Origin: a virus
DNA: 33,657 bases
Reading direction: 5' to 3' (one strand)
IMG/VR virus record: IMGVR_UViG_3300006880_000037
Location: 1-33,657 of that record
A program made the position numbers and the translations under genes. The notes under the pieces are model-generated. The model saw nothing but the letters and a program-made list of their open reading frames with translations. It did no database searches and was not told where the DNA came from. Of this stretch, positions 1-33,657 are shown in pieces (position 1 is the stretch's first letter; each line of letters starts with the position of its first letter).

Positions 1-21
1 GCGACACCCCGGGGGTGTCGC
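1..21. repeat. Perfect palindrome inside the initiator-like gene, plus an extra half-copy
   Basis: GCGACACCCC and GGGGTGTCGC form 10-bp arms around one central base. A further direct copy of GCGACACCCC begins at base 24. All lie in the part of the HTH gene that encodes the linker and GDTPGVS repeats. Repeats inside an initiator gene can be origin iterons, but low-complexity coding alone could also explain this. Confidence 0.5.
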
Positions 22-340
22 CAGCGACACCCCCCCCTCCCCCGTCCGGCTCGTGGAACATCAGCTCGTAACACGTCGGCAGACTGCCGCCGTCCGGTGC
101 GTAGCGCTTGCGCGGGACTAGCGCACCGGCTGCCAGTAGCTCCTTCACGCACCGGGTGATCGTCGACTCGCTCAACCCGCTGTGCGCTACCAAGGTGGCC
201 AACGCGGGACGGCACTCCACATAGCGTCCGGTACCGGGGTTGAACGAGCCGAAAGACGCGAGCCAGCTATAGATCGTCAGCGCACTGGGGGAGACCCGCC
301 GATTCATCAGCCACATCGGCACCATCACGAACGAACCCAT
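1..340 (-). CDS. Helix-turn-helix replication-initiator-like protein, partial (C-terminus off the window)
   Basis: The frame opens at ATG 340 behind a GGAAGG ribosome-binding site and stays open to base 1, so the stop lies left of the window. The visible 113 residues begin MGSFVMVPMWLMNRRVSPSA. They contain a winged-helix pattern: a helix around 18-31 (ALTIYSWLASFG), then LATLVAHSGLSESTITRCVKELLAAGAL at about 47-75, followed by a Gly-rich linker and the start of a repetitive GDTPGVS-type tail. This layout is typical of phage and plasmid replication or DNA-binding initiators of actinobacteria. The role in replication is inferred from that resemblance. It is the last minus-strand gene in the window and is separated from the structural genes by terminators. 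Confidence 0.7.
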   Translation of the reverse strand, partial: MGSFVMVPMWLMNRRVSPSALTIYSWLASFGSFNPGTGRYVECRPALATLVAHSGLSESTITRCVKELLAAGALVPRKRYAPDGGSLPTCYELMFHEPDGGGGGVAGDTPGVS

Positions 341-576
341 CCGACACGCCCTTCCGTCACGCTTGGTGAGTGGACGGGTGACACGGTATGGTCCGCGAGA
401 ACCGTCCATCGGTCCACCGACCCTGCGCCGCCATCCGCGACTCGGGTCCACGACTCCCCGGGCTGACACACCCGGGGAGTCGTCGTATCCGCTGAAGATA
501 CCGCCGGCTGGGGTCTCTGGGAATGGCTCGCTGGAACCTCTAGGGTGGGGAATGCCACCCACTCTCTCCCGCAGAG
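341..576. other. Non-coding gap with two hairpins
   Basis: No supported gene on either strand. It holds a 12-bp perfect inverted repeat at 451-462/471-482 (CGACTCCCCGGG and its complement, 8-base loop) and a smaller hairpin GGGTGG/CCACCC at 543-548/555-560. Neither has a strong U-tract. The 451-482 hairpin could act as a terminator on either strand. I found no convincing promoter for the gene starting at 340, although one is expected here. Confidence 0.6.
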
Positions 577-611
577 AAGAACATGCCCCGGAGGCGACCC
601 GGGGCATGTTC
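577..611 (-). terminator. Rho-independent terminator after the small HTH gene
   Basis: A 13-bp perfect stem (579-591 GAACATGCCCCGG with 599-611) and a 7-base loop. Read leftwards it is followed by a pyrimidine-rich TTCTTCTCT tract. It lies 4 bases past the stop of the 615-842 gene and ends the left part of the minus-strand block. Confidence 0.75.
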
Positions 612-614
612 TGT

Positions 615-842
615 TCAGCTTCTACGTGCGGCTGGCCGGGCCACTCGCCCGGGTGGCCAGCGGTCTGTGTTCTTGGCCCAGCGGATGATCGTGGACCGAT
701 ACCACAGTGGCTTGTCCGGGAAATCGGGCTCGTCCGGTGGGGGTAGCTGACCTCTCATCCGCCACTGTTGCGGCGTCGTCGGGGCCACACCGAGCAGGCG
801 CGCGATGCCGGCCAAGTCGAGCAGGGTTTCCTTGGTCGTCAT
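615..842 (-). CDS. Small HTH DNA-binding protein, MerR/excisionase-like
   Basis: A 75-residue protein starting at ATG 842 behind AGGAGGG. Residues 7-55 read LLDLAGIARLLGVAPTTPQQ, then WRMRGQLPPPDEPDF and LWYRSTIIRWA. This is the compact winged-helix layout of AlpA/Xis/MerR-type DNA-binding proteins: helix-turn-helix, a Pro-rich wing, and a Trp-containing final helix. The tail is Arg-rich (GRVARPAARR). Such proteins serve as excisionases or transcription regulators. No integrase is in view, so the choice is open. The gene lies between a long inverted repeat upstream (855-892) and a terminator downstream, so it is probably its own transcription unit and possibly self-regulated. Confidence 0.75.
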   Translation of the reverse strand: MTTKETLLDLAGIARLLGVAPTTPQQWRMRGQLPPPDEPDFPDKPLWYRSTIIRWAKNTDRWPPGRVARPAARRS

Positions 843-854
843 TCGCCCTCCTCG

Positions 855-892
855 GGTCCGTTGTCAAGGTCGAGAATACATGACAACGGACC
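855..892. promoter_or_regulatory. 12-bp inverted repeat upstream of the HTH gene, containing a weak 19-bp dyad
   Basis: GGTCCGTTGTCA (855-866) and TGACAACGGACC (881-892) are perfect complements around a 14-base spacer, 13 bases upstream of ATG 842. Nested inside at 862-880, read leftwards, is TGTATT-N7-TTGACA, a degraded version of the 19-bp dyad found elsewhere in the window. It is probably an operator or regulatory hairpin. A terminator for the upstream lysis genes is the alternative, but no U-tract is present. Confidence 0.55.
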
Positions 893-904
893 TGCGCAAG
901 CTCA

Positions 905-1234
905 TCAGACCAGGGAGAACGCTCGCAGGCTCAGGTCAGCGTGGTCGATGTTGATCAGCAGGTTGTCGCCGTAGATCTGCTTCGGGTACGGGCCCAAGGG
1001 CACCGTCGAGTTGGCCGGGATCACGTAGTCCTTCGGGTCGACGACCTCACCGTCGAGGGTCTGCTCGATCAACACCTGAACGTTGTGGGTGGCACCTCCG
1101 GCGTTGACGACCAGGAGGATCGTCGCGCCATTGTTGACCATGGTGTGGTCGTTGGCCTGATCCGATACCGCAGCGGACAGAGCATTGACGGTCAGCCGGC
1201 TGACCTTGGTCACGGGTACCGCAACACGTGCCAC
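905..1234 (-). CDS. Small beta-rich protein, probable virion decoration or fibre-type
   Basis: A 109-residue protein from GTG 1234, next to the holin stop (TGA 1236-1238). The sequence alternates short hydrophobic strands with Gly/Asn turns (NNGATILLVVNAGG, HNVQVLIEQTLDG, NSTVPLGPYP). It has no signal peptide or membrane segment. This pattern fits a single beta-sandwich domain such as small actinophage decoration or structural proteins. I do not recognise a family with certainty. It is the last gene of the late minus-strand run and follows the lysis genes. Confidence 0.6.
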   Translation of the reverse strand: MARVAVPVTKVSRLTVNALSAAVSDQANDHTMVNNGATILLVVNAGGATHNVQVLIEQTLDGEVVDPKDYVIPANSTVPLGPYPKQIYGDNLLINIDHADLSLRAFSLV

Positions 1235-1235
1235 G

Positions 1236-1463
1236 TCAGTCCACCTTCACCACAGACGGACTTTCCTTCTCCGGCCCGACGCCGAGGCTGACGATCGAGA
1301 ACAAGACGGAGATCAGCGCCGCGAAGAGGGAGACCGAGGCGACGTTGCTCCAGTTCACATCCAACAGTCCCATCCCGTCACCAGTCAGCATGGCCAGCGC
1401 CGATTGGGCGAAGGTCTTCACGGCACGTTCCAACGCCTGACGCCAGAAGTTCCAGGTCCACAT
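1236..1463 (-). CDS. Holin, r1t type
   Basis: A 75-residue protein starting at ATG 1463 just downstream of the endolysin. The N-terminus reads FWRQALERAVKTFAQSALAM, the signature of the r1t holin family. One amphipathic/hydrophobic helix covers about 8-28 and a second hydrophobic segment covers about 40-65 (VASVSLFAALISVLFSIVSL). The C-terminus is short and charged. Holins of this family make the membrane lesion that releases or times the endolysin. The endolysin-holin order with a 2-base gap indicates co-translation. Confidence 0.9.
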   Translation of the reverse strand: MWTWNFWRQALERAVKTFAQSALAMLTGDGMGLLDVNWSNVASVSLFAALISVLFSIVSLGVGPEKESPSVVKVD

Positions 1464-1465
1464 GG

Positions 1466-2362
1466 TCAGCTTCCCGGGGTTGCGGAGCCGGACATGCTAC
1501 CCGACATCGAGCCGGTCAAGCTGACGTTGAACGCCTGAGTCTGGAGCAACGGGGCGAGGGCAGCCGCTAGATCCTGGACGAACTGGGCGTTGCCGGCCAG
1601 CGCTTCAGCCAACTCCTCGGCGTCGACCGGTGGTCGGTCGAGTAGCTCCTCCATCTGACTGAGGAGCAGATCGATCTTGGTCATGATGGAACGGGAATCC
1701 CCCGGCTCACCCGGACCAGCCGCGTCGCCGAGCATCCGGACCAGCCAGTTGATCGCCTTACCGCCGTCGGCTGTCTGGTTGCCTTCCGGACGTTGCCCGG
1801 TCTCCAGAATGTGATCTACCCGCTCGCAGGCACCCACGTCTTCTCCTCCTACCGCGCTGAACAGTCGATCCCAGGGGAAGTTCGCCCCCGGGTCTGTATG
1901 GGTCGTTCCAGCCCAGGCTTGCCTCATGTCGTCGTGCCCGTAGAAGGCACGGACCTTGGGGCGGGACTTCATCTCCGACACGGATGCTCGCCGCAGCTCG
2001 ACACCGTACTGGGCCACCACCTGGGCCAACACCGAACCCAGCAGCGTCCAGTTCACATTGTCCAGCCACCAATCACGGGACTTGTCGTTCGTGCCGGTGA
2101 TCTCCACCGCAACAGCGTTCTCGTTGCCCGTGTTACTCCCGGCATGCCCCGCTCGGCTGTCAGTGTCCAGTGACTGGATGACCTCGGTGTCGTCCACGTA
2201 GAAGTGGGAGCTGACCCCATCGGTACGCCGGGTGGCGTAGTCGGCCTCCGCGCGGGCAGTTGCGTCGTTGGCTGTGTTGTGGATCGCGATGCCATATTTG
2301 GCCCGGTCGGCGTCGGTGTACGCGTTCCGGCCTTGAATGTAGGGGATCCCGGAGACCTTCAC
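1466..2362 (-). CDS. Endolysin, N-acetylmuramoyl-L-alanine amidase (Amidase_2)
   Basis: A 298-residue protein from GTG 2362 (GGGAGG upstream). Residues 1-172 form an Amidase_2 zinc amidase. Likely zinc ligands are H28 (GIAIHNT), H143 (FYGHDD) and D157 (THTDPG), and E87 lies in VAVEITG. It cleaves the bond between N-acetylmuramate and the stem peptide. Residues about 175-270 are helical and acidic (LLLSQMEELLDRPPVDAEEL). The protein ends in a short Gly/Ser/Met repeat (GSMSGSMSGS). No LysM, SH3 or peptidoglycan-binding repeat is recognisable, so wall binding may use the helical C-terminal part. The holin follows directly. Confidence 0.92.
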   Translation of the reverse strand: MKVSGIPYIQGRNAYTDADRAKYGIAIHNTANDATARAEADYATRRTDGVSSHFYVDDTEVIQSLDTDSRAGHAGSNTGNENAVAVEITGTNDKSRDWWLDNVNWTLLGSVLAQVVAQYGVELRRASVSEMKSRPKVRAFYGHDDMRQAWAGTTHTDPGANFPWDRLFSAVGGEDVGACERVDHILETGQRPEGNQTADGGKAINWLVRMLGDAAGPGEPGDSRSIMTKIDLLLSQMEELLDRPPVDAEELAEALAGNAQFVQDLAAALAPLLQTQAFNVSLTGSMSGSMSGSATPGS

Positions 2363-2404
2363 CCACGCCTCCCTGTCTGGCCGAACAGTTATCTGATGTT
2401 CAGC

Positions 2405-2824
2405 CTAACTGTCGGATTCGCGCAAGGTCCCCAGTCCGTTCGGGGGACCTTGGCCGACCAGCACCCGCAGCCGGCCGATGGTCATCTTTGGATCGTTGAT
2501 TGCCGTCAGCACCCGGTCCAGGAACCCAACGAGGCTCTCCGCATCCTGCCGGATCTCCCGCATCCGCCGTCGCGCCTCGGCCGCCTCCCGTCGCGCATCC
2601 GACAGCTCCGCACGGGTCTCGGCCAGCTCGGCGCGCATGTCGGCAACGTCCGCACGGGCCTCACGCTTAGCCACCTCTAGCATCTGGATCGCGCTGTCGG
2701 TGAGCTTCTCTGTGACCTCCGCGCTGGTCAGCTTGCGTCGGGCCAGCACCGAGACGACAGCCGCCGCACCCCCACCGGACAGCAGCGCACTCACGGCCGC
2801 GACGATGATCGTGGCAAGATCCAA
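2405..2824 (-). CDS. Membrane-anchored coiled-coil protein next to the lysis genes
   Basis: A 139-residue protein with a TTG start at 2824; GAGGTGG lies just upstream and no earlier ATG or GTG fits. Residues 4-28 are one hydrophobic segment (TIIVAAVSALLSGGGAAAVV). Residues about 30-105 form a long heptad-rich, highly charged coiled coil (RAELAETRAELSDARREA). The tail is short and disordered. One membrane anchor plus a coiled coil beside the endolysin suggests a lysis accessory or spanin-like role, but that is inference from position and topology. It is 4 bases downstream of the next membrane protein gene. Confidence 0.7.
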   Translation of the reverse strand: MDLATIIVAAVSALLSGGGAAAVVSVLARRKLTSAEVTEKLTDSAIQMLEVAKREARADVADMRAELAETRAELSDARREAAEARRRMREIRQDAESLVGFLDRVLTAINDPKMTIGRLRVLVGQGPPNGLGTLRESDS

Positions 2825-2827
2825 GGT

Positions 2828-3241
2828 TCATCCACCTCTCGGTCGCAAGGTGCGTAGATCGTTCCATATCTGCATGGCCCGCCACATGTTTGCCACGATC
2901 CAGACAGACATGAAGACGGCCGTAACGGTCCCTCCTCCCTCTCCGTACCGCAGGACCGCGTAACCGGAAAGGAGGAGCCCTCCGGCGCCGATGAGCATGG
3001 CCCCCAGTTCCAGGCCCAGCCCGACCTCGACAGTCGTACGCCACAGGCACCCCACCAGTCCGATTGTCCCGCTGGACAGCAGTGCGCCGGCTGCGAGGAT
3101 CGTCAGCCAGCCCGGCAGCCGGCTGACGAGACCGTCCGGTGTCGGAGCGAACAGTGCCACCCCGCCCCAGAGGATCGACAGCAGGAGCAGCAGCAGCTCG
3201 TGCGGTCGGTTCCGGCCCAGCACGATCAACTTCTGCTGCAT
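2828..3241 (-). CDS. Small integral membrane protein, probable lysis accessory
   Basis: A 137-residue protein from ATG 3241. Four hydrophobic segments are visible: about 15-33 (ELLLLLLSILWGGVALFA), 43-65 (LTILAAGALLSSGTIGLVG), 72-95 (VGLGLELGAMLIGAGGLLLS) and 103-122 (TVTAVFMSVWIVANMW). The C-terminus is basic. I do not recognise a family. The position between tail fibre genes and endolysin, and the small size, would fit a second holin or an actinophage lysis-cassette membrane protein. Confidence 0.65.
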   Translation of the reverse strand: MQQKLIVLGRNRPHELLLLLLSILWGGVALFAPTPDGLVSRLPGWLTILAAGALLSSGTIGLVGCLWRTTVEVGLGLELGAMLIGAGGLLLSGYAVLRYGEGGGTVTAVFMSVWIVANMWRAMQIWNDLRTLRPRGG

Positions 3242-3245
3242 GTGC

Positions 3246-3935
3246 TCACCCCACCCGATCGAGCCTCAGCCAGGAGTCGGTCTTGATCCGGGTGTTCACG
3301 GCTTCGGCCGCGTTCTGCGCCCACTGGAGTTGAAGGTTGCCGGCGGTCCCAGCAACGACGAGCAGGCCAGTGATCCGGATCAGGACGAACGTGCCGATAC
3401 CTGGAGCGCCACGTGAGAGCGTCGAGCCGATGGTCGCCGCCACGCCGGCATTCAGGTTTCCAGCCGCCCCAGCGGTGCCCGTGTCCAGACCGATCAGACC
3501 CCACCGGGGCATCGTGGCGCCGGCTGGCCCCGTCCAACCAACCTTGAAGTCTCCAGTGGTGCCCGAGTCGACATAGAGCGAACCCGACACCTCGTAGACG
3601 CCATTGATCTGGACGGGTAGCAGCAAGTGGCTGTCGTTGACCAACGTAGTGGAGTTGTTGACCACCTGGGTTTCGGTGGCCTTGCGGACGAACAGCGGCA
3701 GTGCTTCCATCCACACTCCGGCCGCCCGTACGTCGAACCTGCCCGGTGCGGTGAGGAACGACGCCTCCCCGTTGGTGGGGGCTCCATTGCGAGCTGTCCG
3801 ATCAGCGTCGTCGGCATACCGCTTGACCAGCCGGGGCTCGATGTCGGCCACTGCGTCCGCGAACGACAGGGGGACGTTGTTCGGGTCGCCGGAAACCGGA
3901 AGGGTGATCTGCTGGTCAGGGGTGTTGGCGGGCAT
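3246..3935 (-). CDS. Tail appendage/receptor-binding-type beta protein
   Basis: A 229-residue protein (ATG 3935, SD-like GAGGAA). The N-terminal 45 residues are helical (SFADAVADIEPRLVKRYADD) and may attach to the baseplate or trimerise. From about 70 on the protein is a run of predicted beta strands with Gly/Thr/Asn turns (VYEVSGSLYVDSGTTGDFKV). The layout matches C1q/TNF-like trimeric appendage domains. The next gene to the right has a very similar N-helix plus beta-sandwich design. Structural role is inferred from order and composition. Confidence 0.65.
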   Translation of the reverse strand: MPANTPDQQITLPVSGDPNNVPLSFADAVADIEPRLVKRYADDADRTARNGAPTNGEASFLTAPGRFDVRAAGVWMEALPLFVRKATETQVVNNSTTLVNDSHLLLPVQINGVYEVSGSLYVDSGTTGDFKVGWTGPAGATMPRWGLIGLDTGTAGAAGNLNAGVAATIGSTLSRGAPGIGTFVLIRITGLLVVAGTAGNLQLQWAQNAAEAVNTRIKTDSWLRLDRVG

Positions 3936-3941
3936 GATTCC

Positions 3942-4493
3942 TCACAGAGGTACGAGTCGGATGGCGTGCAGAGAGCCGAAGTCGTCGGCTGGACCGCCGG
4001 TGCCGGTCCACAGGATCCGGACCTGGATGAAGTCGGCCACGTTGCAGGGAACCAGTCCGGTCAGGGTGGTCTCCAGCGCTGGGCCTCCGGTGGATTCGTT
4101 CTTGCGTTCCGCGTACATCCGGACACCGTTCTTGAACAGGCCATAACGCGAGGACGTGAGCAGGGTGTAGTTGCCGATTCCGTAGTCCAACCGGAACAGG
4201 TACACGCCAGCGGTCTGGATCGTCACCCGGTCGGGTGTACCGGCGGAGAACATCCCGTCGTTGTCGATGAAGACCGAGGTGAAAATGACGGATGTCTCCA
4301 CGTTGACCGTGACGGCCGCGTTCTGGCTGGTGTTGATCCGTAGCATCGGCCGATCCAGAAACTCGGCCACCCGGGCTTCATCAGCGGTGACCAACGCGTC
4401 CACTGCAGCCGCGAGGGCCTGGAAGTCGGCCGGTCCGACAGTCTCGCCGATCAGCGGGAACGGAATACCGAGGACAGGAGTAGCGCCAGGCAT
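3942..4493 (-). CDS. Tail appendage protein with C1q/TNF-like beta domain
   Basis: A 183-residue protein from ATG 4493. It starts with a conserved appendage N-terminus: PFPLIGETVGPADFQALAAA is a short helix often found at the head of fibre-type subunits. It continues with a beta sandwich: DNDGMFSAGTPDRVTIQTAG, VYLFRLDYGI, ETTLTGLVPCNVADFIQVRI. The pattern TPDRVTI..AGVYLF is typical of phage C1q-like heads. It is probably a host-recognition component. It lies 1 base after the stop of the upstream tail gene. Confidence 0.65.
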   Translation of the reverse strand: MPGATPVLGIPFPLIGETVGPADFQALAAAVDALVTADEARVAEFLDRPMLRINTSQNAAVTVNVETSVIFTSVFIDNDGMFSAGTPDRVTIQTAGVYLFRLDYGIGNYTLLTSSRYGLFKNGVRMYAERKNESTGGPALETTLTGLVPCNVADFIQVRILWTGTGGPADDFGSLHAIRLVPL

Positions 4494-4494
4494 C

Positions 4495-5145
4495 TCAGAC
4501 CACCTCGATCACGTCGCCGGAGCCGATGCGGTACAGCCATACGTACAGCCCTCCGATGGGGATCTGCACGGTCGAGCCGGTGTTCCCGTGGCGCCAGATC
4601 ATCCGCGCCCGCCAGCTTTGGAAGTCCTGGTCCACTTCGAAGGTCGTCTCGCTGCCGAAGAACGAGCCTCCGGCGATGTTCTCCGCCTGGACGATGCGCT
4701 CTGCCTGCGCGAATAGGACCGTGCCGGAGCCGACGTCCTTCTCCAGGAAGATCGAGAAGTGGCGGAAGCTGTCGTTGGTCACCGCGCCGGTTTCCACCAT
4801 GTTGACGATGAAGCCGATGTGGTAGATCCCGGGCTCCAAGAATGTCCCGGGGTTGATGCCAATCTGGAACGCGTCGTTGAACACGGGGAACGGCGGGTTG
4901 ACGTTGCTGTAGAGCACATCAGCCGTGACGAGCTGGATACCCAGGTCGGAGTTGTCCGCTCCGGGACCCTCCAGCGAAGCGCTCTGCCAGATGGTGACCC
5001 GCCGATCGTCGAAGTCATCCGCGAGCGACCGCTGTGACAGGATCTTTGCCTCGATCTCGAAGGCCAGCCGTTGCATGTAGAGCGCCAGCGCCCCGTAGTC
5101 CTCCGGACTCGGGCACGGCAACGCCAGGATGTCGGTGAACCTCAT
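4495..5145 (-). CDS. Minor tail/appendage protein
   Basis: A 216-residue protein whose ATG (5143-5145) overlaps the stop of the upstream gene by 4 bases (ATGA), indicating translational coupling. The N-terminal 50 residues are helical (YGALALYMQRLAFEIEAKIL); the rest is beta-rich with aromatic strands (GIYHIGFIVNM, SWRARMIWRHG, GLYVWLYRIG). It belongs to the set of four similar small appendage genes between 3246 and 5753. No enzymatic motif was seen. It probably contributes to the receptor-binding tip. Confidence 0.62.
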   Translation of the reverse strand: MRFTDILALPCPSPEDYGALALYMQRLAFEIEAKILSQRSLADDFDDRRVTIWQSASLEGPGADNSDLGIQLVTADVLYSNVNPPFPVFNDAFQIGINPGTFLEPGIYHIGFIVNMVETGAVTNDSFRHFSIFLEKDVGSGTVLFAQAERIVQAENIAGGSFFGSETTFEVDQDFQSWRARMIWRHGNTGSTVQIPIGGLYVWLYRIGSGDVIEVV

Positions 5146-5753
5146 GGCCCGAACCTGTCGGAGATCCAGTAGAGAGACAACGAGGCACGCTGGACGAGGA
5201 TCGACGTCGCGTCACCACTGAAGGACAGTTGAGCGCCCACATCGCCGAAGCTGGGGTTGTTGAAGGCGAACCCGCTGGCCCGGACGAAATAGTTGCTTCC
5301 CGCGCCCGGGATGCGGAGCTGGTCCATGCCGATGGTGCCGGAGCCGCTGGGGGAGAAGTTGGCGGCGAACGTTTCCAGGTGACCTCCGGAGGTGCCGCCT
5401 TGGACGGTGGCTTCGCCGGTCATGTAGTACATGCCGAACCGCCGGCCAATGATCAGGTACGCGGTCCGGTCCAGGTCGACCATGTTGTCGGTGTCGAAGT
5501 CGACCGACTCGAACGGCACCCGCATCACGTCGGAACCGGTGAGCGGATCGGTTGCCGCGACGATGGTGATCGGGGTCGTCCGTACGATCCGGGCAACGGG
5601 TACCGCCGGGGACAGCCGGCCCAGCAAATTGTCCAGACCCACCAGATCGGCTTCGAGCTTGGCCACGAAGTCACACCACACATCGGGGGCGTCGCAGGGA
5701 CGGTCCGTGCCGACCTGGTACGGGTACGCCTGGGTGGCGGTGTAGGCAACCAT
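5142..5753 (-). CDS. Minor tail/appendage protein
   Basis: A 203-residue protein from ATG 5753 behind GGAGGGGAG. Two N-terminal Cys residues (DRPCDAPDVWCDFVAKLEAD) precede a short helix. A beta-rich body follows (MYYMTGEATVQGGTSGGHL, NYFVRASGFAF, AQLSFSGDATSILVQRASL). It resembles its left neighbours in helix-then-beta design and is translationally coupled to the next gene. I infer a virion appendage and cannot name a family. Confidence 0.62.
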   Translation of the reverse strand: MVAYTATQAYPYQVGTDRPCDAPDVWCDFVAKLEADLVGLDNLLGRLSPAVPVARIVRTTPITIVAATDPLTGSDVMRVPFESVDFDTDNMVDLDRTAYLIIGRRFGMYYMTGEATVQGGTSGGHLETFAANFSPSGSGTIGMDQLRIPGAGSNYFVRASGFAFNNPSFGDVGAQLSFSGDATSILVQRASLSLYWISDRFGP

Positions 5754-5762
5754 CTCCCCTCC

Positions 5763-6338
5763 TCAGACCAACCCAATGGACATCTGTCCGACCAGACTGC
5801 CGGTGAAGGCGCTCATCTGGCCGGTGACCACGTAGGTGTGGATTCCCTCCGTGAGAAGCTGACGGATCCGCCACTGCGCGGCCGACAAAGAGACCGAGGT
5901 AGCTCCGGTGTCGATGGTCATTGTCCACAAGGTCACGCCGTCCTCCTTGAATCGGACGGTCATGATCCGGTTGGCCCCGTTGGCGACAGCGACAGCCGAC
6001 AGATCGATCTTGATCCGGTCGCCGGTCCGGTAGTCCCAAGTCATGCTCGTGGCGGTGGTCTCCGTCGTGGTGATCAGCGTCGAGAAAGTGCTGATCTGGA
6101 GCCCACGATCTCCCCCATTGCCTTGCCCGTTGTTGGCGCCGAGCACCAGCCACTTGTTGTCCTGCCGGACCAGCGAGACCGTCTGGTCGACGACGGGGCT
6201 GTACCCGGACACAACTCCGGGATTGCGCACCGTACCACCGGCCAACGAAACCAGCAGGTCGGGCGTGACTTGGCTGACGACACCCACCCGGAGGTTGTTC
6301 CGCTCCGGACGTTCCGCCACCTTCGAGACCAGGCTCAC
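5763..6338 (-). CDS. Baseplate protein with OB-fold/tail-spike-like N-terminus
   Basis: I set the start at GTG 6338. It overlaps the upstream TGA as GTGA and has GGAGG 8 bases before it, giving 191 residues. Residues about 10-60 (LRVGVVSQVTPDLLVSLAGG ... VDQTVSLVRQDNKWLVLGAN) match the short OB-fold barrel found in gpV/VgrG-like baseplate hub extensions, next to the DUF5047-like hub gene. The C-terminal half is a beta sandwich ending IHTYVVTGQMSAFTGSL. It probably sits at the tail tip. The longer open frame upstream of 6338 is not credible because it would run through the neighbouring gene. Confidence 0.68.
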   Translation of the reverse strand: MSLVSKVAERPERNNLRVGVVSQVTPDLLVSLAGGTVRNPGVVSGYSPVVDQTVSLVRQDNKWLVLGANNGQGNGGDRGLQISTFSTLITTTETTATSMTWDYRTGDRIKIDLSAVAVANGANRIMTVRFKEDGVTLWTMTIDTGATSVSLSAAQWRIRQLLTEGIHTYVVTGQMSAFTGSLVGQMSIGLV

Positions 6339-7441
6339 GCCACCGCCTCCAATGCGCCAATGACTTGCGCACGGCACTGAACCCGCATCTCGTTGCCGGG
6401 AGTCAAAGGTAACGAGAACGAGGCCACCACCTGACGGATGTCGACTCGACCCCGCACGTCCAACCGGAGAATGTCGCCCAACTCCAACGCCGCATCGGGA
6501 GCGCAGGAGAACGTCCACGCTTCGGTGAACGCTGTGGTACGGCGAAGGTAACTTTCGGCCGCTTCACGGGCACCGTCGGGTGTCGAGGGGGTGTCGAGTT
6601 GGACAAGCTTGTTCCGGACACCGAACGGCCCGCCCGTGTAGGTGGGCGAGTCCGGGTTGCTGTCTTCGGCGGTGTGGAACACGGGCACTGTCCCGTCGGG
6701 GCGTTCCCCGGTGACGGTGACCGAGTTGAACACTGTCTCCCGGCTGCGTACCGCGCTGGAGCTGGTGATGCTGCCACCGTCTTCGTCGGTCAAGGTCACC
6801 AGCGGTTCGCCGGCTACGGTCCATGGGATCTTCCGGAGGACGAACTGGCCATCAGCCAGTGGGTACCAAAACGCTCCAACAGAGGTTGCCATCTCGTCCA
6901 GCGCGCCTGCGCGGTCGTGCTCCCAGGTAAGGACGGGCATGACTTGGAAGAAGCTGTCCGAGGTACCGAAGAGGGCTCCGGGTACACCGTCGGAGACCAG
7001 CCGCTGGAACTCGTCGACAACCGGCGCACCAACGGTGCTGTTCTCCGGCGCGATGAACGCTGCGTCTTCGACCTCGGCTGCCCGGTCCGAGGCGACAATC
7101 TGGCAGTCGCCTTCCCCGAGAGCCGCTTCGACGATCTTGCCGACGAACACCGGCCAGATGTAGCGTTCGCCGTCAGCGAACACCACCCCGGCGAAGACTC
7201 TCAGCTCGTTGCCGAACGGGTTGAGTAGGCCGTCGTCGTTGAACGGGTAGAGGTCTTCGTGGACGGTCAGGGTGCAGGTCCGAGCTACCCGGGAGGTGAG
7301 GGTGGCGGTGACGGTGCCGTTGACGAACACCAGGTCTGTCTCCAGCCGTTCGTCGGCTCGCCACACCTCGATCCGAACGTATGGCTCATGGCCGGCGGCC
7401 AACGCCTGCCGGTAGAGCAGATCGGTTCCGCCAGCCAACAT
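6335..7441 (-). CDS. Baseplate hub/minor tail protein, DUF5047-like
   Basis: The start is placed at ATG 7441, which shares one base with the upstream stop (TGATG), giving 368 residues beginning MLAGGTDLLYRQALAAGHEP. The sequence matches the DUF5047 tail family: a strand carrying the GTVTATLTSRVARTCTLTVH motif (about 38-57), then PFGNELRVFAGV, then hub-like beta domains (VFNSVTVTGERPDG), and a C-terminal EAWTFSCAPDAALELGDILR segment typical of phage hub proteins. It probably forms the ring at the tail tip under the tube. It is the partner of the OB-fold gene that follows. Confidence 0.75.
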   Translation of the reverse strand: MLAGGTDLLYRQALAAGHEPYVRIEVWRADERLETDLVFVNGTVTATLTSRVARTCTLTVHEDLYPFNDDGLLNPFGNELRVFAGVVFADGERYIWPVFVGKIVEAALGEGDCQIVASDRAAEVEDAAFIAPENSTVGAPVVDEFQRLVSDGVPGALFGTSDSFFQVMPVLTWEHDRAGALDEMATSVGAFWYPLADGQFVLRKIPWTVAGEPLVTLTDEDGGSITSSSAVRSRETVFNSVTVTGERPDGTVPVFHTAEDSNPDSPTYTGGPFGVRNKLVQLDTPSTPDGAREAAESYLRRTTAFTEAWTFSCAPDAALELGDILRLDVRGRVDIRQVVASFSLPLTPGNEMRVQCRAQVIGALEAVA

Positions 7442-9036
7442 CAGTAGTCGCCCCACAGAAGCTGGTGGTAGGTCAGCCCGGTGGCCGTTGATGCGGCGTA
7501 GTCGGAGAAGTCGACGTCGTATTCGGCGTAGGTCTTCCATCCCGGATCGAAGCCACCCGCGACACCCGCAAACAGATCGAACCAGGTCAGTCCCGCCGTC
7601 GCCATAGCGTCCCAGGTCCCGTAGACGTCACACAGATCAGAGAACTGGGATCCACAAACCCCTTGGGTGGTGCCTACTGGCCGATCGATGGTGGTGTAGG
7701 GAAGCTGGTGCAGCCTCGGCTGGTAGCGGTGGTCGGGGGAGACCCGGCCAACCTCGACCGGGGGGATGAACATGTAGCGGTCGGGGATGCCGTAGTTTGG
7801 CGGTCCGGAGAACAGCAGCCCACTGCCGGGCTCCAGTGTGGTCAGCAGATTATCCCGGTCGCTGAACATCCGGGTCGCCAATGTGAGCATGGAGTCAGCG
7901 TCACGCCGCTGCCGGTGGACAGGAAGCGGTCGGCGTCGGTTGGCCGGCGGCAGCAGCCCCCCGTTGTTGGGATAGCTCTCACTGCCCATCTCGATGAAGA
8001 AGATGCCCGGACCGGGTAGGCATGCCGGGTTGGGCGCGAAGCACAGCTCGATCCGGCGGTCGTTGCACGGGCGTACCGGATCCCGCAGCCAGAAGCCTTC
8101 GTCGGAGGCCAGGTACAGAGGTCCGGTTTCGGTCTGGGTGTCGACGGGATCGACGGAGAAGTTGTCGAACTCGAAAATCACCGGCAACGTGTTGGTGTTG
8201 CCGGCAGAAAGGATGGTGCGGAGCCCAACCTGGCCGGTAAAGAAGGTGGAATCGGTACCGGTGATCTGGAACGCAGCCGGTTCCGGTGTACCCACATGCC
8301 AGACCTTGGCAGAGGAGTTGTCGCCGAGCACATCCAATCGGATCTCGAAGACGTCGTTGGCTATGTACGTCTGCACGTTGTTGGCAGTGGCCAGGGTCGT
8401 GACAACGCCCGCGATGACCGAAGACAGGGTGAGATCAACAGTGTTGTCTGTAGCGAAGGCAATGTTGAGCCTGTAATGGTTGTTGGTGTCGGTGTATCGC
8501 CACATCGGACCGACGTTGATCGCGGCGGTGAGCGCCACGGCGGGGATCTTGACCTGGAACCGCATGGTGAAGTCGGTGATCTCCGCGCCGATGACAGTAC
8601 GGCGGGTGATGTTGACGGTCCCTGCGCTGTGCTTGCCGGTCCCCGCACTGACGAAGAAGTCGCTGGCTGAACCTCCGCTGGTCGTCCATGGCTGGGTGGT
8701 GTCCGCTACGCCCCAATCACTGGAGACGGTGCGGGAGAAGCTGTCGAAGATCGGGCCACCGGGGATGGTGAAACCACATGCCCGGGTGCGGTAGAAGAAC
8801 ATCGTGTCCAGCGGTGCCTCGGTGTCCCAGAAGATCGCCCGACCGCCGGAGGTGTGGATGTACTCCCCGCATTCCCCGCACGGGTAGATGTACGGCCTTA
8901 GTGGGGTCTCGGTGTCTGGGGTGTCCAGCCGCACCCGGACGACCTGGACACAGGTGGCGGCCGGGACGTCTGCCCAGTCGGTGTCGACCAGCACATGTCC
9001 GAGGTCGGGGAACGGCTGCGCGTCGATGATCGGCAT
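7441..9036 (-). CDS. Minor tail protein with inserted concanavalin-A-like lectin domain
   Basis: A 531-residue protein from ATG 9036, directly downstream of the tape measure. Residues 1-90 carry a hub-type domain with a CxxC pair (YPCGECGEY). Residues about 95-290 form a beta-sandwich insertion beginning FDSFSRTVSSDWGVADT and containing NNHYRLNIAFATDN and ALVIFEFDNF-like strands, the pattern of concanavalin-A/LamG-like carbohydrate-binding domains seen in actinophage minor tail proteins. The C-terminal 200 residues are Pro/aromatic-rich and probably structural. Its position suits a distal tail protein. Binding of cell-wall sugar is inferred from the domain. Confidence 0.72.
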   Translation of the reverse strand: MPIIDAQPFPDLGHVLVDTDWADVPAATCVQVVRVRLDTPDTETPLRPYIYPCGECGEYIHTSGGRAIFWDTEAPLDTMFFYRTRACGFTIPGGPIFDSFSRTVSSDWGVADTTQPWTTSGGSASDFFVSAGTGKHSAGTVNITRRTVIGAEITDFTMRFQVKIPAVALTAAINVGPMWRYTDTNNHYRLNIAFATDNTVDLTLSSVIAGVVTTLATANNVQTYIANDVFEIRLDVLGDNSSAKVWHVGTPEPAAFQITGTDSTFFTGQVGLRTILSAGNTNTLPVIFEFDNFSVDPVDTQTETGPLYLASDEGFWLRDPVRPCNDRRIELCFAPNPACLPGPGIFFIEMGSESYPNNGGLLPPANRRRPLPVHRQRRDADSMLTLATRMFSDRDNLLTTLEPGSGLLFSGPPNYGIPDRYMFIPPVEVGRVSPDHRYQPRLHQLPYTTIDRPVGTTQGVCGSQFSDLCDVYGTWDAMATAGLTWFDLFAGVAGGFDPGWKTYAEYDVDFSDYAASTATGLTYHQLLWGDY

Positions 9037-9039
9037 GGG

Positions 9040-10746
9040 TCACGCTGCCCGGGGTCCATGTACGAGCGCGCGTCCCGCTGCGTCCAGTGCGCGTTTGACC
9101 CGTACGTCGAGGATGTCGGTGATCTCCTGGGTGCCGAGGAACACCTGGACGATCGGTGGACCGCCCGTACCGAAGCCCATGTCGAGCAGGCCCGCCTGCC
9201 CCATGACCTGCCGTGCCCGCTGTGGGTTGTTGAGCGGCACCACCGCCTCCGGTCCCGCCTCCCCGACCACCGCGAGAGTCGGCTGACGAACCACCGCACC
9301 TTCAGCGAACAGTGCCGGCAGGAAGCCGGTGATCGCTGGGGAGATGGCCCGGATGATGTTGCTCTTGGCCGCGAGACGGTCGAACCATTGGATGAGCTGC
9401 TTTACCTTCTCGATCACAAACCCGATGAACAACGCGATCGACGTAAAGGCGATCCCGATGGCTACCACCTGGCCGACGATCAGCGTGAACAGTTGAAGCA
9501 GACCCTTCAGCGCATCCCGGACCACCGGATCCTTCAGGTAGGTGTTGAGGGTGTTGAGGGCGGAGTTGATGTCGGCCAAGAACTGCTTGCCCTCTTCCTC
9601 GGTGAGACCGAACAGCAGGGTGACGAACTCCCATAGCAGCTTGAACGTGGTGAGGAGCTGACCAGACACCTCCAGCGCATCGTCGAGCCACTGCTGGAAC
9701 GAGCCATCTTCGATGGCCTGGAGGAGCTTGTCCCCGATCATGGCCAGGAAGCCACCGAACTCGGCAGCCAGCTTCTCGATGGTGGGCAGGCTGGCCACGA
9801 TGATGCCGAGGAAACCCTCCAGGAGCCGCAGCCCACCCGCGCCGAGGACGGTGATGATGTTGCCCGTGGCGGCGAAGATCCTGGCTATCTGGTCTGCCAC
9901 CTTGGGGGTGGCGAGTGTCCGGGCGAACGAGTCGAGGAGCTGGCCCATGGCGGTGGCGACGTTGGCCAGCCCCCCGACGAGCGCCGGCCCCAGCACCCGC
10001 AGTAGGCGGGTGAGGGCACCGGTGATCTGTTCGAAGAATGCCTGCTGGACGATCTTCCGGATCTCCCGGAACAGCGGTAGGAGGGTCTGGAACTCCTTGG
10101 CGACGCTCCGGGCGGCTGGGGACAGGCCCTCCAACGCCTTCTTGATCTTCTCTGGGTCACCGTCGATGATCGCTTCGATCGCATCGCCGAAGCCCTGGAA
10201 CGCGATGACCAGAGGAACGATCGAGGCGATGAGGATGGTCAGCGCACCGGGGAACAGCCCGAGTAGTCCGAGAATGTTGGAAAGCTGCGCGGCCAGCCCA
10301 GTCAACCCCAGAATCACCGAGAAGATGACTGGTGGTAGGGCGATCATCTGCACCAGGAACGCCGGCCCCAGCTTCCCGACGGTGGCTAGCAGTCCGGTGA
10401 ACCCTTTGCCGATCCCAGACGCAGCGTGGCGCAGGAACGCGAACAGGTCTTCGGACGTGTTACGCACCCCATCGAGAGCCTCGTCGACTCCCTCCCGCAG
10501 GGACCGGGACACCAGCCGCGCATTCCGCCGACCACCCCGGACAATCTGTTCGCTGAACTCCTCGATGAACTCTTCGCCCGCATCCTCACCGGCATCGCCG
10601 GCTGCTTGGACGAGGTGCTTGAACTCGGCGTGCCGGCCCAACTCCCGCAGCTCGTGGTTCAGCTCTCTCTCGGCTTCACGGCGGAACCGCGCGAAGTCGC
10701 CGAGCACCTCGACGAACGCGGCCCCCACCTGCCGAGGAGTCGCCAT
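9040..10746 (-). CDS. Tail tape measure protein
   Basis: A 568-residue protein from ATG 10746; a TTG three codons earlier is less likely. Residues 1-70 are charged and helical (FARFRREAERELNHELRELG). Residues about 130-205 contain strong hydrophobic helices (FLVQMIALPPVIFSVILGLT; ALTILIASIVPLVIAF), followed by many amphipathic helices and another hydrophobic stretch near 425-460. A short PTLAVVGEAGPEAVVPL motif near 500-520 is a hallmark of phage tape measures. It sits between the chaperones and the first minor tail gene, as expected. At 568 residues it implies a relatively short tail. Confidence 0.88.
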   Translation of the reverse strand: MATPRQVGAAFVEVLGDFARFRREAERELNHELRELGRHAEFKHLVQAAGDAGEDAGEEFIEEFSEQIVRGGRRNARLVSRSLREGVDEALDGVRNTSEDLFAFLRHAASGIGKGFTGLLATVGKLGPAFLVQMIALPPVIFSVILGLTGLAAQLSNILGLLGLFPGALTILIASIVPLVIAFQGFGDAIEAIIDGDPEKIKKALEGLSPAARSVAKEFQTLLPLFREIRKIVQQAFFEQITGALTRLLRVLGPALVGGLANVATAMGQLLDSFARTLATPKVADQIARIFAATGNIITVLGAGGLRLLEGFLGIIVASLPTIEKLAAEFGGFLAMIGDKLLQAIEDGSFQQWLDDALEVSGQLLTTFKLLWEFVTLLFGLTEEEGKQFLADINSALNTLNTYLKDPVVRDALKGLLQLFTLIVGQVVAIGIAFTSIALFIGFVIEKVKQLIQWFDRLAAKSNIIRAISPAITGFLPALFAEGAVVRQPTLAVVGEAGPEAVVPLNNPQRARQVMGQAGLLDMGFGTGGPPIVQVFLGTQEITDILDVRVKRALDAAGRALVHGPRAA

Positions 10747-10786
10747 GGTGCGCAAGATAGCCGTTGGGCTGCACCGGAACCAGTGC

Positions 10787-11350
10787 TTACCCTGCTACGG
10801 AAGTGGCTTGCCCTCCTTGGGCTTCCCGCATCGCATCCTCGAACGATTGTGCGTAGAACTCCTCATCGAACCATTCGGCGGCTGCGCCGGCCGGTGGCGT
10901 CGAAAGCTGAGAGTCGAAGGTGAACCGCTGCTCCTTGGTCATGTGGCGGACCGCTAGGGCGTAGATGGCGTTGAGGGCTGCGCCGAGGCTGATCCGGCTC
11001 ATGTCCAGCCCGTGGACGGCCAGCTCTCCACCGATCTGTCGCCAGTGCGCCGCTGCGCTGCGGATCAGCCGGTCTGCTTCCCACCATGGCCAGCCCGACG
11101 CTGCCGCGAGCGCATCCCGGTTGGCCCGGAGGATGTCCGCGACCATGATCCGGCCCGACATCAGCTCCTCCATCAGCAACTCTTCGGTGTCGGGATCGCA
11201 CAGCCCGGGGACGATGGGCATCGGCTGTTCGTCGTCCAGGACCGCCCGGAACCACACCTCGGCCGGCAGCGCAGGAATCATGTAGCGCAGCCCGGCCAGG
11301 TCCACCTCGATTGCCCAGATGGACAGTGCAGCCATTGCCGCATCGGTCAC
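10787..11350 (-). CDS. Tail assembly chaperone, second protein
   Basis: A 187-residue protein whose GTG start (11350) overlaps the stop of the upstream chaperone as GTGA. It has a helical, Trp-rich N-terminus (AALSIWAIEVDLAGLRYMIP). The middle matches the C-terminal chaperone domain of siphophages (ADRLIRSAAAHWRQIGGELA). Position before the tape measure supports the role. Many phages make the second chaperone by ribosomal frameshift. Here no classic slippery heptamer is visible and the overlap points to re-initiation instead. It helps the tape measure fold before tube assembly. Confidence 0.75.
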   Translation of the reverse strand: MTDAAMAALSIWAIEVDLAGLRYMIPALPAEVWFRAVLDDEQPMPIVPGLCDPDTEELLMEELMSGRIMVADILRANRDALAAASGWPWWEADRLIRSAAAHWRQIGGELAVHGLDMSRISLGAALNAIYALAVRHMTKEQRFTFDSQLSTPPAGAAAEWFDEEFYAQSFEDAMREAQGGQATSVAG

Positions 11351-11757
11351 GTCCGCCCATCCACTGGTGGTAGCTGCTGGACCCGCTTGGCGGTGGTCTT
11401 CTTGGCCGCTGTACGCCGGCCCGCCCGGTTGGTGGGCATCTCCTCATCGTTCCAGACCCGCAGAATGGCCACGAGCAGCGGCAGGACTTCCTTCGGGTCC
11501 ATGGTCCCCTCGGCCATCTGGTCTTCGATCCAGTCCCAGTCCTCCTGCTTGGCGAACAGAGCCGCGATCAGGGTCATCAGCCGGTTGAGCGCGGAGAGCT
11601 GCTTGGCGAACTGGGGACTGCTGGGGTCGATCTCCTCCCCGTAGTTCCTGCGCCAGAAGCCCATCCGGACCAGCACCGCCACCTGACCCTCGTTCGGCTT
11701 GACGGTTTCGATGATCCGGTCGGCGAACTCGATCGGCCGCGTCGTCTGTTCTGCCAT
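11347..11757 (-). CDS. Tail assembly chaperone, first protein
   Basis: A 136-residue protein; start set at ATG 11757, 10 bases after the upstream stop, since longer in-frame starts would invade the upstream gene. It is helical and acidic in the first 95 residues (MAEQTTRPIEFADRIIETVK; DWDWIEDQMAEGTMDPKEVL), as in gpG-type chaperones. The tail is basic (NRAGRRTAAKKTTAKRVQQL). It lies between the gp10-like gene and the second chaperone. Family assignment rests on order, size and composition. Confidence 0.75.
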   Translation of the reverse strand: MAEQTTRPIEFADRIIETVKPNEGQVAVLVRMGFWRRNYGEEIDPSSPQFAKQLSALNRLMTLIAALFAKQEDWDWIEDQMAEGTMDPKEVLPLLVAILRVWNDEEMPTNRAGRRTAAKKTTAKRVQQLPPVDGRT

Positions 11758-11767
11758 GACAGACAGC

Positions 11768-12208
11768 TTACGTGCCTGTCCGACGTCCAGGTGACAGCTT
11801 GAACCCCAACGGTCCGGTGACCTCGTAGAGGGCGGTCCGCAGCCAGGGACGTCCCCGATACCGCGCACCGGGCCACCGGACCTGCCGGACGATGACTGTC
11901 TTGCCTTGGTAGCGGAACCGCAACGCCTTCTTTCGCCGTGGCCGGATGATCCGGGGACCCTGCCGCCAGCCTTCGTGGACCGCAGCCGCGTAACGCACCC
12001 GAACCAGCACCCGGCCCACCGCACGGTTCTGCCGCAGGCTCAGGTCGATGCTGTGGCGGCTGCGCAACGTTCCGGTGTCGACCGGAGCCAGCACCTGCGC
12101 CCGGTTTTTTACCCGGTTCGTGGCCAGGGCGACGAACTTCCCGGCATCATGCGCCAGGACCGCTCGCAGCTCCGTCCTCGCTAGACGCAGCCGGATCCGT
12201 GTCGCCAT
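11768..12208 (-). CDS. HK97 gp10-like neck/tail-completion protein
   Basis: A 146-residue basic protein from ATG 12208 with GGAGGTGG upstream. It contains the gp10-family signature APVDTGTLRSRHSIDL (about 41-56), then VRYAAAVHEGWR (72-83), then a basic PRRKKALRFRYQGKT hairpin and GRPWLRTAL near the end. These proteins join head and tail in siphophages. The gene overlaps the end of its upstream neighbour by 62 bases in another frame, which is long for coupled neck genes, but both frames look real. Confidence 0.85.
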   Translation of the reverse strand: MATRIRLRLARTELRAVLAHDAGKFVALATNRVKNRAQVLAPVDTGTLRSRHSIDLSLRQNRAVGRVLVRVRYAAAVHEGWRQGPRIIRPRRKKALRFRYQGKTVIVRQVRWPGARYRGRPWLRTALYEVTGPLGFKLSPGRRTGT

Positions 12209-12371
12209 CGACCACCTCCAGGTAACCGGCCGCGATGCGGGAGGTGATGAACTCGTCCAGCTCGGTGGTGATCTCCTGCCCCTCGTCCATCAGATCATGG
12301 CTCCGGGTTGCCCGTACCCGGACGAGCTTCGGCAAGCTGGGGTCTTCGGACTTGCGCGCCTTGGTGGCCAT
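12147..12371 (-). CDS. Small head-tail connector-region protein
   Basis: A 74-residue protein from ATG 12371. The core KLVRVRATRSHDLMDEGQEI then ITSRIAAGYLEVVDGD is a small barrel-like unit commonly encoded among neck genes of actinophages, and the tail is Ala/Ser/Asp-rich and disordered. It overlaps the gp10-like gene by 62 bases. Function in the neck is inferred from position only. Confidence 0.65.
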   Translation of the reverse strand: MATKARKSEDPSLPKLVRVRATRSHDLMDEGQEITTELDEFITSRIAAGYLEVVDGDTDPAASSEDGAASGPGA

Positions 12372-12381
12372 GTCGAACTCC

Positions 12382-12891
12382 TCAGTCGCACTCGTTGCAG
12401 GCCAGCACTTCGATGGTGATGCCCAACGTACCGCCGACACAGCCACCTTCGGCACCGAACGGTGCATACTCCCCGATCGAGATCAGGTTCTCTCCGTCGT
12501 TGAAGCAGCAGATCACCGCCCGCCGCATGGCCATGAAGTCTTCCAGCAGCAGCTCGTGGACGGTGCTCCACTGGGCGCAGGTCGGCAACACCTCCGCCGA
12601 TCCGGTAGGTGCACACCGGGCAGAACCCAGCTCCAGCTCCAGCCGCCACTGCAATGGGGCGCAGCGGGTGATGGGGTCCTCGTCGGAGGGGAAGCCGGCC
12701 GCGACCCTGGCCAGACGTAGCCAGCCCAGCCCGGAGCAGCATTCGTCCTGGGTCAGCGAAAGCCCGTACGCCACCTGGTCTCCGGGCCGTAGGCAGCATT
12801 CGGCGACCGGTTCGGAGACCTGCTGGAGCTGTTCGCAGTAGCACTCCAACAGCCGGTCGATCGACGGCTTGAACATGAGGTCGATCAGCAT
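12382..12891 (-). CDS. Cysteine-rich neck protein
   Basis: A 169-residue protein. ATG 12891 shares one base with the upstream stop (TGATG), so I prefer it over longer in-frame starts. It contains 14 cysteines (about 8%), several paired: ECYCEQ, AECC, DECCS, VICCF and a C-terminal ACNECD. Otherwise it has an alpha/beta composition with strands such as QWRLELELG and LGITIEVLA. It is likely a head-tail joining protein by order. The cysteines could bind metal or form cross-links; the sequence alone does not decide. Confidence 0.65.
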   Translation of the reverse strand: MLIDLMFKPSIDRLLECYCEQLQQVSEPVAECCLRPGDQVAYGLSLTQDECCSGLGWLRLARVAAGFPSDEDPITRCAPLQWRLELELGSARCAPTGSAEVLPTCAQWSTVHELLLEDFMAMRRAVICCFNDGENLISIGEYAPFGAEGGCVGGTLGITIEVLACNECD

Positions 12892-13733
12892 CACGCAGTC
12901 CAGGTGGTGATCCGAGGCTGCGGCAGGTCCAGGTTGGACACCCTGGGCCGTTGCTTCAACTTGTTCGGGTTGACGGACGTCAGCCATCGGTCGGCGGTGA
13001 CCAGACCGGTGCGGTATTCGGAGAACTCGTCTTCGGCTGCGATCAGCTCCATCGACACACCCTGCCGGGTGATCGACGAAACCCGTTCGGGCATGGTGCA
13101 GTCACCAGCCGCGCATGCGCGGCTGAACTCGCATGCGAGCGCGCCGGCCGCGACCTGCCCGCCGACGGGCAGGGGCTCACCTCGGGTATAGACGACGATG
13201 AACGTCCGGTCGGTGGAGCTGGCCGGGACGTCCAGGTTGTTGCACTCCGGCCAACAGTCACCGTCCTGCCGTACCAACAGCTCCCCGTTGTCCACCCGGT
13301 ACGCCGAAGACGGGATGAGCACGTTGTCGACCCGCACCTCGACGATGGCCCCGACGGGTCCGGGGAGGACCACCTCGCAGGACGCACCACAGCAACACAC
13401 GCCAGGACAGCCGCAGTTGCGCCACTCACCACCCGGATCTACGTAGGGCCACCAGGTGCGTTGCCCGTCGCCCCATCCGGAGTCCATCCACACTCCCCAC
13501 GTCTGGTAGGAACGTGGCTGACAACGGGTGTAGCAGGGGCGGACGGTGACCTGGCACAGCCCGTAGCGCCGGCCGGACAGCGCCCACAGGATCTCGCTGG
13601 CCCAAGCTGTGGCCAGCTCCTGCTGTGGGACGGTGTAGGAGGACCAGGCGGGGCAGCACGAGGTGTCGATTACCCAGCCGCAGGGTGCTGCGCCGGCTGC
13701 GGCCTGTGCTCCGAGTGGTGGAAGAACGGGCAT
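12891..13733 (-). CDS. Cysteine-rich head-tail adaptor-type protein
   Basis: A 280-residue protein from ATG 13733 behind GGGAGGTGAG. It has 17 cysteines, including NCGCPGVCCCGASCEV near 107-122 and CWPECN near 157-162. The N-terminal half is helical and Trp-rich (ATAWASEILWALSGRRYGLC), as in head-tail adaptor folds. The middle, VVLPGPVGAIVEVRVDNVLI then SAYRVDNGELLVR, is a beta hairpin pattern found in actinophage head-tail connector proteins. Position after the capsid genes and before the gp10-like gene agrees. Confidence 0.72.
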   Translation of the reverse strand: MPVLPPLGAQAAAGAAPCGWVIDTSCCPAWSSYTVPQQELATAWASEILWALSGRRYGLCQVTVRPCYTRCQPRSYQTWGVWMDSGWGDGQRTWWPYVDPGGEWRNCGCPGVCCCGASCEVVLPGPVGAIVEVRVDNVLIPSSAYRVDNGELLVRQDGDCWPECNNLDVPASSTDRTFIVVYTRGEPLPVGGQVAAGALACEFSRACAAGDCTMPERVSSITRQGVSMELIAAEDEFSEYRTGLVTADRWLTSVNPNKLKQRPRVSNLDLPQPRITTWTA

Positions 13734-13749
13734 GGCTCACCTCCCGGGA

Positions 13750-14655
13750 TCAGGTTAGCGGGAAGGTGAAGCCGTCGAGGTTGACCCGCGCGCCGGACAC
13801 CAACGCTGCGCGCATCGACACGGTGCCGTCGGTATCGATGTCCATGAACGTGTTGGCTGCTCCGGTGCCTCCGGTGCGGATGGTGAAGGTGTTCCGGACC
13901 GGAGGGCGGTGGGCAACTGGCAACGTGATCAGCGTCGCGTCGGTACCGAAGGAGCCGCTGATGGTCAGTTCACCCCGCAGCCGGACGATCTGGAGCAGTC
14001 CGTCGAGCCGGCTGCCGACCGCCGCGAACGGAGCGCCCGTGGAGGTGACGTTGGTCTCGAACGTGGGCGCAGTCCAGGCGCTCGGCGGGACGTTGGAACC
14101 GGTGACGGTACCGACAGCCACCATGTCCCCGGCTGCGGTGACGTGCCATCGGACGGTGTTGTCCGACAAGGTGGCCTCGATGATGTGGACACCCGGGTTG
14201 GAGCCCTCCGCACCAGGGAAGGCTTGGTGCCGGGCGGCGACCCGGTTGTTGGCGCTGGCCCGGGAACGGATCTCGCCAAACTCGTTGAAGTAGCCGGTAC
14301 GGGTGCCGGCCAGCCGCATCTTCAGCAGGTCTTCGGCCGTTCCCGGATCGACGATCGTCGGCCGGTCCAGGATGACACTGTGGTCCTCATCGATGGTCAT
14401 CTGGCGTAGTCCGTCGCTGCCGACGACACGGAAGGTGAGACCTTCGGCGTGCATCCAGTATTCGTCCGGAACAGCGTGGAATGTAATCATCCCCGCTCCG
14501 TCCGTGATCAACGGGTTGGAGGCGGGGATGGTCAGTGCGGCATCGGTGAAGATCGAGGCGAGGTTGGCCACGTTGCGGCGGAAGATGCGAACCGCCACGC
14601 CGGAGGCAATGGTGCCGTCCGAGCGTGTGAAGATCTCCGGCCCGTACTGCGCCAC
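13750..14655 (-). CDS. Fibre-like virion protein encoded in the head module
   Basis: A 301-residue protein from GTG 14655. The N-terminal domain (ASGVAVRIFRRNVANLASIF then NPLITDGAGMITFHAVPDEY) matches the attachment domain seen at the start of many phage tail-fibre and appendage proteins. A helical linker, LLKMRLAGTRTG, follows at about 110. The beta-rich C-terminal head carries RLDGLLQIVRLRGELTISG, like phage fibre tips. Its place between capsid and neck genes rather than with the other fibres is odd and suggests a head fibre or whisker. Confidence 0.65.
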   Translation of the reverse strand: MAQYGPEIFTRSDGTIASGVAVRIFRRNVANLASIFTDAALTIPASNPLITDGAGMITFHAVPDEYWMHAEGLTFRVVGSDGLRQMTIDEDHSVILDRPTIVDPGTAEDLLKMRLAGTRTGYFNEFGEIRSRASANNRVAARHQAFPGAEGSNPGVHIIEATLSDNTVRWHVTAAGDMVAVGTVTGSNVPPSAWTAPTFETNVTSTGAPFAAVGSRLDGLLQIVRLRGELTISGSFGTDATLITLPVAHRPPVRNTFTIRTGGTGAANTFMDIDTDGTVSMRAALVSGARVNLDGFTFPLT

Positions 14656-14661
14656 GACAGC

Positions 14662-15222
14662 TCAGAGGTTGTACGGCAAGCGGATGGTGAAACTTCCGAA
14701 CTGGGTAGGCGCGTCGGCGTCGGTGATGGTGATGGTCCACTCCCCCGAGCTGGGGTAGGTGTGGTTGGTGGAACCGGCCTGCGCGACACCGAGCGTGGAC
14801 GTTCCGTCACCCCAGTTGACGTTGACGTTGCCAGCGGCAAGGTTGTCGATCAGCAGGGTGACCGCGTACGGGTTGCCACCGACGTTGTAGGCGCTGATCG
14901 AACCGTTGGGCTGCGCCGCACTCGACGGGCAGGTGTTGACGTCCTGCGTCTCGGTACCCGAAGCCACACCGCCGTTGACGGCGTTGTAGACCACGTTCGT
15001 ACCAGCGACGTAACCCGCCACTACATCCGTGCCACCACGCTTGAGGAGTAGCGCACCCTTGCCGCCGATCACCGCCTCGGGGATCACGATCATCGGGTAG
15101 CGGCCTCCAGTGTCGATGCCGATCTTTCCCTTGTCGGTGAGCGCCCAGCAGAGCACACGCTGTGCCACGGCGGTGAGTACGCCGTACGCGTCGACCGCAA
15201 TGCGAACAGATCCACCAGCCAT
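14662..15222 (-). CDS. PKD/Ig-like domain protein, probable capsid decoration
   Basis: A 186-residue protein from ATG 15222. Residues 1-75 form a beta-rich N-domain (AGGSVRIAVDAYGVLTAVAQ; GKGALLLKRGGTDVVAGYVA). Residues about 105-186 form a PKD-type Ig fold with its hallmarks: VNVNWGDGTST near 134-144 and HTYPSSGEWTITITDAD near 154-170. PKD and Ig-like domains are common on capsid or tail surfaces and are thought to bind surface sugars weakly. Location three genes after the capsid gene favours head decoration over tail. Confidence 0.7.
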   Translation of the reverse strand: MAGGSVRIAVDAYGVLTAVAQRVLCWALTDKGKIGIDTGGRYPMIVIPEAVIGGKGALLLKRGGTDVVAGYVAGTNVVYNAVNGGVASGTETQDVNTCPSSAAQPNGSISAYNVGGNPYAVTLLIDNLAAGNVNVNWGDGTSTLGVAQAGSTNHTYPSSGEWTITITDADAPTQFGSFTIRLPYNL

Positions 15223-15236
15223 GTCGTCGTCCTTTC

Positions 15237-15944
15237 TTACGCCAGTGTGGCACAGCCGCAGGCAGCCGCCGGCGGAGCTGCGGTGACCCGCTCGAAGTGG
15301 TCGTGGGTGGTGGCGCCGATGGCCGTGAGCAGGGGTTCCAGCGTCCCGGACATGGCGTCGCGGCGGACCAGGTAGGTGGAGTGGCCGGTTCCCCAGGGGC
15401 TGCCGGCGTTCGACCGCGCGTTGATCATCGTGAAGCTCACCGCGCCATTCTCGAAGGTCACATCGCCCGGGGTGCCTTCACTGACCCACGGGGCCAGGTA
15501 GTACCCGAACGGCTGGTTGGTCGCCGAGCAGGCTTCCTGGGCCATCCTGGTCCAGACCTCCAGCCCGAAGTGCGTCGACCCGACGCCGGAGAGTCCTTCG
15601 TTGGTACGCCAACCGACCGCGCGGGCGGTGGGGGTGAAGTCGTCGAGTACCGCAGCGGAGCCGGTGATCAGCGCATACAGCTCCGGGTCCACCTCGCAGA
15701 AGGTGATGTTGTACGTGTACCACTTGAACTGCGCCGGCCGCCGATCCTTCAGGCAGATGTCCCCGTTGGCGTTCGGTACGACGATCTCCACCGGGTCCTC
15801 GTACTCGGCGGTGCGTTCCACTGAGACGAACCCAGCAGAGACGACCGAACAGGACGAGCCTCCGGTGAGGATGGTGCCGCAGGAGTCCAGCTTGGTGATA
15901 CGCATACGCGTACCGCCGACGGGCTTCATGCAGATCGACGGCAT
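15237..15944 (-). CDS. Probable major tail (tube) protein
   Basis: A 235-residue protein from ATG 15944 (GAGGAG upstream). The start MKPVGGTRMRITKLDSCGTI, then VERTAEYEDPVEIVVPNANG, ICLKDRRPAQFKW and FCEVDPELYALITG, follows a pattern I associate with actinophage major tail proteins. The C-terminus, PPAAACGCATLA, is a conserved Cys tail of that group. It lies before the neck genes rather than between neck and chaperones, which lowers confidence. A capsid-associated protein of similar fold is the alternative. Confidence 0.6.
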   Translation of the reverse strand: MPSICMKPVGGTRMRITKLDSCGTILTGGSSCSVVSAGFVSVERTAEYEDPVEIVVPNANGDICLKDRRPAQFKWYTYNITFCEVDPELYALITGSAAVLDDFTPTARAVGWRTNEGLSGVGSTHFGLEVWTRMAQEACSATNQPFGYYLAPWVSEGTPGDVTFENGAVSFTMINARSNAGSPWGTGHSTYLVRRDAMSGTLEPLLTAIGATTHDHFERVTAAPPAAACGCATLA

Positions 15945-15947
15945 CGG

Positions 15948-16250
15948 TTACTCCTCGTTCTCCAGGGTGGCGATCTCGGCCTTCAGCCGGTCCGCCCCCC
16001 ACCGGCCGTCGACCTTGCCGCCCAGCTCCTCCAACCGGATACGCAGCGCTGGTACATCCTCCGCTTCTACGTCGTCATCGACGACTTCCGCCACGTCTTG
16101 GTACTGCTGGGCCAGCTCCTCCGGTACGTCGACAGCACGCACCTCCGGTACCCACACCACATCCCGTGGGCTGTCTGGCGACAGGTCGAGCAGGCTCCGC
16201 AGCACCTCCGCCGGGTCCTGGTCCTCGCCGATGTATATCCGTGTCGTCAT
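15948..16250 (-). CDS. Small protein with C-terminal HeH/SAP-like motif
   Basis: A 100-residue protein; ATG 16250 overlaps the upstream stop as ATGA. The N-terminus MTTRIYIGEDQDPAEVLRSL and an acidic middle (DVAEVVDDDVEAEDV) are followed by residues 69-97, VPALRIRLEELGGKVDGRWG then DRLKAEIATLE. That is the helix-extension-helix (HeH/SAP/LEM-like) motif often found in small phage head proteins and linked to nucleic-acid binding. Position directly after capsid genes suggests contact with packaged DNA or with the connector. Confidence 0.68.
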   Translation of the reverse strand: MTTRIYIGEDQDPAEVLRSLLDLSPDSPRDVVWVPEVRAVDVPEELAQQYQDVAEVVDDDVEAEDVPALRIRLEELGGKVDGRWGADRLKAEIATLENEE

Positions 16251-17086
16251 GCCGGTAGGGTCACCTCCACCGCGCCGATGCAGCACTCCACCGCGACGGC
16301 GTAGTTGCGCTCGGCCAAGAGGAACTGCTGGTTGAGGGTGCGGTTGAACGTCTGCTGCGGGGGTGGGACGAACACATCCTCCGAAGCCCACAGCAGTACC
16401 CGGCCGGTCGCGTACATCCACTCGGTTGTCGCGGTCGGTGGGTCGTTGGCGACCCCGTTGCCGGAGTAGCCGTCGCCGAAGACGACGGTGTTGCCACGCA
16501 TGGTGCGGACGAACTGCCCGTCCTGCCGGAGCTGTGTCGCGGCAGCTAGATGGGCGCCCATGCGTGGGCGCGCGTGGATGATCCCGGGCAGCCCGTAGCA
16601 GTCGGCTATGAACTGCTCCAGCGCAGCCATCCCGTTCGTCGGGGAGCTGGCCGCGCCCAGGTTGGTTACGGCCGGAGCCCCTATGATGGCGTCGTGTAGA
16701 TAGTCCGGGATGTCTACCTCGTCGCCACCCCAGAATGCTCGTTCGACCCCACGTTGTTCCGCCGCCGCGAACTTCCGCCGCACCCGGCCGTTCAGCTCAG
16801 CCCAGTCCCAGCCTTGGCTGCCGCAGTTCAACGTCACGTAGACGATGAACGGCATCGCGTTGTTTAGTGCGTCCGCCGAGTCGAAGGTCTTACTCGGCGG
16901 GGTGGTGTCGCACAGTGCCGGATAGAGCCGAGGATCGCCGCAGACTTCGGGAACGAACTGAACCCCACCACCGATTCCGTGCGGCGGCAGGTCCGCCGGT
17001 CCGAGAGCGACAGTCAACAGTCCGTAGCTGGCCGCTGGTTGTGCAGGTGGGTCGACGTACAGCGGCGGTACGAGTGGGCTGGTCAC
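16247..17086 (-). CDS. Conserved virion-module protein downstream of the major capsid gene
   Basis: A 279-residue protein from GTG 17086 with AAGGAGGG upstream. It has capsid-like features: a helix rich in KFAAAEQRGVERAFWGGDEV (about 105-124), ALEQFIADCYGLPGIIHARP (around 156-175), then RTMRGNTVVFGDGYSGNG and EWMYATGRVLLWAS, and a C-terminal LLAERNYAVAVECCIGAVEV. I do not recognise a named family. The alternating helix/strand layout and the MCP-adjacent position would suit a second capsid component, for example a vertex protein, but that is speculative. Confidence 0.6.
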   Translation of the reverse strand: MTSPLVPPLYVDPPAQPAASYGLLTVALGPADLPPHGIGGGVQFVPEVCGDPRLYPALCDTTPPSKTFDSADALNNAMPFIVYVTLNCGSQGWDWAELNGRVRRKFAAAEQRGVERAFWGGDEVDIPDYLHDAIIGAPAVTNLGAASSPTNGMAALEQFIADCYGLPGIIHARPRMGAHLAAATQLRQDGQFVRTMRGNTVVFGDGYSGNGVANDPPTATTEWMYATGRVLLWASEDVFVPPPQQTFNRTLNQQFLLAERNYAVAVECCIGAVEVTLPA

Positions 17087-17111
17087 GTCCGACCCTCCTT
17101 CCTGGGGTCGT

Positions 17112-17133
17112 GGCCGGGGATGACTCCCCGGCC
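17112..17133 (-). terminator. Hairpin just after the major capsid gene
   Basis: GGCCGGGGA (17112-17120) and TCCCCGGCC (17125-17133) form a perfect 9-bp stem with a TGAC loop, 15 bases past the capsid stop. There is no U-tract, so it more likely attenuates read-through or stabilises capsid mRNA than fully terminates. Confidence 0.5.
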
Positions 17134-17147
17134 GTCAACCATCAGGA

Positions 17148-18785
17148 TCAGGCACACACGAATGCGACCGTGGAGCTAGTTGCGCCGTTCGGGCAGAACT
17201 GGACCTCGACAACACGGGAGCCGCCGTTGCACACCTGCGCCACGAGCACGCCTTCCTCAGTGAACAGCGCCGTGTAGCGGTTCGTCGCGAGGTTGGTGGA
17301 GTCGTAGATGGTGTCGAGGCGGATCGTGTCGTCGGAGCCACGCAGCCAGGTACCCGCTGGGTAGGCCAGGAAGAACACCGAGTTGGGCCACGCCGTCAAC
17401 GGAGTCGGACCGCCGGGACCCGTCGCCAGACCCGCGAACGAGTCCTGCCAGTCGTACACGTACTGCAACCGGGCGCCTCGGGTGGTGAAGTAGCTGGCAA
17501 TCGTCGCGTCGGAGACGTTCAGCAACTCCACACCCATCCGGCGGGACAGGTCGGAACGCATGACCGCCGTAGCCCAGTGCGGCAGAACGATCTCGACCGT
17601 CTGGTTGAAGCTCATCCGGTTGCGGTAGCGGATGTCCTCAACCGTCATCTCCACCGCCGCCAGGAGACCCGAGGTGGCCGTCACGTCCAGCGGAACGTCC
17701 ACCGGAGGGTTGAGGTCGACGACCGTCGACCCAGCCACCATCTGGGCGATGATGAACTGGTTGAGCTTGTGCATGTGCGCGACGAGCGCGCCCCGGATGA
17801 ACCGCTCCACCAGCTCCGGATAGCCCCGACGCTGAAGGATCGAGCCGGTGATGCACAGACCCTCGACCTCCAGCCGGGTGTCCGTGAACGCCGGGCAGGG
17901 GATCTCCATGCAGGGCTTGGTCGTGTTGGCAATGACCTGGGCCTCGGTCTGGTGGAAGTAGCCCGCACCGCCGAAGATCGTCGCGAAGTCCGGACCCGGT
18001 GTAAACCGCAGACCACCCCGGGTGATCTGGACCTCCGGAATGTCGATCATTCCCTCGCCGGTCTCCAGCTCACACAGGTCGTAGATCGTCTGCGACGGAG
18101 CACACCAGCCAGCCGCCGCCACCAGACCCCCACCGGGGAGGCGCTTTTCGTTGGTGGCGTACTGGACGAGCTTCTCGTCGTCGTCACCCTTCGACTTCAG
18201 ATCATCGACAAAGTCTCTCTTGATTACCGCGACGCCGTGTCGGCCGGGCGATACACCGTAGGTGGCCATCCGCCGCTCGGCTGCCTTGGCCACGTCGAAC
18301 CACGACGTGAACTCGACCGCACCCGCGTCCGGGGATGCATGCACCATCGCCGCGAAGTCGACTGCCGGCTTGACCGGAGGGGCTGGGGTCTGCTTGGTCC
18401 GGCGCGCTACCGAAGCCACCCGGGGGGCAGCGGTAACAGCCGCCTCCGGCTCCGGCTCGTCGGCCGGCTCGTCCTCCGGGGTCTCCTCGGCGGCTTCCTC
18501 GTCCTCGGGCTCCAGCTCGGCGGACAGGGAGGCGTGAGAGTTGGCCCGCGTCTTACGGGCGTCGCGTTCGGTGCGCGCGTCCCGCACGATGTCCCGCAGA
18601 CCCTCCAAGGTTCGGATGTCCTGTTCGGTCACCGCATCCGCTGACTTGTCGCGGATCGGTGCGGCGTTGGTGCGGGCCTGTGCTTCCAGATCACGCAGCT
18701 CGTCAACGGTCAGCGTCGCCATGTGCGCGCTGCGCTGCTCCGGCGTCCAGCCGGCGTAGCTTGCAAGGAACTCCAAAAACTCCAC
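17148..18785 (-). CDS. Major capsid protein with N-terminal delta/scaffold region
   Basis: I prefer GTG 18785 (545 residues, start VEFLEFLASYAGWT) because GGAG lies 6 bases upstream. GTG 18842 would add 19 residues of unlikely sequence. Residues 1-95 are helical and charged. About 95-120 is a strongly acidic linker (ELEPEDEEAAEETPEDEPAD), together forming a scaffold-like delta region expected to be removed by the protease. The rest matches actinophage HK97-fold capsid proteins: GGGLVAAAGWCAPSQTIYDL, VIANTTKPCMEIPCP, VEIVLPHWATAVMRSDLSRR and a C-terminal WLRGSDDTIRLDTIYDST. No separate scaffold gene is seen. Confidence 0.9.
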   Translation of the reverse strand: MEFLEFLASYAGWTPEQRSAHMATLTVDELRDLEAQARTNAAPIRDKSADAVTEQDIRTLEGLRDIVRDARTERDARKTRANSHASLSAELEPEDEEAAEETPEDEPADEPEPEAAVTAAPRVASVARRTKQTPAPPVKPAVDFAAMVHASPDAGAVEFTSWFDVAKAAERRMATYGVSPGRHGVAVIKRDFVDDLKSKGDDDEKLVQYATNEKRLPGGGLVAAAGWCAPSQTIYDLCELETGEGMIDIPEVQITRGGLRFTPGPDFATIFGGAGYFHQTEAQVIANTTKPCMEIPCPAFTDTRLEVEGLCITGSILQRRGYPELVERFIRGALVAHMHKLNQFIIAQMVAGSTVVDLNPPVDVPLDVTATSGLLAAVEMTVEDIRYRNRMSFNQTVEIVLPHWATAVMRSDLSRRMGVELLNVSDATIASYFTTRGARLQYVYDWQDSFAGLATGPGGPTPLTAWPNSVFFLAYPAGTWLRGSDDTIRLDTIYDSTNLATNRYTALFTEEGVLVAQVCNGGSRVVEVQFCPNGATSSTVAFVCA

Positions 18786-18889
18786 GGGGTGCTCCAGGGC
18801 AGGGTGAACGGAGGTGGGGAATCGTCCGCCCGGCCGGCTCACAGCTCAGCACCTTGCGTGATCTACGGGGAAGGTTAGGCGATAGGCAC

Positions 18890-18929
18890 AAAAAAAGCCA
18901 GCTTCCCACCGGTCCGGTGGGAAGCTGGC
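18890..18929 (-). terminator. Near-perfect rho-independent terminator upstream of the capsid gene
   Basis: A 16-bp perfect stem (18897-18912 with 18914-18929; one central base, so the real loop is a few bases). Read leftwards it is followed at once by seven U (A-tract 18890-18896). It ends transcripts of the accessory block coming from the right, so the capsid operon must have its own promoter in 18786-18889. I see no strong sigma-70 match there. Confidence 0.95.
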
Positions 18930-18976
18930 TTCTCTGGCTGGCCCCACGAGGAGGAGTCGTGGAGCGGAACAGCAGT

Positions 18977-19453
18977 TTAGTCGGACGAGGCGAAGGCCAT
19001 TGCTCCTTGGATCATCTTCAGGTCCGGCGGGAACGGGCTTGACGTGTCGAAGTAGTCCCGCTCGTACAGGTAGCTGCCGACGTAGCGGGTGGCGTGGTTG
19101 TTACGTTCCGCGATCTGCCGGATGGCTTCGGCGACCCGCTGGCGGGTACGTCCACTGGACATGAAGTCGTCGATGAACATCCACCGCCCGCCGAGGGCTC
19201 CCTCATAGGTGTGGGACGAATGCGGCGAGGGGACCTCGTTCCATTTGCGGACGATCAGCCAGTTCACGTCCAGTAGCCGGGCCATGCCCGGGATGACCAG
19301 TGCGCCGGAAAGCCCCGTGCCGGCCAGCGTGTCGAAGGTGATCCCTCGATGTTGGTTGCTGGCAATTCGTCGTTGCATTGCCGCCACCAACACCTCGGGG
19401 TCTTCGAACGCCTTGGTGAAGTAGGCGGAGGAACGGAAGTCGAGCAGCGCCAC
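18977..19453 (-). CDS. Phosphoribosyltransferase-like protein
   Basis: A 158-residue protein; start at GTG 19453 with GGGAGG 6 bases upstream. It has the type I phosphoribosyltransferase layout. A phosphate/flexible-loop region GTGLSGALVIPGMAR lies at 45-59 and a strand LLDVNWLIVRK at 60-70. The PRPP-binding signature WMFIDDFMSSGRTRQ is at 91-105, with the adjacent acidic pair D95-D96. At 158 residues it is close to small purine PRTases but has no close named match by eye. It could take part in nucleotide salvage or modification, or act as a PRPP-binding regulator. It lies alone between a hairpin upstream and the strong terminator downstream. Confidence 0.8.
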   Translation of the reverse strand: MALLDFRSSAYFTKAFEDPEVLVAAMQRRIASNQHRGITFDTLAGTGLSGALVIPGMARLLDVNWLIVRKWNEVPSPHSSHTYEGALGGRWMFIDDFMSSGRTRQRVAEAIRQIAERNNHATRYVGSYLYERDYFDTSSPFPPDLKMIQGAMAFASSD

Positions 19454-19466
19454 GCCACCTCCCTGA

Positions 19467-19485
19467 TGTATGTCCAGACATGACA
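19467..19485. promoter_or_regulatory. Weak 19-bp dyad upstream of the phosphoribosyltransferase gene
   Basis: TGTATG-N7-ATGACA, 14 bases before the GTG at 19453. The left half matches the dyad family exactly; the right half is degraded. Listed as a low-confidence operator. Confidence 0.4.
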
Positions 19486-19519
19486 ATACCCCGCTTCCGG
19501 CGTACCGGGAACGGGGTAT
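19486..19519 (-). terminator. Hairpin between the small-gene operon and the phosphoribosyltransferase gene
   Basis: ATACCCCG (19486-19493) pairs with CGGGGTAT (19512-19519), with an inner CCGG/CCGG stem and a short internal mismatch. Read leftwards it is followed by TTGTC, so it is a weak terminator candidate. It lies 7 bases past the stop of the 19526-19705 gene. Confidence 0.5.
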
Positions 19520-19525
19520 CGCACG

Positions 19526-19705
19526 TCACTCTGGCTCGATTGTCACCCGAATCCTCATCGGTTGGCCCATGGCCTCCCAAGCCGTCTTCCGCATATACAA
19601 CGAACCCACCACCCGGGGTCCGCCGGCCTGGGGCCGGTCCTCCACGAAAACCATCGTGGTCTTTGTCTCGTGGTCCCAATCGAACCACAGCTCAGGCTTC
19701 TCCAT
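19526..19705 (-). CDS. Small hypothetical protein
   Basis: A 59-residue protein from ATG 19705 with GGAGAGGG directly upstream; the start overlaps the preceding gene by 14 bases. It begins MEKPELWFDWDHETKTTMVF and ends IRVTIEPE. It has an alternating strand/turn pattern with several Trp and Met residues (SLYMRKTAWEAMGQPM). It is acidic, with no membrane segment or known motif. It is the last gene of the accessory operon before the hairpin at 19486-19519. Function unknown. Confidence 0.65.
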   Translation of the reverse strand: MEKPELWFDWDHETKTTMVFVEDRPQAGGPRVVGSLYMRKTAWEAMGQPMRIRVTIEPE

Positions 19706-20006
19706 CCCTCTCCTTCACCAGCCGAGCCGCCTGATTCCGGGCGAACTCCGCCTGTGCCCACAGACCTCCTGAACAGAACTCCAACCACCTAGCCAGCAGC
19801 TCCCACTCCTGGGGATCGTTCTCCGGGTACTCGTCCGGCCGCCGTGGACGCCACTGCGGCCAGGCTGCACCATCCGTTGACGGCAGCTCCTCCATGACCT
19901 GCTTCCTGGACATCAGGCGCCAGCGGCTGGTCTGGCGTTGCAGCTCGTGCGTGATCGCCCGCACATGCTCCAGGACCACCACACGCGGGTTGCGCTCCTT
20001 GGCCAT
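19692..20006 (-). CDS. Small helical hypothetical protein
   Basis: A 104-residue protein from ATG 20006 behind a strong AGAAGGAGGAGAG. It is mostly helical: RVVVLEHVRAITHELQRQTS, then a Trp-rich middle (AAWPQWRPRRPDEYPENDPQ), then EWELLARWLEFCSGGLWAQA. It is basic at the N-terminus and acidic in the middle. No recognised domain. It follows the tRNA-like RNA region and overlaps the next gene by 14 bases, so the two are probably co-translated. Confidence 0.68.
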   Translation of the reverse strand: MAKERNPRVVVLEHVRAITHELQRQTSRWRLMSRKQVMEELPSTDGAAWPQWRPRRPDEYPENDPQEWELLARWLEFCSGGLWAQAEFARNQAARLVKERDGEA

Positions 20007-20031
20007 CTCTCCTCCTTCTGGCCGTTGTGCG

Positions 20032-20129
20032 CCCCACCGGGAGGTGTCGAACCTCCACGCCGGCTGCGCGCGCAGTCCGGTTCTCCCGGCAATGGCCGGT
20101 CACCAGCGAGTCCACTGCTGGCGGTGAGG
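20032..20129 (-). ncRNA. tRNA-like element 1
   Basis: Read leftwards, an 8-bp acceptor-like stem (CCTCACCG with CGGTGGGG, one G-U) encloses three parts: a D-like arm CCAGC/GCTGG with a 9-base loop containing GG; a GC-rich central part; and a 5-bp T-arm GGAGG/CCTCC with loop TTCGACA, a near-exact B-box (GGTTCGACACC). A normal 7-base anticodon loop cannot be drawn by eye. It lies in the gap before the gene starting at 20006. It could be a degenerate tRNA gene, a structured leader, or a tRNA mimic. Confidence 0.4.
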
Positions 20130-20297
20130 GGAAACGAGAAAGCAAGGTGCCGGCTGGGGTCTGGGCAGTGGAGGCTGCCCCTGTACCCTCTCGGCTCGGC
20201 CGCCGCACCGGACAGGCCCCCACCCGTCCGGCTGCTCCTCGGATACCCCCGGGGTTCCCGGTAGGCCGGGTCTTGGGGATACCGCACCTCGCTGAGT
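20130..20297 (-). other. Structured non-coding spacer between tRNA-like elements
   Basis: No gene supported. Read leftwards there are several GC-rich hairpins, for example CCGGAC/GTCCGG and GGGCAG/CTGCCC, and a pyrimidine-rich CTTTCTCGTTTCCCC end close to element 1. This may be a continuation of one folded RNA region spanning 20032-20383. Confidence 0.4.
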
Positions 20298-20383
20298 AAG
20301 CCGTGCGGGAATCGAACCCAGCAACGAGTCACCTGCCCCCGAGCAAGCTCTCGGGGGCACCCGCACCAGCGGGAACACGGCTC
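20298..20383 (-). ncRNA. tRNA-like element 2
   Basis: Read leftwards, an acceptor-like stem GAGCCGTG/CACGGCTT (8 bp, one G-U) encloses a D-like arm CCCGC/GCGGG with loop TGGT, a 9-bp hairpin with loop AGCTTG in place of an anticodon arm, and a T-arm with a perfect B-box GGTTCGATTCC. The element begins 7 bases after the stop of the 20390-20578 gene. The oversized central hairpin argues against an ordinary tRNA. Confidence 0.42.
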
Positions 20384-20389
20384 CATGAT

Positions 20390-20578
20390 CTAGTCCACGT
20401 AGGCTTGGATGGCGGCTGTCTCCAACAGCCAACGGTCACCAGCTTGCGTCAGGCTCGGGCTGTACCGCGCGACCCGGAGCAGCACCCGGACTACCTCGAC
20501 GAACTCCTGTTGTGCGGCATCGTTCGGAAGCGCCGCCCAAACAGTGTCGAGCGCCTCGTACAGTTCCTTGGCTTCCAT
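20390..20578 (-). CDS. Small helical hypothetical protein
   Basis: A 62-residue acidic protein; ATG 20578 shares one base with the upstream stop (TGATG). It appears entirely helical (MEAKELYEALDTVWAALPND; FVEVVRVLLRVARYSPSLTQ). No motif recognised. It is coupled to the upstream gene and followed by the tRNA-like element 2. Confidence 0.65.
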   Translation of the reverse strand: MEAKELYEALDTVWAALPNDAAQQEFVEVVRVLLRVARYSPSLTQAGDRWLLETAAIQAYVD

Positions 20579-21018
20579 CACGCCGCCAATGGGAGTCGCT
20601 GCCAGCCGGTCCGAGCGCATTCGTAACGCCGGCCCTCGAAGGTCACCGTGTCGCCGACGCTCAGCGCTCGCCAGTCGTGCCCGTGGCCAACGATCTTGTT
20701 GAACACGGCCTTCGCTCGCCAGTCGTCGCCATCGGCGAGCGACCATGGCGCGTTCGTGGCAACGAACACAGCCTCGGCCCAGTGCTCGTCCGTGTCGCCC
20801 ACCCGCATGTCGTACGACACGTCGATGGTGATCTCGGTCTGCTTTGCCCCGGGCCGGTAGCCGTCACACATGGGGATGTAGCCACCGAGGAGAACGGTGT
20901 CGCCGTAGCGCTCGCTCTCGGTGAGACCAACGGTGATCTTCCCCCGCAAGTCTTGAGCCTGTGCTTCGTCGGCTAGATAGGCCATCGCGCCATCGACACC
21001 GAGATGGGTCAGGTCCAT
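20578..21018 (-). CDS. Hypothetical protein
   Basis: A 146-residue acidic protein from ATG 21018 with a strong AAAGGAGGAGA site. It is a mixed alpha/beta protein with a helix at 9-25 (VDGAMAYLADEAQAQDLRGK) and strands such as KQTEITIDVSYDMRVGD and AEAVFVATNAPWS. It ends GDTVTFEGRRYECARTGWQR, a small SH3-like strand pattern. No enzyme motif is visible. It is the second gene of the leftward operon controlled from the 22370 promoter. Confidence 0.68.
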   Translation of the reverse strand: MDLTHLGVDGAMAYLADEAQAQDLRGKITVGLTESERYGDTVLLGGYIPMCDGYRPGAKQTEITIDVSYDMRVGDTDEHWAEAVFVATNAPWSLADGDDWRAKAVFNKIVGHGHDWRALSVGDTVTFEGRRYECARTGWQRLPLAA

Positions 21019-21083
21019 GTCTCCTCCTTTGGTTGAACGCCCAGGACGTGGAGCCGACCGGAGCCGGCCCCCATCCTTACCGT

Positions 21084-21953
21084 TCAGCCCACTACCAGAG
21101 CGGGATCGAGCGCCGGCTGGCCGGGGCTCGTCGGAGCTACCGAGGCCACGTAGTCCTCGTCCAGCTCGATGGCGATCTGCGAGAACAGCGAAGCGTTCGC
21201 GGCAGCCCTGTCAGCCTTACGCTCCAGGCGCCGAATCCGCCGCTGCTCCTTCTTGGCCTGCTCGGCGTCCACAGCGTCCTGTGCAGCCGCAGCCGCGATC
21301 AGCCGGTTGGCTGCACGGGTCTGCGCAGTGGCGGTCTTCCGCGTGCACTGGGCAGCGGAGGTGCAGGCGGTGGGGTGGGTGCAGCCGGCCAACGTCGGGA
21401 TCGTGACGGTTACGGCGATGGCTGCTTCCTGGGCCTCCAGCTCGCTGAAGTCGGCGTCGATAGCGGTGGCTGCCCACTTGATGGCGCCAACCGCACCGAC
21501 GGTGATAGCGAAGACGACCGCCTCGACGATCCAGCCGACGTGGGCGAGCATGGTCTCGATCGGCAGCGAGGCCAGGATGTTGATCAGCATGCTCACCGCG
21601 ATGAGGCCGATGAACACCCGGGTGGCGCGCTTCTTGGCCTCACGCTTCATGGCCGTGGTCTGCGCCTGGACCATCATGGCCAGCATCCCCAGGTCGAAGA
21701 CGCCGGGGATGAGTAGGCCGAGCTTGCCGACGATGCCGGACAGGAAGCCGGCCTGGTGGCCGTAGGTGGCCAGGAGGCCGACGACCAACACCAGGTTGGT
21801 CATGTGCTTGACGTTCTTGATCGCCGCCAGCATCTCCGGTACGGCGGTCTTGGAGCGCTTGCGCCGGTACGCGGCGGCTGGGCTCTCATTGGGGTCTTCG
21901 AGCGCCTGCGCGACCTGGTTGAGGGCGTTGGCGGTCTTGAAGAGGTTGAACAT
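21084..21953 (-). CDS. Multi-pass membrane protein, DUF2637/SpdB-like
   Basis: A 289-residue protein from ATG 21953 (GGAGGGACACC upstream). Hydrophobic segments lie at about 50-70 (HMTNLVLVVGLLATYGHQAG), 75-95 (KLGLLIPGVFDLGMLAMMVQ), 112-130 (VFIGLIAVSMLINILASLP) and 140-162 (GWIVEAVVFAITVGAVGAIK). The pattern Y-H near the first helix, P-x-VFD in the second and N-x-A in the third resembles DUF2637 (SpdB-type) membrane proteins of actinobacterial mobile elements. The C-terminal 110 residues are cytoplasm-like, with a CTHPTACTSAAQCTRK Cys cluster and a basic coiled coil. First gene of its operon. Confidence 0.65.
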   Translation of the reverse strand: MFNLFKTANALNQVAQALEDPNESPAAAYRRKRSKTAVPEMLAAIKNVKHMTNLVLVVGLLATYGHQAGFLSGIVGKLGLLIPGVFDLGMLAMMVQAQTTAMKREAKKRATRVFIGLIAVSMLINILASLPIETMLAHVGWIVEAVVFAITVGAVGAIKWAATAIDADFSELEAQEAAIAVTVTIPTLAGCTHPTACTSAAQCTRKTATAQTRAANRLIAAAAAQDAVDAEQAKKEQRRIRRLERKADRAAANASLFSQIAIELDEDYVASVAPTSPGQPALDPALVVG

Positions 21954-22050
21954 GGTGTCCCTCCAAAGGACTAGGACGGTCCTGGGTGCTGCTCACGTGG
22001 GAGCACTCGGCAGGACCGAAGACTGTGGTTGCGGCGCTTGTGCGCCAGCG

Positions 22051-22147
22051 CGGGTCTGGGAGGAGTCGAACCTCCCGCGTCAGGACTTACTGGTGGCGTT
22101 CGTACCCGGCCTGACTGCCGCCTCCCCGTAGGGATCCTGCGGACCCG
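22051..22147 (-). ncRNA. tRNA-like element 3
   Basis: Read leftwards, CGGGTCCG (22147-22140) pairs with CAGACCCG (22058-22051) with one mismatch. The T-arm is GGAGG-TTCGACT-CCTCC with a perfect B-box GGTTCGACTCC. The middle holds TCCC/GGGA with loop TACG and a GTCAGG/CCTGAC long-range stem, again with no clear anticodon loop. It sits in the long leader of the 21084-21953 gene. Two further copies lie downstream on the same transcript. Confidence 0.4.
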
Positions 22148-22353
22148 GGACCGCTTCTCGCGGCGGGTTGTGCTGTTGTCCTCGGATTTGCTCACAGTGA
22201 GCGCGGTGTCCTGGATTCTCGGTTCCGGGAGCTCAGTGGATTTCGACCTAGGGTGCCGTTTACCCGCGTCATGAAGCGTCTTGTGCCCGCTTCCCTGGTC
22301 TTCCCCTGCCCGTTTTCCCGGTTCGGAGTGGCCCGGCTCGCTCTGGAGTTGTT
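22148..22353 (-). other. Long untranslated leader
   Basis: No credible gene. The leftward transcript starting near 22363 runs about 410 bases before ATG 21953, through this stretch and tRNA-like element 3. A 13-bp palindrome GCTCACAGTGAGC occurs at 22190-22202. An open minus-strand frame exists but has no start signal, has poor composition and crosses the RNA element. Confidence 0.5.
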
Positions 22354-22372
22354 TGTCTTGCCTCCCTATACA
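22354..22372. promoter_or_regulatory. Operator dyad A1 over the leftward start site
   Basis: TGTCTT-N7-TATACA. It covers the end of the -10 element and the expected start point (about 22363) of the leftward promoter. Confidence 0.65.
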
Positions 22373-22398
22373 GTACGAGAGCTTACCCGTCCTGTCAA
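22370..22398 (-). promoter_or_regulatory. Leftward promoter of the accessory operon
   Basis: Read leftwards, a consensus -35 TTGACA (22398-22393), a 17-base spacer and -10 TACTGT (22375-22370). It drives the leader with tRNA-like element 3 and the genes 21953-19526. It is bracketed by two operator dyads. Confidence 0.7.
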
Positions 22399-22402
22399 GT
22401 CC

Positions 22403-22421
22403 TGTATGCCTGTGACATACA
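22403..22421. promoter_or_regulatory. Operator dyad A2 just upstream of the leftward -35
   Basis: TGTATG-N7-CATACA, a perfect inverted repeat, 4 bases upstream of the TTGACA. Best match to the dyad consensus. Confidence 0.75.
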
Positions 22422-22456
22422 TCACATTGTTTCTTACCCATGTAGGCAAGCCGTAG

Positions 22457-22475
22457 TGTATGGTGTCAGTATACA
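22457..22475. promoter_or_regulatory. Operator dyad A3 at the rightward cassette promoter
   Basis: TGTATG-N7-TATACA, 20 bases before the GTG at 22496. The right half TATACA (22470-22475) could itself be the -10 of a rightward promoter; no good -35 is visible. Confidence 0.7.
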
Positions 22476-22495
22476 GGTCCGACCGAGGAGGAGAA

Positions 22496-22714
22496 GTGGC
22501 CCGACTAACCAAGAAGCACCTGGCCGCCGCACTCGCCCGCACCCAGTACGCAGTTCGTGCCGGGGTCACCGACGAGGGCTTCATCTACCGCCAGCTCCTG
22601 CGCAGCTACAGCCTCAGCGACCTAACTGAGATGGTCCGTCGGCGTCGGCTCGACATCGCCAACGGCAAGCCCGGCACCCGTGGCCTCACTCTCGCTGACC
22701 TCCCCGAGGTGTGA
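22496..22714 (+). CDS. Small basic hypothetical protein, first gene of a rightward cassette
   Basis: A 72-residue protein; GTG 22496 follows GAGGAGGAGAA. It begins MARLTKKHLAAALARTQYAV. Helix-rich and basic, with FIYRQLLRSYSLSDLTEMVR in the middle, then RRRLDIANGKPGTRG. The charge and size would suit an antitoxin or DNA/RNA-binding protein, but it is not HicB-like. The stop overlaps the next gene's GTG as GTGA, so the HicA-like product is coupled to it. The operator at 22457-22475 lies just upstream. Confidence 0.68.
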   Translation: MARLTKKHLAAALARTQYAVRAGVTDEGFIYRQLLRSYSLSDLTEMVRRRRLDIANGKPGTRGLTLADLPEV

Positions 22715-22917
22715 CGGGGATGAGCGATTGGGCCAAGCTCCTCCGGGAGCTACGACGGCAAGGCTTCGAACCGGTGCTGTGTCGGGGTGGCCACTACAAG
22801 GTCTACCTGGCCGGCAAGCTCATCTCGACAATGCCCAGCTCCTGCGGGGGTGGGCGTGGACTCCGTAATGCGGTGGGCCTGCTCCGCCGCGCCGGTTTCG
22901 AATGGAAGGGACGATGA
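22711..22917 (+). CDS. HicA-like double-stranded-RNA-binding-fold protein
   Basis: A 68-residue protein starting at GTG 22711 (GTGA overlap); ATG 22720 is an alternative. It follows the HicA/YcfA pattern: helix LLRELRRQGFEPV, strand LCRGGHYKVYLAGKLI with the conserved His (H28) at the site of the HicA catalytic His, then SSCGGGRGLRNAVGLLRRAGFEW, matching the final helix with its aromatic end. HicA toxins are mRNA interferases normally paired with HicB. No HicB is present, so this may be an orphan, or a phage protein that has kept only RNA binding. Confidence 0.7.
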   Translation: MTGMSDWAKLLRELRRQGFEPVLCRGGHYKVYLAGKLISTMPSSCGGGRGLRNAVGLLRRAGFEWKGR

Positions 22918-23120
22918 CCATGGACCCGGCCGAACGGGAACAGCGCTACTGGAACGACATCTACGACCTGTGGCACAAGCGGCTGTCCGCTAACACCGGC
23001 TGGTTCCGGCTCCGGGAGGGTTGCGAACCCACCGCGTACGACATCGACCACCAGGCAGTTCAGCTCGCTGATCGCGCAGTCCTGACCGCCCGTCACTACG
23101 GCTACCCGCTCGGTTGGTGA
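22914..23120 (+). CDS. Small hypothetical protein, third gene of the cassette
   Basis: A 68-residue protein; ATG 22914 overlaps the stop of the HicA-like gene (ATGA) with GGAAGGGACG upstream. It is aromatic-rich and helical (REQRYWNDIYDLWHKRLSAN; YDIDHQAVQLADRAVLTARH), ending YGYPLGW. No domain recognised. The strict three-gene coupling suggests a joint function with the HicA-like protein. Confidence 0.68.
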   Translation: MTMDPAEREQRYWNDIYDLWHKRLSANTGWFRLREGCEPTAYDIDHQAVQLADRAVLTARHYGYPLGW

Positions 23121-23167
23121 CCCGAGGTACGCTCAGGGAGCAGCTTGACAGGCGCCTGGCTCTCAAC

Positions 23168-23205
23168 CGACACAGCCCCCGGACTGAGGTCCGGGGGCTG
23201 TGTCG
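23168..23205. terminator. Strong bidirectional hairpin between convergent genes
   Basis: A 17-bp perfect stem (23168-23184 with 23189-23205) and a TGAG loop, between the rightward cassette and the leftward HTH gene. There is no U-tract on either side, but its strength and position between convergent genes indicate a terminator. Confidence 0.7.
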
Positions 23206-23217
23206 CGCAGGGAGTCG

Positions 23218-23673
23218 CTACCGCCGTCGACCGTACACCGCCAGGTGATCCCGCAGGGAGCTGGCGGAAATGCTGCCGGTGCCGATCACCCGGGCCAGCC
23301 GGCCCAGCTCGGCGAGCTGGTAGATCCGCTGCTTGGTGACGTTGAGGATCGCTGCCGCCGTCATGGTAGGAACCTCCGGGCGGTGGTAGCCGATCGCCAG
23401 GGCGACGAGCTGCCCCGCCTCCGTGGCCCAGAACGCTCTCGGTGGCTCGTCGTGGGGGTAGAGGGCACCCATCAGCCGGTAGGCCGCGTCTGCGCGGGTC
23501 TCCGGTTGCTCTAGTTCCTCACCCAGTCGATGGACGGCGGGCAGGAGCTGGGCCTCCAGGTGCAGCCGACGGCCCAGCATCCGTTCCAGGCGGGCCACCA
23601 ACGTCATCATCTCGACGCCGACGTGGCCCACGAACGCTTCACGGCTCACCGGCCGTACTGCTGTCTGCCTCAT
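23218..23673 (-). CDS. Leaderless HTH regulator
   Basis: A 151-residue protein; I place the start at ATG 23673, which begins 6 bases after a -10, so it is probably leaderless. Longer in-frame starts are rejected because they cross the promoter. Residues 1-90 are helical (VGVEMMTLVARLERMLGRRL; AYRLMGALYPHDEPPRAFWA). Residues about 100-150 carry a MerR/excisionase-like HTH: MTAAAILNVTKQRIYQLAEL then GRLARVIGTGSISASSLRDH. An operator dyad overlaps its start codon, so autoregulation is likely. It is the best in-window candidate to bind the dyad family. Confidence 0.75.
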   Translation of the reverse strand: MRQTAVRPVSREAFVGHVGVEMMTLVARLERMLGRRLHLEAQLLPAVHRLGEELEQPETRADAAYRLMGALYPHDEPPRAFWATEAGQLVALAIGYHRPEVPTMTAAAILNVTKQRIYQLAELGRLARVIGTGSISASSLRDHLAVYGRRR

Positions 23674-23680
23674 AGAGACA
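23662..23680. promoter_or_regulatory. Operator dyad B1 over the start of the HTH regulator
   Basis: TGTCTG-N7-GAGACA, a perfect 5-bp-arm inverted repeat covering the ATG at 23673 and touching the -10. Confidence 0.75.
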
Positions 23681-23708
23681 TTCTCCCGCTTCTTGTCGTA
23701 CCGGGCAA
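23680..23708 (-). promoter_or_regulatory. Promoter of the leaderless HTH regulator
   Basis: Read leftwards: TTGCCC (23708-23703), a 17-base spacer, GAGAAT (23685-23680), then 6 bases to the A of ATG 23673, which fits a leaderless transcript. Confidence 0.6.
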
Positions 23709-23714
23709 GTAGAC

Positions 23715-23733
23715 TGTCTGTACCGACGAGACA
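23715..23733. promoter_or_regulatory. Operator dyad B2 upstream of the regulator -35 and of the rightward small gene
   Basis: TGTCTG-N7-GAGACA, with half-sites identical to B1, centre-to-centre 53 bp from it. It ends just before the AGGAGGAG of the 23743 gene. Confidence 0.75.
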
Positions 23734-23742
23734 GGAGGAGCA

Positions 23743-23880
23743 GTGAGCGACTGGGACGACGACAACAACGGACCCACCGTCGATGCACCGGGCTGCCTGG
23801 AGCCCATCATCTGGTGGGGAGCGCGGGTAGCGGTGATTGCCGGAGCGGTAGGGCTGGTGATCTGGCTGCTGGTCCGCTGA
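23743..23880 (+). CDS. Very small single-pass membrane protein
   Basis: A 45-residue protein; GTG 23743 follows AGGAGGAG by 2 bases. It begins MSDWDDDNNGPTVDAPG (acidic, outside or cytosolic). One hydrophobic helix (about 24-43: ARVAVIAGAVGLVIWLLV) ends at the C-terminal Arg. It is divergent from the HTH regulator and shares its operator region, so it is probably regulated with it. Position and size recall superinfection or lysogeny-associated membrane proteins; that is only a suggestion. Confidence 0.65.
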   Translation: MSDWDDDNNGPTVDAPGCLEPIIWWGARVAVIAGAVGLVIWLLVR

Positions 23881-23884
23881 ACGA

Positions 23885-23918
23885 ACGAATCCCCCGGGGT
23901 CAGCCCCGGGGGATTCGT
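23885..23918. terminator. Strong hairpin after the small membrane protein gene
   Basis: A 15-bp perfect stem (23885-23899 with 23904-23918) and a TCAG loop. It lies between the rightward small gene and the leftward capsid protease module and marks the right edge of the accessory block. Confidence 0.75.
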
Positions 23919-23939
23919 CCTCATGAAGGTACAGACAAC

Positions 23940-24098
23940 TTAGCGCTGCGGCTCGACCTTGCCACCCTTCCCGGACCGAGCCAGCGCGATCCGCGCCGCC
24001 GTCTCGTCGGTGAACGTCTGACTCAGGTACGTCCCGTCGTTCAGCTTCACCCGGAACGTGCCGTTGGTCTGGTTGCCACCACCACACCCACAACCCAT
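23940..24098 (-). CDS. Small Cys-rich protein coupled to the capsid protease
   Basis: A 52-residue protein; ATG 24098 overlaps the protease stop (TGATG) with GGGGAGAGC upstream. It begins MGCGCGGGNQTNGTFRVKLN and then has a small strand pair (TYLSQTFTDETAARIALARS) and a basic tail. Small genes with an N-terminal CGCG motif occur after the protease or capsid gene in other actinophages as far as I recall. The role is unknown; the cysteines could bind metal. Confidence 0.72.
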   Translation of the reverse strand: MGCGCGGGNQTNGTFRVKLNDGTYLSQTFTDETAARIALARSGKGGKVEPQR

Positions 24099-26005
24099 CA
24101 GCTCTCCCCAATACTCACCAGCAGCTCAGCCCGCTGCCGGTTCCGATCCGCCCTGTCCATCTGCCGGAAGTCGGCCTCGATCTCCCCGTAGGCCGTCCGT
24201 CGCCTCCGCCGCCGCGCCAGTACCTCTTCGACCACATCGGCCATCTGCTCACCGGACACCGCCAGCGCATCCTCGGCTGGTGCCTCGGCCGCCAAGGGGA
24301 GGCAGCCGGCGGCAACCAACGCAAACGGCTCCGAGTCCGCTGAGTATCCCCGGGGCACCGGGAACGCCGGGACGTTGACCGCCAGTGCACCGATCAGCTC
24401 CAACCCACCACCGATCCTCCGCCAATCCCCAGACAGAGGGGAGCGACGCAGCTCGGCACGCTGTTCGTCGGACAGGTGGGCCAGCACCGCACCAGCTACC
24501 CAGATGCCCCACTCGTCTTCACCGGCCCGCACCACGGCCGCTGCGGTGGTCGAGTCGTCGTAGTGGGCGATGGCCTCCATGTAGTTCTTCCGCAGATCAG
24601 CATGCGGACCACCCATGACAATCTTGCCTACTGCGACCCGTTCACCTTCGGCAGTGAGCACCTCGCCGGTGTGGAAGTAGGCGTAGTTGCTGCGGGACCG
24701 GGGTGGGTTGACGCAGTGGGCGAATCCCAGGTGGCAGGTGTCCCAGCGGGCCAGATGCCCGTAGATCTGCCCCTCGGCAGTGACGGTGATCGGCGTCGGC
24801 CCGTCCAGCTCGGCGATGAACCAGTCCGTCGTCGGACCAGCCAGCGCGGCGGAGCCGGCCAGGTTCTGCTCCCCGGAGCAGATCTCACAGTCGTCTTCGT
24901 CCAGCGCCGCCATCACCGCAGCCTCGTCGGGCTCAGCGTAGTTCTCGAACGTCACCTCGGCGAACGCCGGGATGGACACCAGGGTGGCCCCGGAGATCCG
25001 TCCCTTCAGCACCACCATCTCGCTGGGCCGGCAGGAGTCTTCAGAGCAGTGCTGGTTGGGGTCGAACTTGTCCCCCGACTCCCGGTCTTGGATCTCGAAC
25101 TCCAGATCGTCCAGGTCAACCGAAGGCTTGAGCACCCCGGCGTCGACCAGCTCGTACGCTCGTTCAGCGTCGTCCCCGGTCAGCCAGTCGCCGGCTGCCC
25201 GGACATACTCGTCGTCGATGTCCACTTCGAGCATCCGACCCACGATCACCGACTGCTTGTGACCCTCGCCGGTCTCTTTCTGGAACATGATCGGCAGCGG
25301 GAGGTCACGGTGGCTGATCGAACCCACAGCGAAGCGCCGCTTGTCCCCCGTCGGCTTGTCGATCGGTGCCAGGACCGATCGCCACTTCCGGATCATCGGC
25401 ACCAGCGCATCCGCTTCCGCCTGCTCCTCTGCGGTGAGGGCATACTCGTCGTCATCGTCAGACATGTCGACACACTTACCGTCGAGCAGCTCCTGGCCCG
25501 GTGGGCAGGTCTTCTTCGCTAGGGCAGCGGTCTTCTTGGTCCACTGTTCGGGGATCAGCTCCTCGTGTCCGAGCGCGCGTGCCCGCTTCATGATGTGCGC
25601 GCGTACCTTCGCCCGGTCGCCCGGGTTCGAGCGTCCGTACGCCTGGATGGCGTTCTTCAGGTCGCTGACGTTGCGGATCGGGTAGGAACCGTCGGGCAAC
25701 GCATGGCCCTTCTCTGCGAGCTGCTTACGCTCGTCCGTACCGATATCGGCGAAGCCGTCCACGAACTCGATTACGCCCATCGTGTGCTTGCCTTCCTGGC
25801 CGGGCGGGACACCGAGCGCCCGCGTGTGCAGCCGGTTGCAGAGCCCTTCCGGGTTCTTGGGGAAGTACCTACGCAGGTTCCGTACGCAGCGCTTGAAGTC
25901 GCCATGCTGACCCCAACGGATCTTGGCTGCGCCTTTACCGTGCACCCAATATTCGATGAACTGCTGGGGCATCCGGCCCGGGACGAACACGCTGGGGTTG
26001 GTCAT
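24098..26005 (-). CDS. Capsid maturation protease
   Basis: A 635-residue multidomain protein from ATG 26005. Residues 1-65 are a basic Trp/Tyr-rich domain found at the N-terminus of actinophage proteases (EYWVHGKGAAKIRWGQHGDF). About 105-150 is a DUF6582-like helical unit (SDLKNAIQAYGRSNPGDRAK). About 200-360 is an HK97-type prohead protease: SISHRDLPLPIMF with H232, VLKPSVDLDD with S295, and ISGATLVSIPAFAEV. About 365-525 is a second beta domain (ITVTAEGQIYGHLARWDTCH) usual in these proteins. The C-terminal helix is basic (EVLARRRRRRTA). It should cut the capsid delta region, and perhaps the portal extension. Confidence 0.85.
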   Translation of the reverse strand: MTNPSVFVPGRMPQQFIEYWVHGKGAAKIRWGQHGDFKRCVRNLRRYFPKNPEGLCNRLHTRALGVPPGQEGKHTMGVIEFVDGFADIGTDERKQLAEKGHALPDGSYPIRNVSDLKNAIQAYGRSNPGDRAKVRAHIMKRARALGHEELIPEQWTKKTAALAKKTCPPGQELLDGKCVDMSDDDDEYALTAEEQAEADALVPMIRKWRSVLAPIDKPTGDKRRFAVGSISHRDLPLPIMFQKETGEGHKQSVIVGRMLEVDIDDEYVRAAGDWLTGDDAERAYELVDAGVLKPSVDLDDLEFEIQDRESGDKFDPNQHCSEDSCRPSEMVVLKGRISGATLVSIPAFAEVTFENYAEPDEAAVMAALDEDDCEICSGEQNLAGSAALAGPTTDWFIAELDGPTPITVTAEGQIYGHLARWDTCHLGFAHCVNPPRSRSNYAYFHTGEVLTAEGERVAVGKIVMGGPHADLRKNYMEAIAHYDDSTTAAAVVRAGEDEWGIWVAGAVLAHLSDEQRAELRRSPLSGDWRRIGGGLELIGALAVNVPAFPVPRGYSADSEPFALVAAGCLPLAAEAPAEDALAVSGEQMADVVEEVLARRRRRRTAYGEIEADFRQMDRADRNRQRAELLVSIGES

Positions 26006-26008
26006 GAC

Positions 26009-26233
26009 TTACTCCAGTGCCGCCCGGACAAAGCAGTCCTTGGCCTCCAGGAGCTTCCGCAGCCCGGTGGTCAGCTCCGGTCCGTCAGGAAGCTGAAGAA
26101 CCAGCCCTTGAGCCAACATCGCGCAGGTCTTGCTGACCAGCCGCGCGTCCTCGTGCGTCAGATGCTTATACTCGAACCAGCGCATGATCTGCACGGTGGC
26201 GGGATGCCGCCCGGTCAGGTCCGCTTTCTCCAC
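26009..26233 (-). CDS. Small Acb2/Tad1-hairpin-like protein
   Basis: A 74-residue protein from GTG 26233, with GGAGG 6 bases upstream and TAGTG overlapping the MuF stop. It reads RHPATVQIMRWFEYKHL, then SKTCAMLAQGLVLQLPDGPE, then LTTGLRKLLEAKDCFVRAAL: two long helices with a conserved LPDGPEL turn. The LA-xx-L...LP-x-xx-EL...LR-KL-EAKD pattern matches a widespread small phage family that I associate, from memory, with the Acb2/Tad1 helical hairpin, which sequesters cyclic-nucleotide immune signals. Treat the anti-defence role as an inference. Another possibility is a virion assembly helper, given its place between MuF and protease. Confidence 0.72.
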   Translation of the reverse strand: MEKADLTGRHPATVQIMRWFEYKHLTHEDARLVSKTCAMLAQGLVLQLPDGPELTTGLRKLLEAKDCFVRAALE

Positions 26234-27120
26234 TACGCCTCCAGGTCTCTGGCTCGGATGATCCCACGAACAGCCCGCCGCTGTACCTCGGCGATGGTCT
26301 CGGACGCAGCTTTCCATCCCCGGTTCGCCATGTCCACGTTCTCTCCCGGTTCGACAACGAGCATCGCGCAGCGGCATTGGATCCGCTCATGCGCCGGCAG
26401 GAACGGATCTCCGGGGAACTGGGCTGCGAACATGGCCGGTGGGACACCGACCTGGAACATGCCGCTGAGCTGTGCCCGCTGGCCGTCCGCCGCAAAGTGG
26501 CTGTCTCGGGTGCGGGGGTCCATGGTGGCCAGCCACACCTTCTCGAACGGCTGCCCCATCTCCTCCGACAGCACCCTGAACGCGTCGAACGAACCACCGT
26601 TGTAGGCGGACAGGCTTTCGGTCCGGGCCACCACCACACCCCGGCTGCGCCACCGTTCGCTGCGGCTGTTCAGCAGCGTGTTGTCGATCCGTTCGGCCAG
26701 CTCCGGGATGCCCTGACCTTGATGGAGTCCCTCGTCAAGCTCGGTGCGGATCAGCGCGAACACCTCATCGGGGGTCCGGACCATCCGGTTCTGCACCTCT
26801 TCCAGGTGGCGGGCCACATACGGTCGGGCGGAGAAGGCGAACACCTCGCCGAGGATGCGACCGTAGGCGGTGCGGAGAACTCGGGTGATGCCTCCGGTGA
26901 GGAAGTCGAGGAGCAGCCGGTTGAACTTGACCAGTCCGGAGAACACCCCGAACGGGTCGATGATCCGCAGCGCCGGCTTGAGGATGGAACGCCGGATGTC
27001 GGAGAAGAACCCGTCCATCATCCGGATGTAGTCCTCGTAAATGTCCCGCTCACCTTGGATGAGGAAGCCCAACGCGGCCATCCGGTCCGGCAGCCACTGG
27101 TCCTCGCGTAGGTCAGCCAT
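26233..27120 (-). CDS. MuF-like head morphogenesis protein
   Basis: A 295-residue protein from ATG 27120. The Phage_Mu_F core lies at about 135-255: GIPELAERIDNTLLN, VVARTESLSAYNGGSFDAFR, KVWLATMDPRTRDSHFAADG and a Cys-containing ERIQCRCAMLVVEP. The N-terminal 110 residues are helical and partly hydrophobic. MuF proteins associate with the portal and are injected or needed for head assembly in several phages. It is downstream of the portal gene, separated by the antisense small gene 27167-27319. Confidence 0.85.
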   Translation of the reverse strand: MADLREDQWLPDRMAALGFLIQGERDIYEDYIRMMDGFFSDIRRSILKPALRIIDPFGVFSGLVKFNRLLLDFLTGGITRVLRTAYGRILGEVFAFSARPYVARHLEEVQNRMVRTPDEVFALIRTELDEGLHQGQGIPELAERIDNTLLNSRSERWRSRGVVVARTESLSAYNGGSFDAFRVLSEEMGQPFEKVWLATMDPRTRDSHFAADGQRAQLSGMFQVGVPPAMFAAQFPGDPFLPAHERIQCRCAMLVVEPGENVDMANRGWKAASETIAEVQRRAVRGIIRARDLEA

Positions 27121-27131
27121 GGTGCGGACCC

Positions 27132-27160
27132 TTGTATTGTCCGGCTATACACGTCATACT
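27132..27160 (+). promoter_or_regulatory. Rightward promoter with embedded operator dyad (27133-27151)
   Basis: -35-like TTGTAT (27132-27137), a 17-base spacer, -10 CATACT (27155-27160), then 6 bases to ATG 27167. The dyad TGTATT-N7-TATACA at 27133-27151 covers -35 and spacer, so binding would block RNA polymerase. Confidence 0.65.
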
Positions 27161-27166
27161 CAGGGC

Positions 27167-27319
27167 ATGACTACACCCACGGAGCAAGTGACCATGTACG
27201 ACGCTGACGGCAACGTCACCGACGACGCCGAGCAGGCTGTCCAGATCGAGATCATCCAGACCGACATCGACGGTGCTGTCCGGCACACCATCCAGGTCCG
27301 GGACGAGGAGGAAGCGTGA
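27167..27319 (+). CDS. Small leaderless acidic protein, opposite strand to the late operon
   Basis: A 50-residue protein (ATG 27167), probably leaderless because the start point predicted from the promoter is at or next to the ATG. It begins MTTPTEQVTMYDADGNVTDD, then AVQIEIIQTDIDGAVRHTIQ; it is strongly acidic with a beta-strand pattern and ends in DEEEA. It has no membrane segment. It sits alone on the plus strand between the portal and MuF genes and ends 5 bases before the portal stop. Acidic small phage proteins can be DNA mimics or inhibitors, but nothing here proves that. Confidence 0.65.
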   Translation: MTTPTEQVTMYDADGNVTDDAEQAVQIEIIQTDIDGAVRHTIQVRDEEEA

Positions 27320-27324
27320 TCGGC

Positions 27325-30300
27325 TCACCGTCGATCACGCTCCGCCGCTGCTCGTTCCTGCCGTAGCCGCCTCCGTTGCGCCCGCGCCACTGCCGGGAAC
27401 ATCCGGTCCAGGATCTTCGCCCGTGCGGGGAACAACTGTCGGAAGTAGACCGGTACCGGCTCGTCCCCGGTCCCCGAGAACCCAACCGGCCCCTCCAGCA
27501 GGTAGAGCGACAACGACTCGGCGAAGTCCTCACTGGCCGCCGACACCCCGTAAGTGGTCACTCCGTTCGGGTAACGAGCCGAATGATCCGGAGTCAGGCT
27601 GAGCCTGTGCATGCCCTCAATGATCTCCGGCTCGAAGTTCGTCGGTGCCCGACGCTGTGCGTCTTTTGTTCCGGCGTCCAACCACTCCCGGGTGTCGTGG
27701 ATGGGGTTGTTCCACCGAGCACCCGCCTCGTAGGCGACGTTGTGACCGAACTCGTGAGACGCATGGTTTTGGAGCGCAACCTCACGTTCGGTCCGCGCAT
27801 AGTCATTCCAGATGGTAGTGGAGCCGTCACCGGCTGTCGCCAGCGAGGTGAAGCCGCGCCTGTTGTACTCTCGCGCCCACCGCGCATCTTCTGGGTTGCG
27901 TCCCAGTAGGGCGTTGTACGCCTTCTGGTACTGCTCGGAGCCTTCCGGCAGCGTCTGGTGTACGCGTTCCAGCTTGTCGACCAGGCGCAGGTTCGGTCCG
28001 TTGGGACCAACCGGCCCGTCGGTTTCGACCATGTAGGCAATGCCGTTGCGCCGGACCGCGAAGCCGTGCCGGACCAGGTGACCTTGGATGTTGACGTTGT
28101 TGACGACGTAGTAGTCGCCCGGTCCAGTGTCTCCAGACATTCGGTTCCACCACGAGCGTCCCGGGGTCAACGCATCCAGCGTCCCCACCTGACCGGAGCG
28201 AGCCTGGCGGGTGCTCCGGCCGCCAGAAGCCGTCCGGTGCCGCCCCCCACCGGCTCGGCTGGTTCCACCACTCCGTCCACCACCCCTCTCGGGGGGTTCG
28301 TCGGCGTCCATGTCCCGGCGTAGCTCGGGGGCCTTGTCGATCTGCTTCTTCCACCCCTTGCACGGCCCCGGGTGGAGCGGGTTACGGCAGAACTCCCCCG
28401 GCTGGCAGGACAGGTGTGCTGCCGCCGTCATGCCGCCGAACAGCTCATCCGCCTCGTCGAGCCACACCTGGGCAATCCCCGGGGCAGCGGAGATGAGGTG
28501 GTGGTGTTCGGCGTAGTCAGTACGACCTTCCGCATTGGGTTGGGCATCCTCCGGATAGGCCGGGACGATCTCACCGAATGCATCGGCGTAACGCAACGAC
28601 AGGTCCGCTACCGCGTCCAGGAAGTCCTGCCGCGCATCCCAGGCATCCTCCGCGCCTGCGGCAGCGACGAACCGGTGTCGGCCGGCGGAGTCGAAGACTC
28701 GCACCGGTTCGGTGATGGGCTTACGTCCGTACCAGTCGGTGTTCAATAGGAGAAGCTTGCCGGTCCAGACTGTCACCGGTCGTCCGTTACGGACCCGGCT
28801 GCGAGGACGAGACCGGCCCAACATGGCGAACTCGTACGGCGTCGGATGGGTACCGGCGATGAATGCCTCGGGGGTGGAGCGTGCCAGCAGGGCGTCGATC
28901 TCGATCGCGTCCGGGTCGTCGGAGGCCAAGGTTTCGCGGTGCCGTTGGAACCCGGCGGCTATGCGGCGCAGGTCGTTGTCGCCCCGGAAGTCGTAGCCTT
29001 GGCTGGCCCAGGTGTAGCCACCAACGTCGATGTCAGCGTGGATATCGATCCATGCGACACCCGCGTCGTGGTAGATCTCCTCTGCTCCCGCGTTGTACCG
29101 CTGCGAGAAGCCACCACCCTGTACGGAACGGTCCAGACTCAGATACTCGTGGGTGACCCGCAGCCGTCCCGCCTCGTCGAGTCGCCAGGTGCGGGAAGAC
29201 GTACCGACCAGGAAACCGCTACGGTTGTAAATCTCGATTTCGATACCAGCCACCGGCTGCCCGTTGACGTCGTACACCCCGAAGTCGGTGATGTCGGTAC
29301 GGAGCCCACTCTCCCGATCGTTGATCGAATAGGCAGCGATCATCGCCTCACGGACCCGCTTCTGCGCCTCGTCCAACTCCTCGGCTGAGCCACCGCTGCT
29401 ACGGAGCGACTTCATCAAGTCCGTCTTGGGATCACTACCAGCCGGCAGCTTCTTCTTCGACTCCTTCGTCTCGGTCATGTCCAAGACCCGCTGGGCCTCT
29501 TCGACAGTGACCTGCTCCTGGTTACGACGCCGACCCCGGGAACTTTCCGCCTCCCGGTCCGTACCCGTGTCCGCTGTACGGCGTGTGCCGCGATCCTCGT
29601 CACCTGGCTGCGTCGTACGACGCCGGCTACGCCGCGCTGCCCGGGGCTCCGGATCCTTGTCGCGGCGCAACTCAGGTGCGACGTCGAGCTGCCTGCGCCA
29701 GCCACGACACGGACCGGGGTGGAGCGGGTTGCGGCAGTAATGGCCGCATTCCGCATGCCCGATGAGGTCCAGCGCCTGCGACACATAGGTCCCGAACCGG
29801 GTGTAGTCGTGGACCTCCCCGTGGCACATCAACGAAGTTGTGTAGGTGGCCAACATGTCCACCATCACGTCCGGGTCCATGCCCAACCGGTTGGCCAGCG
29901 CCCGCGCCGGCTCCCACGACTCCCCGGTCAGCCGCTCCGCATCCCCGGAGGACACCGGGATGTGACAGTGCAGCTCCCACGCCGGTATCCCCGCGAACTG
30001 GCCCCGACGTGGTGCGGTCAACAGCCGATGTCCCGCTTTCTCCAGCGCCCGCCGGACGATCAGATCAGCGCCTACGATCAGTGCGGCTTCCTGGGCTGGG
30101 GTTTCCGTCGACCGGGGTGGCTGCGGCAACCCGCGCGGCTGCGGAACACCAGGCGCCGGCTCCGGTGGTGATGGCTTGGCCCCGGCCTCAGCGCCTTCAA
30201 TGTTCCAGTCCACGCCGAGGGTCTTCTGGATGTCCTTGTTGGAGATCAACGTCGGCTGGGCCAGGACGAGCTGCCACGTCTTCTTCCGCAGCAACTCTTC

Positions 30301-31542
30301 CTCGGACGGGGCGTCGTCCTCGGACCAGTTGCCCGCCTTGCGGACGGCTTCGTCGGACAGCCGCTCGTCCAACGCGAGCGCGTCGGCCTGCCGGTCGGGG
30401 CGGATGACCAATGCGCTCGGGTCGTACCAGAACATGTAGTCGTCAGGGTCGACGCCGAGGATCGACAGCGCAGCCCGGCCGTAGCCGGAGTACAGCGCAT
30501 CAGCAACCCGGGCCACCAGCGGCTCGATCTGGAGCTTGATGGTGGACTCTTCGATCTGCCAGGCGGACCAGTGGTTGGCAGAACCCTGGCCGAGGAGGAT
30601 CTCGGCCGGCTGGTCGAGGGCGAGCGCGAGCTGGCGGATAGCCTCCTGGCGCAACTCCAGGGTCTCGGCCTGGAACGGGGTCTCGAACGTCTGCCACTTA
30701 ATCTTGTCGATGTACTCGCCAGCGATCTGGACAATGATCGGGACAAGCGCGGCTGCGTTGGACTGGTCGAGCAGCGCCGCCGCCATGGCCCGCTCGATGA
30801 TCTTCATGAGTCCTGCTGCGCCGGCTGCCGAATCATCCCCTGACGGAAACTCCAGCTCCTCCGGCAGAAACAGCAGCCCCGCGCCGGCCAGCCGCGAATC
30901 GATCTGGGCGAAAACCTTCTTGCGGAGCTGTTCCAACTCCCGCAAGTCGGGCAGCGCCGCCCGAACAGGGGAGTTGGCCAGGTCGTAGCGTCGCGGATGT
31001 GGGGTCCAGGCCCGAATCAGCAGGTCTTTGCCGGGGTCCAGCTCGTGCTTACCGCCGCCGTAGACATTGGATCGGTCGACGATGACCCGGCCAGCCTGCC
31101 GCCGGATCTCCGAAGTGGAGACGATGTACCAGATGTCCTTCTTGGCATTGGCAACCGACTCGGCGACGATGTAGGACTCGCCAGCGACGTAGAGCTGGAT
31201 GCCGAGGGTGCGGAGAGCTTCAGCCTTCTGGGTGGGGCCACCGAACATGGTGCCAGCAACCACGGCCAGCTTCGGGTCGGAGACCTCTTCGCCGGGTCCG
31301 CCGTCTTCGTCGAGCTTGGCCAGATAGAGCCGGCACCGGGACAGTGCATTGCCCATCCAGTCGGCGGCGTAGCGCAGGGCTCCCCGGTCGTCGTAGTGGC
31401 GCCAGGCTTCCTCCTGCCACCGCTGGTCGCCAAGCTTCCAGTTTTTCCAGCTCGTCCCGTCCAGGGCAATCGACGCTGCCGCCGCGACGATGGCCTTCGG
31501 CCGGGCGGGCACAAGGTCTGCGCTGGTGCGCCGGAAGGCCAC
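27325..31542 (-). CDS. Portal polyprotein with C-terminal effector-like domains
   Basis: A 1405-residue protein from GTG 31542. Residues 1-450 are a phage portal (RRQAGRVIVDRSNVYGGG; EILLGQGSANHWSAWQIEES). Residues 480-595 are a common actinophage portal extension (IVRRALEKAGHRLLT). C599, C603 and C612 form motif 1 (CRNPLHPGPC). About 735-855 has a GNAT-like pattern (QGGGFSQRYNAGAEEIYHDA then GGYTWASQGYDF). C1046, C1052 and C1061 repeat the motif. About 1120-1390 is a zinc metallopeptidase domain with HEFGH at 1263-1267 and SEDFAES with E1338, resembling anthrax lethal factor. Normal portals have about 450-600 residues. The extension is likely carried in, or processed from, the virion. Confidence 0.82.
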   Translation of the reverse strand: MAFRRTSADLVPARPKAIVAAAASIALDGTSWKNWKLGDQRWQEEAWRHYDDRGALRYAADWMGNALSRCRLYLAKLDEDGGPGEEVSDPKLAVVAGTMFGGPTQKAEALRTLGIQLYVAGESYIVAESVANAKKDIWYIVSTSEIRRQAGRVIVDRSNVYGGGKHELDPGKDLLIRAWTPHPRRYDLANSPVRAALPDLRELEQLRKKVFAQIDSRLAGAGLLFLPEELEFPSGDDSAAGAAGLMKIIERAMAAALLDQSNAAALVPIIVQIAGEYIDKIKWQTFETPFQAETLELRQEAIRQLALALDQPAEILLGQGSANHWSAWQIEESTIKLQIEPLVARVADALYSGYGRAALSILGVDPDDYMFWYDPSALVIRPDRQADALALDERLSDEAVRKAGNWSEDDAPSEEELLRKKTWQLVLAQPTLISNKDIQKTLGVDWNIEGAEAGAKPSPPEPAPGVPQPRGLPQPPRSTETPAQEAALIVGADLIVRRALEKAGHRLLTAPRRGQFAGIPAWELHCHIPVSSGDAERLTGESWEPARALANRLGMDPDVMVDMLATYTTSLMCHGEVHDYTRFGTYVSQALDLIGHAECGHYCRNPLHPGPCRGWRRQLDVAPELRRDKDPEPRAARRSRRRTTQPGDEDRGTRRTADTGTDREAESSRGRRRNQEQVTVEEAQRVLDMTETKESKKKLPAGSDPKTDLMKSLRSSGGSAEELDEAQKRVREAMIAAYSINDRESGLRTDITDFGVYDVNGQPVAGIEIEIYNRSGFLVGTSSRTWRLDEAGRLRVTHEYLSLDRSVQGGGFSQRYNAGAEEIYHDAGVAWIDIHADIDVGGYTWASQGYDFRGDNDLRRIAAGFQRHRETLASDDPDAIEIDALLARSTPEAFIAGTHPTPYEFAMLGRSRPRSRVRNGRPVTVWTGKLLLLNTDWYGRKPITEPVRVFDSAGRHRFVAAAGAEDAWDARQDFLDAVADLSLRYADAFGEIVPAYPEDAQPNAEGRTDYAEHHHLISAAPGIAQVWLDEADELFGGMTAAAHLSCQPGEFCRNPLHPGPCKGWKKQIDKAPELRRDMDADEPPERGGGRSGGTSRAGGGRHRTASGGRSTRQARSGQVGTLDALTPGRSWWNRMSGDTGPGDYYVVNNVNIQGHLVRHGFAVRRNGIAYMVETDGPVGPNGPNLRLVDKLERVHQTLPEGSEQYQKAYNALLGRNPEDARWAREYNRRGFTSLATAGDGSTTIWNDYARTEREVALQNHASHEFGHNVAYEAGARWNNPIHDTREWLDAGTKDAQRRAPTNFEPEIIEGMHRLSLTPDHSARYPNGVTTYGVSAASEDFAESLSLYLLEGPVGFSGTGDEPVPVYFRQLFPARAKILDRMFPAVARAQRRRLRQERAAAERDRR

Positions 31543-31545
31543 GCC

Positions 31546-31854
31546 TCACCTACCGATCGAGCTGAGCATGCCGGTGATCTGGCTGAACGCGAGAAACGCG
31601 ACGGGGACCAGCAGCCACGGGGAGTCTCCCCACAGCCACCACAGTGGCGCAAACAATGCCGCCACCCAGATGCTCATGCACCACTGGCACAGCAGCAGGT
31701 ACGCACGCCAGTTGGTGCAGTCGTCCGCCGGGGCATCCCGACAGAACCTGCGCACCAGCCGCATCCGCACCTGTTCGGTGATCCGATCACTGGTGATCAA
31801 CCCGGTCAGCCGGGCGCAGGCCAGTGCCCAGATGACGAAGGTGAAGACCAGCAT
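31546..31854 (-). CDS. DUF1360-like membrane protein
   Basis: A 102-residue protein (ATG 31854). It opens with a hydrophobic helix VFTFVIWALACARLTGLITS, then DRITEQVRMRLVRRFC, a CQWCMSIW motif near 56-63 within a second helix, and a third segment (WLLVPVAFLAFSQITGM). The R-L-x-x-LIT-x-D-x-I pattern and CxxC-x-S-IW are typical of DUF1360 proteins, which occur beside terminase and portal genes of actinophages. Biochemical role unknown. Confidence 0.75.
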   Translation of the reverse strand: MLVFTFVIWALACARLTGLITSDRITEQVRMRLVRRFCRDAPADDCTNWRAYLLLCQWCMSIWVAALFAPLWWLWGDSPWLLVPVAFLAFSQITGMLSSIGR

Positions 31855-31893
31855 GACCAGAAGCGTAGGAGATCTTACGACGGTTGCGTAGCG

Positions 31894-33345
31894 TTAACCG
31901 ACGGAAACGCCCGCAACCGGCAGCCGGCCGGAGGTCTCCACCCCGCCGGGGACGGCCACGTTCGCGCGTCCGCGCTCCCGCGAACGTAGGTATGCCTGCG
32001 CGTGGACCAGCGCATCGATTCGGTCCGGAGAGTCCACATCCTCGTCCGGTACCCAGGTGCACTGCTGGTCTTCCAGCTCGACGAACTGCCCCACGTGGTG
32101 GACCCGCCCCTGCTCGTAGCGCATGGCGGTCGGCTCGGCGCGCAGCCGTTTCCCGTGCAGCGCGTGTACATCCTTCATCGGTGGTGCCCCGCCGGGAGGG
32201 AACAGCCCCTCACGCTGCATCTCCTTGTACGCGTCGCCCATGACCTGGGTCAGCCACTGCTTGCCGAAGTTGTCCTCGTAGATGAGCACGTTGGCGTCCA
32301 GAGCCAGGAACAGCTCCCACGCCCGCCGCGCGCCGGCTCGACCGGAGATCTGCTTGGACACGTCGGCGAGCACGTAGTCCTCGTTGTCCACCCCACGGCC
32401 CACCGCGACGATTCCCATCTCGTCCCCGGTGCCGGTACCGGAGGGGTCGACCCCCACCGCGACCATCTTCATCTCCGGCCGCTGCTCCGGCTTCACCCGG
32501 TACTTTTCGATCAAGGCGTGATTCCACAGGGCGCCTTCGACGTCTTCCAGCAGCTCCCCGTGTAGCTCCTGCCGACCGACGGTGGTTCCCTCGTACTCCT
32601 TGCGGAACTCGGCGATGGTGTCCTGGGACAGGTTGGCGAAGTTCTCGTAGGTGGAGCCGGTGGTGACCCGGACCGCCAGGTCCCCAGCCTTCCACCGCCG
32701 GTACCAGTCTTTGATCAGCTTGATGGGCTTGGGGGTGGTGGTGACCACACACCGGGGACGTCCACCGGGCAGGTCCGCCCGCAGCGAAGGCATGATGCCT
32801 TCCAGCCACACCGCATGCGTGTAGCGCCACTTGCCCAGCTCGTCCAGCCACGCGCCGGCTGCGTTGTAGCCACGGCCGGTGTTCTCGTCGTCGACCCCCT
32901 CGAAGTAGATCTGCTGTCCATCCTTCAACAGGGTGATCATCGGCTTGGGGGCTTTGGCGTAGTGGTAGTCGACCCCCTTGACGTAGCCCTTACGGTGCAG
33001 GACGGCGATGATCCCCGATGGTCCCTCGATGCAGAAGGTGCGGGTGTCGGCGAGGGTTTGGCCGACGACCAGCCATTGGGTGACGTTGCCGGCCCGGTCC
33101 CGAGGGAATTTCAGCGCTTGTTCGACGAGCCACTCCGCTCCGGTGCGGGTCTTCCCCCAGCCTCGGCCGGTCAACATCAGCCAGATGAACCAGTCCCCGG
33201 TGGGAGGGTGCTGTTCCGGCCGGGCGACCCACCACCACTCACCGATGGAGATGTCGTCGAGAACCCACGGCTCCTGCTTCCGCAGCCACTCCTCCTGGAC
33301 CTGCGCCGGCAGGGTAGCCAGCCGTTCCAGTGGGGACAGCGACAC
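31894..33345 (-). CDS. terL: Terminase large subunit
   Basis: A 483-residue protein from GTG 33345 (GGGAGG upstream). The ATPase domain has a Walker A GRGWGKT at 60-66, Walker B WLDELG with D168/E169, and a TTTP coupling motif near 202-205. The RNase-H-like nuclease carries D300 (GVDPSG), the E357/D358 pair (YEDNFG) and D444 (RIDALVHA). It cuts and drives DNA into the prohead. A small subunit is not in the window and should lie to the right. It starts the leftward head operon. About 100 bases separate it from a divergent plus-strand gene. Confidence 0.93.
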   Translation of the reverse strand: MSLSPLERLATLPAQVQEEWLRKQEPWVLDDISIGEWWWVARPEQHPPTGDWFIWLMLTGRGWGKTRTGAEWLVEQALKFPRDRAGNVTQWLVVGQTLADTRTFCIEGPSGIIAVLHRKGYVKGVDYHYAKAPKPMITLLKDGQQIYFEGVDDENTGRGYNAAGAWLDELGKWRYTHAVWLEGIMPSLRADLPGGRPRCVVTTTPKPIKLIKDWYRRWKAGDLAVRVTTGSTYENFANLSQDTIAEFRKEYEGTTVGRQELHGELLEDVEGALWNHALIEKYRVKPEQRPEMKMVAVGVDPSGTGTGDEMGIVAVGRGVDNEDYVLADVSKQISGRAGARRAWELFLALDANVLIYEDNFGKQWLTQVMGDAYKEMQREGLFPPGGAPPMKDVHALHGKRLRAEPTAMRYEQGRVHHVGQFVELEDQQCTWVPDEDVDSPDRIDALVHAQAYLRSRERGRANVAVPGGVETSGRLPVAGVSVG

Positions 33346-33412
33346 CGTGGACCTCCCATGTTGATCTGGCGCCAGGGTAGCCGGCGGACAGCTTCCCCCG
33401 CAGCGTGCAACA

Positions 33413-33431
33413 TGTATGATCTGGACAGACA
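33413..33431. promoter_or_regulatory. Operator dyad in the divergent region right of terL
   Basis: TGTATG-N7-CAGACA, 15 bases before the ATG at 33446. The left half overlaps a possible rightward -10 TATGAT (33415-33420); no good -35 is visible. Confidence 0.6.
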
Positions 33432-33445
33432 GAACGGAGACCGGG

Positions 33446-33657
33446 ATGCCCCACCCACCGACAGATGCCTGCGCCGACGACCACTGCTACTCCCACGACG
33501 AGGACGAGCCGCTGGCTGCCGGAACGGTTGCCTACATCACCTGTGGTGAGTGCCTGCACCTGTACCAAACGGCTGGGGACCTGGAACGGGCCTACGTCGA
33601 GACCATGCCCAAGCCGGGTCCCGACGCCAACGGCTTCGTCTGGCCGGAGATCCGTCC
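33446..33657 (+). CDS. Cys/His-rich small protein, partial
   Basis: ATG 33446 follows GGAG at 7 bases. The frame stays open to the window end, giving the first 70 residues. It has a zinc-binding pattern: ACADDHCYSHDED near 8-20 and ITCGECLHLY near 31-40. The rest (TAGDLERAYVETMPKPGPDA) is helical. Similar small zinc-type proteins are encoded beside terminase genes in actinophages, to my knowledge without a known function. The true end lies outside the window. Confidence 0.68.
   Translation, partial: MPHPPTDACADDHCYSHDEDEPLAAGTVAYITCGECLHLYQTAGDLERAYVETMPKPGPDANGFVWPEIR

Follow-up and report, generated by a model that had tools for sequence, protein, structure and literature searches.

RNAs that mimic tRNA without carrying an anticodon, such as tmRNA and YrlA, are already known. 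The usual explanations of phage tRNA genes are codon supply and resistance to anticodon nucleases; recurrent tRNA bodies that do not decode would be inexplicable by codon supply and would mark the acceptor end or the elbow as a contested surface. In the open-licence literature, we came across no account of anticodon-less tRNAs that are free-standing, in normal order, and recurrent in phages. The closest described systems are related to such RNAs in different ways. YrlA imitates tRNA in its D, T, and acceptor arms and is modified by DusA and TruB (PMC8394870). tRNA-Other of Bacillus cereus is tRNA-like, is encoded on a mobile island, and is unused in translation; it has a Trp anticodon and has been reported within a larger regulatory RNA (PMC3399842). 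For phage tRNAs that evade tRNA-targeting defenses, the anticodon matters for the effect (PMC10264068, PMC11555353).

The stretch of DNA analyzed here (the window) is the full length of an IMG/VR virus fragment of 33,657 bases. It carries the genes of a tailed phage, including those for terminase, portal, a MuF-type head protein, the major capsid protein, and tape measure. The capsid relatives of the window are mostly actinobacteriophages, and two cellular contigs with a relative are from Streptosporangium and Streptomyces. The record is a fragment of an actinobacteriophage, and the phage is one of a soil bacterium. The stretch between the minor head genes and the capsid gene, where relatives often have tRNA genes, holds three tRNA-like elements. 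The relevant features are as follows.

17148-18842, minus strand: major capsid gene (phrog_777), used as the query for finding relatives
19692-20006, minus strand: coding ORF of 104 amino acids, downstream of element 1
20032-20129, minus strand: element 1, with an acceptor stem of 7 to 8 bp, a D-like arm, a hairpin of 5 bp with a 4-nt loop, a long variable arm, and a T arm
20297-20384, minus strand: element 2, with an acceptor stem of 7 to 8 bp, a D arm with a TGGT loop, a hairpin of 9 to 10 bp, and a 4-bp T stem
20578-21018, minus strand: coding ORF of 146 amino acids, between elements 3 and 2
21084-21953, minus strand: membrane-type ORF with a weak DUF2637 match, directly downstream of element 3
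22050-22147, minus strand: element 3, with a T arm, six of seven acceptor pairs, and no clear D arm
22370-22398, minus strand: possible promoter identified by eye, consisting of TTGACA (22393-22398), a 17-nt spacer, and TACTGT

The sequence-only reading had placed these elements in the noncoding gaps of one operon. Codon-usage scoring agrees that the gaps holding elements 1, 2, and 3 are noncoding. That the three elements share one transcript is inferred from their co-orientation; a consensus promoter scan found none, and the candidate identified by eye was not confirmed by that scan. Its -35 hexamer is conserved in L006, the nearest relative (78% in the capsid), as is the DUF2637 ORF (58%). 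This ORF also gave the single result of PADLOC on the window ORFs, a weak Csx1-type match.

In element 1, the acceptor strands CCTCACCG/CGGTGGGG form an 8-bp stem when position 20129 is included. The D-like arm is CCAGC-AGTGGACTC-GCTGG, the hairpin CCGGC-CATT-GCCGG occupies the anticodon position, the T arm is GGAGG-TTCGACA-CCTCC, and the base next to the discriminator is C. The element lacks T8 and has no Rfam match. Element 2 pairs GAGCCGTG with CACGGCTT and has a D arm (CCCGC-TGGT-GCGGG) and a T arm (TGGG-TTCGATT-CCCG); its anticodon position is occupied by a hairpin of 9 to 10 bp with a 6-nt loop. No T arm in the window is better than that of element 3 (GGAGG-TTCGACT-CCTCC). As first described, two elements have a D-like arm, namely, 1 and 2, and element 3 has no convincing one; the acceptor stem is 7 to 8 bp in elements 1 and 2, and element 3 has six pairs of seven.

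To compare these structures with chance, we used a descriptor that combines a T arm, an acceptor stem at variable distance, and a D arm and leaves the anticodon region unconstrained. The window contains exactly two matches, 20032-20128 and 20297-20383, both on the minus strand, with scores of 23.3 and 22.0. None of 40 shuffled windows reached a score of 20, and 1.34 Mb of related DNA gave, after shuffling, a single match. Element 3 does not pass the D-arm requirement of the descriptor; elements of its type (a T arm with six of seven acceptor pairs) numbered 0 in 150 shuffled windows versus 1 in the real one. The observation of three tRNA-like elements, each with a T arm and a pairing acceptor, is confirmed. 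The fold z scores are -2.6 for element 1, -4.0 for element 2, and only -0.8 for element 3, which is weaker than the other two and folds no better than shuffled sequence.

Standard predictors do not turn these elements into tRNAs. ARAGORN reported no tRNA and no tmRNA in the window, and as such no cloverleaf for any of the three elements; Rfam at gathering thresholds likewise gave no hits. At a loose threshold, the covariance search returned only a match of element 2 to tRNA-Sec (RF01852; 29.5 bits, E value of 0.0038, against a gathering score of 47). A 7-nt loop adjoins a D arm only in element 1, where it is weak, GU-rich, and without T33; neither element 1 nor element 2 has a credible 7-nt anticodon loop. 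Measured against canonical tRNA (RF00005), elements 1 and 2 have the 7-bp acceptor, the D arm, and the T arm with its TTCRA loop, and no window element has the 5-bp anticodon stem with a 7-nt loop and U33. Acceptor, D, and T arms in normal order without a 7-nt T33 loop are found in elements 1 and 2 directly and in element 3 only via its ortholog.

Several known RNAs resemble this arrangement in part. YrlA (RF02553) is likewise a D/T/acceptor mimic without an anticodon, but it is circularly permuted, is closed at the acceptor end, and carries a stem that binds Ro, whereas the window elements have normal order and open acceptor ends. Element 2 recalls tRNA-Sec and the 8/4 or 9/3 allo-tRNAs in its 8/4-like acceptor branch, its TGGT D loop, and its weak RF01852 match; it differs in lacking a 7-nt anticodon loop and in scoring below the gathering cutoff. 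tRNA-Other is comparable as a tRNA-like RNA outside translation, and its Trp anticodon sets it apart. Defense-evading phage tRNAs link phage tRNA genes to host attack on tRNA, with the difference that the anticodon loop is absent here.

The alignment of L006 to the window covers both sides of element 3, whose positional ortholog is L006:6703-6778. This ortholog has a 7-bp acceptor, a D arm (GCACC-TGGT-GGTGC), a T arm, and a 4-nt loop at the place of the anticodon. The nearest relative therefore keeps tRNA-like pairing at the position of element 3, in agreement with the sequence-only reading, which had tied its case to such conservation. The flanks align well, and the element itself is the part most changed, the T loop excepted. 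A second element in L006 (8405-8481) reaches the Rfam tRNA cutoff (32.6 bits) and lacks a canonical anticodon arm. For elements 1 and 2, no ortholog could be aligned. L004 is near-identical to the window (99.95%, with 9 differences in 16.6 kb); one of its base changes falls in the acceptor of element 2 and breaks a pair, which counts against strong selection on element 2.

The anticodon-less design recurs in dozens of phages. A scan of related phage contigs for normal-order matches, with overlaps removed, gave 179 tRNA-like matches: 71 canonical (a 7-nt T33 loop), 27 with a 7-nt loop lacking T33, and 81 without a 7-nt loop. In a control of three tRNA-rich relatives, 66 of 77 matches were canonical, and several of the others look like normal tRNAs misread by the script; the excess of loop-less elements elsewhere is accordingly real, with an error of about 10% on individual calls. 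C follows the discriminator in 69 of the 81 strict elements, compared with 130 of 137 canonical tRNAs, and this base was not a selection criterion. Six contigs (G062, G073, G074, G080, G098, and G006) have 4 to 6 elements without a 7-nt loop each, close together and mostly on one strand. Arrays of 4 to 7 elements occur in relatives, with several elements within 1 to 3 kb. A blastn search of these arrays against phage isolates found nothing, as did one of the window's element region against plasmids and phage isolates.

Within this class, element lengths range from 55 to 131 nt and the distance from D to T arm from 9 to 78 nt; the length of the arm varies too widely to align the whole cleanly. 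In one subfamily of seven members, whose hairpin loops are about 3 to 5 nt, compensatory changes are found both in the acceptor and in the hairpin that replaces the anticodon arm; the covariation score was reached in 0 of 500 shuffles. A further group is marked by an acceptor end, CGC...GCAC, that does not vary. At least 13 elements (e.g., G006:15147-15217) share this 5'-CGC/GCAC-3' end while their inner pairs vary; in this group C1 stands opposite A72, or the acceptor is 6 bp, and GTAC precedes several members. Arm sequences such as CGGTGGACCGGTCCC..TGGCCG recur on different acceptors. A search for a partner gene of the elements found none. In the relatives, RtcB was detected in 0 of 36 and an RNA ligase in 1 of 36, which gives no support for tRNA repair.

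The combination of G3:U70 with A73 is the known alanine identity. G3:U70 occurs in 11 of the 81 strict elements (L006:6703-6778 and 10 others), all 11 of which have A73; its excess over canonical tRNAs is modest (Fisher P of 0.019). This subset resembles the tRNA-like domain of tmRNA (RF00023), a tRNA-Ala-like body without an anticodon arm, and two relatives gave weak RF00023 matches. In contrast to tmRNA, neither an mRNA-like domain nor a reading frame for a tag was found here, the elements are 55 to 131 nt long, and those of the window lack G3:U70.

In some elements, the anticodon arm is missing altogether. The clear cases in three relatives are 57 to 59 nt long, with the T arm 9 to 10 nt after the D arm. 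A DNA pattern for this arm-less arrangement matched at least 120 stretches of IMG/VR, with 123 matches in these. At least 80 of the 123 matches listed combine a perfect 7-bp acceptor with a good T stem; a 7/7 acceptor is present in 67% of the matches listed, compared with 2.4% for random re-pairing of acceptor strands, and at least 57 different acceptor pairs occur among them. One IMG/VR element, of 58 to 60 nt, is also present in the Lactobacillus brevis phages LBR48, Lb, and 3-SAC12. The arm-less tRNA is annotated as tRNA-OTHER, pseudo, in 3-SAC12 (MK504442.1) and is unannotated in the other two. As these phages are cultured, the question of function is testable at once. The 3-SAC12 loci are 39433-39490 and 39553-39621; in phage Lb, the element at 21372-21431 lies between genes for a transcriptional regulator and terminase. 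A 180-kb record (L298, IMGVR_UViG_2529292852_000001) has three different arm-less tRNAs.

Several related phages also carry permuted elements, in the order T arm, 3' acceptor, 3 to 11 nt, 5' acceptor, and D arm. This order is found in elements of G007, G021-G023, and others. Since TROVE genes co-occur in phages carrying them (G007, G021-G023, G055, G058, and G059, all with permuted elements), these are most likely Y RNAs of the YrlA type; in several phages the TROVE/Ro60 gene lies next to them. TROVE was undetected in G003, G035, and G042 despite their permuted elements, PF05731 was not found in the nearest relatives G001-G004, and the descriptor found no permuted element in the window. The permuted elements noted are four at L010:8045-8970 (minus strand) and those of G003, G021-G023, G035, G042, G055, G058, G059, G068, G069, and G103. 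Those of L010 were considered as permuted tRNA genes, a reading rejected in view of the adjoining TROVE gene and sub-threshold YrlA matches.

The sequence-only reading had offered degenerate tRNAs, tRNA mimics, processing signals, and integration-site pieces as explanations. We favor mimicry, because the design recurs, one subfamily covaries, acceptor-end families recur, and the arm is completely lost in places; the presence of permuted YrlA-like elements in some of the same phages is counted on the same side. Our proposal, which we consider about evenly balanced between right and wrong, is that the elements imitate the tRNA body without decoding and offer its acceptor-elbow half to proteins that bind tRNA, perhaps as decoys. 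With the acceptor, D, and T arms retained but the anticodon arm closed, enlarged, or missing, the class would be unable to decode, and phages seem to employ tRNA bodies for a purpose besides reading codons. The elements would be transcribed with the phage genes and excised by the host tRNA-maturation machinery, with RNase P forming the 5' end, followed by 3' trimming and CCA addition. The matured mimics could then occupy or recruit proteins that read the acceptor end or the elbow; candidates are toxins or defense enzymes acting on acceptor ends, tRNA-modifying enzymes, and SmpB, and, where G3:U70 and A73 are present, AlaRS or EF-Tu. The variety of acceptor ends would be explained if the elements were decoys for tRNA-directed toxins or defenses; subsets may instead recruit AlaRS, EF-Tu, SmpB, or enzymes that modify tRNA. 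Read most simply, the acceptor-elbow half, which unites RNAs that have no decoding part, is what the phage needs for maturation in the manner of a tRNA and for contact with proteins that recognize the acceptor end or the elbow. More tentatively, and leaning slightly toward doubt, we suggest that phages widely encode free-standing tRNA bodies with the anticodon arm deleted or closed, often in arrays, which counter tRNA-targeting defenses or redirect tRNA-binding enzymes and are annotated as tRNA-OTHER, as pseudo, or not at all.

The main rival is punctuation of the transcript: RNase P and 3' enzymes would cut the tRNA body, thereby setting mRNA ends and stability, and the RNA would have no further role. 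Mitochondrial tRNAs set mRNA ends in this manner, and the acceptor/T-arm half suffices for RNase P. Elements 3, 2, and 1 lie between co-oriented genes, and the arm-less IMG/VR matches listed are mostly co-directional with their neighbors (54:14 downstream and 48:17 upstream). Cutting alone, however, needs neither arrays within 1 to 3 kb nor conserved acceptor-end identities, and we rate punctuation as rather unlikely.

Plain decay, in which drift has removed the anticodon of former phage tRNAs that are on the way to being lost, draws on the normal tRNAs that relatives carry in the same region, on the rapid turnover between the window and L006, on the broken pair in element 2 of L004, and on the weakness of element 3. 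Decay should nevertheless hit all arms, yet the acceptor, D, and T arms are paired, compensatory changes are present in one subfamily, and dozens of phages share the pattern. Arm-based selection of matches biases this comparison, a bias that does not explain the arm-less class or the covariation. Decay thus fits the class poorly and is unlikely overall, while possible for single elements. It is very improbable that the elements are tRNA-scaffolded small RNAs, in which a payload hairpin for antisense or protein binding replaces the anticodon arm and the body gives stability; the wide range of D-to-T lengths and the arm sequences recurring on different acceptors would suit such a scaffold, but in many elements the hairpin is short or the arm is absent. 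In prokaryotes, partial tRNA genes commonly arise from integration at att sites in host tRNA genes (PMC9897764). Ordinary fragments of this kind are hardly credible here and were rejected, as the elements have complete acceptor stems, 5' strand included, with D arms, and several different ones per genome lie inside gene regions.

Other features were observed around the elements. A divergent pair of small genes occupies 22460-22714 and 22711-22917 (plus strand), and the second ORF has a weak, sub-threshold match to the HicA toxin (E value of 0.0039). The spacer between elements 1 and 2 (20130-20296, minus strand) folds strongly (-86.6 kcal/mol, z score of -1.9) and is possibly another structured RNA. 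Upstream of the capsid gene, a 37-base near-perfect inverted repeat (18895-18931), which matches its own reverse complement at 97%, is probably a terminator-like hairpin.
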